In this document: positions 1-64,000 of the stretch, piece by piece
How positions within the stretch are numbered: position 1 is the stretch's first letter
Layout of the letters: each line of letters begins with the position of its first letter
Source: Allomuricauda sp.
Lineage (GTDB): Bacteria; Bacteroidota; Bacteroidia; Flavobacteriales; Flavobacteriaceae
Reading direction: 5' to 3'
Assembly: GCF_028280385.1 (NCBI RefSeq)
Contig: NZ_JANQLX010000017.1
Span: forward strand, 186,001-250,000
DNA: 64,000 bases
The notes under the pieces: generated by a model
Database searches by the model: none
What the model was told of the DNA's origin: nothing
Seen by the model: only the letters and a program-made list of their open reading frames with translations
Position numbers and translations under genes: made by a program

Positions 1-2
1 GG

Positions 3-419
3 GAGACGGAACCCAAAGCGTACCAGGCCATCTTTGGACTGGAAAGCTACCTGCAACAAAGCGGACTAAAAAAAGTGCATTATAAACTAATCAAAATAAG
101 GGCCTCACAAATCAATGGATGTGCCTTTTGTATAGATATGCACACCAAAGAGGCGCTAACTTTGGGAGAAACCAAAGAACGTTTATTCTTGCTGAACGCC
201 TGGAAAGAGGCGGGAATGTTTACCGAGGAAGAAAAAGTAATCCTTCAAATGACGGAGGAAGTCACCAAAATTGAGGAACAGGGGCTTACCGAAGCAACCT
301 ATCAAAGGGCCATTTCCATCTTCGATGCACCTTATTTTTCACAGATAATCATTGCTATTGCAACCATCAATGTCTGGAACCGGGTCGCCATCAGTACCCA
401 TATGCCAGTCCCTCAATAA
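3..419 (+). CDS. Carboxymuconolactone decarboxylase / AhpD-like family protein, 5' end outside window
   Basis: Open frame continues to the window edge (…ETEPKAYQAIFGLESYLQQSG…); CAFCIDMHTKEA is the CxxC-x2-H motif of the CMD/AhpD family. Confidence 0.85.
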   Translation, partial: ETEPKAYQAIFGLESYLQQSGLKKVHYKLIKIRASQINGCAFCIDMHTKEALTLGETKERLFLLNAWKEAGMFTEEEKVILQMTEEVTKIEEQGLTEATYQRAISIFDAPYFSQIIIAIATINVWNRVAISTHMPVPQ

Positions 420-530
420 AAAGGTATCACACCAAGATCCATTGAGTGCTTCTGTGAAAAGTTGGACCGCTTTTATTTTAAATTTGTAGGTAAGAACCAT
501 TCCGTTAACCCGAAATCAACATCGACCACA

Positions 531-1223
531 ATGAACAGGCTAACCCGAATTACATCCATATTGATCAAACTCCAAACCAAGAGCACCATTACGGCACAAG
601 AAATTGCGGATGAGTTTGATATAAGCCTAAGGACGGTATACCGAGACGTCAAGACCCTTCAGGAAGCGGGTGTTCCGGTGGGTTCTGAAGCTGGTATCGG
701 GTATTTTATGGTGGAGGGGTATCGACTACCGCCGGTTTCCTTTACCGAGGATGAAGCCAATGCCATGGTGACCGCAGAAAAGTTTGTACTTCAAAATATG
801 GAAAGTTCCCTGGTGAAGAACTACCACTCTGCACTCACCAAGATCAAGGCGGTTCTCCGCAACTCAGACAAAGACAAAGTGGCCCTGTTGGAAAGTCGAA
901 TAAGTTCTTACACGCAATATGATAAAAATGATAGTTCTTCGTACTTGGCCGAGGTTCAAAAAGCCATCACTTCGTTTGAGGTGATTGACATTACCTATAG
1001 GAGCATGCAAGGATTGACCACCCAGCGCCAGGTGGATCCACTAGGGCTGTACTTTACGGAAAACAGGTGGGTTATGGTGGCCTATTGCAGGTATAGAGAG
1101 GATTATCGGGATTTCCGCCTGGACAGAATCCTGGGTTTAAAACCCACAGATTTAAAATCGGGCAAGGCGGTGACCTTTAATCTGCAGGACCACTTTAAGA
1201 AAAGGGCGGAAAAATATTCTTGA
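531..1223 (+). CDS. WYL-domain HTH transcriptional regulator (YafY/DeoR-like)
   Basis: N-terminal HTH (MNRLTRITSILIKLQTKSTITAQEIADEFDISLRTVYRDVKTLQEAG) and WYL-like C-terminal region; ATG at 531 preferred over the ORF-track start at 462. Confidence 0.85.
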   Translation: MNRLTRITSILIKLQTKSTITAQEIADEFDISLRTVYRDVKTLQEAGVPVGSEAGIGYFMVEGYRLPPVSFTEDEANAMVTAEKFVLQNMESSLVKNYHSALTKIKAVLRNSDKDKVALLESRISSYTQYDKNDSSSYLAEVQKAITSFEVIDITYRSMQGLTTQRQVDPLGLYFTENRWVMVAYCRYREDYRDFRLDRILGLKPTDLKSGKAVTFNLQDHFKKRAEKYS

Positions 1224-1290
1224 ACCCTACTGACATACCCTTGACACTACCCCTGGGTAGCTTTGTCCCAAATGAAAAAAATCATACAAA

Positions 1291-1614
1291 ATGGACAAAC
1301 ATCAAATCATGGAATGGGCCCCATTCACCATCAAAGAGGGCGTTACGAAAACCGAACTGTTGGAAGCCTCCAAAGCTTTGCAAACCGATTTTTTACAAAA
1401 CCAAAAAGGATTTGTAAGAAGGGAACTTTTGATTCAATCCGACCATAACTATATCGATCTTGTGCAGTGGGAAACCATGGAAGCTGCCAGAGATGCAATG
1501 AACAATGCAAAAGAAAGTCCAGCATGTTTTGCATATTTTAGTTTGATGAAGGAAGCCAGCCAAGAGCAACCGGAACAAGGTGTTTTCCACTATCAAGTGG
1601 AGGCCAGTTATTAA
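1291..1614 (+). CDS. Small conserved protein, possible ABM/dimeric alpha-beta barrel fold
   Basis: ORF 107 aa; EWAPFTIKEGVTKTELLEAS…FVRRELL…VQWETMEAARDA resembles dimeric alpha-beta barrel monooxygenase-type proteins. Confidence 0.55.
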   Translation: MDKHQIMEWAPFTIKEGVTKTELLEASKALQTDFLQNQKGFVRRELLIQSDHNYIDLVQWETMEAARDAMNNAKESPACFAYFSLMKEASQEQPEQGVFHYQVEASY

Positions 1615-1618
1615 TTGC

Positions 1619-1640
1619 AAGCCCCTGTTCAGGGGCTTTT
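1619..1640 (+). terminator. Rho-independent terminator
   Basis: AAGCCCCTGTTCAGGGGCTTTT hairpin just after the stop at 1614. Confidence 0.8.
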
Positions 1641-1653
1641 TAAATTTGGATGT

Positions 1654-2124
1654 ATGGAAGCACCCATAGCACATGGAGAGTTCCTTCTACAAAAAACCCC
1701 TGGCAAAGGTGGATGGACCTACGCAAAAATTCCATTTAAAGCAGAAAAGGGAAAGAGCGCTTTTGGCTGGATCAAGGTTAAAGGAAATATAGATGGGCTG
1801 ACCATATCCAATTACCATCTTATGCCGTTGGATGACAAACATCTGTTCTTTCCAGTAAAGGCGGGCATCCGTAAACAAACCCATAAATGGCAGGGCGACT
1901 ATGTTAGTATTGTAATCTACCTGGATAATGACCCCCTCCGCATTCCGGAGGAAATTCTGGCCTGTTTTAAAAATGAACCTAAAGAACTGTTACAGAGATT
2001 TTATACGTTGTCCCCTGGGCGACAAAAATCCTACCTGGATTGGATCAATGCAGCAAAACGGGAAGAGACCAAAGTCAATCGCATTGCTACCATGATAGGT
2101 AAGCTATCCAAAGGCGAGGAGTAA
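1654..2124 (+). CDS. DUF1905 / YdeI-OmpD-associated family protein
   Basis: MEAPIAHGEFLLQKTPGKGGWTYAKIPF… plus C-terminal YLDWINAAKREETKVNRIATMIGKLSKG; ATG at 1654 preferred because the 1615 extension covers a terminator. Confidence 0.75.
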   Translation: MEAPIAHGEFLLQKTPGKGGWTYAKIPFKAEKGKSAFGWIKVKGNIDGLTISNYHLMPLDDKHLFFPVKAGIRKQTHKWQGDYVSIVIYLDNDPLRIPEEILACFKNEPKELLQRFYTLSPGRQKSYLDWINAAKREETKVNRIATMIGKLSKGEE

Positions 2125-2152
2125 AACCCACAGTAAATTTTTAATGTAATAA

Positions 2153-2199
2153 TTTGCGTAACCGAATTGTTACATATATATTTGTAACCAAATGGTTAC
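2153..2199 (+). promoter_or_regulatory. Bacteroidota-type promoter with two tandem ArsR-type operator palindromes
   Basis: TTTG (2153-2156) - N20 - TATATTTG (2177-2184); dyads GTAACCGAATTGTTAC (2158-2173) and GTAACCAAATGGTTAC (2184-2199). Confidence 0.75.
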
Positions 2200-2206
2200 T
2201 TAAATT

Positions 2207-2533
2207 ATGAGAAGAGATGTTTTTCAAGCCATTGCCGATCCCGTGCGCCGGGATATCATCAACCTACTGTCAGAACAAAGGTTGACCGTAAACGAGGTGG
2301 CAGAACAATTTGAGGTCAGCAGGCCCGCCATTTCCAAGCATCTTAAAATACTCGAAGAATGTGGACTGATTAGTTATGACCAGCGTGGCCGGCAGCGTTA
2401 TTGCCTGATCCAGCCCAAAACCCTTGTCCCAGCCTTTTTATGGATCGATCAATATCGTAATCTATGGGAAGATAAACTGGACGCCTTTGAGAATTATGTG
2501 AACCAATTGCAAACCAAAAAATCAAAAAAATGA
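2207..2533 (+). CDS. ArsR-family winged-helix transcriptional regulator
   Basis: MRRDVFQAIADPVRRDIINLLSEQRLTVNEVAEQFEVSRPAISKHLKILEECGLI, typical ArsR paired with an SRPBCC gene. Confidence 0.93.
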   Translation: MRRDVFQAIADPVRRDIINLLSEQRLTVNEVAEQFEVSRPAISKHLKILEECGLISYDQRGRQRYCLIQPKTLVPAFLWIDQYRNLWEDKLDAFENYVNQLQTKKSKK

Positions 2534-2982
2534 AAATTGACAATCCCAAAAATCGGACATTAACGCTGGAACGAACCTTAAATGCCCCCATATCATTGGT
2601 GTGGGAAGCTTGGACGCAGCCTGAGCACATCGCCCAATGGTGGGGCCCCAAGGGTATGCAGACCAAAATACTGGAACATGATTTCAGGGAAGGCGGTCAG
2701 TGGAAATACGCCATGACCATGCCTGATGGTAATGAGTTTATCGCCGATGGGGTGTATAAAACCATAGTGAAACACGAATGCATCATTTCCTCAGCAAATT
2801 TTAAACCGATGACGGAGGGCGTGGAGATACAGGCCCTATTCAAGTCGGAAGGCGATACAACCCATATGACCTTCAATTGTGTGCATGACACAGAGGAATA
2901 TTGCAAACAACAAGAACAAATGGGCTTTTATAATGGCTGGGGATCCGTTTTTGATCGACTTGCGGAATTCGTTGCTTCTTGA
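2530..2982 (+). CDS. SRPBCC / AHSA1-domain protein
   Basis: LERTLNAPISLVWEAWTQPEHIAQWWGPKG; 4-nt overlap with the ArsR gene. Confidence 0.93.
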   Translation: MKIDNPKNRTLTLERTLNAPISLVWEAWTQPEHIAQWWGPKGMQTKILEHDFREGGQWKYAMTMPDGNEFIADGVYKTIVKHECIISSANFKPMTEGVEIQALFKSEGDTTHMTFNCVHDTEEYCKQQEQMGFYNGWGSVFDRLAEFVAS

Positions 2983-3004
2983 TAGATATATAATCCCTAA
3001 AACC

Positions 3005-3029
3005 AAGGCCGCTTTATGCGGTCTTTTTT
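3005..3029 (+). terminator. Rho-independent terminator
   Basis: AAGGCCGCTTTATGCGGTCTTTTTT hairpin plus T-run. Confidence 0.7.
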
Positions 3030-3070
3030 GATTAGGTATGCTCATATCCACTCCCCTCCTATAGAAAAAA

Positions 3071-3127
3071 TTTGGTGGATCAAAAAAAATATTTACTTTT
3101 GTAGTGTTCTAGTTAACTAATACACTA
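3071..3127 (+). promoter_or_regulatory. Promoter with 26-bp GntR/YtrA-like dyad operator
   Basis: TTTG (3071-3074) - N19 - TACTTTTG (3094-3101), immediately followed by TAGTGTTCTAGTTAACTAATACACTA (3102-3127). Confidence 0.75.
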
Positions 3128-3130
3128 TAA

Positions 3131-3982
3131 ATGTTATCAGTTTCCAACCTTAATTTCAACTACACCAACGGCTCCCAGGTACTTGAGTCCATTACTTTGG
3201 ACTTCAAGCCTGGGAACATATATGGGCTGTTCGGTAAAAATGGGGAAGGTAAGAGCACACTCCTAAAAATCATGGGGGGTCTGTTATTTCCAAAAACGGG
3301 TAGTTGCACTTACAACCGACAGCGCACGCAAACTAGGACACCCCAGACACTCCAAGACATATTCTTGGTGCCTGAGGAATTTGAGCTGCCCTCTGTTTCC
3401 ATTAAGGCATTCGAAAAAATCAACTCGGTTTTTTATCCCAACTTTTCCAGGGAGCGATTTTATGAACTGCTCAAAGAATTCCATTTAAACCCGGCCCAGG
3501 TTATTTCCACCCTGTCCTTCGGACAAAAAAAGAAAGTACTGATAGCTTTTGGTATTGCCGTAAACACAACATTGCTGCTTATGGATGAACCCACGAACGG
3601 ATTGGATATCCCCTCCAAGAGCCAATTTCGGAAAGTAATGGCCTCCGCTGTTGATTCTGGGCGCTGCATTGTGGTTTCCACGCATCAGGTAAGAGACCTT
3701 CACAGTTTGATCAATCATGTGGTCATCTTGGACAATGCCCATGTAGTTTTCGATGCATCCTTGGAAATTGTTACGGAAGTACTATGGTTTGGAAGAGCTG
3801 CCAACCAAGACCAGGAGGACTTGGTGTATTCTGAAGGAGCGTTTGGCGGAAGGTCGATGTTGATCCGTAACCAAAGGGAAGAATCTGAAGTTGACCTGGA
3901 ACTTTTGTTCAACGGAGTGTTGGAGCAGACCCAAAAAATTGATCAATTGATAAAAACACAAAGCCATGGGGCAAGGGTTTAG
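3131..3982 (+). CDS. ABC transporter ATP-binding protein
   Basis: Walker A GKNGEGKST, signature LSFGQKKKV, Walker B LLLMDEPTNGLD. Confidence 0.95.
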   Translation: MLSVSNLNFNYTNGSQVLESITLDFKPGNIYGLFGKNGEGKSTLLKIMGGLLFPKTGSCTYNRQRTQTRTPQTLQDIFLVPEEFELPSVSIKAFEKINSVFYPNFSRERFYELLKEFHLNPAQVISTLSFGQKKKVLIAFGIAVNTTLLLMDEPTNGLDIPSKSQFRKVMASAVDSGRCIVVSTHQVRDLHSLINHVVILDNAHVVFDASLEIVTEVLWFGRAANQDQEDLVYSEGAFGGRSMLIRNQREESEVDLELLFNGVLEQTQKIDQLIKTQSHGARV

Positions 3983-4718
3983 TTTACATAGGGTGGTCCA
4001 GTTCATCAAAAGGGATTTGGTGTTGCTTAGAGGCACATTTACCACAGGGTTCTTTGTTGCTGTAATTCTGATTTTTCTTTTTTGTTTGTTCAATATGATT
4101 TGGGACAAACAGCTTTCCACGGATGAATTCCATGGGATTTTTGGACTAATCTATATCCCTGTGGGATTGTTGTTTACTTTTGCCATGTTCCGGGAGTACA
4201 GCAACCCAAAAACCAACCATTTTTATTTGGCCTTACCTGTTTCCATTCCAGAGCGGCTGGTTGCCAAATGGGTTATGGGTGTAGGTTTATATACCGTGGT
4301 ATTCTCTGTTTTGGCCTTGATAACGGCAAGTCTGGCCATGATTTTTGGCATAGTTCTATTTGGTGCCCAATTCCATATGCTCTCCATTTTCTCCCTATCC
4401 TATATAAAAGTGGTGGCCACTTATATGTTTTTGCAACCTGTGTTTATGGTGGGCGCTTTGACCTTTTCAAAGAACAGGATGGGTAAAACGCTTTTGATCC
4501 TTGCACTTACCGTATTGTGTTTTGTATTGTTCAATGTGGCTCTTTATGCCATGTTCAACAGGGGATTGGGGGTTTTTTCTGAAGATGGCCTGGGGTCGAC
4601 TGCATTCAGTAAGGCTGGTGAGGATTTTTCGTGGTTCGGTAAATGGTTTTACGGATTCATATTTGGACCATTGATGCTGGTTGTGGCCTATTTCAAAATG
4701 GTGGAAAAGGAGGTGTAG
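3966..4718 (+). CDS. ABC-2 type membrane protein (permease)
   Basis: Multiple hydrophobic segments; overlaps the ATPase gene. Confidence 0.8.
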   Translation: MGQGFSLHRVVQFIKRDLVLLRGTFTTGFFVAVILIFLFCLFNMIWDKQLSTDEFHGIFGLIYIPVGLLFTFAMFREYSNPKTNHFYLALPVSIPERLVAKWVMGVGLYTVVFSVLALITASLAMIFGIVLFGAQFHMLSIFSLSYIKVVATYMFLQPVFMVGALTFSKNRMGKTLLILALTVLCFVLFNVALYAMFNRGLGVFSEDGLGSTAFSKAGEDFSWFGKWFYGFIFGPLMLVVAYFKMVEKEV

Positions 4719-4719
4719 G

Positions 4720-5088
4720 ATGGATTTTGACAATAGCAAACCTATTTATTTACAAATTGTGGATCTTTTTTATGAAAATATTCTAATGAAAACATGGCAA
4801 GAAGGTAGCAGAATACCCTCTGTCCGTGAGGTGGCCATGATGGTGGAAGTCAACCCCAATACCGCCATCCGTGCCTTCAATCATTTGCAGGACTTGGAAG
4901 TCATTTATAACAAACGGGGTATTGGATATTTCGTGGCAGACAACGGATATTCCAAAGTACTTGACATCAAAAGGGCGGAGTTCATGGAACAGAGCTTACC
5001 GGATGTATTCAAAAAAATGACGCTACTGGGCATCTCTTTTGAGCAACTGAAAAACGTTTATAACCAACACAAGGATGAAAAAAAGTAG
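4720..5088 (+). CDS. GntR-family (YtrA subfamily) transcriptional regulator
   Basis: MDFDNSKPIYLQIVDLFYENILMKTWQEGSRIPSVREVAMMVEVNPNTAIRAFNHLQDLEVIYNKRGIGYFV; short form with an ABC operon. Confidence 0.92.
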   Translation: MDFDNSKPIYLQIVDLFYENILMKTWQEGSRIPSVREVAMMVEVNPNTAIRAFNHLQDLEVIYNKRGIGYFVADNGYSKVLDIKRAEFMEQSLPDVFKKMTLLGISFEQLKNVYNQHKDEKK

Positions 5089-5632
5089 TCTTTTATTGCT
5101 GGGTGCCCTGGGATCCATTTTCATTTTCACCTTGATTTTTCAAGTGGCGGTGCATCAGAATGTAAAGGAAGTGAAAGCCAACCAAAAGCCCATGGTCATG
5201 CAAGAGATTGAGCTGAATATCCCATCATTCTCCTCCATTGCGGCTGGTGGCAACATAAAAATCTATTTTGAACATAGCACCGGCCATATCTTAAGGGTCA
5301 ACGCTCCGGATTACCAAATGGATTCGGTTGTTGCAAAAGTCACCGGACGCACACTGCATCTTGGCCCTGGTAAAGGGCTCCGTTCCAAGGATAGTGTGGT
5401 CGTACATGTGGGATCTCCCGGTTTGGACAGCCTTGTACTAAGCTCAAATGCCCATTTTACAACCAAAGGACAAATTTCTGGTCCCCTACTCCAGCTTGTT
5501 TTAAAGGACGATAGTTCTGCCCAGCTGGATTTGGCAGTGGACAAGCTCATCTATAAAAATACCTCAAGTGGGCAGGTAACCTTAAAAGGAGCCATTAAAA
5601 ACTTAGAAATTATGGAGGACAAACCGGATTAG
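5075..5632 (+). CDS. DUF2807 / 'GIN' domain protein
   Basis: N-terminal signal anchor; FSSIAAGGNIKIYFEHSTGHILRVNAP… beta-helical GIN-type pattern; overlaps the GntR gene. Confidence 0.7.
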   Translation: MKKSSLLLLGALGSIFIFTLIFQVAVHQNVKEVKANQKPMVMQEIELNIPSFSSIAAGGNIKIYFEHSTGHILRVNAPDYQMDSVVAKVTGRTLHLGPGKGLRSKDSVVVHVGSPGLDSLVLSSNAHFTTKGQISGPLLQLVLKDDSSAQLDLAVDKLIYKNTSSGQVTLKGAIKNLEIMEDKPD

Positions 5633-5675
5633 TTCCTAAAAAATCAGCGGCCCCTTAATCGATGGGCCTAGTTTA

Positions 5676-5713
5676 TTCATCAATCATCAATCAATCAATC
5701 ATTTTCATCAATC
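5676..5713. repeat. ATCA/CAAT tetranucleotide-rich leader
   Basis: ATTCATCAATCATCAATCAATCAATCATTTTCATCAATC upstream of the 5729 ORF. Confidence 0.7.
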
Positions 5714-5728
5714 AAAAAACGAACAATC

Positions 5729-6406
5729 ATGAAACAAAATCAAAAAACCGGTAGAATTGTTGGGTTGCTGCTGTTTTTAATCATGGCGGCAGGAATACCA
5801 TCCTTGAATCTCAGAGGTCTTAGCACCCGTTTGATTCTGGAGCCCAATTTTATGGAATTTATTCACGATCACGCCCTTGGCATGCGATTCGCAATGCTAT
5901 TGGATATCTTGACCAGTGCCCTTTGGCTTTCAATTGCCATTATCCTATTTCCAATGATCAAAAAATACAAATTGTCGTTGGCCCTGACCTTTTTCGGCCT
6001 TTGGCTAGTTAATTTTGGTGTGATCATTTACAGCAATATCAGTCATTTGTCCCTGATATCACTCAGCGAGCATTTCATGGAAATGGGTGCTTTGGACCAG
6101 AATGCCCTTGAGGTAGCGGGATTGCAAAAGATACACGATTATTTTTGGGCGCATTTTATGGCCCTGATCACCTATGCTTCCGCAGCCTTTGTACTTTTTT
6201 ATTATCTCTTCCGAACCAGGCTTGTTCCCCGCTTTTTGTCTGTCTGGGGTATGGGCGCCATTTCGTTGGTTTTTCTAGCCTCCTGGGCCAACATCTTCGA
6301 TTTGGATATAAGTTTTCATTTCTATTCCCAAAATGGTCTTCATATGGTGACCTTTATCGGCTGGTTGCTGATCAAAGGTTTCCGAAACCCCACGGTGACC
6401 AATTAA
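5729..6406 (+). CDS. DUF4386-like integral membrane protein
   Basis: GRIVGLLLFLIMAAGIPSLNLRG… with several TM segments. Confidence 0.65.
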   Translation: MKQNQKTGRIVGLLLFLIMAAGIPSLNLRGLSTRLILEPNFMEFIHDHALGMRFAMLLDILTSALWLSIAIILFPMIKKYKLSLALTFFGLWLVNFGVIIYSNISHLSLISLSEHFMEMGALDQNALEVAGLQKIHDYFWAHFMALITYASAAFVLFYYLFRTRLVPRFLSVWGMGAISLVFLASWANIFDLDISFHFYSQNGLHMVTFIGWLLIKGFRNPTVTN

Positions 6407-6437
6407 TCCAATTTCATCAATCTTAAAATCTTGAAAC

Positions 6438-7271
6438 ATGTTATCGCATTCAACAGGACTTGCCACGCATAAGTCAACAATGACTCGTTACACCAAATTT
6501 TTAGAAAACTCAGCCAAAATTTGGTTTATAATTGCCGTTTTGGGCCAATGGATATTTGGCGTTTATGTAGCACTCTTTTATGGCGGGGCCGCCATGGACG
6601 GTGATTTTATGAAATGGAACCGCGTACTTCCCCACGGTTATGTGGAAGGCGAGACCATGGGCAATTTGGCCGTGGCCGCCCACTTGTTGTTTGCCGTTGT
6701 CGTGATGGTTGGAGGCCCAATACAGTTTATCCCAAAACTGAGGGCCAAATATCCAAAATTTCATGCTTGGAACGGAAGGTTTTATATCGTTGCGGCTTTT
6801 TTGATCAGCCTCAGCGGATTATACATGGTGATTACCAAAGGAACCATCAGCGGACTCGTAGGTGATATCAGTGTAAGTTTAAATGGACTGCTCATTTTGT
6901 TGTTTGCAGTCTTGGCTATTCGCAAGGCCATGCAAAGAAACATCAAAGTGCACAGGAGATGGGCATTGCGCTTGTTTTTGGCCATGGGTGGGGTTTGGTT
7001 TTTTAGAATTGGTTTGATGTTTTGGTTATTTGTTTTTGGACGTCCCGTAGGTTTTGACCCCGAGACCTTTAGAGGCCCATTTTTGGTCATCCTGGGCTTT
7101 GGCCAATACGTAATCCCGCTAATAGTCCTTGAACTCTATTTACGGGCCCAACAAATGCGCTCCAAAGCCTTTAAAATGGGCATGTCGGCCACGTTAATAA
7201 TCTTGGCCGGCATTACGGCACTTGGTACATTTGCAGCTACCATGGGTATGTGGTTGCCAAGACTGGGTTAA
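6438..7271 (+). CDS. DUF2306-like integral membrane protein (start may be 6480)
   Basis: HLLFAVVVMVGGPIQFIPKLRAKYPKFHAWNGRFYI; HRRWALRLF; multiple TM segments. Confidence 0.7.
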   Translation: MLSHSTGLATHKSTMTRYTKFLENSAKIWFIIAVLGQWIFGVYVALFYGGAAMDGDFMKWNRVLPHGYVEGETMGNLAVAAHLLFAVVVMVGGPIQFIPKLRAKYPKFHAWNGRFYIVAAFLISLSGLYMVITKGTISGLVGDISVSLNGLLILLFAVLAIRKAMQRNIKVHRRWALRLFLAMGGVWFFRIGLMFWLFVFGRPVGFDPETFRGPFLVILGFGQYVIPLIVLELYLRAQQMRSKAFKMGMSATLIILAGITALGTFAATMGMWLPRLG

Positions 7272-7400
7272 ACAAAAAATACCACTTAAAGAAAAATATA
7301 GGTCGTTCATCTAAAAAATATGCATTTCCCATGCTTAGAACGTTGAGAATGAAACGGTATTCCTAATTTTGCATTTTAACCCCTATACCCAACTTAATTT

Positions 7401-8012
7401 ATGAAATGCAGCTTGTCTCCTAAGGTATTTTTTGTCCTCTTTGCCATGCTTGCACTTGTGGGCTGTGCGGAAGATGGAGTAAACGGACTTGATGGTCGGG
7501 ATGGTTCCAATGGTGCGGATGGAAGTGATGGTGCAGATGGACTTAACAGCTTGATAACCATTCTTATTGAACAACCTGGGGCAAATTGTGCCAATGGTGG
7601 TTTTAAAATTGATGCAGGTCTGGACGATAACTCCAATGGCACTTTGGATGCCAGTGAGGTGGACAATTCCGAATTTCTATGCAACGGAGACACTACGGAT
7701 ATTCCTTATTTGACCTATGTGTCATTGATCAGTCAATCTGGCACCGATGATCCACAAAGTTCCATTCTTGAAAACACCTTGGATCTAAACATTTCTTGGA
7801 CCAGGGAGTCCCAAGGTATCTATTTAGGCAACCTTGACAAGACCATAGATATTGGAAAGACCGTGATTTTCTACACAACCCCTACTACGCACACTGGGGT
7901 ACGGGGGGAAGTTGTTGGAAGTACCCAAGTCCGGTTGGAGTTACAGAACGGTATCAATGCGTTTGCAGACGATTTTACCAATTTATCATTTGAACTGAGG
8001 GAATACGAATAA
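7401..8012 (+). CDS. Lipoprotein with short collagen-like Gly-X-Y segment
   Basis: Lipobox LVGC; NGLDGRDGSNGADGSDGADGLNS Gly-X-Y run; TAATTTTG -7-like element at 7364-7371. Confidence 0.7.
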   Translation: MKCSLSPKVFFVLFAMLALVGCAEDGVNGLDGRDGSNGADGSDGADGLNSLITILIEQPGANCANGGFKIDAGLDDNSNGTLDASEVDNSEFLCNGDTTDIPYLTYVSLISQSGTDDPQSSILENTLDLNISWTRESQGIYLGNLDKTIDIGKTVIFYTTPTTHTGVRGEVVGSTQVRLELQNGINAFADDFTNLSFELREYE

Positions 8013-8057
8013 CCCCCGGAGGTCCAGAATTCAGACAACAATTTTTGAAGTCAGATA

Positions 8058-9416
8058 ATGAAAAACATCTACACTCTTTTTAGCAGCTTACTAATTTTGT
8101 TATGTTCCGCCAATCTTGTGGGACAAAACTCCTTTCCAGCATCGGGAAATGTGGGTATTGGCACCCTGTCGCCTGCTTACAACCTTGAAGTTGCGGGAAC
8201 TTTGAATGCAACAGAACTATTTGTCAATGGTGCGCAGATGATCAGCACACCGTGGACACTATCCGGAAACAATATTTTTTACAGCACAGGAAATGTGGGC
8301 ATCGGTACAAACACTCCTGGCTATAATCTGGATGTAAATGGGTCCTTGAACGCGACCAGTATTTTTTTGAACGGGTCCGCACTTGAGAATCCACTATGGA
8401 GTGCCAATGGAAATGATGCATTTTACAGTGCGGGAAATGTAGGGGTCGGAACAAATACGCCTGGCTATAATCTGGATGTAAATGGTTCCCTGAATGCAAC
8501 CAGTATTTTCTTGAACGGCTCTGCCCTTGAACAGCCTGTTTGGAGTCTTAACGCAGGTGAGGTGTTTTATAATGGAGGTAATGTGGGTATAGGTACCAAT
8601 GATCCAGCTTTTGCCCTGGATGTTGTAGGTACTTTAAATGCCACCAATATTCTGTTAAATGGGTCTGCCCTACCCACCCAGGTATGGAGCTTGAATGCTG
8701 GGGAAGCCTTTTACAATACTGGAAATGTGGGTATCGGCACCAACGATCCGGCCTTTACTCTGGATGTTTCCGGCACGTTGAATGCCACCAATATCCTTTT
8801 GAATGGATCAGCCCTACCTACCCAGGTATGGAGCTTAAATGCCGGGGAAGCCTTTTATAATACTGGAAATGTGGGTATTGGCACCAACGATCCGGCCTTT
8901 ACGCTGGATGTGAATGGTTCTGTAAATGCCACTGGTATTTTATTGAACGGCACTGCTATTGTGGAATCGCAATGGGTTACCTCAGGAAATGATATTTCGT
9001 ACACCACAGGAAATGTAAGCATTGGAACTACCAATCCCCAGGGCTATATGTTGGCCGTTGCAGGAAATGTAATTGCCGAAGGGGTTAAAGTGGAATTGCA
9101 AGGGGCATGGCCCGATTTTGTCTTTGGAGAGGAATTTAATCTGATGAGCTTGGAAGAAGTAAGCCGTTTTATTTCAAAAAACCGTCACCTTCCCAATATT
9201 CCAAGTGCCGCCCAAATTGAGGAAGAGGGTATTGACTTGGGCGATATGGATGCCAAATTATTGCAAAAAATAGAAGAGCTTACCTTATATACCCTCCAGC
9301 AGCAACAGGAAATTGAACAGCTTAAATTGGCCAATGCCAAGCTGCTGCAACAAAATAAGAAACTCAACTCCTTGTCCGAGCGATTGGACCAACTGGAGAA
9401 AAAAAACCGTGAATAA
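8058..9416 (+). CDS. Secreted repetitive fibre/adhesin-like protein with C-terminal coiled coil
   Basis: Signal peptide; about seven NVGIGTxxPxxxLDVxGxLNATxxxLNGSAL repeats; C-terminal …SRFISKNRHLPNIPSAAQIEEEGIDLGDMDAKLLQKIEELTLYTLQQQQEIEQLK. Confidence 0.75.
   Translation: MKNIYTLFSSLLILLCSANLVGQNSFPASGNVGIGTLSPAYNLEVAGTLNATELFVNGAQMISTPWTLSGNNIFYSTGNVGIGTNTPGYNLDVNGSLNATSIFLNGSALENPLWSANGNDAFYSAGNVGVGTNTPGYNLDVNGSLNATSIFLNGSALEQPVWSLNAGEVFYNGGNVGIGTNDPAFALDVVGTLNATNILLNGSALPTQVWSLNAGEAFYNTGNVGIGTNDPAFTLDVSGTLNATNILLNGSALPTQVWSLNAGEAFYNTGNVGIGTNDPAFTLDVNGSVNATGILLNGTAIVESQWVTSGNDISYTTGNVSIGTTNPQGYMLAVAGNVIAEGVKVELQGAWPDFVFGEEFNLMSLEEVSRFISKNRHLPNIPSAAQIEEEGIDLGDMDAKLLQKIEELTLYTLQQQQEIEQLKLANAKLLQQNKKLNSLSERLDQLEKKNRE
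8148..9069 (+). repeat. 144-bp (48-aa) tandem coding repeat
   Basis: Units recur at 144 nt (e.g. CCCAGGTATGGAGC at about 8676 and 8820); the two central units are almost identical. Confidence 0.85.
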
Positions 9417-9433
9417 AATTCACGGTTTTTTTT
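9401..9433. terminator. Bidirectional terminator between convergent genes
   Basis: AAAAAACCGTGAATAAAATTCACGGTTTTTTTT; overlaps the stop of the 8058 gene and abuts the carB stop. Confidence 0.88.
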
Positions 9434-9435
9434 AT

Positions 9436-12288
9436 TTACTTGCTCAAGTACATTTTCCGTCTCGAGTATAGATTGTAGAACTCGTCCTCCTTTAGACTAT
9501 CAATAAATAAGATACTTTCCCCGGTGCTCTTCATCTCGGGACCGAGGTTCTTGTTCACATTGGGGAACTTGTTAAAGGAAAATACCGGTTGCTTTATGGC
9601 ATAGCCATCCAAATGAGGCTTAAATTCGAAGTCCTTGATTTTCTTCTCGCCCAGCATCACCTTGGTGGCATAGTTTACATAAGGTTCCCCATAAGCTTTC
9701 GCAATGAACGGAACAGTCCTGGAAGCCCTTGGGTTGGCTTCAATAATGTAAACCGTGTCGTCTTTAATGGCAAACTGTATATTGATCAGTCCTACAGTGT
9801 TTAAGGCCAATGCAATTTTTTTGGTGTGATCCTTGATCTGTTGCATCACAAATTCACCTAGGTTAAAAGGTGGTAAAGTGGCATTGGAATCGCCTGAATG
9901 GATACCACAGGGCTCTATATGCTCCATGATACCAATAATGTACACATCCGTTCCATCACTGATCGCATCCGCCTCAGCTTCTATGGCCCCATCCAAGTAA
10001 TGGTCCAAAAGCAATTTGTTGTTTGGGATTTTACGCAGTAAATCCACCACATGCGCCTCCAACTCTTCCTTGTTGATGACAATTTTCATACCCTGGCCAC
10101 CCAACACATAGGAAGGCCTGACCAAAAGCGGGAAATTTAATTCATCTGCCAGTTCAAGGGCCTCGTCAGCTGTTTCGGCCACTCCAAACCTAGGATAGGG
10201 AATATTGTTCTCCTTCAACAATGTTGAAAAACTTCCCCGGTCCTCGGCCAAATCGAGGGATTTAAAGCTGGTACCTATAATATTAATCCCATATTTATCC
10301 AATTTTTCGGCCAACTTCAAAGCTGTCTGTCCCCCCAATTGGACAATCACACCCTCTGGTTTCTCATGCCGGATAATATCGTAGATATGTTCCCAAAAAA
10401 CAGGTTCGAAATAGAGTTTGTCCGCCGTATCAAAATCCGTGGAGACAGTCTCCGGGTTGCAGTTGATCATGATGGTCTCATAGCCACATTCTGCTGCGGC
10501 CAAAACTCCATGCACACAACAATAGTCAAACTCAATACCTTGACCGATGCGGTTGGGGCCCGATCCGAGCACCACAATTTTCTTACGATCCGTGACCTCA
10601 CTGTCGTTGGTTACAAAACGTTTCCCATCAGGGGTTTCGATTTCCTCTTCAAAAGTGGAGTAATAATATGGTGTTACCGCCTTAAATTCTGCGGCACAGG
10701 TGTCTACCAATTTATATACGCGATTGATGCCCAAATCCACACGTTTGCTATGTACCTCGCTTTCCCAGCAATCCAGCATATGGGCAATTTGCCTATCGGC
10801 AAAGCCTTTCTGTTTGGCCTCCAGCAATAAAGCTTTCGGAAGACTTTCTACAGTATACTTGGAGATTTCCTGCTCCAAGAAGTGAAGTTCTTCATATTGC
10901 TTCAGGAACCACATGTCAATCTTGGTGATATCGTGGATTGTTTTTAATGGAATACCTAATTGAATGGCATCATAGAGCACAAAAACCCTGTCCCAACTGG
11001 GAACACGAAGTTTTTGAATAATTTGATCGTAGTCTTTGTAGCCCTTTCCATCGGCACCAAGACCATTTCTCTTGATTTCCAGGGACTGGGTGGCCTTGTG
11101 CAAGGCTTCTTGGAATGATCGTCCGATGCCCATGACCTCCCCAACGGCCTTCATCTGCAGCCCTAGGGTTCTATCGGAACCTTCAAATTTGTCAAAGTTC
11201 CATCGTGGTATTTTTACGATGACATAGTCCAGGGTCGGTTCGAACAATGCAGAGGTAGACTTGGTGATTTGGTTTTCCAACTCATCCAAACTATAACCAA
11301 TAGCCAGTTTGGCCGCAACCTTGGCAATCGGATAACCCGTTGCTTTGGAAGCCAAGGCCGACGATCGCGATACCCTCGGGTTGATTTCGATAGCGATAAT
11401 ATCTTCCTTTTCATCAGGGCTAACTGCAAACTGCACATTACATCCCCCGGCAAAATCCCCTATACTGCGCATCATGTGAATGGCCATATCCCGCATTCGT
11501 TGGAAAGTACGGTCTGACAGGGTCATTGCAGGTGCAACGGTGATGGAATCCCCTGTGTGTATACCCATGGGGTCCATATTTTCTATGGTACAGATGATGA
11601 CCACATTGTCATTCTTGTCACGAAGCAACTCCAGCTCATATTCTTTCCAGCCCATCATGGCCTTATCGATCATCACTTCGTGAATCGGCGACACTTCCAG
11701 ACCATGGCTCAGTTGTTTGTCAAAATCGGCAGGATCATAAACAATGCCAGCCCCCGCTCCACCTAAAGTAAACGAAGCTCGAATTACAAGCGGAAATCCA
11801 AACTCTTGGGCAATTTCCTTTCCTTTCAAAAATGAGGTAGCGGTTGCCTGCGGGGCCATTCCCACTCCAATTTTGGTCATCAATGCCCTAAACTGTTCCC
11901 TATCTTCGGTTATGTTTATCGCATCGATATCCACTCCGATAATCTCTACACCGAAATCTTTCCAAATTCCTTTGTCATCGGCTTCAATGCATAGGTTCAA
12001 AGCGGTCTGTCCGCCCATGGTGGGAAGTACAGCATCAATATTGGGGTGTTTCTTTAAAATCTCAATGATTGATTTGGTGGTCAACGGCTTTAGGTAGATG
12101 TGGTCCGCCATAACCGGGTCGGTCATAATGGTGGCGGGGTTGCTGTTGATCAAGATGGTTTCAATACCATCCTCTTTAAGGGAGCGAAGCGCTTGGGATC
12201 CCGAATAGTCAAACTCACATGCCTGGCCAATGATGATAGGGCCAGAACCAATAATCAAAATGGATTTTAAATCTTTTCTTTTAGGCAT
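9436..12288 (-). CDS. carB: Carbamoyl-phosphate synthase large subunit, short form
   Basis: Two ATP-grasp halves (KSILIIGSGPIIIGQACEFDYSGSQ… and KKIVVLGSGPNRIGQGIEFDYCCVH…); 950 aa from MPKRKDLKSI. Confidence 0.97.
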   Translation of the reverse strand: MPKRKDLKSILIIGSGPIIIGQACEFDYSGSQALRSLKEDGIETILINSNPATIMTDPVMADHIYLKPLTTKSIIEILKKHPNIDAVLPTMGGQTALNLCIEADDKGIWKDFGVEIIGVDIDAINITEDREQFRALMTKIGVGMAPQATATSFLKGKEIAQEFGFPLVIRASFTLGGAGAGIVYDPADFDKQLSHGLEVSPIHEVMIDKAMMGWKEYELELLRDKNDNVVIICTIENMDPMGIHTGDSITVAPAMTLSDRTFQRMRDMAIHMMRSIGDFAGGCNVQFAVSPDEKEDIIAIEINPRVSRSSALASKATGYPIAKVAAKLAIGYSLDELENQITKSTSALFEPTLDYVIVKIPRWNFDKFEGSDRTLGLQMKAVGEVMGIGRSFQEALHKATQSLEIKRNGLGADGKGYKDYDQIIQKLRVPSWDRVFVLYDAIQLGIPLKTIHDITKIDMWFLKQYEELHFLEQEISKYTVESLPKALLLEAKQKGFADRQIAHMLDCWESEVHSKRVDLGINRVYKLVDTCAAEFKAVTPYYYSTFEEEIETPDGKRFVTNDSEVTDRKKIVVLGSGPNRIGQGIEFDYCCVHGVLAAAECGYETIMINCNPETVSTDFDTADKLYFEPVFWEHIYDIIRHEKPEGVIVQLGGQTALKLAEKLDKYGINIIGTSFKSLDLAEDRGSFSTLLKENNIPYPRFGVAETADEALELADELNFPLLVRPSYVLGGQGMKIVINKEELEAHVVDLLRKIPNNKLLLDHYLDGAIEAEADAISDGTDVYIIGIMEHIEPCGIHSGDSNATLPPFNLGEFVMQQIKDHTKKIALALNTVGLINIQFAIKDDTVYIIEANPRASRTVPFIAKAYGEPYVNYATKVMLGEKKIKDFEFKPHLDGYAIKQPVFSFNKFPNVNKNLGPEMKSTGESILFIDSLKEDEFYNLYSRRKMYLSK

Positions 12289-12325
12289 TCTATAGGGTGT
12301 TTCTCGTTTTCGTTGTAAAAATGTC

Positions 12326-12360
12326 AAAAAAAAGGTGTTACTGAAAAAGTAACACCTTTA
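12326..12360 (-). terminator. Rho-independent terminator (minus strand), after rpmH
   Basis: 12-bp perfect stem AAAGGTGTTACT-GAAAA-AGTAACACCTTT with T-tract on the minus strand. Confidence 0.85.
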
Positions 12361-12383
12361 ATTTTAAAACTTGAATACAGTCA

Positions 12384-12542
12384 TTATTTTTTATGTCTTG
12401 GCTCAGAGGAAACAGTTAATTTTTTTCTTCCTTTAGCTCTTCTTCTCGCAAGAACTTTTCTCCCATTGGCAGTTGCCATGCGCTCTCTAAAACCATGTTT
12501 GTTTCTTCTCTTCCTCTTTGATGGCTGATACGTTCTTTTCAT
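12384..12542 (-). CDS. rpmH: 50S ribosomal protein L34
   Basis: Translated by hand: [52 protein letters not shown] (52 aa); absent from the ORF track because it is below the length cutoff. Confidence 0.98.
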
Positions 12543-12711
12543 ATCAAAACTGTTTTAATGGATTTTAAAATGGGAAGTACGACAACCCGAAAAATTCTGG
12601 GCGCAAATATACGAAGAGTTTTTACTTTGACAAGTACAATGGAAAAATATTTAAATTAGTTTTTAGTACTTTTGCCTCCTCTTGAAACCCACTTAAAATC
12701 CGAACAAAAAT

Positions 12712-13227
12712 ATGTTCAACAAAAATATAAAATTGGTCCTGGCTGCCCTCATTGTAGGATACTCTGGCTATCAGTTTGCGGAAGGTTATATCGGAAATGG
12801 TATCGCCCTTATTTTCCTGTCACTGATCTTCATTTTCCTTTACTTCAGAAATGAAATGATTCTTTTGGCGTTTTTGAGAATGCGAAAGCAGGACATGGAA
12901 GGTACCCAAAAGTGGTTGTCCAAAATCAAAAACCCGGAAGCCGCCCTGGTTAAAAAGCAGCAAGGGTACTACAATTATCTCCACGGCATTATCTACTCCC
13001 AAAAAAATCTGACCCAGGCCGAAAAATATTTTAAAAAGGCCATCAAGTTTGGGTTGACCATGGATTATGACCTGGCCATGGCCAAATTGAGCTTGGCAGG
13101 AATCTCCATGCAAAAAAGAAGAAAGAGAGAGGCCACACAGTTGCTCCAGGAGGCTAAAAAACTGGACAAGAACAACATGCTCACCGAGCAGATCAAAATG
13201 ATGCAGCAACAGATGAAAAGAATCTAA
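12712..13227 (+). CDS. Membrane-anchored TPR-like protein
   Basis: Two N-terminal hydrophobic stretches then helical repeats (…NLTQAEKYFKKAIKFGLTMDYDLAMAKLSLAGISMQKRRKREATQLLQEAKKLDKNN). Confidence 0.6.
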   Translation: MFNKNIKLVLAALIVGYSGYQFAEGYIGNGIALIFLSLIFIFLYFRNEMILLAFLRMRKQDMEGTQKWLSKIKNPEAALVKKQQGYYNYLHGIIYSQKNLTQAEKYFKKAIKFGLTMDYDLAMAKLSLAGISMQKRRKREATQLLQEAKKLDKNNMLTEQIKMMQQQMKRI

Positions 13228-13415
13228 CAGCTGGCTGTTTGATTGTTAAATCCGTTTAATTCATTGACCCCAACAGAACAAAGGGCAGTGCATTAGTCCA
13301 AAATTCCCGATCTTCATTCAGTTAAACAACCCATCGTAAAGGCGGTATTTTTAGAATATTGGCATCCCGCGGGACCAATTCCTGAATCGGCCCTTTGCGA
13401 GACCAACCTTATCTG

Positions 13416-15032
13416 ATGAAGAAACCATACCCACCTTTACTTGCCACATACATGTTATGCTTTATGCTTTTAAGTTGCGGCCCATCGCAAAAAAAAGTTG
13501 AAGCCGCCCGTCCAAATATTCTTTTCTGTATTGCTGATGATGCTACCTTCAAACATATGGGAGCGTATGGCTGTAATTGGGTAAATACCCCAGGTTTTGA
13601 TAGGGTTGCTGGGGAAGGTTTGCTTTTTGCCAATGCTTACACCCCTAATGCCAAGTGTGCCCCATCCCGATCCTGCATCATAACAGGTCGCAATTCTTGG
13701 CAGTTGGAAGAAGCTGCCAACCACTGGGCAAATTTCCCCATTAAGTTTAAATCTTATGCGGAAACCTTGGCTGAACATGGATACCATACAGGTTTCACTG
13801 CCAAAGGTATAGTTCCTTTAGTGGCTTTGACAGCAGATGGCAACAATAGAATGTTGTTGGGCAAGGTGTACAACGACAAACAGACAACACCTCCAACCAA
13901 GGCAATTTCCAAAATAGATTACGCCTCCAATTTTGTTGATTTTTTGGACGAAAAACCGGAAAATGAACCCTTTTGCTTTTGGTATGGTGGTTTTGAACCC
14001 CATCGTCGTTATGAATATGGCAGCGGCCTAAAAAATGGAAACAAAAAACTGGAAGATGTGGATGAGGTCATGGACTTTTGGCCGGACAATGAAATTGTTA
14101 GAACGGACATGCTAGACTACGCCCTGGAAATAGAATATTTTGATTCCCATCTGGAAAAAATGCTAAAAACCCTGGAGAAAAGGAACATGTTGGACAATAC
14201 CCTCGTTGTGGTTACGGCAGATAATGGAATGCCCTTTCCTCGGGTAAAGGGTCAGGCATACGAATATTCCAACCATTTACCACTGGCCATCATGTGGAAG
14301 GATGGAGTGGTACAACCTGGCCGAACCGTGGATGATTTTGTGAGTTTTATTGATTTTGCACCAACCTTTCTTGAGCTGGCGGGAGTTGATCAATCCGAAT
14401 CCCAAATGCAACCTATTGAAGGTAAGAGTCTGACAGATATTTTGTTTGCAGCCAAGGATGACAATACATCAAACAACAGAAATTATGTGTTGATCGGTAA
14501 AGAACGGCATGATGTGGGGCGGCCAAATGATTGGGGGTATCCTATTAGAGGTATCCGAAAAGGGGATTACCTGCTTGTCCTGAATTTTGAAACGGACCGC
14601 TGGCCGGCCGGAAATCCTGAAACCGGCTACTTGAATACAGATGGCAGTCCAACCAAGACGTACATACTGAACGAGCGCAGGGAAAACGGAACGGACCCCT
14701 ACTGGAACCTGTGTTTTGGGAAACGCCCTGAAAAAGAACTTTACAATGTGGTCGAAGATCCATTTTGCGTCAACAATTTGATGGGGCAATCCCAATTTGC
14801 CGACATAGCACAAAAGATGGAAGCTATTTTGATTTCAGAATTAAAAAGGCAAGAAGATCCCCGGATGTTTGGCAACGGGGAAGTTTTTGATAACTATTCG
14901 TATGCAGGTGCAAATGTCCAGAATTTTCATAACCGCTATGTAAGTGGTGAAAATATAAACGCAGGTTGGGTCAATAAAACCGATTTTGAACCTGAAGAAT
15001 TTCTAAAGGCATTGGATTCAACGAGCAACTAA
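13416..15032 (+). CDS. Sulfatase (S1-type), lipoprotein
   Basis: Lipobox [24 protein letters not shown]; Cys-type formylglycine motif [17 protein letters not shown]. Confidence 0.92.
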
Positions 15033-15066
15033 AGTACAGCTAGACTTCCCGCCAATTACGATAAAG

Positions 15067-16035
15067 CTACTGTCCTGAACTTGTGTTTCGGTAGTATCCC
15101 TTATTCGGTATTTCAATAATGTATTTCTTACGCGATGCATTGTTCAAATGCGGTTCACGAAGCCAGGGGTTATGGCGCTTCAAAATCTTATAATTGATTT
15201 CGTACAATTGCGCAAAATCCGCCCAACTGGTCACGGCGGTATCCACTTGAACCGTGAAGGTGGGAACCGTCTGGTAAAAATCATCTTTTTCCACCTCAAA
15301 ACCGTATTTATCCGGGTTGGAAAGAATCTCCTTTAGGGCCAGAATCCGAAATACGTAGCGCCCTGTTTCCTGTCCCAACAAAAGGTCATAATAATCATCC
15401 ACTTTTTGGATGTTCATATACTTCTGGATTCCTGCCGGCCCGGCATTATAGGATGCAGCGGTCAATGTCCATGTACCGAAGCGTTTTTTCCATTTATTAA
15501 TATACTCACAGGCAGCCTGGGTCGATTTTTCGATATGGTATCTTTCATCCACATTGGCGTTCACTTCCAACCCATATTCCCGGCCCGTGGTTCTCATAAA
15601 GTGCCACATCCCGGCTGCCCCTTTGGGTGAAGCTACATCAATCAACGCACTTTCGGCCACTGCCAAATATTTAAAGTCATCCGGAATTCCATTCTTGGCT
15701 AAAATGGGCTCAATGATTGGAAAATACTTGTTGGCCCTTTTCATCAATAACAGGGCATTGGACTGCCAATAGGTATTTACCAAAAACTCACGATCTACAC
15801 GTTCCAATACTTCAGGGTCATCCATAGGTACTGGTTCCCCGGCAAAATTGAGGTCTTCCGGTATTTCAATAGCACTGATTTGATAGCCTTCAGCTACCAA
15901 CTTGTCGTTCGCCTCCGTTTCTGGCTCCTGTTCAGGCTGAACAAATTCCTCGGGTTTGGATTGCACGGCAAAAATCAAACTACCCACCACCACTACTAGC
16001 CCAATACCGGCCAAAATATTTTTAATATGCTTCAT
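15067..16035 (-). CDS. Lytic transglycosylase (SLT/MltD-like)
   Basis: AVAESALIDVASPKGAAGMWHFMRTTGREYGLEVN…DERYHIEKSTQAACEYI…WTLTAASYNAGPAGIQ. Confidence 0.9.
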   Translation of the reverse strand: MKHIKNILAGIGLVVVVGSLIFAVQSKPEEFVQPEQEPETEANDKLVAEGYQISAIEIPEDLNFAGEPVPMDDPEVLERVDREFLVNTYWQSNALLLMKRANKYFPIIEPILAKNGIPDDFKYLAVAESALIDVASPKGAAGMWHFMRTTGREYGLEVNANVDERYHIEKSTQAACEYINKWKKRFGTWTLTAASYNAGPAGIQKYMNIQKVDDYYDLLLGQETGRYVFRILALKEILSNPDKYGFEVEKDDFYQTVPTFTVQVDTAVTSWADFAQLYEINYKILKRHNPWLREPHLNNASRKKYIIEIPNKGYYRNTSSGQ

Positions 16036-16063
16036 AGAATTCCCTAATTGTAGGTTAAAGATA

Positions 16064-16741
16064 CTATATAGAACTTCCTTCTTCTAAAATAATTGCCGGA
16101 AGATGCTCATTGAACCACCTCGCCCGATGGATGATCATGGTATGTGTCCCGTTTTTCACCACCTTGCAACCATTGATTTTTTTGATGGGAAAAACAGCAT
16201 CCCTGTCCCCGTGGATATGTACGAGATTTTTAGGGGGCACATCTTGTTCCCATCCCACAATCTGGTCAATGGCCCAATCGATATATTCTTTGTCTCGCAC
16301 CGATAAATACCTTTCATAAAGTTCCAATCTGTGGGTGGCGCGTTCTCCAAAGGCGTACTTCGCCAACAATTCTACATTGTTCACCAAGCCCGTGGGCAAC
16401 AGCTTATGCACCTTGGTGTATTTTGCGAACAACATCCTTTTGGGAAGTTCAGAGGAGGTCTTTACACAGGACACGGCAATCACTTTTAAGGTATCCATGT
16501 GATTGGACATTTCCTGGACCAAGAATCCTCCAAAAGAGACACCAAGCAGGACTGGCTTTTTATGCTTGATGAAAGAGATCATTTTCTTGGCATAAGCTGT
16601 AAAATCCATTCCTTTATCCGGGACAAACCACTTTAGTGCATGAAGCTCAAACCGGTCTTCTGGCAGCTTGATACCATCAAATATGGATGGATTGGCCGCC
16701 ATCCCTGGCATTAAGTAAATGTGAATTTTGGAATCGGGCAT
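16064..16741 (-). CDS. Alpha/beta hydrolase
   Basis: LLGVSFGGFLVQEM nucleophile elbow; HIHGDRDAVFPI. Confidence 0.85.
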   Translation of the reverse strand: MPDSKIHIYLMPGMAANPSIFDGIKLPEDRFELHALKWFVPDKGMDFTAYAKKMISFIKHKKPVLLGVSFGGFLVQEMSNHMDTLKVIAVSCVKTSSELPKRMLFAKYTKVHKLLPTGLVNNVELLAKYAFGERATHRLELYERYLSVRDKEYIDWAIDQIVGWEQDVPPKNLVHIHGDRDAVFPIKKINGCKVVKNGTHTMIIHRARWFNEHLPAIILEEGSSI

Positions 16742-16911
16742 TTCTTCCCTAATGTCAATTGGGCTAGGAAATTAACAATTTTTTGACTAATTTTGTGTCC
16801 CTTTTGCAATAGGCCCCGCTGAATTTTGAACGATTAACCAAAAGGAGAAAATTAAAGATACCGCTTCGGTATTCTGCTGTGTCAATTTTAAAACAATACT
16901 ATATGACAGAA

Positions 16912-17196
16912 ATGGAAATTAATGACAATAGTTTCTTACGCCAATTTGAGACTAGGGTTGATGGCCATTTGGCTAAAATTGAGTATTCTTCGCAAGAGCG
17001 CAAAGTATTTTTAACCAAGTTGGTCATCCCGGAGGAAATAACCCAAGAAGGTTTTAAAGAGACTTTTATCAAGGCCGTTTTGCATGAAATCCAAGAAAAA
17101 AACCTAAGAGTGGTTCCAACTAGCCCGCATATCGCAGGTTTTTTAAGAAAAAACAGACAGTACAAAGAGATGCTTCCCGTGGGGATTCGCATCTGA
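16912..17196 (+). CDS. YidJ/Gcn5-like N-acetyltransferase fold protein (small GNAT-like)
   Basis: FETRVDGHLAKIEYSSQERKVFLTKLVIPEE…FIKAVLHEIQEKNLRVVPTSPHIAGFLRKN. Confidence 0.75.
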   Translation: MEINDNSFLRQFETRVDGHLAKIEYSSQERKVFLTKLVIPEEITQEGFKETFIKAVLHEIQEKNLRVVPTSPHIAGFLRKNRQYKEMLPVGIRI

Positions 17197-17218
17197 CACA
17201 AAAAAATTTGACTAATTG

Positions 17219-17246
17219 AAAACCTCTCTCTTCGGGAGGTTTTTTT
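17219..17246. terminator. Terminator between convergent genes
   Basis: AAAACCTC-TCTCTTCGG-GAGGTTTTTTT. Confidence 0.75.
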
Positions 17247-18573
17247 ATGCAAGCACTTTTTCGGAAACAAAATCAAAGCGTACCAGACCATCCTCGTCAA
17301 TCTCCGTTAGCTTCACCTGGTGCAAGGTATTTACCAGCTCCGGGTTCCACGGTGCCTTTACTTTGACATAGTTTTCTGTAAAACCATGGATATAGCCTGC
17401 TTTGTTTTCCCCTTCGAACAATACCGAGCGCTCACTGCCCAACTGACTTTCGTAGAACGCCCTTCTTTTCTTTACCGAAAGACCCCTTAGCATCTTACTG
17501 CGCTTGCTTCGCACATTTTTGGGCACCGGATTGTCCATTTCCGAAGCCAAGGTGTTATCCCTTTCGGAATAGGTAAATACATGCAAATAGGAAATATCCA
17601 GTTCGTTCAGGAAGTGATAGGTTTCCAGAAATTGCTCGTCGGTTTCCCCCGGAAAACCAACAATGACATCCACACCAATACAAGCATGCGGCATGGCTTG
17701 TTTGATTCTTGTCACCCTGTCCACATACAGGTTGGTGAGGTACCTCCTGCGCATCTTTTTCAATATTTCATCGCTTCCACTTTGGAGGGGCACATGAAAA
17801 TGCGGTACAAAAGAGCTGCTTTGAGCCACAAAATCGATGGTTTCGTTTTTTAGGAGATTGGGTTCTATGGATGAAATTCGAAGTCGATGGATACCCTCCA
17901 CTTGGTCCAAGGCCTTGACCAATTCAAAAAAGGTGTGCTTATGTCGCTTATTGCCAAACTCGCCCTTGCCATAATCTCCTATGTTCACCCCGGTCAAGAC
18001 AATTTCCTTGATATCCTTGGATGCGATCTCGGCCGCGTTGGCAAGTACATTTTCCAAGGTATCACTTCGTGAAATCCCCCTGGCAAGGGGAATTGTGCAA
18101 TAGGTACACTTATAGTCACAACCATCCTGAACCTTTAAAAAAGCCCGGGTTCGATCGCCAATGGCATAACTCCCAACATAAAAATCGGCATCTTCAATTT
18201 CGCAGGAATGCACTTCTCCCCTATCGTTTTTGGTCAGGTCGTTTAAATAGTCGGTAATCTTGAATTTCTCCGTGGCACCCAGTACCAAATCCACCCCATC
18301 AACAGCGGCCAGCTCTTCAGGCTTAAGCTGGGCATAACAACCCACTGCCGCCACAAATGCCCCGGGGTTGTTCTTTTGGGCCTGTTTAACAATGGTCTTG
18401 AACCTTTTATCCGCATTTTCAGTTACCGAACAGGTATTGATCACATACACATCCGCACTTTCCGAGAAATCCACGCGCTCAAAATCCTCCTTCTCAAAAC
18501 TTCTTGCAATCGTAGAAGTTTCCGAGAAATTAAGCTTGCAGCCCAAGGTATAAAATGCGACTTTTTTGTTCAT
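17245..18573 (-). CDS. mtaB: tRNA (N6-L-threonylcarbamoyladenosine(37)-C(2))-methylthiotransferase
   Basis: Methylthiotransferase: MNKKVAFYTLGCKLNFSETSTIAR, radical-SAM CDYKCTYCTIPLARG, DVIVGFPGETDEQFLETY. Confidence 0.93.
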   Translation of the reverse strand: MNKKVAFYTLGCKLNFSETSTIARSFEKEDFERVDFSESADVYVINTCSVTENADKRFKTIVKQAQKNNPGAFVAAVGCYAQLKPEELAAVDGVDLVLGATEKFKITDYLNDLTKNDRGEVHSCEIEDADFYVGSYAIGDRTRAFLKVQDGCDYKCTYCTIPLARGISRSDTLENVLANAAEIASKDIKEIVLTGVNIGDYGKGEFGNKRHKHTFFELVKALDQVEGIHRLRISSIEPNLLKNETIDFVAQSSSFVPHFHVPLQSGSDEILKKMRRRYLTNLYVDRVTRIKQAMPHACIGVDVIVGFPGETDEQFLETYHFLNELDISYLHVFTYSERDNTLASEMDNPVPKNVRSKRSKMLRGLSVKKRRAFYESQLGSERSVLFEGENKAGYIHGFTENYVKVKAPWNPELVNTLHQVKLTEIDEDGLVRFDFVSEKVLA

Positions 18574-18759
18574 TGAACCTTACTCAAAAATGGCCTGCAA
18601 AGATAATCATTCAGTAGGACTTACAGCATTCCACATCTATCACCCCAGGTCTTCTGGCCTAGATTTACCGAGGGAAGACCTTCCAAAATGCACATTCTTG
18701 GTAAATCCAATGAACTTAGATTATTTTCGTTGCTGGTTTTCTTATTCAAAATCAAATTC

Positions 18760-20517
18760 ATGAGAAGCGTTATATTACTGTTGGCCTTGACCTTTTCGGC
18801 CCAACTTTCCGCCCAGGAAGAAACCGCATTTCAATGGTGGAACCCTGCCACCAACGAATTTCCGGTAATCTCTGGCCAAGCCTGGCCCCAAGAGGTGCAT
18901 TCAAAATACCACCGACTTCCTGCAAGAGCTCAAAAAGACGTAAGGCCAGCTGTTTGGGGGCTCTCCAAACAGGCGGCAGGATTATCCATAAGATTTTGGA
19001 GCAACGCGCCCAGCATCCAAATAAAATACACTTTAAAAGGTGGCCTTTCCTTACCACACATGCCCGCTACCGGAGTGAGTGGATTGGATTTATATGGAAA
19101 AACGGAGCATGGGGAGTGGTTGCGTTTTTGGGGATTTTATTCCCTTGACAAAACAAGCACATACACCTTCACGATAGGTTCAGATATTGAATCCTACAAC
19201 AAGTTTGGACGGGAATATCAGCTCTTTTTGCCATTATACAATGAAATTGAAAGCTTGGAAATTGGGGTTCCTGAAGATTCTTTTTTAAATCCCTTGCCCT
19301 TGCGAAACGAAAAACCAATTGTCGCCTACGGTACCTCCATCTGTCAAGGTGCCTGTGCCTCCAGGCCTGGCATGGCATGGACCAATATTTTGGAACGAAG
19401 ACTAGGTCGTTCCGTCATCAACTTGGGTTTCTCCGGAAATGGAAGATTGGAACCGCCCTTGATTGATTTGATGTCGGAGATTGATGCAAAGGTCTATATC
19501 CTGGATTGTCTACCCAATCTAAGTCCTGATCGGGACAACCTCTACCTTCTTACCCTAAATGCTGTGAACACCCTAAGGGAAAAGAGACCAAATACGCCAA
19601 TCATCCTGACCGCCCATGTGGGTTATGCCGACGATTTTACCAACCAAGAAAACAAGGAGAGATACCAACCCCTTAACGAAGAACTGGCAAAGGTTTTTGA
19701 ACGGCTGAAGGAAGATGGTCACCAAGATATTTATCTACTTCCCAAAGAGGTGATTCATCTTGGGTATGATTCTTTTGTGGATATCATACACCCCAATGAT
19801 CATGGCATGATCCAATATGCTGATGCCTACGAGAATTTGATTCGCAGGATAATCCAAGAACCGGTTGGAGGTCTATCCACTACCAATGCAGTTACCCAAA
19901 GTAGGGACATTGCCGTTTATCAATGGGAAGACAGGCATCAAAAAATTCTTCTCAGAAATCGGGCGGAAACGCCTCAAATTTGCCTGTTCGGAGACTCCAT
20001 TATTAATTTTTGGGGCGGTACACCAACCGCGGCAATAACCAATGGTAAAGATTCTTGGGAAAATATACTTTCACCTTTGGGCGTCCATAATTTTGGTTTT
20101 GGCTGGGATCGTATTGAAAATGCATTATGGCGGGTACAGCACGAGGAATTGGATGGCTTTGAGGCCAAGCGCATACTACTGATGATCGGGACAAACAACC
20201 TGCATCTGAACAGCGACGCGGAAATTGTGGAAGGTCTTCAAAATCTCATCAAGGGCATAAAAATCAGACAACCCAAAAGTCAAATCCATCTATTCGGGAT
20301 TTTACCCAGGACGGGAAAGGAAAAGCGTGTACGGCAACTCAACCTGAAAATTGCCGAATTGGCCCATTCCGAAGCCATTTCTTATGCTGACATTGGTGGT
20401 CCGTTATTACTCGAAAACGGAAAATTGAACGAAACACTTTTTACGGATGGATTGCATCCCAACAGTGAAGGATATCTGCTTATGGCCAAGCAACTGGAGG
20501 ACCTTTTGACCAAATAA
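18760..20517 (+). CDS. Secreted protein with two SGNH/GDSL hydrolase domains
   Basis: First: YGTSICQG…GFSGNG…DIIHPND; second: FGDSIINFWGG…MIGTNNL…DGLHPNSEGY; signal peptide from MRSVILLLALTFSAQLSAQ. Confidence 0.88.
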   Translation: MRSVILLLALTFSAQLSAQEETAFQWWNPATNEFPVISGQAWPQEVHSKYHRLPARAQKDVRPAVWGLSKQAAGLSIRFWSNAPSIQIKYTLKGGLSLPHMPATGVSGLDLYGKTEHGEWLRFWGFYSLDKTSTYTFTIGSDIESYNKFGREYQLFLPLYNEIESLEIGVPEDSFLNPLPLRNEKPIVAYGTSICQGACASRPGMAWTNILERRLGRSVINLGFSGNGRLEPPLIDLMSEIDAKVYILDCLPNLSPDRDNLYLLTLNAVNTLREKRPNTPIILTAHVGYADDFTNQENKERYQPLNEELAKVFERLKEDGHQDIYLLPKEVIHLGYDSFVDIIHPNDHGMIQYADAYENLIRRIIQEPVGGLSTTNAVTQSRDIAVYQWEDRHQKILLRNRAETPQICLFGDSIINFWGGTPTAAITNGKDSWENILSPLGVHNFGFGWDRIENALWRVQHEELDGFEAKRILLMIGTNNLHLNSDAEIVEGLQNLIKGIKIRQPKSQIHLFGILPRTGKEKRVRQLNLKIAELAHSEAISYADIGGPLLLENGKLNETLFTDGLHPNSEGYLLMAKQLEDLLTK

Positions 20518-20521
20518 ACAG

Positions 20522-20986
20522 CTATAGTAATGTGTAATGGCCGTGGATGCACAACCATTTCCCATTTTCTTTGACAAAGATTCGCGTTGATTTGCCCCTG
20601 GACGAAAACGGTACACCGTCGGTTGTTCCATGGTCCTTCCAATAATAGGTAATCCATGCCACATTTCCTCTGACCGTAATTTTCGGCTCTTCCATCTCCG
20701 TGTGGATGTTGGATGAATTATTCACCCAATCCGCAACACCCTGAACTTCCATTTCTTTACCTATTTTCAGAATCGTATCCAATTCACCAAATTGGGTGAA
20801 GTCGGGATGTACAAAAGTAGCGTAACGTTCAACGTCTCCTTTTTCAATGGCATCCCACATGGCCACTAAGGTGGATTTAATGGCCTCTTGCTCAGTTGCT
20901 GGTGGCATATGTTCCGTGTACTCTTTTTTGGAATTGCAGCTAACCAGAATAAAAATTGCCATGACAAATTTGGGGAACACTCTCAT
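20522..20986 (-). CDS. NTF2/SnoaL-like (DUF4440) lipoprotein
   Basis: Lipobox LVSC; EQEAIKSTLVAMWDAIEKGDVERYATFVHPDFTQFGE…GNVAWITYYWKDHG. Confidence 0.82.
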   Translation of the reverse strand: MRVFPKFVMAIFILVSCNSKKEYTEHMPPATEQEAIKSTLVAMWDAIEKGDVERYATFVHPDFTQFGELDTILKIGKEMEVQGVADWVNNSSNIHTEMEEPKITVRGNVAWITYYWKDHGTTDGVPFSSRGKSTRIFVKENGKWLCIHGHYTLL

Positions 20987-21261
20987 GTTTTGGAGTTTTA
21001 TGTATCTGAAAAGGTAATTAAAATCAAACTAAGACGTGCCTAGCCGTTTATTCCTATAGACTTCGGTGGTATCAGAGATGGATTAACACCTTAGATTGGC
21101 TCCCTCAGGAGATACTTTTCGCTATCCCATTGCGGAGCCTACTAACTTTGGAATACCTTTCTGGTTGGAATGCCAAAATTCAATAAAAAATTAAGGCAAA
21201 ATTCTCACCTTCAGACCATAATTTTATATAATAATTATAATGTTTATCCTACATTAGCCAT

Positions 21262-22701
21262 ATGATAAAAAACTACAACCTCGTCCCAAAACTTATTATC
21301 CTTTTGCTTTTTGGTTTTTTCTTGAACGTTAACTGTTCCACGGAAGAAGCGCCCATCCAATCCGATCCCATTGACTCAACACCAAAACCTGACCCAGAAC
21401 CCGAGCCAGTGGTTTATTTTACTTTCTCAGCAGATGACACCTATTCCAGTTCGACAGATTTTGAGGACAATTGGGTTATCCTATACGACTCCAATGGAAA
21501 CTTATTAGATCATAAGCCCTATGAAAGCGAAGACATACTTGAATTTAAGGCTTTGGAAAAAGATTTGACGGATAAAATCACAGTGACTTTATTCTCATAT
21601 AGAGAACGAACAATAGGATACGACGGAACCATGAGCTGTGATGGATCCGTGACCAATATTGTCTCTTATCCAGAGATTCCCAAAGGCAGTAGTTGGTTAA
21701 GGTCCAGATACTCTTCCAGATTAACCGCTGATTCATTCCCTAACAGATTAGGAGAATTTGACTTGACTATTGAGAACATCCCCATACCAAGTGCTATTCC
21801 CGGCGAATACCCTATACTCAATAATTTCAATAATAATTTAGAAGATGCCAACAGTGGCAATTTATCATCTTTATGGGTACCCGAGTTTGGTGGAGGAGGT
21901 AGAACTTACTATAGTCCTGGATATGCTCATGTGGAAAAAAGAGAAAATAGAAATTTTGAAAACACTACATATTTGATGAGCCTTTTACATTCCAATGAAG
22001 GTTTAAAATATCTTCTTTTCCAGAATCCTGAGGAGGGCAATAATCTTACCATCGACTATGGGGATTTCCAACCTTTTGACAGCTATTCCTATTTTCCAGT
22101 CATTCCTGAAAGTGAACATAGCTCTTTGCAATTGGTGGGATATGAGGATGAAACTAGTTTTAAGACCCATGTGGGGTATTTTTGTTTGGAAGTAAGAGAT
22201 ATTGTCAACCAACAATTACCATTGGGTTTTTTGGACCGTTTTACCCATTACAAGACTTTTTGCGATATCAATTACGGTGATTCCCTGTACAATTATTATC
22301 TATTGGGTCCAAAGCCAAATATCACTTCTTTACCTGATAAACCTAGTGTGAGTTTTACACAAGATGGAATCAATGGATTTGATTTTAACACGAACACTAA
22401 TTACGTAAGGAGAACGGACAATTTTGGCGATCAAGAACCCGTGAGTGCCGACCATTGTCATATTACGCTCTGGCAGATAGAATGTAATGACAATAACTAT
22501 CCTGTACTGACAGCTTTGCCAGATGAGCTATACACAATGTACCCCGGTATGGCACCTTTTGATCAGTTGAAATATGAATCATCCGAGATTCATTTACAAG
22601 GAAAGGAGTATTCAGAGTTTCTTCGCAATGCATTTGACCCTACTTACGACCATATTCTAAAATTTGGAGATGTCGGAGAGTCTTTCACAATCTATCGGTA
22701 A
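21262..22701 (+). CDS. Lipoprotein of unknown function (479 aa)
   Basis: Lipobox-like NVNC, Pro/Asp/Glu linker, then a beta-rich sequence with no domain I recognise. Confidence 0.65.
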   Translation: MIKNYNLVPKLIILLLFGFFLNVNCSTEEAPIQSDPIDSTPKPDPEPEPVVYFTFSADDTYSSSTDFEDNWVILYDSNGNLLDHKPYESEDILEFKALEKDLTDKITVTLFSYRERTIGYDGTMSCDGSVTNIVSYPEIPKGSSWLRSRYSSRLTADSFPNRLGEFDLTIENIPIPSAIPGEYPILNNFNNNLEDANSGNLSSLWVPEFGGGGRTYYSPGYAHVEKRENRNFENTTYLMSLLHSNEGLKYLLFQNPEEGNNLTIDYGDFQPFDSYSYFPVIPESEHSSLQLVGYEDETSFKTHVGYFCLEVRDIVNQQLPLGFLDRFTHYKTFCDINYGDSLYNYYLLGPKPNITSLPDKPSVSFTQDGINGFDFNTNTNYVRRTDNFGDQEPVSADHCHITLWQIECNDNNYPVLTALPDELYTMYPGMAPFDQLKYESSEIHLQGKEYSEFLRNAFDPTYDHILKFGDVGESFTIYR

Positions 22702-22930
22702 TGATGCGTTGTTAGTGCGTAAATCTAGACCACCAACCACTTATAAGGCACGAGCCAAAAATGGTTCCGTTACCATTATATTACAACCCTTATGGATTAA
22801 TTCTTTTTTACATCCACCGATTTGAGCACCTTTAATTGAAATAACAAGATTCTATCATAAGGAACTTACTCCCAGAGAAGTAAGCCATGACCTGACAAAT
22901 TCAAGCTTCAAAATAACTCAATAGTCAACC

Positions 22931-24106
22931 CTAATAGTTCCGCCATTTTTTGGTCAGTTGAAAGACATGTTCCAAAATCCGAGCTTCCACTTCATCAAAT
23001 TCCTTGCCCCTTCTTGCCATCATTACCTTGGCAGCTTCAAAAGCCCTTTTGGGCATATAGGTTGAAAAACCGGAGGCCCCGCCCCAACTAAAACTTGGGA
23101 TAAAATTCCGCGGAAATCCCGGAACATAGATATTGGAATTGACCCCAATGACCGTTCCCGTATTGAACATGGTGTTGATAGCCGTTTTACTGTGATCTCC
23201 CATCATCAAACCACAAAATTGCAAACCAGTATGGTCAAAACCCTGGGTCTCATAGTTCCACATACGCACTTTGGCGTAGTTGTTCTTGAGGTTGGAATTG
23301 TTGGAGTCGGCACCTATGTTGCACCACTCCCCCAGTACTGCGTTGCCCAAATAGCCCTCATGGCCCTTGCTAGAATACCCAAAGATTACCGAGTTGCTGA
23401 TCTCTCCGCATACCTTACCATGCGGTCCCACCGTGGTTGGACCATAAATCTTGGCTCCCATTTTTACAATGGCCTTTTCGCAAAGTGCCAGGCCACCGCG
23501 GATGAGTCCACCTTCCCAGATTTCTGCTTGGGTTCCAATATAAATGGGTCCTTCTGTGGCATTCAGAATGCTGTGCTCCACTATGGCGCCTTCCTCCAGG
23601 AAAATGTTTTCTGGAGCGATCAATTTGTTGGTATCCGAAATGGGGGCGCTTTTTCGTTCACTTGTGATAAAATCAAAATCTTCTTGCAGGGCCTCCCCGT
23701 TTTTTGAGAAAATATCCCAAGTATAGTCGATGGTTATAAGACTGCCTTCAAATGTTTTTATCCGATACTTGGAAAAGTCGGGTTCAGCGGAGACATCCTG
23801 GGTGTGATAGGCCACAATGCTATCCCTGTATTGCACAGCTTCATGGACATCCAAGGATTGCACCAGTTGGGCAAATTCCGCATTGGGTACCATAGAGGCA
23901 TCAATAACTATGTTATTGGCAGCTGAAACCATGGGATACTTTTCAGAAAGATAGGCTTCAGTTTTAAAGCTCAATTGGGTTTGGAGGCGACGTTTCCACT
24001 TTTCAGTTATGGTGAGAATACCAATCCTGATTTCTGCCACAGGCCTGGTAAAAGTAAAAGGAAGCAGTGCCTCCCGTCTTGGGCCATCGGCCAAAATATA
24101 GTTCAT
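22931..24106 (-). CDS. 'GlmU family' putative sugar nucleotidyltransferase / left-handed beta-helix protein
   Basis: MNYILADGPRREALLPFTFTRPVAEIRIGIL; hexapeptide-type C-terminal half (LYLGNAVLGEWCNIGADSNNSNLKNNYAKVRMWN, MGDHSKTAINTMFNTGTVIGVNSNIYVPG); start at 24106 because the upstream extension crosses a terminator. Confidence 0.8.
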   Translation of the reverse strand: MNYILADGPRREALLPFTFTRPVAEIRIGILTITEKWKRRLQTQLSFKTEAYLSEKYPMVSAANNIVIDASMVPNAEFAQLVQSLDVHEAVQYRDSIVAYHTQDVSAEPDFSKYRIKTFEGSLITIDYTWDIFSKNGEALQEDFDFITSERKSAPISDTNKLIAPENIFLEEGAIVEHSILNATEGPIYIGTQAEIWEGGLIRGGLALCEKAIVKMGAKIYGPTTVGPHGKVCGEISNSVIFGYSSKGHEGYLGNAVLGEWCNIGADSNNSNLKNNYAKVRMWNYETQGFDHTGLQFCGLMMGDHSKTAINTMFNTGTVIGVNSNIYVPGFPRNFIPSFSWGGASGFSTYMPKRAFEAAKVMMARRGKEFDEVEARILEHVFQLTKKWRNY

Positions 24107-24131
24107 GCTGTTAGTTTCTGGGCATAAAAAT

Positions 24132-24162
24132 AAAAAACGCCCTTGATTAAAAATCAAGGGCG
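24132..24162 (-). terminator. Rho-independent terminator after rpmE2 (minus strand)
   Basis: CGCCCTTGATT-AAA-AATCAAGGGCG with T-tract on the minus strand. Confidence 0.85.
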
Positions 24163-24190
24163 CGCTATATTCTTATTAAGAAATTCAGGC

Positions 24191-24460
24191 CTACTCGGCT
24201 TTCTTCTCTTCTTTCTGGAATTTCTTGTATTTGTTTTTGAACTTATCAATTCTACCAGCGGTATCCACCAATTTGGTCTTCCCTGTGTAGTATGGATGAG
24301 AAGTTCTGGAAATTTCCAATTTTACCAACGGGTACTCCACACCATCAACGGTTATGGTCTCCTTGGCCTCCGCGGTAGATTTAGTGATGAATACGTCGTC
24401 ATTGGACATATCTTTAAAAGCTACCAATCTATAATTTTCTGGGTGTATACCTTTTCTCAT
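24191..24460 (-). CDS. rpmE2: 50S ribosomal protein L31, type B (cysteine-free)
   Basis: MRKGIHPENYRLVAFKDMSNDDVFITKSTAE…LEISRTSHPYYTGKTKLVDTAGRIDKFKNKY; no Cys residues. Confidence 0.95.
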   Translation of the reverse strand: MRKGIHPENYRLVAFKDMSNDDVFITKSTAEAKETITVDGVEYPLVKLEISRTSHPYYTGKTKLVDTAGRIDKFKNKYKKFQKEEKKAE

Positions 24461-24623
24461 CGCCTTAAAAACTTAATCTCAGAATTTTCGAGGTGCAAAT
24501 TTAATCATTTCTTTTATTCTTCCAACCTAAAATCAGCAAAAAAGAAAAAATCTAACTTTGACTGTAACAAAACCTTAACAACGATCACTAACAAACTGCA
24601 ATCAACTAATAATTTCATATAAA

Positions 24624-25145
24624 ATGGATGAAAATCAACCTAAAGTGGGACGCTTTTCACTGAACTACGGTGCTTTGGCCGGTGTTGCAGGAATCGTATT
24701 TTCCCTCATGCTCTATTTTGCCGATATGCACCACGAACGTAATGCGGGCATCCAAAGCGTGCAATTTGCCCTTTTGGCCGTTTTTGTGGTCCTGGCAATT
24801 TTTCAGTTTAAAAAAGCGAATGGTGGGTACTTGAGCCTCATTGATGCCCTTAAAATGGGGGCTGGTGTAGCTGCCATAAGTTTTGTGATAGGCATAGTGT
24901 ACTTTTTGATCTTTTCCAATCTCATTGAGCCTAATTTTATGGAAGAGGCCTATGAACTTGGCAAACAGCAAATGATCGAACAAAACCCCAACCTGACCGC
25001 CGAACAGGTCAACCAGGGCATTGAAATGCAAAAGCGATTTTTCTGGGTGATCATGGCAGTCTTCATGATTATTTCAGTGGTTTTTGGATTTATTGTAAGT
25101 CTAATTGCCGGACTTATCATGAAAAAGGACAAGCCCGCGTACTAA
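24624..25145 (+). CDS. DUF4199-type membrane protein
   Basis: Characteristic Bacteroidota 4-TM protein (…GGYLSLIDALKMGAGVAAISFVIGIVYFLIFSNLIEPNFMEEA…). Confidence 0.8.
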   Translation: MDENQPKVGRFSLNYGALAGVAGIVFSLMLYFADMHHERNAGIQSVQFALLAVFVVLAIFQFKKANGGYLSLIDALKMGAGVAAISFVIGIVYFLIFSNLIEPNFMEEAYELGKQQMIEQNPNLTAEQVNQGIEMQKRFFWVIMAVFMIISVVFGFIVSLIAGLIMKKDKPAY

Positions 25146-25187
25146 GACAAAAAATGCTACTTTTGAAGGGAATTCCAGAAAGCAACA

Positions 25188-26135
25188 ATGCAGATTTCCA
25201 TTGTAATCCCTTTACTTAACGAACAGGAATCCCTCAATGAACTCCATGATTGGATTGCATCAGTTATGCGGTCCAATCATTTTGTTTACGAAATTATCTT
25301 TATTGATGACGGGAGTACGGATGGCTCTTGGCAAACCATTGAAGCACTTTCCAACGCCAATGAGCACGTAAAGGGAATCCGGTTTTTAAGAAATTATGGC
25401 AAGTCCCAAGCCTTGCACGCCGGTTTTAAAGCGGCACAAGGAGATGTGGTCATTACTATGGATGCCGATCTGCAGGACAATCCGGAAGAAATCCCGGAGC
25501 TCTACCGTATGATCACATCCGATCACTACCATATTGTATCCGGATGGAAAAAGAAACGCTATGATTCGGTCATTGCCAAAAACATCCCATCCAAACTATT
25601 CAATTGGGCCGCGCGCCGGACTTCTGGGGTCAAATTGCACGATTTCAATTGTGGGCTGAAAGCCTTTGACCAAATTGTGGTGAAAAATATCGAGGTATCT
25701 GGCGAGATGCACCGCTATATTCCAGTATTGGCCAAAAATGCCGGTTTTTCAAAAATTACCGAAAAGGTAGTCAAGCACCAAGCCCGGAGATATGGAAGCA
25801 CAAAATTTGGCGCCGAACGCTTTATCAATGGCTTTCTGGATTTGATCACCATTTGGTTTGTTTCCAAATTTGGGCGGCGACCCATGCATTTGTTTGGGGC
25901 GCTGGGGGTAATCATGTTTGTGGTTGGTTTGGGATTCTCCATTTATTTGGGTGTGGACAAGCTATTTTTAAATCCCACCGGGCGCCTTATCACCGAACGG
26001 CCCCAATTTTATATTGCCCTGGTGGCCATGGTAATTGGTACGCAAATGTTTTTGGCGGGCTTTCTTGGTGAGATCATGGTACGATCCAGAAAAAATGACA
26101 CCCGCTACACCATCTCCGATAAAATTAAGCTTTAA
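25188..26135 (+). CDS. Family 2 glycosyltransferase (GtrB/DPM1-like)
   Basis: ISIVIPLLNEQESLNELHDWI…FIDDGSTDGSW…VITMDADLQDNPEEIPE, two C-terminal TM segments. Confidence 0.95.
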   Translation: MQISIVIPLLNEQESLNELHDWIASVMRSNHFVYEIIFIDDGSTDGSWQTIEALSNANEHVKGIRFLRNYGKSQALHAGFKAAQGDVVITMDADLQDNPEEIPELYRMITSDHYHIVSGWKKKRYDSVIAKNIPSKLFNWAARRTSGVKLHDFNCGLKAFDQIVVKNIEVSGEMHRYIPVLAKNAGFSKITEKVVKHQARRYGSTKFGAERFINGFLDLITIWFVSKFGRRPMHLFGALGVIMFVVGLGFSIYLGVDKLFLNPTGRLITERPQFYIALVAMVIGTQMFLAGFLGEIMVRSRKNDTRYTISDKIKL

Positions 26136-26192
26136 GGAGGCGTAAATTCAGATTCTTCGTACTTTTAGCGAGCAAATATTACACTTCATTTC

Positions 26193-27899
26193 ATGGATTC
26201 GATTACCGCAACCGCACAGACCTGGCTTACCGATTTTTTTGATGCCGAAACCAAAAAAGAGATTCAACATTTAATTGAAAACGATCCCGAGGAACTAAAG
26301 GAGCGTTTTTATAGGGATTTGGAATTTGGTACTGGTGGAATGCGCGGTGTTATGGGGGTCGGAACCAATAGAATCAACAAATATACCTTGGGAAAAAACA
26401 CCCAGGGATTGAGCAACTACCTTAAAAAGGTGCATGGGGATAAAGAAATCAAGGTAGTGATCGCGTATGATTGCCGCCATAATTCCGATACCCTTTCCAG
26501 AACGGTTTCCGAGGTGTTTTCTGCCAATGGAATCAAAGTTTTTCTCTTTTCGGAATTACGTACAACGCCAGAGCTATCTTTTGCAGTAAGACATCTGGGT
26601 TGCGACGCGGGCATTGTTTTGACCGCCTCCCATAATCCCCCGGAATACAACGGTTACAAAGTATATTGGTCCGATGGCGGGCAAATAGTTCCGCCCCAGG
26701 ATGGCGAAATTATTGCGGAGATCAATTCACTTTCATTTGAGGACATTCAATTTAAGGCCAATCAAGATTTAATTGAACGCATAGACAAGGAAGTCGATGA
26801 AGCATTTTTTGAAGCCTCTGTGAGCAAAGGGAGTTTTGGCGCACAGGGCAAGGAGGATTTCAAAATAGTGTTCACCTCTTTGCACGGAACTTCCATTACA
26901 GCTATTCCCGAAGTCCTTAAAAGAGCTGGATATGGCTATGTTACCATCATTGAAGAGCAGGCCAAGCCTGATGGCGGATTCCCAACGGTGGAATCACCCA
27001 ATCCTGAAGAACCCGCCGCTTTGGCCATGGCCATTGCAAAGGCAGAGGAAATTGGAGCCGATATGGTTGTGGGAACCGACCCGGATAGTGACAGGTTGGG
27101 AATTGCGGTCAGAAACCTGGAAGGAAAAATAGAATTGCTCAATGGCAACCAAACCATGGTAATGATGACCCGATTCTTACTGGACAAATTCAAGGAGAAG
27201 GGCTTTCAAGGGAATGAATTCATCGCCACAACCATTGTTTCCACCCCCATGGTGGAACAGATGGCCAAAGCCTACGGGGTTGAATTCAAAACAGCCCTGA
27301 CAGGGTTTAAGTGGATTGGAAAAATGATCAAGGACTTCCCCAATTCCCAGTTTATTGGGGGTGGCGAGGAAAGCTTTGGTTATATGGTAGGTGATTTTGT
27401 CCGGGACAAGGACGCTGTTACGGCCACTCTTTTGGCATGCGAAGTTGCTGCCGATGCCAAAGCAAATGGAAGTTCGTTTTATGAGGAGCTTATAAAGTGC
27501 TATGTCGATTTTGGGTTTTATAAGGAAAAATTGATTTCCCTTACCAAAAAAGGAATCAGCGGAGCTGAGGAAATCAAACAGATGCTCAAGGATTTTAAAG
27601 AGAACCCGGTGGATTCCGTACAAGGATCCAAGGTGGTATGGATTGAGGACTACAACACCTCCACTGCCAAAAATGTACAAACCGGTGAGGAAAAGGCCAT
27701 AGACCTGCCAAAATCGAACGTTTTGATCTATGAAACAGAAGATGGCACGCGAATTGCCGCCAGACCCAGCGGAACCGAACCCAAGGTCAAGTTTTACATG
27801 AGCACCAATGCCAAATTGGACCGAGCAGGCGATTACAAATCCGTAAATTCGCAGTTGGATGCCAAATTGGAGGGCATCGTTTCCGAACTGAACTTATAG
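26193..27899 (+). CDS. Phosphoglucomutase/phosphomannomutase (phospho-sugar mutase)
   Basis: LEFGTGGMRGVMGVG; TASHNPPEYNGYKVYW; GTDPDSDRLG; ARPSGTEPKVKFY. Confidence 0.95.
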   Translation: MDSITATAQTWLTDFFDAETKKEIQHLIENDPEELKERFYRDLEFGTGGMRGVMGVGTNRINKYTLGKNTQGLSNYLKKVHGDKEIKVVIAYDCRHNSDTLSRTVSEVFSANGIKVFLFSELRTTPELSFAVRHLGCDAGIVLTASHNPPEYNGYKVYWSDGGQIVPPQDGEIIAEINSLSFEDIQFKANQDLIERIDKEVDEAFFEASVSKGSFGAQGKEDFKIVFTSLHGTSITAIPEVLKRAGYGYVTIIEEQAKPDGGFPTVESPNPEEPAALAMAIAKAEEIGADMVVGTDPDSDRLGIAVRNLEGKIELLNGNQTMVMMTRFLLDKFKEKGFQGNEFIATTIVSTPMVEQMAKAYGVEFKTALTGFKWIGKMIKDFPNSQFIGGGEESFGYMVGDFVRDKDAVTATLLACEVAADAKANGSSFYEELIKCYVDFGFYKEKLISLTKKGISGAEEIKQMLKDFKENPVDSVQGSKVVWIEDYNTSTAKNVQTGEEKAIDLPKSNVLIYETEDGTRIAARPSGTEPKVKFYMSTNAKLDRAGDYKSVNSQLDAKLEGIVSELNL

Positions 27900-27902
27900 T
27901 GA

Positions 27903-29726
27903 ATGAATTATTTTAAAAAGATTCTCCGATTTGCGCTGCCCTATCGCAAGTACGGTTTTCTGAATATATTTTTTAACGTCCTATATGCACTTTTTAGTGC
28001 CCTTTCTTTTGCGGCCCTGATTCCCATGCTGGACGTACTGTTCAAGCCAGAGGATAAAGTTCTGGTTGAACCTGCGTATACCGGATTGGGGGGGTTAAAG
28101 GACTATCTCCAGGATTACATCAATTACAGGGTTACCGCCTATTCCGGGGATGACGACATGAAAGGCCTGGTCTTGGTCATTGGGTTGGTGTTGGTACTGT
28201 TTCTTCTTAAAAATGCATTTAATTACCTGGCAATGTATTTCATTACCTTTTTGCGCAATGGCGTACTCAAGGATATCCGAAATACCATGTACCGGAAAAT
28301 TGTGGATTTGCCCATTTCCTATTTTTCCGAAAAGCGGAAAGGGGATGTTATCGCCAGGATCACGTCCGATGTACTGGAGATCCAACATTCATTTCTCTCC
28401 ATATTGGAATTGATCGTACGCGAACCCCTGACCATTGTGTTCACAATCCTGATCATGTTCGGGATAAGTGCGAAGCTTACCCTATTTGTGTTCATTTTTA
28501 TTCCTATTGCCGGGATGATCATTTCCCGAATCGGTAAATCCTTAAAGCGCAAGTCCGATAGGGTTCAGAAAGAACAGGGTGAGTTTTTGTCCATTGTGGA
28601 GGAAACCTTGGGTGGCCTACGGGTCATTAAGGCGTTTAATTCGGAATCAAGATTTTACAACACCTTTAAAAAATCCACCCAGCGATTTTTCAGATTTTCA
28701 AATTCCCTTTTAAACCGGCAGAACCTTGCTTCGCCCACTGGGGAGTTTTTAGGTATATTGGTCATAGGGGTTTTACTATGGTTCGGTGGTAAGATGGTCT
28801 TGGTGGATAAAACCCTGGACGCTTCATCTTTTATCGCCTATATGGGATTGGCCTATAACATCCTTACGCCAGCAAAAGCCATTAGCAAAGCATCTTATGG
28901 TGTCAAAAAAGGAAATGCCGCGGCGGAAAGGGTTTTGGAAGTACTCGAGTCTGAAAATCCCATTGCGGACAATGAGAGCGCTATAGATAAAGACGATTTT
29001 ACCAAAAGTATCCATATCAAGGATGTGTCCTTTAAGTATGAGGACGATTACGTACTCCAGCATTTCAATCTGGAGGTAAAAAAAGGAAATACTGTTGCGC
29101 TGGTAGGTCAATCCGGGAGTGGAAAAAGTACCATCGCCAATTTGGTGACCCGTTTTTATGATGTCAATGACGGGGCCATTGAAATTGATGGGATTAATAT
29201 CAAACAAATCACCAAAAAATCCCTTCGTGGAATTATGGGACTGGTGACCCAGGACTCCATCCTGTTCAATGACACCATCAAAAACAACATTAGTCTTGGC
29301 AAGGAAGATGCCACCGATGAAGAAATAGTGGCTGCGGCCCAAATAGCCAATGCACACGACTTTATTATGCAATTGCCCAATGGCTATGGTACCAATATTG
29401 GCGACAGTGGAAACAAACTCAGCGGTGGACAAAAACAGCGACTTTCCATTGCCCGGGCGGTGCTAAAAAATCCTCCCATCATGATTTTGGACGAGGCCAC
29501 TTCAGCCCTGGATACAGAAAGTGAACGATTAGTACAGGATGCGCTGGAAAAAATGATGCAAAACCGAACTTCCATCGTAATTGCCCATAGACTTTCCACC
29601 ATCCAAAATGCGGATAGCATTGTAGTACTCAACCAAGGTAAAATCGTGGAACAGGGTACCCATGAAGAGTTAATGAAATCGCAAAAAGGCTACAAAAAAC
29701 TGGTGGAGATGCAAACACTTGGGTAA
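27903..29726 (+). CDS. ABC transporter ATP-binding/permease (MsbA-like exporter)
   Basis: TM domain + GQSGSGKST, LSGGQKQRLSIARA, ILDEATSALD. Confidence 0.95.
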   Translation: MNYFKKILRFALPYRKYGFLNIFFNVLYALFSALSFAALIPMLDVLFKPEDKVLVEPAYTGLGGLKDYLQDYINYRVTAYSGDDDMKGLVLVIGLVLVLFLLKNAFNYLAMYFITFLRNGVLKDIRNTMYRKIVDLPISYFSEKRKGDVIARITSDVLEIQHSFLSILELIVREPLTIVFTILIMFGISAKLTLFVFIFIPIAGMIISRIGKSLKRKSDRVQKEQGEFLSIVEETLGGLRVIKAFNSESRFYNTFKKSTQRFFRFSNSLLNRQNLASPTGEFLGILVIGVLLWFGGKMVLVDKTLDASSFIAYMGLAYNILTPAKAISKASYGVKKGNAAAERVLEVLESENPIADNESAIDKDDFTKSIHIKDVSFKYEDDYVLQHFNLEVKKGNTVALVGQSGSGKSTIANLVTRFYDVNDGAIEIDGINIKQITKKSLRGIMGLVTQDSILFNDTIKNNISLGKEDATDEEIVAAAQIANAHDFIMQLPNGYGTNIGDSGNKLSGGQKQRLSIARAVLKNPPIMILDEATSALDTESERLVQDALEKMMQNRTSIVIAHRLSTIQNADSIVVLNQGKIVEQGTHEELMKSQKGYKKLVEMQTLG

Positions 29727-29731
29727 GTTTA

Positions 29732-29787
29732 GAGTCATGACCCAAGACTATGGACAAAAGACTACAGACCCAAGACTAAAGACTCAA
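29732..29787 (+). repeat. Heptamer-period intergenic array A (8 in-phase units)
   Basis: GAGTCAT GACCCAA GACTATG GACAAAA GACTACA GACCCAA GACTAAA GACTCAA. Confidence 0.9.
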
Positions 29788-29847
29788 CCTAAATATAATT
29801 TAAACCTTTTTCCATTACCTTAGTCCAAGCATCAAATCGACAAAAAA

Positions 29848-30390
29848 TTGATTGCTGAGGAAACCTTAGTTCAGGAACTGAAACAAAAGGAAAGTCAGGT
29901 ACGTGCCTTTGAAGTGTTGGTGAACACCTACAAGGAGCGACTGTATTGGCATATCCGTAGAATTGTTTTGGACCATGCTGATGCCGATGATGTACTCCAG
30001 AACACCTTTATTAAAGTATATCGCAACATTGACGGGTTCAAGGGGGACAGCAAGCTATATTCCTGGATGTACCGTATTGCTACGAATGAATCGCTTACCT
30101 TTTTAAAACAGAAATCAAAAAAGGCAGGTATTTCGGATGAAGAACTTAAGATGGCATTGGTTGAAAATTTGCAATCTGACGTGTATTTTGAGGGGGATGA
30201 AATCCAGCTAAAGCTGCAAAAGGCGTTGGCTACACTCCCAGACAAGCAGAAATTGGTGTTTAACATGAAGTATTTCCAAGACATGAAATATGATGAAATA
30301 TCAGCCGCCTTGGAAACCTCGGTGGGAGCCTTAAAAACCTCCTACCACTTGGCAGTAAAGAAAATTGAAACGTATCTTAAGACCAATTAA
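29848..30390 (+). CDS. RNA polymerase sigma factor, ECF family (TTG start likely)
   Basis: Sigma-70 region 2 (DADDVLQNTFIKVYRNIDGFKGDSKLYSWMYRIATNESL) and region 4 (LPDKQKLVFNMKYFQDMKYDEISAALETSVGALKTSYHLAVKKIE). Confidence 0.93.
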   Translation: MIAEETLVQELKQKESQVRAFEVLVNTYKERLYWHIRRIVLDHADADDVLQNTFIKVYRNIDGFKGDSKLYSWMYRIATNESLTFLKQKSKKAGISDEELKMALVENLQSDVYFEGDEIQLKLQKALATLPDKQKLVFNMKYFQDMKYDEISAALETSVGALKTSYHLAVKKIETYLKTN

Positions 30391-30424
30391 ACCTTTTTTA
30401 GGTTAATGGGTCTAACTGAAAAAG

Positions 30425-30955
30425 ATGGGAAAGGATAACAACGATAATTTCAAAACCCCGGAGGGCTATTTTGAAAGCTTCCATGACCGACTAATGGACA
30501 AAATCCATGAGGAGGAAGCTGCTCAAAATGAGTCGCTTATTCCAAAAACGGACGGTTTCGCCGTACCTGATGGGTATTTTCAGGAATTACCTAAAAAAAT
30601 GGCCGCGGAATTGGCCGGTGACCATGTAAAGGTGATATCCCTATCGCCTTATAGGAAAATCTACTATGGTATTGCCGGGGCTGCCGCCGTCCTTCTCTTA
30701 TTCTTTGGACTGACGTGGAATCCAGGTCCAGAGCTGACCATAGAAGACTTGGCAAGTTCTGAAATAGATGCCTATTTTGAGTCCAATGATTTAAACCTGA
30801 GCACCTATGAGCTGGCCGAAGTGGTTGCCCTGGAAGAACTGGAGCTATCCGATGTTTTGGACCATACCTTTGCCGATGAAAACATTCTGGAATACTTGGA
30901 TGACAATGTGGAACATATTGAAGACCTAAATTTGGAATATGATGACTATGAATAA
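30425..30955 (+). CDS. Putative anti-sigma-like single-TM protein
   Basis: Follows the ECF gene; one TM (IYYGIAGAAAVLLLFFGLTW); duplicated F-x2-P-[ED]-G-Y-F motif. Confidence 0.65.
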   Translation: MGKDNNDNFKTPEGYFESFHDRLMDKIHEEEAAQNESLIPKTDGFAVPDGYFQELPKKMAAELAGDHVKVISLSPYRKIYYGIAGAAAVLLLFFGLTWNPGPELTIEDLASSEIDAYFESNDLNLSTYELAEVVALEELELSDVLDHTFADENILEYLDDNVEHIEDLNLEYDDYE

Positions 30956-31397
30956 AAGATTACTCCCACTCTTGGTCTTTGCACTGGCCACTTCATGGAT
31001 ATATGCCCAAGGAGGTCCAGGTCCGGGCAGGGACCGCATTAGAACCCTTAAAATTGCCTTTATCACCGAAAGAGTGAGCCTTACCAGTAAGGAAGCCCAG
31101 GATTTTTGGCCCATATACAATGAATATGACGAAAAACTTCAAAACATCCGCAGAAGGGAACGTTTTGAGCTTCGATCGCGAATTGGTATGATAGAGGATT
31201 TATCAGATAACGAATCGGCAGCGCTTTTAGCAAAGTACTTGGCCATTCAAAAAGAAAAATATGATGCCGAACAAGATTTTATCAGCCGGATCAATAAGGT
31301 AATCTCTCCCAAAAAGACGTTGTTGCTTTTAGAAGCGGAGGAAGATTTCAAAAAACGTCTGCTACAGCAAATGCGTAAACGAAGAGGTGGTGGGTAA
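30948..31397 (+). CDS. Periplasmic Spy/CpxP-like helical protein of the ECF locus
   Basis: Signal peptide; …RIRTLKIAFITERVSLTSKEAQDFWPIYNEYDEKLQNIRRRERFELR…; overlaps the previous gene. Confidence 0.7.
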   Translation: MNKRLLPLLVFALATSWIYAQGGPGPGRDRIRTLKIAFITERVSLTSKEAQDFWPIYNEYDEKLQNIRRRERFELRSRIGMIEDLSDNESAALLAKYLAIQKEKYDAEQDFISRINKVISPKKTLLLLEAEEDFKKRLLQQMRKRRGGG

Positions 31398-31422
31398 CCA
31401 TCCATATTTCGATTAAATACTC

Positions 31423-31449
31423 AAAAAGGGGCCAATAGGCTCCTTTTTT
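31423..31449 (+). terminator. Rho-independent terminator
   Basis: AAAAAGGGGCCAATAGGCTCCTTTTTT. Confidence 0.75.
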
Positions 31450-31506
31450 GATTAAACCTTCCTGCTAAACCATGGTCAAAGAAGCATAAACCATAAAATC
31501 TACATT

Positions 31507-31854
31507 ATGAAAGCTTTTAAAACAATCATGTTGGCTATAGTATTAATGGGAACAATGACCCTAAGTGCACAAACAAAGGTTGTCCGTGTATATCCCAAGC
31601 ACGGTACCATAGTGACCACCATCAAGAAACCCAGGGTGGTTGTGCACAAAAAGACCAATTTCTATTTTGCTGATGGTGTTTGGTACAAAGCCCGGGGCAG
31701 AAACTATGTTGTGTGTGCTGCACCAGTGGGCATTAAAGTAAGAAGACTTCCAAGAACAAGGACAGTAGTTGTTGTAAACGGAAGAAAATTATATAAGTCC
31801 AGAGGAATTTGGTATAAAAAATCTGGACGCCACTATGTTGTGGTGAACGTTTAG
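31507..31854 (+). CDS. Small secreted basic protein (DUF6515-like)
   Basis: Signal peptide; duplicated GVWYKARGRNYVV / GIWYKKSGRHYVVV motif. Confidence 0.6.
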   Translation: MKAFKTIMLAIVLMGTMTLSAQTKVVRVYPKHGTIVTTIKKPRVVVHKKTNFYFADGVWYKARGRNYVVCAAPVGIKVRRLPRTRTVVVVNGRKLYKSRGIWYKKSGRHYVVVNV

Positions 31855-31879
31855 TTAGGTTGGTTTTTAGTTGTGGGAG

Positions 31880-31905
31880 AAGCGGCGGTTATTCGTCGCT
31901 TTTTT
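31880..31905. terminator. Putative terminator between convergent genes
   Basis: AAGCGGCGGTTATTCGTCGCTTTTTT. Confidence 0.65.
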
Positions 31906-32936
31906 CATTTAAAATTCAATCGGGCAATTCTATTTCTCCCGGATGCATATGCAATGGAATCGTTTAAAAAGCGTATCGCATAGAAAGATTCCCCGCTCAA
32001 TGCATACCAGTTAAAACCTCCGTCGTTGGATATGGAAATCCCTGTAAATCCGACGGCCACCAATTGCTTGCCATCAGAATTGGGAACAAACTGTACACAA
32101 CTTTTATATGCAGGGGCTTTGCCATCCGCAATCAATTGCCAACTAGCTCCACCATCCACGGTATATATCTTATTGGCTTTATTCGATTGTGGTTGGGTAT
32201 AGTCCCCACCAATGGCAAATCCGATATTTTCGTTATAAAAATCAATGGAATAAATTCCTTCTGTGGGTTTTTCGCTGATGATGGGGGTAGCGGTCTTATT
32301 CCAAGTTTCCCCGCGATCATGGCTGCTGTAAATATTGCCAGCGGTAGTGGCCACCCAAACCTTATCCCCTGCCCTGGCAATATTGGTGTTGCTGGCAGCA
32401 AATGCACCTTCAGCTTTGTCCGCATCCGGGAGCTCGTCACAAGATAATTTCTTCCAATTGTGCCCCCCATCCCGGGTTATGAGGACTGACAAACAGCCAT
32501 CCATACTATCGCCGACGGCAATTCCTTCCCTGTCGTTCCAAAAATTCATGGCGTCATAGAAAACCGCCTCCCCTTCTTCTTTATATACCAATTCCATTCT
32601 GCCACCATTTCCCGTTTTATACAACAATGCGGGATTACCGGCGGAGAGCATAAAAAAATCTTGGGAGGTACTGCCTATCGCCCTAAAGCCCGGTAATAGG
32701 GAATCAAATGGTTGAATATTGGTACGGACGGTATGCGAATTGACATCCACTGTTCCATATACCCCTTGACTTCCTGCAAATGCCAGTGTATTCCCATCCA
32801 AGAATTCAATGGCCCTTATACTTACCGAATCTTCAAACACCACTTCCATTTGGATGGAATTGAACTGTTTTGGTTTGGACATTTCGGCACAGCCTACAAC
32901 CATAAGAATAAAAACAAAAGGCAGGAAATATTTCAT
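31905..32936 (-). CDS. YCF48/BNR-type beta-propeller lipoprotein
   Basis: Lipobox VVGC; repeated ITRDGGHNWKKL, SSHDRGETWNKT, TVDGGASWQLI, SNDGGFNWYAL. Confidence 0.85.
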   Translation of the reverse strand: MKYFLPFVFILMVVGCAEMSKPKQFNSIQMEVVFEDSVSIRAIEFLDGNTLAFAGSQGVYGTVDVNSHTVRTNIQPFDSLLPGFRAIGSTSQDFFMLSAGNPALLYKTGNGGRMELVYKEEGEAVFYDAMNFWNDREGIAVGDSMDGCLSVLITRDGGHNWKKLSCDELPDADKAEGAFAASNTNIARAGDKVWVATTAGNIYSSHDRGETWNKTATPIISEKPTEGIYSIDFYNENIGFAIGGDYTQPQSNKANKIYTVDGGASWQLIADGKAPAYKSCVQFVPNSDGKQLVAVGFTGISISNDGGFNWYALSGESFYAIRFLNDSIAYASGRNRIARLNFK

Positions 32937-33005
32937 AAGCGGGTTTTCCCAAATGTAACAGGAATCCTAATAGAAACCATACCTTTGCATTTCTTAATTT
33001 TTGGG

Positions 33006-34217
33006 ATGCGATTACACCGAAACTTGGTCTTTGCCGTGATTGATGCGTTGCATATGATCTTCAACGAAAAGGAATATGCCGATAAGGTGATTGAGAAAGT
33101 ATTGCGCTATGACAAAAGATGGGGTTCTCGCGATAGGGGCTTCATTGCAGAAACCACTTATGAGATTGTCCGTTGGAAGCGCCTGTATGAAGAAATTGCA
33201 GAAGTACGTGAACCGTATACCCGCCCTCAGCTATTTCGATTGTTTGCCGTGTGGTGTGTGCTGCGTGGTATTAGGCTGCCAGACTGGAAGCAATTGGAAG
33301 ACACCCCGGAGAGGCGTATCAAGGGACGGTTTGATGAACTTTCCAAAATCCGAAAAATAAGGGAATCCATTCCTGATTGGATAGATGAATTGGGGGAGAA
33401 ATCCCTGGGGAACAGTAAATGGACAAAGGAAATTGCTGCCTTAAACAAACCTGCCGAGGTCATTCTACGGACCAATACCTTAAAAACCAATAGAAAAGCG
33501 CTTCAGTCGGCTTTGGCAAGCGAACAAATTGAGACCGAGATTCTCCAGGAATATCCGAATGCATTAAAGCTAAAGGAACGCAAAAACGTTTTTACAACCC
33601 AAACATTCAAAGATGGCCTTTTTGAAGTCCAGGATGCCTCCTCCCAATTGGTGGCACCCTATTTGGAAGTCCAACCAGGTCAGCGTGTTGTGGATGCCTG
33701 CGCCGGTGCTGGAGGTAAAACCTTGCATTTGGCGGCAGAGATGGAGAACAAAGGGCAACTGATTGCCTTGGACATTTATGAGAGCAAACTCAAAAAATTG
33801 AAAACCCGGGCCCGTCGCAATGGGGTTCACAATGTGGAAACCCGGGTCATAGATTCCACCAAGGTCATTAAAAAACTATACGGTACGGCAGACCGTTTGC
33901 TATTGGATGCCCCCTGTTCAGGATTAGGTGTGCTCCGAAGAAATCCCGACTCTAAATGGAAACTGGAGCCAGATTTTGTGGAACGTATTATGGGAGTTCA
34001 GCAAGATATCCTACAGAAGTACTCCAAAATTCTAAAACCAGGAGGGCAACTGGTCTATGCTACTTGTTCTATTCTGCCACAGGAGAATTCCGAGCAGGTG
34101 CAAAAGTTCTTGGAATCCGAATCTGGAAAGGGGTTTTCCTTAGTGAGGGACCAGAACATCTATGCCTCAGAAAATGGGTTTGATGGCTTCTACATGGCAT
34201 TACTCAATAAACAATGA
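33006..34217 (+). CDS. RsmB/NOP-family RNA (cytosine-5) methyltransferase
   Basis: VVDACAGAGGKTLHLAAEMENKGQLIALDIYESKLKKL; LLLDAPCSGLGVLRRNPDSKWK; LVYATCSILPQEN. Confidence 0.93.
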   Translation: MRLHRNLVFAVIDALHMIFNEKEYADKVIEKVLRYDKRWGSRDRGFIAETTYEIVRWKRLYEEIAEVREPYTRPQLFRLFAVWCVLRGIRLPDWKQLEDTPERRIKGRFDELSKIRKIRESIPDWIDELGEKSLGNSKWTKEIAALNKPAEVILRTNTLKTNRKALQSALASEQIETEILQEYPNALKLKERKNVFTTQTFKDGLFEVQDASSQLVAPYLEVQPGQRVVDACAGAGGKTLHLAAEMENKGQLIALDIYESKLKKLKTRARRNGVHNVETRVIDSTKVIKKLYGTADRLLLDAPCSGLGVLRRNPDSKWKLEPDFVERIMGVQQDILQKYSKILKPGGQLVYATCSILPQENSEQVQKFLESESGKGFSLVRDQNIYASENGFDGFYMALLNKQ

Positions 34218-34314
34218 GCAATTAACAATTACCGATCATCACTACGTATTTCGCATTCAGCATTCAACATTTAGCATTTGGCATTTGGCATTTGGCATTT
34301 GGCAATACTATAGT
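34206..34314 (+). repeat. Heptamer-period array C1, overlapping the upstream stop codon
   Basis: From 34217: AGCAATT AACAATT ACCGATC ATCACTA CGTATTT CGCATTC AGCATTC AACATTT AGCATTT GGCATTT x4 GGCAATA, all in one 7-nt phase. Confidence 0.9.
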
Positions 34315-34377
34315 TAATCCCCAAACAATCTAAGAATCCAACAATCCAACCCACCTCACATCACATTCCCATCTTCC

Positions 34378-34466
34378 AACGCCAACCCTTTAACCTGCAA
34401 CCTCTAACTTTTAACCTCTAACTTCTAACTTAACCTCGAACCTCTAACTTCTAACCTTTTCCCTTA
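34378..34466 (+). repeat. Heptamer-period array C2 (CTCTAAC-type)
   Basis: CTTTAAC CTGCAAC CTCTAAC TTTTAAC CTCTAAC TTCTAAC TTAAC CTCGAAC CTCTAAC TTCTAAC from 34388. Confidence 0.9.
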
Positions 34467-34506
34467 ACCTTGCCTCCATATTATTTGAATTACATAACTT
34501 TGAGGT

Positions 34507-35415
34507 ATGGCCAAACGGGTATCCATAGAAGAGTTTTATAAATCCACTACCGCCAGCGTTCCCGAAAACCTAAAATCCGGTATTGGACATTTCAACGTGT
34601 TTAAACTGGACGAATTTGCGGGTCCCAAGCCCAAACCCATGCCCTTCAACAGACGGGATTATTTCAAGATCAGCTTGGTTTCTGGAAGAAGTAAGGTACA
34701 CTATGCCGATAAGGTGGTACAAGTGGAAAAACATGTTATGGTGTTTTCCAACCCACAGATTCCATATAACTGGGAACGCATTGATGAGCAGCTCACAGGA
34801 TATTTTTGCGTGTTTACAGAATCCTTTTTCCATCAGTTTGGCAATATCTTGGGGTATCCTGTTTTTCAACCTAACGGCAACCCCGTTTTTGAATTGACAG
34901 ATTTCGAAAAAGAGCAGTTTACTCCCATTTTTTTGAGGATGTTCGATGAACTCAATTCCGATTATCCCTTTAAATATGATATTTTACGCAATTTGGTCTT
35001 TGAATTGATTCATGGTGCCCTAAAGCTGCAACCGGCCCAATTGGATGTACAGATGCACTCCAATGCCACCGAACGTATTTCGTCCTTGTTCCTAGAACTT
35101 TTGGAAAGACAATTTCCTATTGAGCTCCCCAACCAACGGGTGAACCTGAAATCGCCATCCGATTTTGCCAATCAACTTAGTTTGCACGTAAACCATTTAA
35201 ACAGGGCACTTCAGGAAGCCAATCAAAAAAGTACTTCTACCTTGATTGCCGAACGGTTCACGAAGGAAGCCAAAATCTTAATCCGACACACCCAATGGAA
35301 TATTTCAGAAATAGCCCACTCCCTTGGATTTGAGGAAACCGCCCACTTTTCCAATTTCTTCAAGAAACACACCCAACAATCCCCATTACAGTTCAGGAAA
35401 AGTCAAATTGTTTGA
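34507..35415 (+). CDS. AraC-family transcriptional regulator
   Basis: C-terminal HTH: FTKEAKILIRHTQWNISEIAHSLGFEETAHFSNFFKKHTQQSPLQFRK. Confidence 0.93.
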   Translation: MAKRVSIEEFYKSTTASVPENLKSGIGHFNVFKLDEFAGPKPKPMPFNRRDYFKISLVSGRSKVHYADKVVQVEKHVMVFSNPQIPYNWERIDEQLTGYFCVFTESFFHQFGNILGYPVFQPNGNPVFELTDFEKEQFTPIFLRMFDELNSDYPFKYDILRNLVFELIHGALKLQPAQLDVQMHSNATERISSLFLELLERQFPIELPNQRVNLKSPSDFANQLSLHVNHLNRALQEANQKSTSTLIAERFTKEAKILIRHTQWNISEIAHSLGFEETAHFSNFFKKHTQQSPLQFRKSQIV

Positions 35416-35499
35416 TTTTTGCAATTTTTGGATTGAACTCCATAAAGGATACCAATCCTTGATGGTGACCTTTGTAGTGTTCAAATCAAATTTAAAATC

Positions 35500-36258
35500 A
35501 TGGATAGAAAAATTGCATTGATTACTGGCGGCAGTCGCGGATTGGGAAGAGATATGGCTATTTGCCTTGCAAAACAAGGATTGGATATCATTATCACCTA
35601 TCACGCAAATCAAAAAGCTGCTCAGGAGACACTTACGGAAATTGAATCCCATTCCAGCAAGGGTATCGCCCTCCAGTTGGATGCTAGGAATACAAAGGCT
35701 TTTGGTGGTTTCAAACAGCGTTTGCAGGAGGAGCTTAAGACTACTTTGGGCTCAAATCAAATTGATTACCTCATCAACAATGCCGGTTTTGGTCATAATG
35801 CCACGATTTCGGAAACCACGGAGGAGCAATTTGACGACCTTATGAATGTACATTTCAAAGGAGTTTTCTTTCTTACCCAGAGCTTATTGGATGTGGTAGC
35901 GGATGGCGGGGGGATCGTCAATATTTCCAGTGGTCTTGCACGGTTCTCGTTTTCAGGGTATTCGGCCTACGCCACCATGAAAGGGGCCATCGAGGTGTTC
36001 ACCAGATATTTGGCCAAGGAACTTGGGGCCAGAAACATACGGGCCAATACGGTAGCTCCCGGCGCCATCAATACCGATTTTAACAAGGAGCGCTTTGAGA
36101 GTATGCCTCAAGTTGTGGAGTATATTGCCGGTCAAACCGCTCTAGGTCGCGTTGGCGAAAGTGATGATATCGGAAGTGTGGTGGCATTTCTATGCTCTGA
36201 TGCTGCCAAATGGATCAGCGGACAGCGGATTGAGGCCTCCGGGGGCATGTACATTTAA
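35500..36258 (+). CDS. SDR-family oxidoreductase
   Basis: ALITGGSRGLGRDMA; NNAGFGHNA; YSAYATMKGAIEVFTRYLAKELGARNIRANTVAPGAINTDF. Confidence 0.95.
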   Translation: MDRKIALITGGSRGLGRDMAICLAKQGLDIIITYHANQKAAQETLTEIESHSSKGIALQLDARNTKAFGGFKQRLQEELKTTLGSNQIDYLINNAGFGHNATISETTEEQFDDLMNVHFKGVFFLTQSLLDVVADGGGIVNISSGLARFSFSGYSAYATMKGAIEVFTRYLAKELGARNIRANTVAPGAINTDFNKERFESMPQVVEYIAGQTALGRVGESDDIGSVVAFLCSDAAKWISGQRIEASGGMYI

Positions 36259-36419
36259 ATCTTGGAACGGAAATCGCCCCAAGTGGGCGTTTCCAATTTC
36301 CATAATACGAAAGGTGCTATTAACAATTCAAGGTTAAAAACTGTTTAAAATCAACGCGAAAAAGACTTGGAAAACATGTAAATTTGCATTTTCTCAAACC
36401 GCTCAATCGATACGTTGAT

Positions 36420-39400
36420 ATGATTCATTTCTTTGGGGACGAGGCAACTAAGGTTTTTGCCATCCAGACTGCACAAGAAATTGCACCAAAAGACATAGAA
36501 AAACTTATATGGTTGTTTGGCAACCAACCCAAAATAAACGCGGCGTCTCTTGACGCCTTTTTTATTGGACCACGTGCCGCCATGATTACTCCATGGAGCA
36601 CCAATGCCACCGAAATAACCCAAAATATGGGCATTGCCGGAGTTATCCGGATTGAAGAGTTTCGTGCGGTTCCCGAAGCATTTAAGGATTATGATCCCAT
36701 GCTATTCCAAAAGTATCAAGGCCTGGACCAGGATATTTTTACCATCAACATCACCCCTGAACCCATTTTGGAGATTGACGATATAGCTTCCTATAACCAA
36801 CAAGAGGGCTTGGCATTGAGTGAGGAGGAAGTGCTGTACTTGGACCAACTATCGGATAAATTGGGGAGAAAACTAACGGATTCTGAGGTATTTGGGTTTA
36901 GCCAGGTCAATTCGGAGCATTGTCGACATAAAATCTTTAATGGGACTTTTGTAATAGACGGAGAAGAGCAACCCACATCCCTCTTCAAACTAATCAAAAA
37001 AACATCGGAAAAAAATCCCAATGGGATCATTTCGGCCTATAAAGATAATGTGGCCTTCATTAAGGGGCCCAAAGCAACACAATTTGCGCCTAAAACTGCC
37101 GATCAACCTGATTTTTATGAAGAGAAAGAATTTGATTCTGTATTATCCCTAAAAGCAGAAACACATAATTTTCCCACCACCGTGGAACCATTCAATGGTG
37201 CGGCAACGGGCTCTGGCGGGGAAATCCGGGATCGACTGGCCGGGGGAAAGGGATCATTGCCACTTGCAGGGACTGCGGTCTATATGACTTCCTATTCAAG
37301 ATTGGAAGAAAACAGGCCATGGGAAAATGGCATGGAGGAACGGGACTGGCTTTATCAGACCCCAATGGATATCTTGATCAAAGCGTCCAATGGCGCATCC
37401 GATTTTGGAAATAAATTTGGACAACCTTTGATTGCAGGTTCCGTGCTCACCTTTGAACATGAGGAAGAAGCCCGAAAACTTGGTTTTGACAAAGTGATCA
37501 TGCTCGCTGGGGGCATCGGTTATGGCAAAAAAGAACAAGCCTTGAAGGATACTCCAAAAAAGGAAGACAGAATAGTCATTCTAGGTGGGGATAACTATCG
37601 CATAGGAATGGGTGGTGCCGCAGTTTCAAGCGCCGATACAGGAGAATTTAGTTCAGCAATAGAGTTAAATGCAGTGCAGCGCTCCAACCCAGAAATGCAA
37701 AAACGGGCCTCCAACGCTATCCGCGGACTAGTGGAAAGCCACGACAATCCCATTGTCTCCATCCACGATCACGGAGCAGGAGGGCACCTTAATTGTCTCT
37801 CAGAGTTGGTGGAAGAAACCGGCGGGGTAATCAATACGGACAAACTTCCCGTGGGCGACCCAACCCTGTCCGCCAAGGAACTGATTGGAAACGAGTCCCA
37901 AGAACGTATGGGCCTTGTCATGGGCAAAAAAGATATGGGTCTGTTGGATCGTATAGCAGCACGGGAACGCTCACCCATGTATGATGTAGGTGAAGTAACC
38001 GGCAACCACAAGTTCACGTTTGCCTCTGAAAAAACTGGTGACAAGCCCATGGATCTAGATTTGTCCGATATGTTCGGGAGTTCTCCCAAAACCATAATGG
38101 ATGACGTTAGCATTGAACGTAATTATCCGCCACTCACCTACTCCCTAGAACATTTTCACGAGTATTTGGAGCGTTTGCTGCAACTGGAGGCAGTAGCCTG
38201 CAAAGACTGGTTGACCAACAAAGTGGATCGCTGCGTAGGAGGTCGCGTGGCTAAACAGCAATGCACCGGCCCACTTCAATTGCCATTGAACAATTGTGGG
38301 GTCATGGCCTTGGATTTTAAAGGTAAGGAAGGTGTTGCCACCAGCATTGGCCACTCCCCTATTTCTGGTTTGGTTGACCCTATTGCAGGAAGTAGAAACA
38401 GCATAGCAGAAGCTTTGACCAATTTGGTCTGGGCACCTTTAAAGAATGGATTACAATCCGTTTCCTTATCCGCCAACTGGATGTGGCCCTGTAAAAATGA
38501 AGGCGAAGATGCCCGTTTATATGAGGCTGTTAAGGCAGTTTCCGATTTTTCCATCGCCTTGGGCATCAATGTTCCCACAGGTAAGGATTCGCTTTCCATG
38601 AAGCAAAAATATAAGGATGGTGACGTACTTTCTCCAGGAACGGTCATTATATCAGCGGCAGCCCACTGTGATGAAATCACTAAAATAGTGGAACCGGTAC
38701 TGCAAAAAAGTGGTGGGAGCATTTATTATATAAACCTTTCCAAAGACAGTCATAAATTGGGAGGGTCGTCATTTGCCCAAATCCTGAATGCAGTAGGAAA
38801 TGAAGCCCCAACTGTTTCTGATGCGGCTTATCTTAAAACAACATTCAACACGCTGCAAGAACTGATCAAAAATGATAAGATTGCCGCTGGACATGACGTT
38901 GGTTCCGGGGGCTTGATCACCACTTTGTTGGAAACGTGCTTTGCGGATAAGCATTTAGGCGCCCAATTGGATTTGTCCAGTATTGGCGAAGAAGATACTA
39001 TCAAATTACTGTTTTCTGAAAATGTTGGACTGGTGGTCCAGTCTCAGGATGACACTATTGAAACCGTTTTTCAACAAGCCGGCATAGCTGCCCAAAAGAT
39101 AGGTCATGTGGTGGATGGAGATACCTTGACCCTAAAAAACCATGGTATCGAAATAGGACTCAACATTCCTTCCTTGCGCGATACCTGGTATAAGACTTCT
39201 TACTTGTTGGACGATAAGCAAACCGCCAATAATCTGGCCAAGGAGCGTTTCGATAATTATAAGAATCAACCTTTGGAATTCAAGTTTCCCGCGAATGCGA
39301 TTTCAACAGCGCCGTTGAGAACAGAAGGGAAGGGGAAGCCGAAGGCTGCGATCCTAAGAGAGAAAGGCAGTAACTCTGAACGGGAAATGGCCAACGCCAT

Positions 39401-40088
39401 GTACCTGGCAGGGTTTGATGTGAAGGATGTGCATATGACAGACCTCATTTCAGGCAGGGAAACCTTGGAGGATATCCAGTTTATTGGTGCCGTTGGAGGC
39501 TTTTCCAATTCGGATGTTTTGGGCAGTGCCAAGGGTTGGGCAGGTGCCATCAAATACAATGAAAAGGCCAATAAGGTCATCAAGGATTTCTTTGCTAGAC
39601 CAGATACGTTGTCCATTGGTATTTGTAATGGTTGCCAATTGTTTATGGAACTGGATTTGATCAATCCTGATCACGATACCCACGGCAGGCTTACCTATAA
39701 TGATTCCGGCAAGCACGAAAGCAGCTTTACTTCTGTGAAAATCCAGAAGAATAACTCTGTCATGTTGGGTTCTATGGCCGGCACCACCTTGGGTGTTTGG
39801 ATTTCCCACGGAGAAGGAAAATTTAGCCTCCCCCATTCGGAAGACCAATATGATATTGTTGCCAAATATGGGTACGAGGGGTATCCGGCCAATCCCAATG
39901 GTAGCGATTTCAACACGGCCATGTTATGCGATAAAACGGGTAGGCATTTGGTTACCATGCCCCATATTGAACGGTCCATTTTCCCATGGAACTGGGCTCA
40001 CTATCCAAAGGATAGAAATGATTTGGTATCACCATGGTTGCAAGCCTTTATCAATGCTAAGGAATGGGTGGAGGAAAACGGACGTTAG
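36420..40088 (+). CDS. purL: Phosphoribosylformylglycinamidine synthase, single-chain
   Basis: FGAM synthase: EVFGFSQVNSEHCRHKIFNG, AETHNFPTTVEPFNGAATGSGGEIRDR, C-terminal glutaminase with SIGICNGCQLFMEL and GVWISHGEGKF. Confidence 0.97.
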   Translation: MIHFFGDEATKVFAIQTAQEIAPKDIEKLIWLFGNQPKINAASLDAFFIGPRAAMITPWSTNATEITQNMGIAGVIRIEEFRAVPEAFKDYDPMLFQKYQGLDQDIFTINITPEPILEIDDIASYNQQEGLALSEEEVLYLDQLSDKLGRKLTDSEVFGFSQVNSEHCRHKIFNGTFVIDGEEQPTSLFKLIKKTSEKNPNGIISAYKDNVAFIKGPKATQFAPKTADQPDFYEEKEFDSVLSLKAETHNFPTTVEPFNGAATGSGGEIRDRLAGGKGSLPLAGTAVYMTSYSRLEENRPWENGMEERDWLYQTPMDILIKASNGASDFGNKFGQPLIAGSVLTFEHEEEARKLGFDKVIMLAGGIGYGKKEQALKDTPKKEDRIVILGGDNYRIGMGGAAVSSADTGEFSSAIELNAVQRSNPEMQKRASNAIRGLVESHDNPIVSIHDHGAGGHLNCLSELVEETGGVINTDKLPVGDPTLSAKELIGNESQERMGLVMGKKDMGLLDRIAARERSPMYDVGEVTGNHKFTFASEKTGDKPMDLDLSDMFGSSPKTIMDDVSIERNYPPLTYSLEHFHEYLERLLQLEAVACKDWLTNKVDRCVGGRVAKQQCTGPLQLPLNNCGVMALDFKGKEGVATSIGHSPISGLVDPIAGSRNSIAEALTNLVWAPLKNGLQSVSLSANWMWPCKNEGEDARLYEAVKAVSDFSIALGINVPTGKDSLSMKQKYKDGDVLSPGTVIISAAAHCDEITKIVEPVLQKSGGSIYYINLSKDSHKLGGSSFAQILNAVGNEAPTVSDAAYLKTTFNTLQELIKNDKIAAGHDVGSGGLITTLLETCFADKHLGAQLDLSSIGEEDTIKLLFSENVGLVVQSQDDTIETVFQQAGIAAQKIGHVVDGDTLTLKNHGIEIGLNIPSLRDTWYKTSYLLDDKQTANNLAKERFDNYKNQPLEFKFPANAISTAPLRTEGKGKPKAAILREKGSNSEREMANAMYLAGFDVKDVHMTDLISGRETLEDIQFIGAVGGFSNSDVLGSAKGWAGAIKYNEKANKVIKDFFARPDTLSIGICNGCQLFMELDLINPDHDTHGRLTYNDSGKHESSFTSVKIQKNNSVMLGSMAGTTLGVWISHGEGKFSLPHSEDQYDIVAKYGYEGYPANPNGSDFNTAMLCDKTGRHLVTMPHIERSIFPWNWAHYPKDRNDLVSPWLQAFINAKEWVEENGR

Positions 40089-40212
40089 ACGAGAGACTAT
40101 AGACCCAAGACATTGCACGTTAGACTTTAGACTTTAGACGAGAAACAATAGATTCAAGACTATAGACCCAAGACTTTGGACTTTAGACTTTGGACGAGAC
40201 TACAGACTACAA
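40081..40212 (+). repeat. Heptamer-period array B, overlapping the purL stop codon
   Basis: GACGTTA GACGAGA GACTATA GACCCAA GACATTG CACGTTA GACTTTA GACTTTA GACGAGA AACAATA GATTCAA GACTATA GACCCAA GACTTTG GACTTTA GACTTTG GACGAGA, then phase-shifted CTACA GACTACA. Confidence 0.93.
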
Positions 40213-40313
40213 AAGCGGTATTCGTAAAATTCACGCAAAACAGCTTACTTACTTAACCATAAGTAATTTGTTATTTTAGTGAAATTCCTGTAAAACGACT
40301 TAACAATCCAATT

Positions 40314-40775
40314 GTGTCAGTTATCATAAGACAAGCCACCATTAAAGATGTACCAGACATTGTTCAGCTATTGGCCAATGATAAATTGGGAAAACTTCGT
40401 GAAGATTTCAGGCTTCCTCTGCCACAAAAGTATTATGATGCTTTCCGCAATATCCAGAAGGACCCAAATCAAGAGTTGATGGTCCTAGAAAATGAAGAGA
40501 AAGTAATAATCGGGACCTTACAGCTCAGTTTTATCCAGTATTTAACTTATCAAGGTGGCATCCGTGCCCAAATTGAGGCTGTTCGCGTCCATGAGGATTA
40601 TCGAAACCAGGGTTTGGGCAAAAAATTGTTCCGGTGGGCCATAGAACGGGCCGAGACCAGAAATGCCCATGTTGTTCAACTCACTACTGATAAACAACGT
40701 CCTGATGCATTGGCGTTTTATCAATCGCTGGGGTTCAAAGCCTCCCATGATGGCATGAAATTGCATCTTCAATAA
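40314..40775 (+). CDS. GNAT-family N-acetyltransferase
   Basis: VRVHEDYRNQGLGKKLFRWAIERAETRNAHVVQLTTDKQRPDALAFYQSLGF. Confidence 0.93.
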   Translation: MSVIIRQATIKDVPDIVQLLANDKLGKLREDFRLPLPQKYYDAFRNIQKDPNQELMVLENEEKVIIGTLQLSFIQYLTYQGGIRAQIEAVRVHEDYRNQGLGKKLFRWAIERAETRNAHVVQLTTDKQRPDALAFYQSLGFKASHDGMKLHLQ

Positions 40776-40931
40776 TACCATTTTGACTGCAGCGGTAACT
40801 TCCTGATTGCCAACCCAACCTACGAGAGCCAGAATTGCGAATCCATCAATCCTAGCATCGAATTATCTAGATATCCATTTTAAATTCCCACATCCTTTCC
40901 CTATTTTGCAATTACTTTACAGAAACTTACT

Positions 40932-42701
40932 ATGCAAACAGTTACCAGATTATTTGATTTTCCATATTTCCAATTGGAAAAATTCCCCCTTGAGAAATCG
41001 CTGGTCACCAAGAAAGATGGCAGATGGATACCCACCTCTACCCAAAGCTATCTGGACCAAGCCAATGCCATTAGCCGTGGACTACTCCGAATGGGAGTCC
41101 AGCCAGACGACAAGATTGCCATTATCTCCATGACCAATAGAACGGAATGGAATATTATGGATATTGGCGTGTTGCAACTGGGTGCCCAAACGGTACCTAT
41201 CTATCCTACCATTTCAGAAGAGGACTATCAATATGTTTTGAACCATTCCGAGGCCAAATACTGTTTTGTGTCCTGTGAGGAGGTACTGCAAAAAGTATTG
41301 TCCATTAGCGGAAATCTAAAAAACCTAAAGGACGTGTATTCCTTTGATCAGTTGGACAATTGCAACCATTGGTCGCAGGTTTTGGAAAAAGGGAAGGATA
41401 CCTCCAATCAAGAGGAAGTGGAAAAAAGAAAGGAAGCTGTAAACGCCGGGGATTTGGCCACGCTGATATACACCTCTGGAACCACTGGAAGGCCTAAGGG
41501 CGTCATGCTATCCCATGATAATATTGTGTCAAATGTACTCAGTAGTCAACCACGTGTACCCTTCCAAACGGGAGGAATAGCCCTAAGCTTTTTACCGGTT
41601 TGCCACATTTTTGAGCGAATGATCCTCTATCTGTATTGCTACTGTGGAATAGAGATTCATTTTGCAGAAGGTTTGGATAAAATCAGTGATAATGTCAAAG
41701 AGGTCAAACCGGATGTAATGACGGTTGTGCCGCGACTTTTGGAAAAGGTCTACGATGCCATCATTGCCAAGGGCACCGCTTTGACAGGGGTAAAGAAAAA
41801 ATTGTTTTTCTGGGCTGTGGAACTGGGATTAAAATATGAACCATATGGCCAAAACGGCTGGTGGTACGAGAAAAAATTGGGAGTGGCCCGAAAACTTATT
41901 TTCAGCAAATGGCAAGAGGCATTGGGAGGTAATTTGAGCACCATGGTTTCTGGAAGTGCGGCATTACAGGCAAGATTGGCCAGGGTTTTTGCCGCAGCTG
42001 GCATGCCCGTAATGGAAGGTTATGGACTCACAGAAACCTCCCCGGTAATTTCGGTGAACGATGAAAGAAATCGCGGTTGGAAAATAGGATCCGTGGGTAA
42101 AATAATTGATGGTGTGGAAGTGAAAATTGCTGATGATGGCGAAATCCTTTGCAAAGGCCCCAATGTGATGATGGGCTATTACAAAGATCCAGATAAAACG
42201 GCCGAGGTTTTAAAAGATGGATATTTCCATACTGGGGATATAGGTGAAATAGATGCTGAAGGCTTCCTTCGTATCACCGATAGGAAAAAGGAAATGTTCA
42301 AGACTTCTGGGGGTAAGTATGTGGCCCCGCAATTATTGGAGAACCGCTTTAAGCAATCCCGTTTTATTGAACAGATCATGGTTGTGGGCGAAGGTGAAAA
42401 AATGCCGGCAGCACTGATTCAACCCAATTTTGAGTTCCTGCACGAATGGGCCAAACGGCATGAGATCACAATCGGAGCCAATTCCGATATTACCGTAAAC
42501 GAGAAGGTAATCGCCCGATTCCAGGAAGAAGTGGATCTGGCCAATGAGGATTTTGCCAAATGGGAAAAGGTGAAACAGTTCAGGTTAACGCCCGATGTAT
42601 GGAGTATAGACGATGGGCACTTGACCCCCACCATGAAACTCCGCCGAAAGATTGTAAAGGAGAAGTATATTAATCTCTATAATAGTATTTATGGGCATTA
42701 A
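40932..42701 (+). CDS. Long-chain fatty acid--CoA ligase (AMP-binding)
   Basis: LATLIYTSGTTGRPKGVMLSHDN; GYGLTETSPVIS; YFHTGDIGEIDAEGFLRITDRKKEMFKTSGGKYVAPQ. Confidence 0.95.
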   Translation: MQTVTRLFDFPYFQLEKFPLEKSLVTKKDGRWIPTSTQSYLDQANAISRGLLRMGVQPDDKIAIISMTNRTEWNIMDIGVLQLGAQTVPIYPTISEEDYQYVLNHSEAKYCFVSCEEVLQKVLSISGNLKNLKDVYSFDQLDNCNHWSQVLEKGKDTSNQEEVEKRKEAVNAGDLATLIYTSGTTGRPKGVMLSHDNIVSNVLSSQPRVPFQTGGIALSFLPVCHIFERMILYLYCYCGIEIHFAEGLDKISDNVKEVKPDVMTVVPRLLEKVYDAIIAKGTALTGVKKKLFFWAVELGLKYEPYGQNGWWYEKKLGVARKLIFSKWQEALGGNLSTMVSGSAALQARLARVFAAAGMPVMEGYGLTETSPVISVNDERNRGWKIGSVGKIIDGVEVKIADDGEILCKGPNVMMGYYKDPDKTAEVLKDGYFHTGDIGEIDAEGFLRITDRKKEMFKTSGGKYVAPQLLENRFKQSRFIEQIMVVGEGEKMPAALIQPNFEFLHEWAKRHEITIGANSDITVNEKVIARFQEEVDLANEDFAKWEKVKQFRLTPDVWSIDDGHLTPTMKLRRKIVKEKYINLYNSIYGH

Positions 42702-42730
42702 ATTAAGCTAAATACCTACAAACAAAATTG

Positions 42731-42754
42731 GCCCGGGATTCATCGGGCTTTTTT
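42731..42754 (+). terminator. Rho-independent terminator
   Basis: GCCCGGGATTCATCGGGCTTTTTT. Confidence 0.8.
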
Positions 42755-42769
42755 GTTTTCCTATTTTTC

Positions 42770-42807
42770 AATTTATTATGCATGCATAATAAATTTTTGT
42801 ATATTTG
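42770..42807 (+). promoter_or_regulatory. 26-bp perfect palindrome (probable MarR operator) plus TATATTTG -7 element
   Basis: AATTTATTATGCATGCATAATAAATT (42770-42795), then TATATTTG (42800-42807), 20 nt before the ATG at 42827. Confidence 0.75.
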
Positions 42808-42826
42808 GCTACACCAATCCTGTTCT

Positions 42827-43273
42827 ATGAAAGATTTGACCATAGATTATGCTTTGAGGGCCACATGGCAGGCAGTAAGCAAAATGTACAATGAAGAGGC
42901 AAAAAATTACGGACTTACCATGGCCATCGGTTTCACCCTTTTGAGCATTGATCCCAAAAAAGGTACCCCCAGCACGGCATTAGGCCCTAAAATGGGCATG
43001 GAGGCCACAAGTCTTTCCAGAATTCTGAAGAACATCGAGGAAAGGGGTTATATCCAAAGAAAACCCAACCCAAAGGACGGAAGGGGCGTTTTGATTCACC
43101 TTACCGCATTGGGGCTTGAAAAAAGAAAGGATTCCAAGGATGTGGTACTCCGCTTCAACGATGTGGTCAAAGAGCATGTCTCAGAATCGGATTTGGCCAG
43201 TTTTTTTAAAACCGCGGAGATCATCAATAAGCTGATCATCGACAAAAAAATATATGTTAAATCAACAAATTAA
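42827..43273 (+). CDS. MarR-family transcriptional regulator
   Basis: MKDLTIDYALRATWQAVSKMYNEEAKNYGLTMAIGFTLLSI…GMEATSLSRILKNIEERGYIQRKPNPKDGRGVLIHLT. Confidence 0.93.
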   Translation: MKDLTIDYALRATWQAVSKMYNEEAKNYGLTMAIGFTLLSIDPKKGTPSTALGPKMGMEATSLSRILKNIEERGYIQRKPNPKDGRGVLIHLTALGLEKRKDSKDVVLRFNDVVKEHVSESDLASFFKTAEIINKLIIDKKIYVKSTN

Positions 43274-43285
43274 CACCTACACTTA

Positions 43286-45691
43286 ATGAAAAGGCATATC
43301 AATAAAGTTGCCGTGATCGGCTCCGGCATCATGGGCAGTGGCATAGCTTGTCATTTTGCCAACATCGGGGTCGAAGTATTATTGTTGGACATTGTCCCCA
43401 GAGAACTGAATGAAAAGGAAAAGTCCAAAGGACTGGGCCTTGAAGACAAGGTGGTCCGTAACAGATTGGTAAACGATTCATTGGCGGCGGCCCTTAAATC
43501 AAAACCTTCCCCCATTTATCACAAAAAATTTGCATCGCGCATATCTACAGGAAATTTGGAAGATGACATTGCCAAGATAGGTGAAGTGGATTGGATCATT
43601 GAAGTGGTGGTGGAAAGGCTCGACATCAAAAAGCAGGTGTTTGAAAATCTGGACAAGCATCGCAAGCCAGGAACCCTGATTACTTCCAATACATCTGGAA
43701 TCCCCATTAAATTTATGAGCGAGGGAAGAAGTGACGATTTTCAGGCCCACTTCTGTGGCACCCACTTTTTCAATCCGGCGCGATACCTAAAACTGTTTGA
43801 AATCATACCTGGACCCAAAACTTCCCAAAAAGTATTGGATTTCTTGAACGGATATGGTGAGCAGTATCTGGGTAAGACCTCGGTTATTGCCAAGGACACC
43901 CCAGCCTTCATAGGTAACCGCATCGGAATTTTCAGTATTCAAAGTCTGTTCCACGCGGTGAAGGATTTGGGAATGACCGTGGAAGAAGTGGATAAACTTA
44001 CGGGACCGGTTATTGGCAGGCCCAAATCGGCCACCTTTAGAACTGTGGATGTAGTCGGATTGGACACTTTGGTGCATGTAGCAAACGGAATCCATGAGAA
44101 CTGCAAGGAAGATGAACGCTTGGAATTGTTCTCATTGCCAGACTTCACCAAGACCATGGTGGACAACAAATGGCTGGGCAGTAAATCGGGACAGGGATTC
44201 TATAAAAAAGTAAAGGACGACAAGGGCAAAAGTGAAATCCTCACCTTGGATTTGGATACCATGGACTATCGCTCCAAAAAGAGCGCCAAATTCGCTACCC
44301 TTGAACTCACCAAAACAATAGACAAGGTAGTGGACCGCTTTTCGGTGTTGACTGCCGGAAAGGACAAAGCTGGGGAATTTTACCGTAAGAGTTTTGGGGC
44401 GTTGTTCGCCTACGTATCCCATCGTATCCCTGAGATCACGGACGAACTCTATAAAATTGACGATGCCATGAAAGCCGGTTTTGGCTGGGAACATGGTCCC
44501 TTTCAAATTTGGGATGCCGTGGGCTTGGACAAAGGCCTGGAATTTGCCAAGACGGAAGGTTTGGAAGTGGCCTCATGGGTAAATGACATGAAGGAGGCTG
44601 GCATAACCTCCTTTTACTCCGTAAAGGATGGTGCCACCTATTTTTATGACATTCCCAAAAAATCTGTTGAGAAGGTTCCGGGACAGGATGCCTTTATCAT
44701 TCTGGACAACATTAGAAAATCCAAGGAAGTATTCAAGAACAGTGGGGTTGTAATAGAAGATTTGGGAGATGGTATTTTAAATATAGAATTCCAATCCAAA
44801 ATGAACACCATTGGAGGTGATGTGTTGGCCGGATTAAATAAGGCGGTGGATTTGGCCGAAAAGGACTTTCAGGGCTTAGTGGTCGGAAACCAAGCTGCCA
44901 ACTTTTCAGTAGGAGCCAATATTGGAATGATTTTTATGATGGCGGTGGAACAGGAGTACGATGAGCTCAATATGGCCATCAAGTATTTCCAGGATACCAT
45001 GATGCACATGCGATACTCCTCCATACCAACTATTTCTGCCCCACACGGAATGTGCCTGGGCGGAGGGTGTGAACTTTCTCTGCATGCTGATAAGGTTGTG
45101 GCCGCTGCGGAGACTTATATAGGACTGGTGGAGTTTGGAGTTGGCGTGATTCCCGGTGGTGGTGGTTCCAAGGAAATGGCCTTACGAGCCTCCGACACCT
45201 TCAGGAAGAATGATGTGGAACTGAATGTATTGCAAGAGTATTTCCTAACCATAGGTATGGCCAAAGTATCTACATCGGCCTATGAAGCTTACAATTTGGG
45301 CATCCTTCAAAAAGGAAAAGATGTAGTGGTGGTCAATAAGGACCGACAAATAGCCACTGCCAAAGCCCATGCAAAATTGATGGCCGAAGCCGGGTATACC
45401 AAACCGGTAAAACGTAAGGATGTTAAGGTACTTGGTAAGCAGGCGCTTGGTATGTTCCTGGTAGGGACCGATTCCATGGAGGCGGGTCATTATATTTCAG
45501 AACACGACAAAAAGATTGCTGATAAATTGGCCTATGTGATGGCAGGAGGGGATTTGTCTGAAGCCAGTTACGTTACCGAGCAATATTTATTGGATTTGGA
45601 ACGGGAAGCCTTTCTTTCCCTGTGTACTGAAAGAAAAACTTTGGAACGAATTCAGCATATGCTGAAGACCGGGAAACCCTTAAGAAATTGA
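43286..45691 (+). CDS. 3-hydroxyacyl-CoA dehydrogenase / enoyl-CoA hydratase
   Basis: VAVIGSGIMGSGIACHFANIGVEVLLLDI; HFFNPARYLKLFEIIPG; crotonase region GMCLGGGCELSLHADKVVAAAETYIGLVEFGVGVIPGGGGS. Confidence 0.95.
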   Translation: MKRHINKVAVIGSGIMGSGIACHFANIGVEVLLLDIVPRELNEKEKSKGLGLEDKVVRNRLVNDSLAAALKSKPSPIYHKKFASRISTGNLEDDIAKIGEVDWIIEVVVERLDIKKQVFENLDKHRKPGTLITSNTSGIPIKFMSEGRSDDFQAHFCGTHFFNPARYLKLFEIIPGPKTSQKVLDFLNGYGEQYLGKTSVIAKDTPAFIGNRIGIFSIQSLFHAVKDLGMTVEEVDKLTGPVIGRPKSATFRTVDVVGLDTLVHVANGIHENCKEDERLELFSLPDFTKTMVDNKWLGSKSGQGFYKKVKDDKGKSEILTLDLDTMDYRSKKSAKFATLELTKTIDKVVDRFSVLTAGKDKAGEFYRKSFGALFAYVSHRIPEITDELYKIDDAMKAGFGWEHGPFQIWDAVGLDKGLEFAKTEGLEVASWVNDMKEAGITSFYSVKDGATYFYDIPKKSVEKVPGQDAFIILDNIRKSKEVFKNSGVVIEDLGDGILNIEFQSKMNTIGGDVLAGLNKAVDLAEKDFQGLVVGNQAANFSVGANIGMIFMMAVEQEYDELNMAIKYFQDTMMHMRYSSIPTISAPHGMCLGGGCELSLHADKVVAAAETYIGLVEFGVGVIPGGGGSKEMALRASDTFRKNDVELNVLQEYFLTIGMAKVSTSAYEAYNLGILQKGKDVVVVNKDRQIATAKAHAKLMAEAGYTKPVKRKDVKVLGKQALGMFLVGTDSMEAGHYISEHDKKIADKLAYVMAGGDLSEASYVTEQYLLDLEREAFLSLCTERKTLERIQHMLKTGKPLRN

Positions 45692-45745
45692 AAATGTTGA
45701 ATTTTAAATTGACGCATTCAACATTAAACATTAAACATTTAAAAT
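45681..45745. repeat. Palindromic heptamer array D (no ORF inside), overlapping the upstream stop codon
   Basis: Right arm CATTCAA CATTAAA CATTAAA CATTTAA (45715-45742); inverted left arm; perfect 10-bp stem AATGTTGAAT (45693-45702) / ATTCAACATT (45716-45725). Confidence 0.85.
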
Positions 45746-45752
45746 CACGTAC

Positions 45753-46943
45753 GTGAAAACAGCATACATAGTAAAAGCATACAGAACAGCGGTTGGAAAG
45801 GCTCCGAGGGGATTGTTCCGATTTAAAAGACCGGATGAATTGGCCGCGGAGACCATTGAATATATGATGAAGGAACTGCCCAATCTGGATAAAAAACGCA
45901 TTGATGACGTTATTGTTGGAAACGCCATGCCCGAGGCTGAACAAGGTCTGAACATGGCCCGTCTCATCTCTTTGATGGGACTGAACATCGAAGATGTCCC
46001 AGGAGTGACCGTTAATCGCTATTGTGCATCAGGTTTGGAGACCATCGGGATCGCCACGGCCAAAATCCAATCTGGAATGGCGGATTGTATAATTGCAGGA
46101 GGTTCGGAAAGCATGAGCTATATCCCTATGGGGGGCTATAAACCCACCCCGGATTATGCCACGGCAAAAGAAGGTAATGAAGACTATTATTGGGGCATGG
46201 GACTTACGGCCGAAGCTGTGGCACAACAGTTCAAGGTTTCGCGCGAGGACCAGGATGTGTTTGCCTATAACTCCCATATGAAAGCACTAAAAGCACAGGA
46301 GGAAAACAGGTTCCAAGAGCAAATTGTGCCCATTGAAGTGGAACACACCTTTGTAAATGCCACCGGTAAAAAAGAGACCACTTCATATACCGTAAACAAG
46401 GATGAAGGTCCACGAAAAGACACCAACATCCCTACCCTCAACAAACTAAGACCGGTGTTTGCGGCAGGAGGCAGTGTCACCGCTGGGAACTCTTCGCAAA
46501 TGAGCGATGGCGCGGCCTTCGTAATGGTGATGAGCGAGGAAATGGTCAAGGAACTCAATTTGGAACCCATTGCCCGCTTGGTCAACTATGCTGCGGCAGG
46601 GGTAGAGCCAAGAATTATGGGAATTGGGCCCGTAAAAGCCATACCCAAAGCTTTGAAACAGGCAGGTCTTAAGCAAGATGACGTGGAATTGATAGAATTG
46701 AATGAAGCTTTCGCTTCCCAATCGCTGGCGGTGATCAGGGAACTTGGGCTCAATCAGGAAATTGTCAATGTCAATGGCGGAGCCATAGCGCTGGGGCATC
46801 CTTTGGGCTGCACTGGAGCCAAGTTATCCGTTCAGCTTTTTGATGAAATGCGCAAACGCAATATGAAAGGCAAATACGGTATGGTGACCATGTGTGTGGG
46901 AACCGGCCAGGGAGCTGCTGGGATTTATGAATTTCTGAATTGA
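45753..46943 (+). CDS. Acetyl-CoA C-acyltransferase (thiolase, FadA-like), GTG start
   Basis: [57 protein letters not shown]. Confidence 0.95.
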
Positions 46944-47362
46944 GCAATTCTGAGTTTTGAATGTTGGAAAGTTGAATGAAATGAAGGAGGACAACATTAT
47001 AGTTAGAAAAACATTTGAATTTTCACTTTCAATAATAGATTTATTCAAAGATTTAAAACGAAATAAGGAATTTGTTCTTTCAAAACAATTATTGAGAAGT
47101 GGTACCAGTATTGGAGCCAACGTAAATGAAGCAACAGCAGCGGAGTCCAAAAAAGACTTCATTCATAAAATGGGCATTGCACCTAAAGAAGCCAGAGAAA
47201 CAAAGTATTGGTTGAAATTATTAAATAAATCAAAATTAGGTGGGATTGACTGTGACAGGGAAATACATGAAATTGATCACATTATTAACATATTGACAAA
47301 GATTGTAAAAACGTCACAACAGAATTTGTACAAATCCAACATTTAAAATTTAACATTCAAAA
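46943..47362 (+). mobile_element. Candidate IVS-like element: four-helix-bundle gene bracketed by inverted heptamer arrays
   Basis: TTTTGAATGTTGG (46955-46967) vs CCAACATTTAAAA (47336-47348), 12/13 inverted; also AACATTCAAAA (47352-47362), 11/11 inverted. Confidence 0.6.
46981..47346 (+). CDS. Four-helix-bundle protein (23S rRNA intervening-sequence protein / S23 / Avd-like family)
   Basis: KTFEFSLSIIDLFKDLKRNKEFVLSKQLLRSGTSIGANVNEATAAESKKDFIHKMGIAPKEARETKYWLKLL; RSGTSIGANVNEA is characteristic of the family. Confidence 0.92.
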   Translation: MKEDNIIVRKTFEFSLSIIDLFKDLKRNKEFVLSKQLLRSGTSIGANVNEATAAESKKDFIHKMGIAPKEARETKYWLKLLNKSKLGGIDCDREIHEIDHIINILTKIVKTSQQNLYKSNI

Positions 47363-47371
47363 AAATATGCC

Positions 47372-49177
47372 ATGGAAACGCTAAATAAAGACATCCTGCG
47401 AGGAGGCCAATTCCTGGTCAAAGAAACCCTTTGCGACGACGTATTTACCCTTGAGGATTTAAACGAGGAACAGAAAATGATGCGCGAAAGCACCAAGGAA
47501 TTCGTGGACCGCGAACTATGGGCCCATTGGGAACGTTTTGAGCAAAAGGACTATGCCTACACCGAGGAAACCATGCGTAAGGCCGGAGAACTTGGATTAT
47601 TGAGCATTGCCGTTCCAGAAGCATATGGAGGAATGGGAATGGGCTTTGTTTCCACCATGTTGGTCTGCGATTACATTTCTGGAGCCACCGGTTCGTTCAG
47701 TACGGCATTTGGTGCCCATACAGGAATTGGTACCATGCCTATTACCTTGTACGGCACAGAGGAACAAAAACAAAAATATGTACCCAAGTTGGCTACCGGT
47801 GAATGGTTTGGTGCTTACTGCCTAACAGAACCAGGAGCTGGGTCAGATGCCAACTCGGGAAAAACCAAGGCCGTTTTGTCCAAAGACGGTAAACACTACA
47901 GCATTACCGGACAAAAAATGTGGATTTCCAATGCTGGGTTCTGTAATCTGTTCATTGTGTTTGCCAGAATTGAGGACGATAAGAACATTACTGGCTTTAT
48001 CATTGAAAATGACCCGGAAAATGGAATCACCCTGGGAGATGAGGAAAAGAAACTTGGAATCCACTCCTCCTCTACCCGTCAGGTGTTCTTCAACGAGACC
48101 AAGGTACCTGTGGGAAATATGCTTTCCGAAAGAGGAAATGGTTTTAAAATTGCCATGAATGCCTTGAACGTAGGTCGAATTAAGTTGGCGGCCGCCTGTT
48201 TGGAAGCCCAGCGCCGTGTTACCACCGAAGCTACCAAATATGCCAACGAACGCATCCAGTTCAAGACCCCTATCATAAATTTTGGGGCTATCAAGGCCAA
48301 AATTGCGGACATGGCTACCAATGTTTATGCAGATGAATCGGCCTGCTATAGAGCGGCCAAAAATATACAGGACAGAATTGCTATTCGCGAAGCGGAAGGT
48401 AATAGCCACCAAGAAGCGGAATTGAAAGGTGTTGAGGAATACGCCATTGAATGTTCCATTTTAAAAGTGGCGGTTTCAGAGCATGTGCAGCATACTACGG
48501 ATGAGGGCATCCAGATATTTGGAGGGATGGGATTCAGTGCAGACACACCAATGGAATCTGCATGGAGAGACGCCCGTATTTCCAGAATCTATGAAGGCAC
48601 CAACGAAATTAACCGAATGCTTGCCGTGGGCATGTTGGTCAAAAAGGCCATGAGAGGTCATGTTGACCTACTGGGTCCTGCCACTGCTGTGGGCGAAGAG
48701 CTTATGGGAATCCCTTCTTTTGACACCCCGGATTTTTCTGAATTGTTTTCAGAAGAAAAAGACTTGATCGCCAGATTGAAAAAAGTCTTTTTAATGATAG
48801 CGGGTAGTGCGGTCCAAAAGTTTGGTCCTGCCTTGGAAGAGCACCAAATGCTGCTGATGTCGGCTGCCGATATCCTTATACAGGTTTATTTGGCAGAATC
48901 CACTATATTGCGAACCGAGAAAAACGCCAAGCGATTTGGGGAAGATTCGCAGGCGGCACAAATTGCCATGAGCAAATTGTATTTGTACCGCGCTGTGGAT
49001 ATTATCAACCAAAAAGGAAAAGAGGCGATAGTTTCATTCGCGGAAGGCGACGAACAACGTATGATGCTTATGGGACTAAAACGTTTTACGAAATATACAA
49101 ATCAACCCAATGTCGTGGCACTCCGCACCTTGGTTGCGGATAAGGTTGCAGCGGATAACGGGTATACCTTTGACTAA
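47372..49177 (+). CDS. Acyl-CoA dehydrogenase (VLCAD/ACAD9-like, about 600 aa)
   Basis: GAYCLTEPGAGSDANSGKTKAVLSKDGKHYSITGQKMWISNAGF; GIQIFGGMGFSADTPMESAWRDARISRIYEGTNEINRML. Confidence 0.95.
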   Translation: METLNKDILRGGQFLVKETLCDDVFTLEDLNEEQKMMRESTKEFVDRELWAHWERFEQKDYAYTEETMRKAGELGLLSIAVPEAYGGMGMGFVSTMLVCDYISGATGSFSTAFGAHTGIGTMPITLYGTEEQKQKYVPKLATGEWFGAYCLTEPGAGSDANSGKTKAVLSKDGKHYSITGQKMWISNAGFCNLFIVFARIEDDKNITGFIIENDPENGITLGDEEKKLGIHSSSTRQVFFNETKVPVGNMLSERGNGFKIAMNALNVGRIKLAAACLEAQRRVTTEATKYANERIQFKTPIINFGAIKAKIADMATNVYADESACYRAAKNIQDRIAIREAEGNSHQEAELKGVEEYAIECSILKVAVSEHVQHTTDEGIQIFGGMGFSADTPMESAWRDARISRIYEGTNEINRMLAVGMLVKKAMRGHVDLLGPATAVGEELMGIPSFDTPDFSELFSEEKDLIARLKKVFLMIAGSAVQKFGPALEEHQMLLMSAADILIQVYLAESTILRTEKNAKRFGEDSQAAQIAMSKLYLYRAVDIINQKGKEAIVSFAEGDEQRMMLMGLKRFTKYTNQPNVVALRTLVADKVAADNGYTFD

Positions 49178-49209
49178 TTCAAATGATGCTGAAACAAAGC
49201 TTAATTTGG

Positions 49210-49236
49210 AAACCGCCCTTTACGGGCGGTTTTTTT
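49210..49236 (+). terminator. Rho-independent terminator of the beta-oxidation operon
   Basis: AAACCGCCCTTTACGGGCGGTTTTTTT. Confidence 0.9.
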
Positions 49237-49280
49237 ATGCATTATTTTGACACCAGTCGCAATCCGCATACCTTTATCCA

Positions 49281-50726
49281 ATGAACTACAATGTGCCCCA
49301 TACCGCATATGATTCCGAAGAATTTAGGAAGCACGGACATGGCCTAATTGAGCTATTGGCCCAGCATTTGGAACAGACCACGACAGGCAAAAGCCCAAAG
49401 ACAATCAATTGGAATCTGCCAGAAAACGAGCTGAATTTTTGGAAGGAATATCTTGAAAATGGTACTCTAGAGGATTTCTTTCCTGAAATTCTTAAACGCA
49501 CCACCCATGTCCATCACCCTAGATATGTGGGCCACCAAGTTGGTATTCCAGCACCCTTGACCGCTTTGACCGGACTCATTGCCGCTATGCTGAACAATGG
49601 GATGGCCGTTTACGAAATGGGAATGTCCCCTACCGCTATGGAACGGATTGTGTGCGATCTTTTGGCGGAAAGAATTGGTTATTCCGATGCGTCCAGGGGC
49701 ATTCTTACATCTGGCGGAACTTTGGCCAACCTTACCGCTTTGTTGGCCGCCAGGAAAGCGAAAGTCGACCATGATGTTTGGAACAAAGGCCATAAGCAGC
49801 AGTTGGGGATATTAGTAAGCGAAGAAGCACATTATTGTGTGGACAGGGCCGCCAAGATCATGGGACTAGGTGAAACCGGGATCATTAAAATTCCGGTCAC
49901 TAGCGAATATTGCATGGACATGGACCAATTAAGAAAACGGTATAACGAAGCAATTGCCGACGGCATCCAAGTATTTGCCGTGGTAGGTAGCGCTCCATCG
50001 ACAGCAACGGGCATCTATGACGATTTGGAGGCTGTGGGCAAGTTTGCCTCGGAAAATGGACTATGGTTCCATGTGGACGGAGCCCATGGAGGTGCAGCCA
50101 TCTTCTCAACGAAATACAAGTCGCTGTTAAAAGGAATAGAACTGTCCGACTCCGTGGTCATAGACGGGCACAAAATGTTGATGATGCCCACAATCACCAC
50201 TGCCTTGATCTTTAAAAATGGGGAGCATTCCCATACCACCTTTACCCAAAAAGCGGATTATCTATTGATTGATTCCGATGAGGAGGATTGGTTCAATGGT
50301 GGGAAACGCACCTTTGAATGCACCAAATCCATGATGAGTCTTCATTGGTACATTCTGTTGAAGGTTTACGGGGAGCAGATGTTTGACCAAAATGTGACCC
50401 AACTTTATGATTTGGCCAAGGATTTTGCCAATCTTCTTGAATCAGATCCTGCATTTGAACTGGCTTTACCGCCTATGTCCAACATCCTTTGTTTCCGTTT
50501 TGTGGACAATAACATGGGATTAAAAGCTCTGAACCAGCTCAACCAGAGTATTAGACAACAATTACTGGAAGAAGGAGAGTTTTATTTGGTCCAGACCAAA
50601 CTCAAAGGTGTCCACTACCTAAGGACCACCTTGATGAATCCGTTTACCACTGCAGATCATTTGTCACAACTCATGACCAAGATCAAGCGGGTAGCCGAAA
50701 GTCTGCGACCCCAAATGATCAACTAA
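49281..50726 (+). CDS. PLP-dependent group II (aromatic/glutamate-type) decarboxylase
   Basis: GILTSGGTLANLTALLAARK; WFHVDGAHGGAAIFSTKYKSLLKGIELSDSVVIDGHKMLMMP (PLP lysine after H). Confidence 0.93.
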   Translation: MNYNVPHTAYDSEEFRKHGHGLIELLAQHLEQTTTGKSPKTINWNLPENELNFWKEYLENGTLEDFFPEILKRTTHVHHPRYVGHQVGIPAPLTALTGLIAAMLNNGMAVYEMGMSPTAMERIVCDLLAERIGYSDASRGILTSGGTLANLTALLAARKAKVDHDVWNKGHKQQLGILVSEEAHYCVDRAAKIMGLGETGIIKIPVTSEYCMDMDQLRKRYNEAIADGIQVFAVVGSAPSTATGIYDDLEAVGKFASENGLWFHVDGAHGGAAIFSTKYKSLLKGIELSDSVVIDGHKMLMMPTITTALIFKNGEHSHTTFTQKADYLLIDSDEEDWFNGGKRTFECTKSMMSLHWYILLKVYGEQMFDQNVTQLYDLAKDFANLLESDPAFELALPPMSNILCFRFVDNNMGLKALNQLNQSIRQQLLEEGEFYLVQTKLKGVHYLRTTLMNPFTTADHLSQLMTKIKRVAESLRPQMIN

Positions 50727-52518
50727 TGGATTCCAATATTTTCTCCTCGCTCTTCTTTCTTGAGAAGTTGATAGCACATTCTATAAGCGCCAAATGGGAA
50801 TAGGCTTGCGGAAAATTCCCCAACAACCGTTTGGATTTAAAGTCAATGTCCTCACTGAAAAGACCCAAATGGTTGCTATAGCCCAACAAGCGTTCAAAGT
50901 GCGCCAAGGCCTTCTCCTCTTCCCCTATCTTGAACAGGCTGTTGATGAACCAAAAGGTACAAATCGTAAACGAAGAGGAGGGTAATCCGAAATCATCCTC
51001 ATTTTTGTAACGATATAACAGTCCGTCATTGCTCAAATCTTCCTCTATGGCCTTTACCGTGCTGACAAATTTCGGGTCTTTGGCATGAATAAACCCATAA
51101 GACTCCATCAGCAATACCGAAGCATCCAGATGGTGGGACCCATAAGACTGTACAAAGGCATTGATATCGCTGTTCCAGGCATTTTGGTGGATATCTTCCT
51201 TGATTTCCTGTTCCAATTCGGTCCATTTGGCAATTTTGCGATGTTTTCCAAACATCCTGGCCACCTTAATGGCCCGATCAAGGGCTACCCAGCAGAGGAC
51301 TTTCGAAAAGGTAAAATGACGGTCTTCACCCCTGAACTCCCAAATGCCCTTGTCCGGTTCACGCCAGTGTTTACTAACGATCCAAACTATGCCTTTGGTA
51401 ATGCTCCATAGCTCTTCGCCATTTTCTATATCATTACTGAATTTTACCAGTTGCTCATAAATCACATCCATCAAAATGCCATAAATGTCATTTTGCTTCT
51501 GTTTGTAGGCCGCATTTCCTATCCGCACCGGTTTGGATCCCTTGTAACCGTCCAAGTGTTCCAAGGTCTTTTCGGTAAGTGTCTTTTGCTTGTTGATCCC
51601 ATACATGATTTGGAGTTTTTCATCCTTATCGGGCATCAAATCAATAATAAACTGGAGATAGCGTTTGGCCGAATTCTTATGGCCCAGTTCGGAAACCACC
51701 TTGATCACCATGGAGGCATCCCTGATCCAGCAAAATCTGTAGTCCCAATTTCTCACTTCCCCAATGGTCTCTGGAAGCGAAGTGGTCGCTGCCGCCAAAA
51801 CCGCCCCTGTCTTATCATAAGTCAACATTTTTAGGGTAATGGCACTGCGCATAATTTCATCATTGAACTTCTTGTACGTGGGGGTACGGTCCACCCAGTC
51901 CAACCAATAGATCTTGGTGCGTTCCAATTCCAAAGACACCTTTTCCGTAGAGGGCTTTAATATTTTCTCGTTGTAACAGATCAGAAAATACCCATCTTCC
52001 CGCAACACAATTTCATCTCCCGCCAACACACTGTTCTTGTTGAAGGAAGTATAGAGGAAAAGAGTATCAAATTTCTGCTTATTGGTCAGACTAACAATGA
52101 AATTGGCCTTTACATGATTGGTGGTATTGCCCTGTGCATATTCCAGCTTGGGATCGTAATGCACACTAAACCTAGGTGTTCCCGAAATATGTTTGATATA
52201 CCGAACAATCTCCGGCGGGGCGTTGTATTTCCCATTCAACTTATAGTAACGTGGCATAAAATCATGCACTTCGAAGGTATTTTCACCATCGGAGTACCGT
52301 GTGACCAGCACCGCAGTGTTTTTATGGTATTCTTGATGTATTTCGTAATTGTATTTGGCCCGTATCTCAAAACTGCCCCCTTTCTTCTCATCCAAAAGTT
52401 TGGCGAATACAGAAGTGGAGTCAAACTGGGGTAAGCAGCACCAATCCAATGATCCAGTATCTGAAATTAAAGCGGCGCTTCGGCAGTTACCAATTATTCC
52501 GTAATTTAGGTTATCCAT
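50719..52518 (-). CDS. Glycoside hydrolase family 15 protein (glucoamylase/trehalase-like)
   Basis: NYGIIGNCRSAALISDTGSLDWCCLPQFDSTSVFAKLLD; EVRNWDYRFCWIRDASMVIKV; KGIWEFRGEDRHFTFSKVLCWVALDRAI. Confidence 0.93.
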   Translation of the reverse strand: MDNLNYGIIGNCRSAALISDTGSLDWCCLPQFDSTSVFAKLLDEKKGGSFEIRAKYNYEIHQEYHKNTAVLVTRYSDGENTFEVHDFMPRYYKLNGKYNAPPEIVRYIKHISGTPRFSVHYDPKLEYAQGNTTNHVKANFIVSLTNKQKFDTLFLYTSFNKNSVLAGDEIVLREDGYFLICYNEKILKPSTEKVSLELERTKIYWLDWVDRTPTYKKFNDEIMRSAITLKMLTYDKTGAVLAAATTSLPETIGEVRNWDYRFCWIRDASMVIKVVSELGHKNSAKRYLQFIIDLMPDKDEKLQIMYGINKQKTLTEKTLEHLDGYKGSKPVRIGNAAYKQKQNDIYGILMDVIYEQLVKFSNDIENGEELWSITKGIVWIVSKHWREPDKGIWEFRGEDRHFTFSKVLCWVALDRAIKVARMFGKHRKIAKWTELEQEIKEDIHQNAWNSDINAFVQSYGSHHLDASVLLMESYGFIHAKDPKFVSTVKAIEEDLSNDGLLYRYKNEDDFGLPSSSFTICTFWFINSLFKIGEEEKALAHFERLLGYSNHLGLFSEDIDFKSKRLLGNFPQAYSHLALIECAINFSRKKSEEKILESIS

Positions 52519-52620
52519 AGTGGGGATTTAAAATTCAGTTGGTTTTTGATGGTTTTTTTACCTTCTATTAAATCGAAAAAATAGGAATTTTATTACATTT
52601 TGATCCTAAAATCACCTTTC

Positions 52621-54831
52621 ATGAGTAAAACTATAATTATTTCCAATAGGCTACCAGTACAATTGCAAATAAGTGATGGTGGCCTTACCGCAATTCCCAG
52701 CGTGGGAGGTTTGGCCACAGGAATGAAATCCGTGCACAGCGGTGGGGAAAGCTTATGGATTGGGTGGTCCGGTCTTACTGAGGAAGATACCCCAGAAGCC
52801 CTGGAAAGTGATATAGACAAAGCATTGGAACAACATGGTTGTGCAAAGGTTAACTTGACAGCCAAGGAAATCGAGGGGTTTTACTTCGGATTTAGCAATC
52901 GTACCATCTGGCCCCTGTTCCATTATTTTTTGGAATATACCGAGTTTGAATTGGAATTCTGGAACATCTATAAATCGGTAAATCAAAAATTTGCCGACGC
53001 CATCATTGAACAATCCAATGAGGACGACACCATCTGGGTGCATGATTACCAACTAATGCTCGTTCCCCAAATGGTGCGGGAAAAAAGACCTAATACCTCG
53101 ATTGGATTCTTTTTGCATATTCCCTTCCCTTCCTACGAAATTTTCCGGACCATGCCCTGGCGGGAAGAGGTACTGGAAGGACTTTTGGGCTCTGACCTTA
53201 TTGGTTTCCATACCTATGATTATGAAAGGCACTTTTTAAGCTCGGTTAGAAGGCTCTTGGGACTGGATGTAAGTTTCAACGATATCTATCTGGACCATAG
53301 GGTAATCAAGGTGGACTCCTTCCCCATGGGTATCGACTATAAAAAATTTAAGGACGCGGCCATGGTGCACGAAGGGAAGTCCAAGGAAAACCGAAGCGAC
53401 CTTCAGATCAAATTGGATGACCACAAGGCATCTGCACCCGACACCAAACTCATACTTTCCATAGATCGTTTGGACTATAGCAAGGGCATCGCAAAGCGCA
53501 TCAATGCCTTTGAATATTTCCTGAACAAATATCCAGAGTACAAGGAAAAGGTGCGACTGATCATCTTGGCAGTACCCTCTAGATCCAACGTACCGCAATA
53601 TCAACTGTTGAAAAAGGAAATTGATGAATTGGTGGGTCGCATCAACGGAGAATTGTCCACAGTGAATTGGACCCCCATCTGGTATTTTTATCGCTCTTTG
53701 CCCTTTGAGAACCTCATAGACCTCTATACCAATAGCGATATTGCCTGGTTGACACCCTTACGGGATGGAATGAATTTGGTTGCCAAGGAATACATCGCCA
53801 CAAGAACTGATAAAACCGGAGTTTTGATCTTGAGTGAAATGGCAGGTTCTGCCTATGAGATGAACGAGGCCCTGTTGATCAACCCCAATAATTTTGAACA
53901 GCAGGCCGATACACTGAAACGGGCCATTACCATGCCCAAGGAAGAACAGATGGCCCGGAACATGTTCCTGCAAAACAGATTGGAACGGTACAATGTGGAA
54001 GTGTGGGCCAACGAGTTTATGAATGCACTCAATAGAAAGAGTGAAGGCGATGAAACCTTTGTCTCCCAAAAAATGACCAATGCCATCCTTAATAAAATCA
54101 GCAAAGAGTACTCTACGGCCAAAAAGCGCCTGCTCTTCCTTGATTACGATGGCACTTTGACCGGTTTTCATAAAGATCCACAAAAAGCTACCCCGGATGC
54201 AGAGCTCTATACCTTGCTGGATAAGCTGCACAATGACAAAAACACCACCTTGTTTTTAATTAGCGGAAGGGACAAACAAACTTTTACCAAATGGTTCCTG
54301 GATAAAAAGTACAATATGATCGTGGAGCATGGTGTGTGGATTTCCACTGACGGTGAACCGTTTAAAATGCTTGAGAATGTAAAAGGGGAATGGATGGAAA
54401 AAATAAAGCCGGTTTTGGAATCCTTTGTAGATCGAACCCCAGGCTCCTTTATTGAGGAAAAGAACTATTCCATGGCCTGGCACTATAGAAACACCGACCC
54501 AGATTTTGGTGAAAAAAGAGCCACGGAGCTTAATACCGTATTGACCAGCCTTATTGGTAACGATGGCATTAGCGTGCTCAACGGGAACAAGGTGATGGAA
54601 GTAAAATCCAGCAACGTGAACAAAGGAAGGGCCTCTGTACGTATGTTGGGTGAGGACGACTATGACTTCGTATTCGCCATTGGAGATGATTGGACCGACG
54701 AATATATGTTCCAGGAACTTCCAGAAACCGCTGTTACCGTAAAAGTGGGACTCAAAAAAACCCAGGCCAGGTATTTTGTGGAAAACACCAAACGGGTACG
54801 TGAATTATTACAACAATTTACCGAAACGTGA
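52621..54831 (+). CDS. Bifunctional trehalose-6-phosphate synthase / phosphatase fusion
   Basis: GT20 half (IIISNRLPVQLQ…WVHDYQLMLVPQMVREKRPNTSIGFFLHIPFPSYE…LRDGMNLVAKEYIA) fused to HAD half (RLLFLDYDGTLTGF…FAIGDDWTDEYMF). Confidence 0.96.
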   Translation: MSKTIIISNRLPVQLQISDGGLTAIPSVGGLATGMKSVHSGGESLWIGWSGLTEEDTPEALESDIDKALEQHGCAKVNLTAKEIEGFYFGFSNRTIWPLFHYFLEYTEFELEFWNIYKSVNQKFADAIIEQSNEDDTIWVHDYQLMLVPQMVREKRPNTSIGFFLHIPFPSYEIFRTMPWREEVLEGLLGSDLIGFHTYDYERHFLSSVRRLLGLDVSFNDIYLDHRVIKVDSFPMGIDYKKFKDAAMVHEGKSKENRSDLQIKLDDHKASAPDTKLILSIDRLDYSKGIAKRINAFEYFLNKYPEYKEKVRLIILAVPSRSNVPQYQLLKKEIDELVGRINGELSTVNWTPIWYFYRSLPFENLIDLYTNSDIAWLTPLRDGMNLVAKEYIATRTDKTGVLILSEMAGSAYEMNEALLINPNNFEQQADTLKRAITMPKEEQMARNMFLQNRLERYNVEVWANEFMNALNRKSEGDETFVSQKMTNAILNKISKEYSTAKKRLLFLDYDGTLTGFHKDPQKATPDAELYTLLDKLHNDKNTTLFLISGRDKQTFTKWFLDKKYNMIVEHGVWISTDGEPFKMLENVKGEWMEKIKPVLESFVDRTPGSFIEEKNYSMAWHYRNTDPDFGEKRATELNTVLTSLIGNDGISVLNGNKVMEVKSSNVNKGRASVRMLGEDDYDFVFAIGDDWTDEYMFQELPETAVTVKVGLKKTQARYFVENTKRVRELLQQFTET

Positions 54832-56357
54832 TGAAAACCCTGCCCCATTTCATTATACTACTGATCTTTTTCCAAACACACGCACAGACCAATACCGAGG
54901 TCTATCTTTTTGACCTCTCTGTACAAGACGGAAAACCAGTGTTGTCCAATCCCAAGAATATTTCCAACAACCATGGGTACGATAACCAACCTTCTTTTTT
55001 GGATGATCATACCCTATTGTTTTCTTCCAATAGGGCCGATCAAACAGATATCCTGCAATTCAACATTGAAGGCGGAAGTACCAGTTCTTGGATCACCAAC
55101 ACCCCTACCGGCAGCGAGTATTCCCCTTTAAAAATCCCGGGCAAGAATACCATTTCGGCCATACGTCTGGATTTGGACGGCTTGCAACTCCTCTACGAAT
55201 ACAATTTGAATTCAGGGGAATCAAAACCCATATTGCCAAAAGCCAAAGTGGGGTACCATGTGTGGTTCAATAGCCATATTTTGATTGCCACCATATTGGT
55301 TGATAAACGAATGGACCTGGTGGTCTATAACCTTAAGGAAAACACCTCCAAAACGGTGGCCAAAAATGTGGGGCGCTCACTTCATAAAATTCCAGACAGT
55401 CACTTAGTAAGCTTTATCAGTAAGCAAGCTGAAGTTTGGAATATCAAATCGCTTAACCCCTTGTCCGGGGAAATTGGGACCATTACAGAAGTACCTTCAA
55501 AAAGTGAGGATATTTGCTGGCTTAATGCATCCACCATCCTTTCGGGCAATGGAAAAACCATAGTCGCCTTTGATGCGAACGCCAAAACGTCATGGCAGGA
55601 AGTAATGCGTTTTGGATTGGATGAAATCAATAACATCAGCCGAATGTGTATCAATCCCAGCGGCAACCGCTTGGCTTTCGTTGCAGAAGTATCTCCCAAA
55701 GGAATAGTGGATAGACAGGTCAGGACCTTCAATGCACGTGATCTGTTTGGTTTTGTTTCCAATTATACAGAAGATGTAATAGTGGAACGGTTTCCCAATC
55801 AGACCATGTACAAGGGTCGCCAAAAAATGACGGAAGATTATGATCGGTTTTACCAAAACACCAAGGAGGCCAGCGTTGAAGTGGTAAACAGGATACAATT
55901 GGGCCAAACTGTTATTGACGAGGAAATTAGCCTTGTGGATGGCAGAAAAGGCCATCAGGTGGCCATCTATGAAATTAAGAACGGTTTTATTGCCAGTATG
56001 CGGTTTATTTTCCCAGATCGGGAGACAGGAGATTCAGAAGCCGTGGTCCAAACGCAACTGGAGGCCTATAACAATCGGGATATTGACGCGTTCATGGACA
56101 CCTATTCGGAAGATATCCAACTATACAATTTTCCAAACATGCTTCTCCAAGGAAACCGGCAACAAATGCAGGAGTCCTACAAGGCTTTTTTTGAGAAAAC
56201 GCCCAATCTACAGTGTAAGATCCAGAACAGGATTGTCATTGGGAACAAGGTCATAGACCACGAGCTGGTCACGGTAAAGGACGGAAGCATTAATGCTGTG
56301 GCCATCTATGAGGTTGAAAATGGAAAAATTACAAGGGTCACATTTATACGAGATTGA
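54831..56357 (+). CDS. Secreted protein: TolB-like beta-propeller plus two C-terminal SnoaL/NTF2-like modules
   Basis: Signal peptide; propeller-like N-terminal part (DNQPSFLDDHTLLFSSNRADQTDI); two related segments (VERFPNQTMYKGRQKMTEDYDRFY…AIYEIKNGFI / LYNFPNMLLQGNRQQMQESYKAFF…AIYEVENGKI). Confidence 0.8.
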   Translation: MKTLPHFIILLIFFQTHAQTNTEVYLFDLSVQDGKPVLSNPKNISNNHGYDNQPSFLDDHTLLFSSNRADQTDILQFNIEGGSTSSWITNTPTGSEYSPLKIPGKNTISAIRLDLDGLQLLYEYNLNSGESKPILPKAKVGYHVWFNSHILIATILVDKRMDLVVYNLKENTSKTVAKNVGRSLHKIPDSHLVSFISKQAEVWNIKSLNPLSGEIGTITEVPSKSEDICWLNASTILSGNGKTIVAFDANAKTSWQEVMRFGLDEINNISRMCINPSGNRLAFVAEVSPKGIVDRQVRTFNARDLFGFVSNYTEDVIVERFPNQTMYKGRQKMTEDYDRFYQNTKEASVEVVNRIQLGQTVIDEEISLVDGRKGHQVAIYEIKNGFIASMRFIFPDRETGDSEAVVQTQLEAYNNRDIDAFMDTYSEDIQLYNFPNMLLQGNRQQMQESYKAFFEKTPNLQCKIQNRIVIGNKVIDHELVTVKDGSINAVAIYEVENGKITRVTFIRD

Positions 56358-56402
56358 TTCCTATTTGCTACTTTCACGGAATCCAATTCAAAACAGAAAC
56401 CT

Positions 56403-56906
56403 ATGAAAAAACTAATCGCACTACTAATTCCGCTTTGTATGGCCCATTCCATTTCCTGGGGACAAAATGAATTCGACAAAAGCTTTGTTTCCATTGGCGT
56501 TATTGTATCCGATCTGGATGCCTCCTTTGATTTCTACACCAACGTTATAGGTATGAAAGAAACCAGGGGTTTTACCGTGGATGAGGCCTTGGGCAAGAAA
56601 ACAGGGCTCACCGGCGGGGTTGCCTTTACCGTTAAGGTGCTAAAGCTGCACGATGACGAAAACGCCGCGGAATATAAATTAATGTCGTTTGGAAACGCCA
56701 AGAATCCGGAGGAAACCCATATCCAGGAACGAAATGGGATGCGGTACATCACCTTGTTCTACACATCCCTCGATGCCGTTATCCAAAGACTCAAGGACCA
56801 TGACATTAAAATTCTAAGCGAGGAACCTACCATTATTCCCGATGGAAGAAGGTTTGTTCTGGTGCAAGACCCCGATGGGGTATTCATCGAACTCATCGGA
56901 AATTGA
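56403..56906 (+). CDS. VOC/glyoxalase-fold protein with signal peptide
   Basis: MKKLIALLIPLCMAHSISWGQ then VSIGVIVSDLDASFDFYTNVIGMKETRGF…FVLVQDPDGVFIELIGN. Confidence 0.85.
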   Translation: MKKLIALLIPLCMAHSISWGQNEFDKSFVSIGVIVSDLDASFDFYTNVIGMKETRGFTVDEALGKKTGLTGGVAFTVKVLKLHDDENAAEYKLMSFGNAKNPEETHIQERNGMRYITLFYTSLDAVIQRLKDHDIKILSEEPTIIPDGRRFVLVQDPDGVFIELIGN

Positions 56907-57004
56907 CTTATCTTGGGAATCGTTTTTATGGATAATATCTTCTTGATTACCATAAACCAGGATACTTGAGAAACACCAATATTCTTTTTGTGAATTATGT
57001 GGAT

Positions 57005-58621
57005 ATGAAACTATGTAAGCTTTTTTTTCTACTGACCACCTGTCTGGTTTTTAACCTGAATGCCCAAACCTTTACCAAATTGGATACGCTAAGAGGTAGT
57101 ATTACGCCTGAAAGGGAATGGTGGGACCTCAGTTATTATGACCTCAACGTGAAGGTGGACCCAAATGAGGAATTTATTTCCGGGTATAACATCATCCAAT
57201 ACAAAGTTCTCAAGTCGGCCCATGTGTTGCAAATTGATTTGCAAGCCCCTCTAAAAATTGACGGGATAACACAAGATGGACAAGCGTTGGAGTTTAATTC
57301 CATAGGTCCTGCCCATTTTGTTCAGTTAAAAAAGAAGCAAGTTCCGGGAAGTACAAACACCCTCAAAGTGGAATATTCAGGAACACCGAGAAAAGCCGTT
57401 CGCGCTCCTTGGGATGGTGGCTTTTCATGGGCCAAGGATACCCATGGGAATCCGTTTGCCGCCACCTCATGCCAAGGATTGGGTGCAAGCGTATGGTGGC
57501 CCAACAAAGATCATATGTACGATGAAGTGGATAGCATGAGAATCCGTCTTGAAGTTCCCAAAGAGCTGGTTGGAGTGGCCAATGGCAGACTGGTGGACAC
57601 CAAGGAATCTGGAACATACAAGCAATACACCTGGAACGTAACCAATCCCATCAACAACTATTGTGTAAATGCCAATATTGGCGATTACGTGCATTTTGGG
57701 GAAAAGTACAAAGGTGAAAAAGGCAATCTTGATGTGGACTACTACGTGCTTAGGGGAAATTTGGACAAGGCCAAAGAGCAGTTCAAGCAAACAACCTTGA
57801 TGCTGGAAGCCTTTGAACATTGGTTTGGCCCCTACCCTTTTTATGAAGACAGTTTTAAATTGGTGGAAGTACCTTATTTGGGCATGGAACACCAGAGTTC
57901 CGTAACCTACGGAAACAAATACCAAAATGGCTATTTGGGAAGGGACCTGTCCGATTCTGGATGGGGTTTAAAATTCGATTTTATCATCATCCACGAAGGT
58001 GGGCACGAATGGTTTGCCAACAACATTACGTACAAGGACATTGCTGATATGTGGATTCATGAAGCCTTTACGGCCTACTCGGAAAATTTGTATTTGGACT
58101 ACCATTTTGGCACCCAGGCATCTGCTGAATACGTTATCGGTACCAGAAACAATATCAGAAATGACAAACCCATTATTGGGCCTTACCATGTAAACCAACG
58201 AGGTTCTGGCGACATGTATTACAAGGGGGCCAACATGCTGCATACCCTGCGCCAGCTGTTGGAAGACGATGAGCTTTGGAGAAAAGTTTTAAGAGGGTTG
58301 AATAAGGAGTTTTATCATCAGACCGTATCAACGGAACAAATAGAAAACTACATCAGCGAGCATACCAAAATAGACTTATCAGCCTTTTTTAACCAATATC
58401 TACGGACCACGCAAATACCCAAATTGGAATACAAGCAAGAAGGCCCCCAACTAACCTACCGCTATGTGGATGTAGTGGATGATTTTGACATGCCCGTTAG
58501 GGTCTTTGTGGATGGGAAGGAACACTGGTTGTATCCAAATTCGGAATGGAAAACCGAAGATTTGAAGGGAATGCAACTCACGTTTGACAACAATTTCTAT
58601 ATAGAAACGGAAAGCATTTAG
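57005..58621 (+). CDS. M1-family metallopeptidase (secreted)
   Basis: Zinc motif HEGGHEWFANNITYKDIADMWIHEAFTAYSE; upstream gluzincin-type MEHQSSVTYGN. Confidence 0.95.
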   Translation: MKLCKLFFLLTTCLVFNLNAQTFTKLDTLRGSITPEREWWDLSYYDLNVKVDPNEEFISGYNIIQYKVLKSAHVLQIDLQAPLKIDGITQDGQALEFNSIGPAHFVQLKKKQVPGSTNTLKVEYSGTPRKAVRAPWDGGFSWAKDTHGNPFAATSCQGLGASVWWPNKDHMYDEVDSMRIRLEVPKELVGVANGRLVDTKESGTYKQYTWNVTNPINNYCVNANIGDYVHFGEKYKGEKGNLDVDYYVLRGNLDKAKEQFKQTTLMLEAFEHWFGPYPFYEDSFKLVEVPYLGMEHQSSVTYGNKYQNGYLGRDLSDSGWGLKFDFIIIHEGGHEWFANNITYKDIADMWIHEAFTAYSENLYLDYHFGTQASAEYVIGTRNNIRNDKPIIGPYHVNQRGSGDMYYKGANMLHTLRQLLEDDELWRKVLRGLNKEFYHQTVSTEQIENYISEHTKIDLSAFFNQYLRTTQIPKLEYKQEGPQLTYRYVDVVDDFDMPVRVFVDGKEHWLYPNSEWKTEDLKGMQLTFDNNFYIETESI

Positions 58622-58622
58622 T

Positions 58623-59198
58623 TTGGAAGACATCCAGGAACATTATTTCAAATCTGATGTGGAATGGCGCACTTGGCTTGATAAAAACCATGCGGTTTCC
58701 CAAGGGATATATCTCATTTTGTATAAGGTAGATCATGAAATGCAGAGCATGCGCTGGGAAGAAGCTGTGCGTGTTGCCCTCTGCTATGGATGGATCGATA
58801 GCACCGTTAAAAGTTTGGGAGATGGGAAGCGAAGGCAGTATTTCTGTCCCCGCAAACCCAAAAGTACTTGGAGCAAGGTAAACAAAGACCACATATTGGA
58901 ATTGGTGGATCAGGGGTTGATGCACCAGAGCGGTCAAGCTTCCATTGATAAGGCCAAAGAAGATGGCTCGTGGACGTTGCTGGACGATGTTGAAAATGGG
59001 GTAATACCACCCGATCTGCAAAAAGTATTCAACCGCAATAAAAAGGCCCTTACCAACTTTCAAAACTTCACCAAGGGACAGCGAAAAAGCTACCTGTATT
59101 GGCTCAATCAAGCAAAACGGGATGAAACCAGACAAAAAAGAATCAAGGAAATTGTAGCGTGCTGCAGAAACAATATCAAGTCAAGGACCTCCTGGTAA
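58623..59198 (+). CDS. YdeI/OmpD-associated family protein (TTG start)
   Basis: WRTWLDKNHAVSQGIYLILYKVDHEMQSMRWEEAVRVALCYGWIDSTVKSLGDGKRRQYFCPRKPKSTWSKVNKDHI. Confidence 0.88.
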   Translation: MEDIQEHYFKSDVEWRTWLDKNHAVSQGIYLILYKVDHEMQSMRWEEAVRVALCYGWIDSTVKSLGDGKRRQYFCPRKPKSTWSKVNKDHILELVDQGLMHQSGQASIDKAKEDGSWTLLDDVENGVIPPDLQKVFNRNKKALTNFQNFTKGQRKSYLYWLNQAKRDETRQKRIKEIVACCRNNIKSRTSW

Positions 59199-59200
59199 TA

Positions 59201-60457
59201 TCAGGTCTTATTTTCGTAGAGTCTATGATAGATCACGGCAGCCACACCACCCACAAAAGAGAAGGCGGCCAACATCCAAAACACATGTTGATGCCCTAGT
59301 TCTTCGCCCTTGTGCGCATCCAACAACACCCCATAGGCCGGGGCCGCAAAAATATCCGGGGTATACCCTACCAAAGATATCATCCCAACTGCAGTTCCTG
59401 TGAGCACCAGCGGAATACGCCCTTTTTGCATAACGCCAAAATATAGGGCCCTTGCCGCATAGACACCGGCCGCTACAATGACAACGGACACAAAAAACAA
59501 GGCCGCGGTAGATGGGCCAATGACTCCCGAACCAAACAAGATTCCACCCAAAACACAAGCTCCAAAACTGTATATCAGCCAACTGGTTATTTTAAAACGA
59601 TCTACCAGCAGACCTACCAAAATTCCTGTGGTGGGTCTTAAAAATTGGAATAAGGTGCCCACTTTGGCTGCCTTAACCTCATTATATAACATCACTTCAT
59701 TGGCGTATAGGGACACAACATCCGTTATTTTGTAACCTACATAGGCACAAAGAATAATGATCATCAGCAGCCAAACTGAAGGAATCCCGAGTACTTGCCG
59801 AATCTCTTTTTTGGATATCCGTTCTGCCTGAATTTTACGCTCGTCCGTGCCGGATTTCAAAAACAACCAGACCAAAATCCCAATCGCGGCAATTATAACG
59901 CAGGCAGTCATCAACACATACTTAAAGGCGACCTGTCGTTCTACCACAGAACTGGCTTCCACTTCTTCCCCCAAAAAAAATGAGAAAATGAAGACTCCAA
60001 GCAGGCCAAAAGAAGCTCCGGTAAGTCCGCGGCCCCCATCCAAAAACCCAAAGGCCCTCCCTTGTGATGAATCACCTCCCCAAACCCGTGTAGCTTTGAT
60101 CATAGGCGCCCAAAACAGAAAAATGGTAGTAAATCCCCAAAATCCATAGAGGATTTGCAACTCCCTAAATTGCGGATAGGTGGCAAACCATAGTCCACCC
60201 AATGCCGTCATCCAAAGGGCTATGGCAATGAGTTTTCTGGGGGGATATTTATCAGCCAATGGACCTCCGAGCAAATAGGAAATCAATGCTACCATGCCAT
60301 AAGCGGAGGTGGCAAGTCCCCAATCGGTATTGTCAATCTCAAAAACAGCAAGCACGGTAGACCTAAAGATACGGGGAAGCACAAAGGGAAGAATAAAAAC
60401 GGCTTCACCTGCCAAAATCAGCAAAATGAGGTAATACCAAGGGGCTTTTCTCTCCAT
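59201..60457 (-). CDS. MFS transporter
   Basis: About 12 TM segments; GLATSAYGMVALISYLLGGPLADKYPPRKLIAIALW. Confidence 0.92.
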   Translation of the reverse strand: MERKAPWYYLILLILAGEAVFILPFVLPRIFRSTVLAVFEIDNTDWGLATSAYGMVALISYLLGGPLADKYPPRKLIAIALWMTALGGLWFATYPQFRELQILYGFWGFTTIFLFWAPMIKATRVWGGDSSQGRAFGFLDGGRGLTGASFGLLGVFIFSFFLGEEVEASSVVERQVAFKYVLMTACVIIAAIGILVWLFLKSGTDERKIQAERISKKEIRQVLGIPSVWLLMIIILCAYVGYKITDVVSLYANEVMLYNEVKAAKVGTLFQFLRPTTGILVGLLVDRFKITSWLIYSFGACVLGGILFGSGVIGPSTAALFFVSVVIVAAGVYAARALYFGVMQKGRIPLVLTGTAVGMISLVGYTPDIFAAPAYGVLLDAHKGEELGHQHVFWMLAAFSFVGGVAAVIYHRLYENKT

Positions 60458-60560
60458 TCCAGCTAAAAATACATAAAAATTACCGCCTTGGGCCGTTAAC
60501 AGCTTTTTAAGAAATCCGCTTACCGTTTTTGGTATCTTTAGCCGACTAATTAAGCCTGAA

Positions 60561-63500
60561 ATGAAACAGATTTACACACTTCTGATGCTTCTGGCATCGA
60601 TTCCCTTTTTTGCACAAGAATTTTCCATGGATATTGCCGGTGATATCAAACCCAGAAATATTGGGCCCGCCGGAATGAGCGGACGTGTTACCGCTATTGA
60701 TGTGGTACACAACAATCCGGATGTTATGTATGTGGGTACCGCTTCCGGTGGACTTTGGAAGTCAACTTCTGGTGGAATCAAATGGGAACCCATTTTTGAC
60801 AAGGAAGTAACGGGATCCATTGGTGCCATTGCCATCCAACAAAACAATCCATCTGTTATTTGGGCCGGTACCGGGGAAGGAAATCCCAGAAATAGCCTGA
60901 ATGGCGGGTATGGTGTCTATAAATCACTAGATGGAGGCAAAACATGGATTTCCATGGGATTGGAAAAGACAAGACATATCCATCGTATCGTAATAGACCC
61001 TAGCAACCCCAATGTGGTGTATGTAGGCGCTATTGGATCTCCTTGGGGAGAGCACCCGGAACGAGGGGTGTACAAAACTGTGGATGGCGGCCGCACTTGG
61101 AACAAAATTCTGTTCGTAAACAACAAAACCGGTGTTGCCGACCTTGTTATGGACCCAACCAATCCCAACAAACTTATTGCTGCCCTATGGGAGCACAAAA
61201 GAGATCCCTGGTTCTTCAAGTCGGGCGGTAAGGGAAGCGGATTGTACATAACCCACGACGGTGGTGCCAACTGGAAAAAGGTAACGGAGGAAGACGGACT
61301 TCCCAAAGGAGAGCTCGGCCGTATAGGAATTGCCATTGCCAAAAACAAGCCCAATGTGGTCTATGCCCTGGTTGAGGCCAAGAAAAATGCCCTCTACAAA
61401 TCTGAGGACGGGGGCATCAAATGGAAAAAAATCAATGACAAAAACGATATTGGAAACCGGCCCTTTTACTACTCCGAAATTTATGTGGACCCGGAAAATG
61501 AAAACAGGGTCTACTCCATTTTCACTTATGTCAACGTTTCGGAAGATGGTGGGAAAAACTTTAAGCAGTTAATGCCTGCCTATCAAGTGGACAATGGCGT
61601 GCACCCTGATCACCATGCGTGGTGGATCCATCCTGAAAATGGTCAGTTTATGATCGATGGTAACGATGGGGGCATGAACATTACCAAAGATGGTGGTAAA
61701 ACATGGCGTTTTGTAGGGAATTTGCCCTTGGCACAATTTTACCATATCAGCGTAGACAATGAATTTCCGTACAACGTATACGGGGGCATGCAGGACAACG
61801 GTTCTTGGCGAGGACCCGCCTATGCTTGGCGATATCAAGGAATTAGAAATGATTACTGGCAAGAAATCGCCTTTGGGGATGGCTTTGATGTGGTTCCTGA
61901 TCTAGACAACAACCAATTTGGATATGCCATGAGCCAACAGGGCTATGTATCCCGATACGATTGGAAAACAGGAAACAACTATACCGTCCGCCCTACCCCA
62001 CCGGATGCAACCACAGAACTTCGTTTTAATTGGAATGCCGGTATTGGACAGGACCCTTTTGATAATTCCACAGTCTATTTTGGAAGTCAATTTGTACATA
62101 AATCCACAAATAAGGGGCTTACATGGGAGGTAATCTCCCCGGACCTGACCACCAACGATAAGGAAAAGCAAAAACAGAGTGAAAGTGGCGGTCTGACCAT
62201 GGATGCTACAGGAGCGGAAAATTACTGTACCATTTTGGTGATCGAGCCCAGTCCGGTGGAGCAAAACATGCTTTGGGTGGGAACCGATGACGGTCGCGTG
62301 CACATTACCCAAAATGGTGGTGGCACCTGGACGGAAGTTACCTCCAACATTAAGGGATTACCCAAGGGAAGCTGGATTCCCCAAATTAAAGCCTCCAAGA
62401 CCAACAAGTGCGAAGCCTTATTGGTTGCCAACGATTACAGAAGATTCAATTATACCCCTTATGCCTACCGGACCAAGGATTATGGGAGAACCTGGACCCG
62501 AATTGTGGACAGCGGAGATGTGAAAAGCTATGTGCTTTCCATTGTGGAAGATGGTAAAAACCCCAACCTTATGTTTTTGGGGACAGATGACGGACTGTAC
62601 ATCTCATTCAATGCCGGTTCCAAATGGCAAAAATGGACCAATGGATTTCCTACGGTTTCCACCAAAGACTTGGTAATCCATCCTAGGGAACAGGATTTGG
62701 TCATTGGAACTTTTGGACGCGCCGCTTGGGTATTGGATGATATCCGTCCGCTTAGGGAGTTGGCCGGAAATAGCGCATTGCTTCAAAAGGAAATTAGTCT
62801 CTTTAACAGTCCTGATGCCTATTTGGCGGCCTATCAACAAGCTACAGGTAGCCGTTTTGGCGGTGATGCCATTTACAATGGTGAAAATAGAAAACGTGGG
62901 GCCATGATCACCTATTACTTGAAAGAAGGCCAAAAGGAAGCGAAAAAAGAAGATGGGAAAAAGGATTCCGAAACGGGGAAGGAAGATTCCAAAAAGAAAA
63001 AAGATTCCGTCTATTTGAAAATTTATGATGGGGACAGATTGATTCGTACCCTAGGCAAAAAAATCCCTAAAAAAGCTGGATTTCATAGGATATATTGGGG
63101 CATGGATGAAAAAGGACCGGATGCCCCCTCCAGGAAAATCAGTACCAAGAAAAATGAAACTGGCGGGATTACGGTCAGACCAGGTACATACAAGGTGAAA
63201 ATTCATTTGGGAGAGGTTGTGGACTCCACTACGATTACGGTTAAAACCGACCCTCGCTTAAATACTTCCGAGGCTTCACTGATAGAAGTCTATTACGCTG
63301 GCAAGCAATTGGACAATGTGACCCAAACAGCTTCCGAAGCGGTAAAACAACTTGTGGAAAGTAAAAATTTGGCCAATAAGTTCCAAAAAGAGCTCAAGGG
63401 CTTGGATGAAGAAGCATACAAGGAACAAATCAAGGCTTCCAAGGATATGGTCAAAGAAATTGACACATTGGTAGCCCTTTATATCGGAAAAGAAGACAAA

Positions 63501-63755
63501 AGACAAGGTATCACCCGAAATCCCGAGACCAATGTCATGCAACGGGTCAATACCGCCCGCTATTATGTAAGCTCGCGCCAGTCCGGTATTACCGATACAG
63601 AAAAACAATTGATAAAATTTGCAGAGGATGACATCGCCTCCGCCCTGGAAAAGACCAACGCATTTTTCAAGGACAATTGGGCAAGCTACCAAAATGCCAT
63701 AGAAGGTTTAAATTTGCCCCTTTTCAAAGAAACCAAAGAATTTAGTCTGAAATGA
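60561..63755 (+). CDS. Secreted sortilin/BNR-repeat beta-propeller protein (1064 aa)
   Basis: Many Asp-box-like repeats (STSGGIKWEPI, SLDGGKTWISM, TVDGGRTWNKI, THDGGANWKKV…), Lys/Glu-rich linker near residue 800. Confidence 0.92.
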   Translation: MKQIYTLLMLLASIPFFAQEFSMDIAGDIKPRNIGPAGMSGRVTAIDVVHNNPDVMYVGTASGGLWKSTSGGIKWEPIFDKEVTGSIGAIAIQQNNPSVIWAGTGEGNPRNSLNGGYGVYKSLDGGKTWISMGLEKTRHIHRIVIDPSNPNVVYVGAIGSPWGEHPERGVYKTVDGGRTWNKILFVNNKTGVADLVMDPTNPNKLIAALWEHKRDPWFFKSGGKGSGLYITHDGGANWKKVTEEDGLPKGELGRIGIAIAKNKPNVVYALVEAKKNALYKSEDGGIKWKKINDKNDIGNRPFYYSEIYVDPENENRVYSIFTYVNVSEDGGKNFKQLMPAYQVDNGVHPDHHAWWIHPENGQFMIDGNDGGMNITKDGGKTWRFVGNLPLAQFYHISVDNEFPYNVYGGMQDNGSWRGPAYAWRYQGIRNDYWQEIAFGDGFDVVPDLDNNQFGYAMSQQGYVSRYDWKTGNNYTVRPTPPDATTELRFNWNAGIGQDPFDNSTVYFGSQFVHKSTNKGLTWEVISPDLTTNDKEKQKQSESGGLTMDATGAENYCTILVIEPSPVEQNMLWVGTDDGRVHITQNGGGTWTEVTSNIKGLPKGSWIPQIKASKTNKCEALLVANDYRRFNYTPYAYRTKDYGRTWTRIVDSGDVKSYVLSIVEDGKNPNLMFLGTDDGLYISFNAGSKWQKWTNGFPTVSTKDLVIHPREQDLVIGTFGRAAWVLDDIRPLRELAGNSALLQKEISLFNSPDAYLAAYQQATGSRFGGDAIYNGENRKRGAMITYYLKEGQKEAKKEDGKKDSETGKEDSKKKKDSVYLKIYDGDRLIRTLGKKIPKKAGFHRIYWGMDEKGPDAPSRKISTKKNETGGITVRPGTYKVKIHLGEVVDSTTITVKTDPRLNTSEASLIEVYYAGKQLDNVTQTASEAVKQLVESKNLANKFQKELKGLDEEAYKEQIKASKDMVKEIDTLVALYIGKEDKRQGITRNPETNVMQRVNTARYYVSSRQSGITDTEKQLIKFAEDDIASALEKTNAFFKDNWASYQNAIEGLNLPLFKETKEFSLK

Positions 63756-64000
63756 TGAAGAAATTAATTGCCGTATTGTTCCTTTTGGGAAGTATGAGTA
63801 CAATAAATGCCCAACAACCCGGGGAGGATGAAATGGGTGCATGGTATATGTATTTTGGAACCAATAAGGTTGCCGAGCGTTATAGCATTCATACAGAGGC
63901 ACAATTCCGTTTTTACGAGACTGCTTCCAACTTCAATCAAATGTTGTTGCGGACCGGCCTGAACTATCATATAAATCCGAATGCAATTGTCACGGGTGGA
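63755..64000 (+). CDS. DUF2490-like protein, 3' end outside window
   Basis: MKKLIAVLFLLGSMSTINAQ…GAWYMYFGTNKVAERYSIHTEAQFRFYETASNFNQMLLRTGLNYHINPN; ATGATG overlaps the preceding stop. Confidence 0.75.
   Translation, partial: MKKLIAVLFLLGSMSTINAQQPGEDEMGAWYMYFGTNKVAERYSIHTEAQFRFYETASNFNQMLLRTGLNYHINPNAIVTGG

Follow-up and report, generated by a model that had tools for sequence, protein, structure and literature searches.

Across 70 species of one genus, a single operon gap occurs as bare, empty and full alleles. The full alleles hold an S23 gene whose arms have unit families of their own, and the empty allele studied here, an array of 7-nt units (heptamers), is matched to the neighbouring S23 gene. 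The reading to which we lean, and only tentatively, is that this array belongs to a family of gap cassettes with heptamer arms, as an empty and non-autonomous member that shares its unit with the S23 gene next door.

The array and its surroundings

The array lies between the HAD/ECH and thiolase genes, which are fat-breakdown genes. The gap is 61 nt long, from the stop codon TGA (45689-45691) to the start codon GTG at 45753. All coordinates refer to the window, which is the whole 64-kb stretch of DNA analysed. The features of this part of the operon are as follows.

43286-45691, plus strand: HAD/ECH gene (fusion of 3-hydroxyacyl-CoA dehydrogenase and enoyl-CoA hydratase), upstream flank; Pfam 3HCDH_N, 3HCDH and ECH_1, ORF list
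45687-45709, minus strand: left arm of the empty array, outward units AATTTAA AATTCAA CATTTTC; repeat search
45693-45702, no strand: left half of the perfect 10-bp stem, AATGTTGAAT; repeat search
45715-45742, plus strand: right arm, four heptamers CATTCAA CATTAAA CATTAAA CATTTAA, with the right half of the stem at 45716-45725; sequence and repeat search
45753-46943, plus strand: thiolase gene, GTG start 10 nt after the last heptamer; Pfam Thiolase_N/C
46946-46968, minus strand: left arm of the S23 element of the next gap; repeat search of 46700-47600
46978-47346, plus strand: S23 gene (four helix bundle protein, PF05635/TIGR02436); ORF list and domain search
47335-47360, plus strand: right arm of the S23 element, TCCAA CATTTAA AATTTAA CATTCAA, which overlaps the stop codon of the gene; sequence and repeat search
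47372-49177, plus strand: acyl-CoA dehydrogenase (ACAD) gene, downstream flank; Pfam Acyl-CoA_dh

The right arm and the mirrored left arm described in the initial annotation were recovered on reading the sequence and its reverse complement. A repeat search returned the perfect 10-bp stem that it had proposed, with a loop of 13 nt, and the ORF list contains no frame between the arms, as had been stated. Since the HAD/ECH stop codon lies inside the left arm, the array overlaps the end of the upstream gene, again as claimed. Longer inverted arms of 23 nt with 78% identity were also found (45687-45709 and 45723-45745). The 7-nt periodicity is far beyond chance. The array is a tandem run of intergenic 7-nt units, as in arrays of the TAACTGA/STRR type, and scores 19/21 at lag 7; in five Markov copies of the window, the mean number of scores of at least 18 was 0. 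The stem is less striking than the periodicity, as an equal stem occurred in 28 of 2000 local Markov shuffles. Three consecutive CATTNAA units are found at only two places in the whole genome. A match to the units flanking the S23 gene at 46.9-47.4 kb had also been claimed. It holds at the level of the unit family (local score 16.5), but the order of the units differs.

The frame of the S23 gene in the next gap is open from a TTG at 46957, and an ATG is present at 46978. The closest solved structure to its protein is 2rld (E 7.8e-26). We know of no enzymatic activity of S23.

Alternative states of the two gaps

Thiolase served as the query in a search of 73 genomes of the genus, and the comparison of the HAD/ECH–thiolase gap (UP) and the thiolase–ACAD gap (DN) rests on 70 junctions from 70 species. 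The sample consists of one draft assembly per species. With states called by length and class labels that are rough, UP is bare in 11 of the 70 species (1 nt between stop and start), carries an empty array of 40-86 nt (mostly 61-86 nt) in 32, and in 25 is filled by an S23 gene and its heptamer arms (423-446 nt in total); the other two (L025 and L052) have different inserts. DN is bare in 26, empty in five and full in 36, with S23 remnants in two and one unreadable case. Comparison of this junction between genomes, proposed as a check in the initial annotation, thus reveals a polymorphic site in 70 genomes, where the cassette is absent, empty or provided with S23.

The genes in these two inserts differ from each other. 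In L025, the UP gap (545 nt) is filled by a gene of approximately 178 amino acids. In L052, where related genomes have an S23 element, the gap (601 nt) contains an unrelated gene for 170 amino acids. It has no Pfam match; its MPDHVHG motif recalls Y1 transposases. The insert starts with TAGATTTTGGAC, as do the S23 elements of the related genomes.

The states change often. On the tree of the flanking genes, the UP state requires at least 21-22 changes and the unit class 37, and of the changes in the "empty" label, 13 are imposed by branches with good support. Close relatives (for example L056/L066, L078/L076 and L073/L070) often differ in cassette state and unit family while their flanks are still alike. 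Flank divergence has its native level once past approximately 30 nt on the upstream side, and on the downstream side already at the start codon. The bare gap reads TTA AGA AAY TAG A ATG. No target-site duplication was visible by eye when the bare gap (TAG-A-ATG) was compared with filled gaps.

The last three to four codons of the upstream gene vary with the cassette type at both gaps (45677-45691 and the homologous sites in L018-L087). At the HAD gap this coupling is mostly synonymous, and it is gone beyond codon -5. The penultimate arginine is encoded by CGN in all 17 genomes with the two main UP S23 classes and by AGR in 50 of the 51 others; 11-12 of 12 independent pairs agree (p < 0.001). 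Several UP elements start with TTGCGA, which forms a palindrome with the codons CTTCGCAAC. The coupling possibly arises from a cassette boundary inside the upstream gene, from short co-conversion, or from selection to pair with the left end of the cassette. Relaxed constraint on ribosome binding was also considered. TTA AGA is present in 11 of 11 bare-gap species, which fits this idea; however, genomes with different elements also differ from one another at these codons, and relaxed ribosome binding is therefore rejected as the whole cause.

S23 elements and their arms

The arms of 97 S23 elements have a period of 7, with a lag-7 identity of 0.46 against 0.295 in shuffled sequences (z 37.6). 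The two arms of an element also belong together. The reverse-complemented left arm fits its own right arm with a score of 8.95, compared with 6.68 for permuted pairs (sd 0.27), and the best of 5000 permutations reached 7.60. S23 genes are present in 116 of the 148 Bacteroidota genomes sampled. The arms of 30 S23 genes from these genomes have the same period (z 13.4, 10.9 and 7.7 at lags 7, 14 and 21), and six of the 30 genes lie beside HAD/thiolase homologues. Together, the phylum-wide period and these shared neighbours suggest that the association of S23 with heptamers is old, and perhaps also the occupation of the HAD/thiolase site itself.

S23 proteins cluster by gap. The 24 UP rows require three changes (21 when shuffled) and the 32 DN rows three (26 when shuffled). 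S23 lineages are thus site-specific, with no simple jumping between gaps, yet they are gained and lost across species. The number of S23 copies per genome ranges from 0 to 15 within the genus (G000-G072).

Unit sharing between empty arrays and S23 arms

The tests of unit sharing cover one operon and a fifth of one genome. About half of the 32 UP empties, including the array studied here, match the arms of DN S23 elements (scores 15-21.5), and two of the five DN empties (L027 and L065) match those of UP S23 elements (17.5 and 18.5). None of the five DN empties matches DN S23 arms. About a dozen empties of the AATCC type match the S23 arms of neither gap. Within a genome, the UP empty and the DN S23 element share units more than expected (11.58 vs 9.67 permuted, p 0.0044, in a permutation that ignores relatedness), and in the CATT class such sharing is seen in three of three genomes. 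Sharing between two full S23 elements of the same genome was rejected, with a score of 6.85 against 6.83 permuted (p 0.48).

A sample of approximately 842 kb, a fifth of the genome, was used for arrays elsewhere. For 18 arrays in this sample, none of them an S23 arm, the fit to the arms of the ten S23 genes of the same genome exceeds that to S23 arms of other genomes (12.17 vs 11.03, sd 0.38), a result reached by none of 5000 random sets, relatedness being ignored. Most heptamer arrays in this genome have a single orientation and do not adjoin S23 genes. In the window, an rRNA methyltransferase-like gene and an AraC-type gene are separated by a gap (34218-34506) that contains three heptamer families in a row (CATTTGG/CATTNAA, AATCCAA and CTCTAACTT), all in one orientation and with no S23 gene. 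The last of them, the CTCTAACTT family array at 34399-34460, fits the arms of the S23 gene at G000:C2:141025 with a score of 24. Single-orientation arrays between genes are also found at 40089-40200 and 29727-29790 (TTTAGAC and AAGACTA families).

Palindromic empty CATTNAA arrays are also seen in Acidobacteriota, Chloroflexota and Chryseobacterium. Those in distant phyla include short-loop palindromes (L198, L213, L231, L241, L254, L265, L267, L275 and L301); the units read outward in nine loci and inward in four others, usually with no S23 gene nearby. Association of S23 genes with the CATTNAA arrays of other phyla was rejected, as such a gene lies within 1.2 kb at only one of 119 loci in a search with an HMM built from one genus. 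This near-absence either weakens a strict requirement for S23 or shows the limit of the HMM.

Proposed mechanism and alternative explanations

In the mechanism that we propose, a full cassette carries an S23 gene flanked on both sides by arms that read outward and share one 7-nt unit family, and an empty cassette has only the arms. Fixed operon gaps can be bare, empty or full, and the cassette would be swapped precisely between the upstream stop codon and the downstream start codon. The S23 protein may recognise its own heptamer, as DNA or RNA, and maintain, copy or regulate arrays in trans. An empty array would then be a dependent partner, in this case of the S23 gene one gene downstream; the match between the array unit and a cassette one gene away suggests that the S23 protein may act on empty arrays at a distance. 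In cis, the A-rich right arm that ends at the start codon is likely to serve as a leader for the downstream gene. It would replace TTA AGA AAY TAG A ATG, which in the bare gap appears to double as gene end and leader, and this supply of a leader probably makes the cassette tolerable. A wider version is doubtful. It holds that each S23 lineage owns one unit family and one operon gap and builds, moves or regulates the matching empty palindromic arrays in trans. Such a system, selfish or regulatory, would have two components; S23 genes resident in one genome would have distinct units, and the rRNA IVS would be one branch.

The initial annotation had offered the array as a deletion derivative of an S23 element or as an ancestral repeat into which an S23 ORF can insert. 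The empties of UP are unlike the S23 arms of their own gap and about half are like those of the next gap, which argues against both. In the deletion reading, a former S23 element in the UP gap lost its ORF and left its arms, and the unit families have drifted or the full ancestors have been lost. S23 decay is common, as frameshifted or stopped genes are found in L031, L036, L063 and L086, and at the DN gap L020 (152 nt) and L068 (119 nt) are true deletion remnants that keep C-terminal S23 codons and an array. Nevertheless, the 25 full UP elements and the 32 empties have no unit family in common (best scores 7.5-13), and the empties are tidy, with no S23 remnant detected by eye, unlike L020 and L068. 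A relic at UP is thus less likely, though relics exist elsewhere, and we consider this reading unlikely for the array. As for the ancestral repeat, the unit families differ between the empty and filled states of one site. The array could also be a local microsatellite. In that case slipped-strand copying, together with template switching at quasi-palindromes, would generate the heptamers in intergenic DNA that is free of constraint, and S23 elements would be only one such setting. Many-unit intergenic arrays in this genome have 475 matches at period 7 and 0-21 at any other period, an excess of at least 20-fold, and are mostly in one orientation; fourfold CATTNAA arrays without S23 occur in many phyla, and the difference between L018 and L031 amounts to a single 7-nt unit. 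However, slippage gives no reason to expect alternative cassettes sharply placed at one gap, two arms of an element that match, S23 lineages tied to a site, or units common to an empty array and to S23 in the next gap. On balance it is an improbable account.

Exchange between species at the same gap, the site-specific S23 lineages and the upstream codons that travel with the element type would all be expected if whole junctions were swapped by homologous recombination, as plain horizontal allelic exchange with no element-encoded activity. The tracts would be unusually short for species 10-15% apart, given the native flanks on both sides, and we regard this explanation as distinctly improbable. 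Selection for an RNA hairpin that uncouples HAD and thiolase expression, by RNase III-type cleavage or attenuation as in the rRNA IVS, is very improbable. The inverted arms do lie between co-directional genes, RNase III excises the IVS of Coxiella, which has an S23 ORF and heptamers (PMC4990558), and the CAAGA-type empties have a 14-pair consensus stem in common. Against this, the array as RNA folds at -7.5 kcal/mol, which is no more stable than shuffled sequences (z = -0.79), and the hairpin is ordinary for AT-rich sequence of such kind. Alignment folding found no consensus structure in the AATCC-type empties, and no compensatory change was seen in the AATCC-type or CAAGA-type alignment. Searches of the array for Rfam families and for a terminator (GC-rich stem with a T-run) gave no match. 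A hairpin as the main function is rejected on these results. Our analysis favours what may be a non-autonomous, S23-associated array, loosely like REPIN/RAYT.

Relation to known systems

The nearest described element to the full form is the IVS of the Coxiella type. The IVS in the 23S rRNA of Coxiella burnetii is 428 nt long (IVS range 428-444 nt), with an S23p ORF and GACAGAT heptamers in its 5' arm, and is excised by RNase III (PMC4990558). The elements described here resemble it in the S23 ORF, in length (423-446 nt for full UP elements), in terminal inverted repeats, in heptamers in the 5' arm and in their sporadic, horizontally spread distribution. They differ in location, as the IVS lies inside 23S rRNA helices and these elements lie between protein genes of an operon; the array itself is between the HAD/ECH and thiolase genes. 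The ends of the array can pair as terminal inverted repeats do (the 10-bp perfect stem and the 23-nt arms), without unusual stability. It also lacks an S23 ORF (PF05635), whereas the next gap has one.

STRR repeats are heptamer arrays of the same broad kind as TAACTGA. As repeats, TAACTGA arrays are the nearest described relative. They are reported from cyanobacteria, Beggiatoaceae and Bacteroidetes in a paper with no mention of S23 (PMC4679880). Both kinds are intergenic runs of 7-nt units with several unit families per genome, and both occur in Bacteroidetes. TAACTGA/STRR arrays are mostly direct repeats upstream of genes, whereas the array here is palindromic and sits at a gap where S23 is exchanged.

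REPIN/RAYT systems consist of small intergenic palindromes with dispersed empty copies and a related gene flanked by the same repeats (PMC3116915). A small intergenic palindrome, candidate empty copies and a gene flanked by the same repeats are likewise found here. The gene flanked by the same units is, however, S23 and not a RAYT-type (Y1) transposase, and the units are short tandem heptamers. Dispersed arrays share units above random, yet most have a single orientation. The "MITE-like" reading of the initial annotation is possible. The array is short and non-coding, has inverted arms and is related to a larger coding element, with which it has its unit family in common. In contrast to MITEs, no target-site duplication was seen in the gap comparison, and the coding element, the S23 element of the next gap, has no known transposase or demonstrated transposase role.

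Significance

In the literature outside subscription papers, we came across no account of S23 cassettes with heptamer arms in gaps between the protein genes of operons. S23/IVS elements have been known for decades, and to our knowledge neither a function of the protein nor a mechanism of spreading has been established. With the alleles described here, the question of what S23 does becomes a concrete one, namely whether each S23 binds or acts on its own heptamer. In the S23-rich Bacteroidota, the answer could also explain part of the intergenic heptamer repeats.
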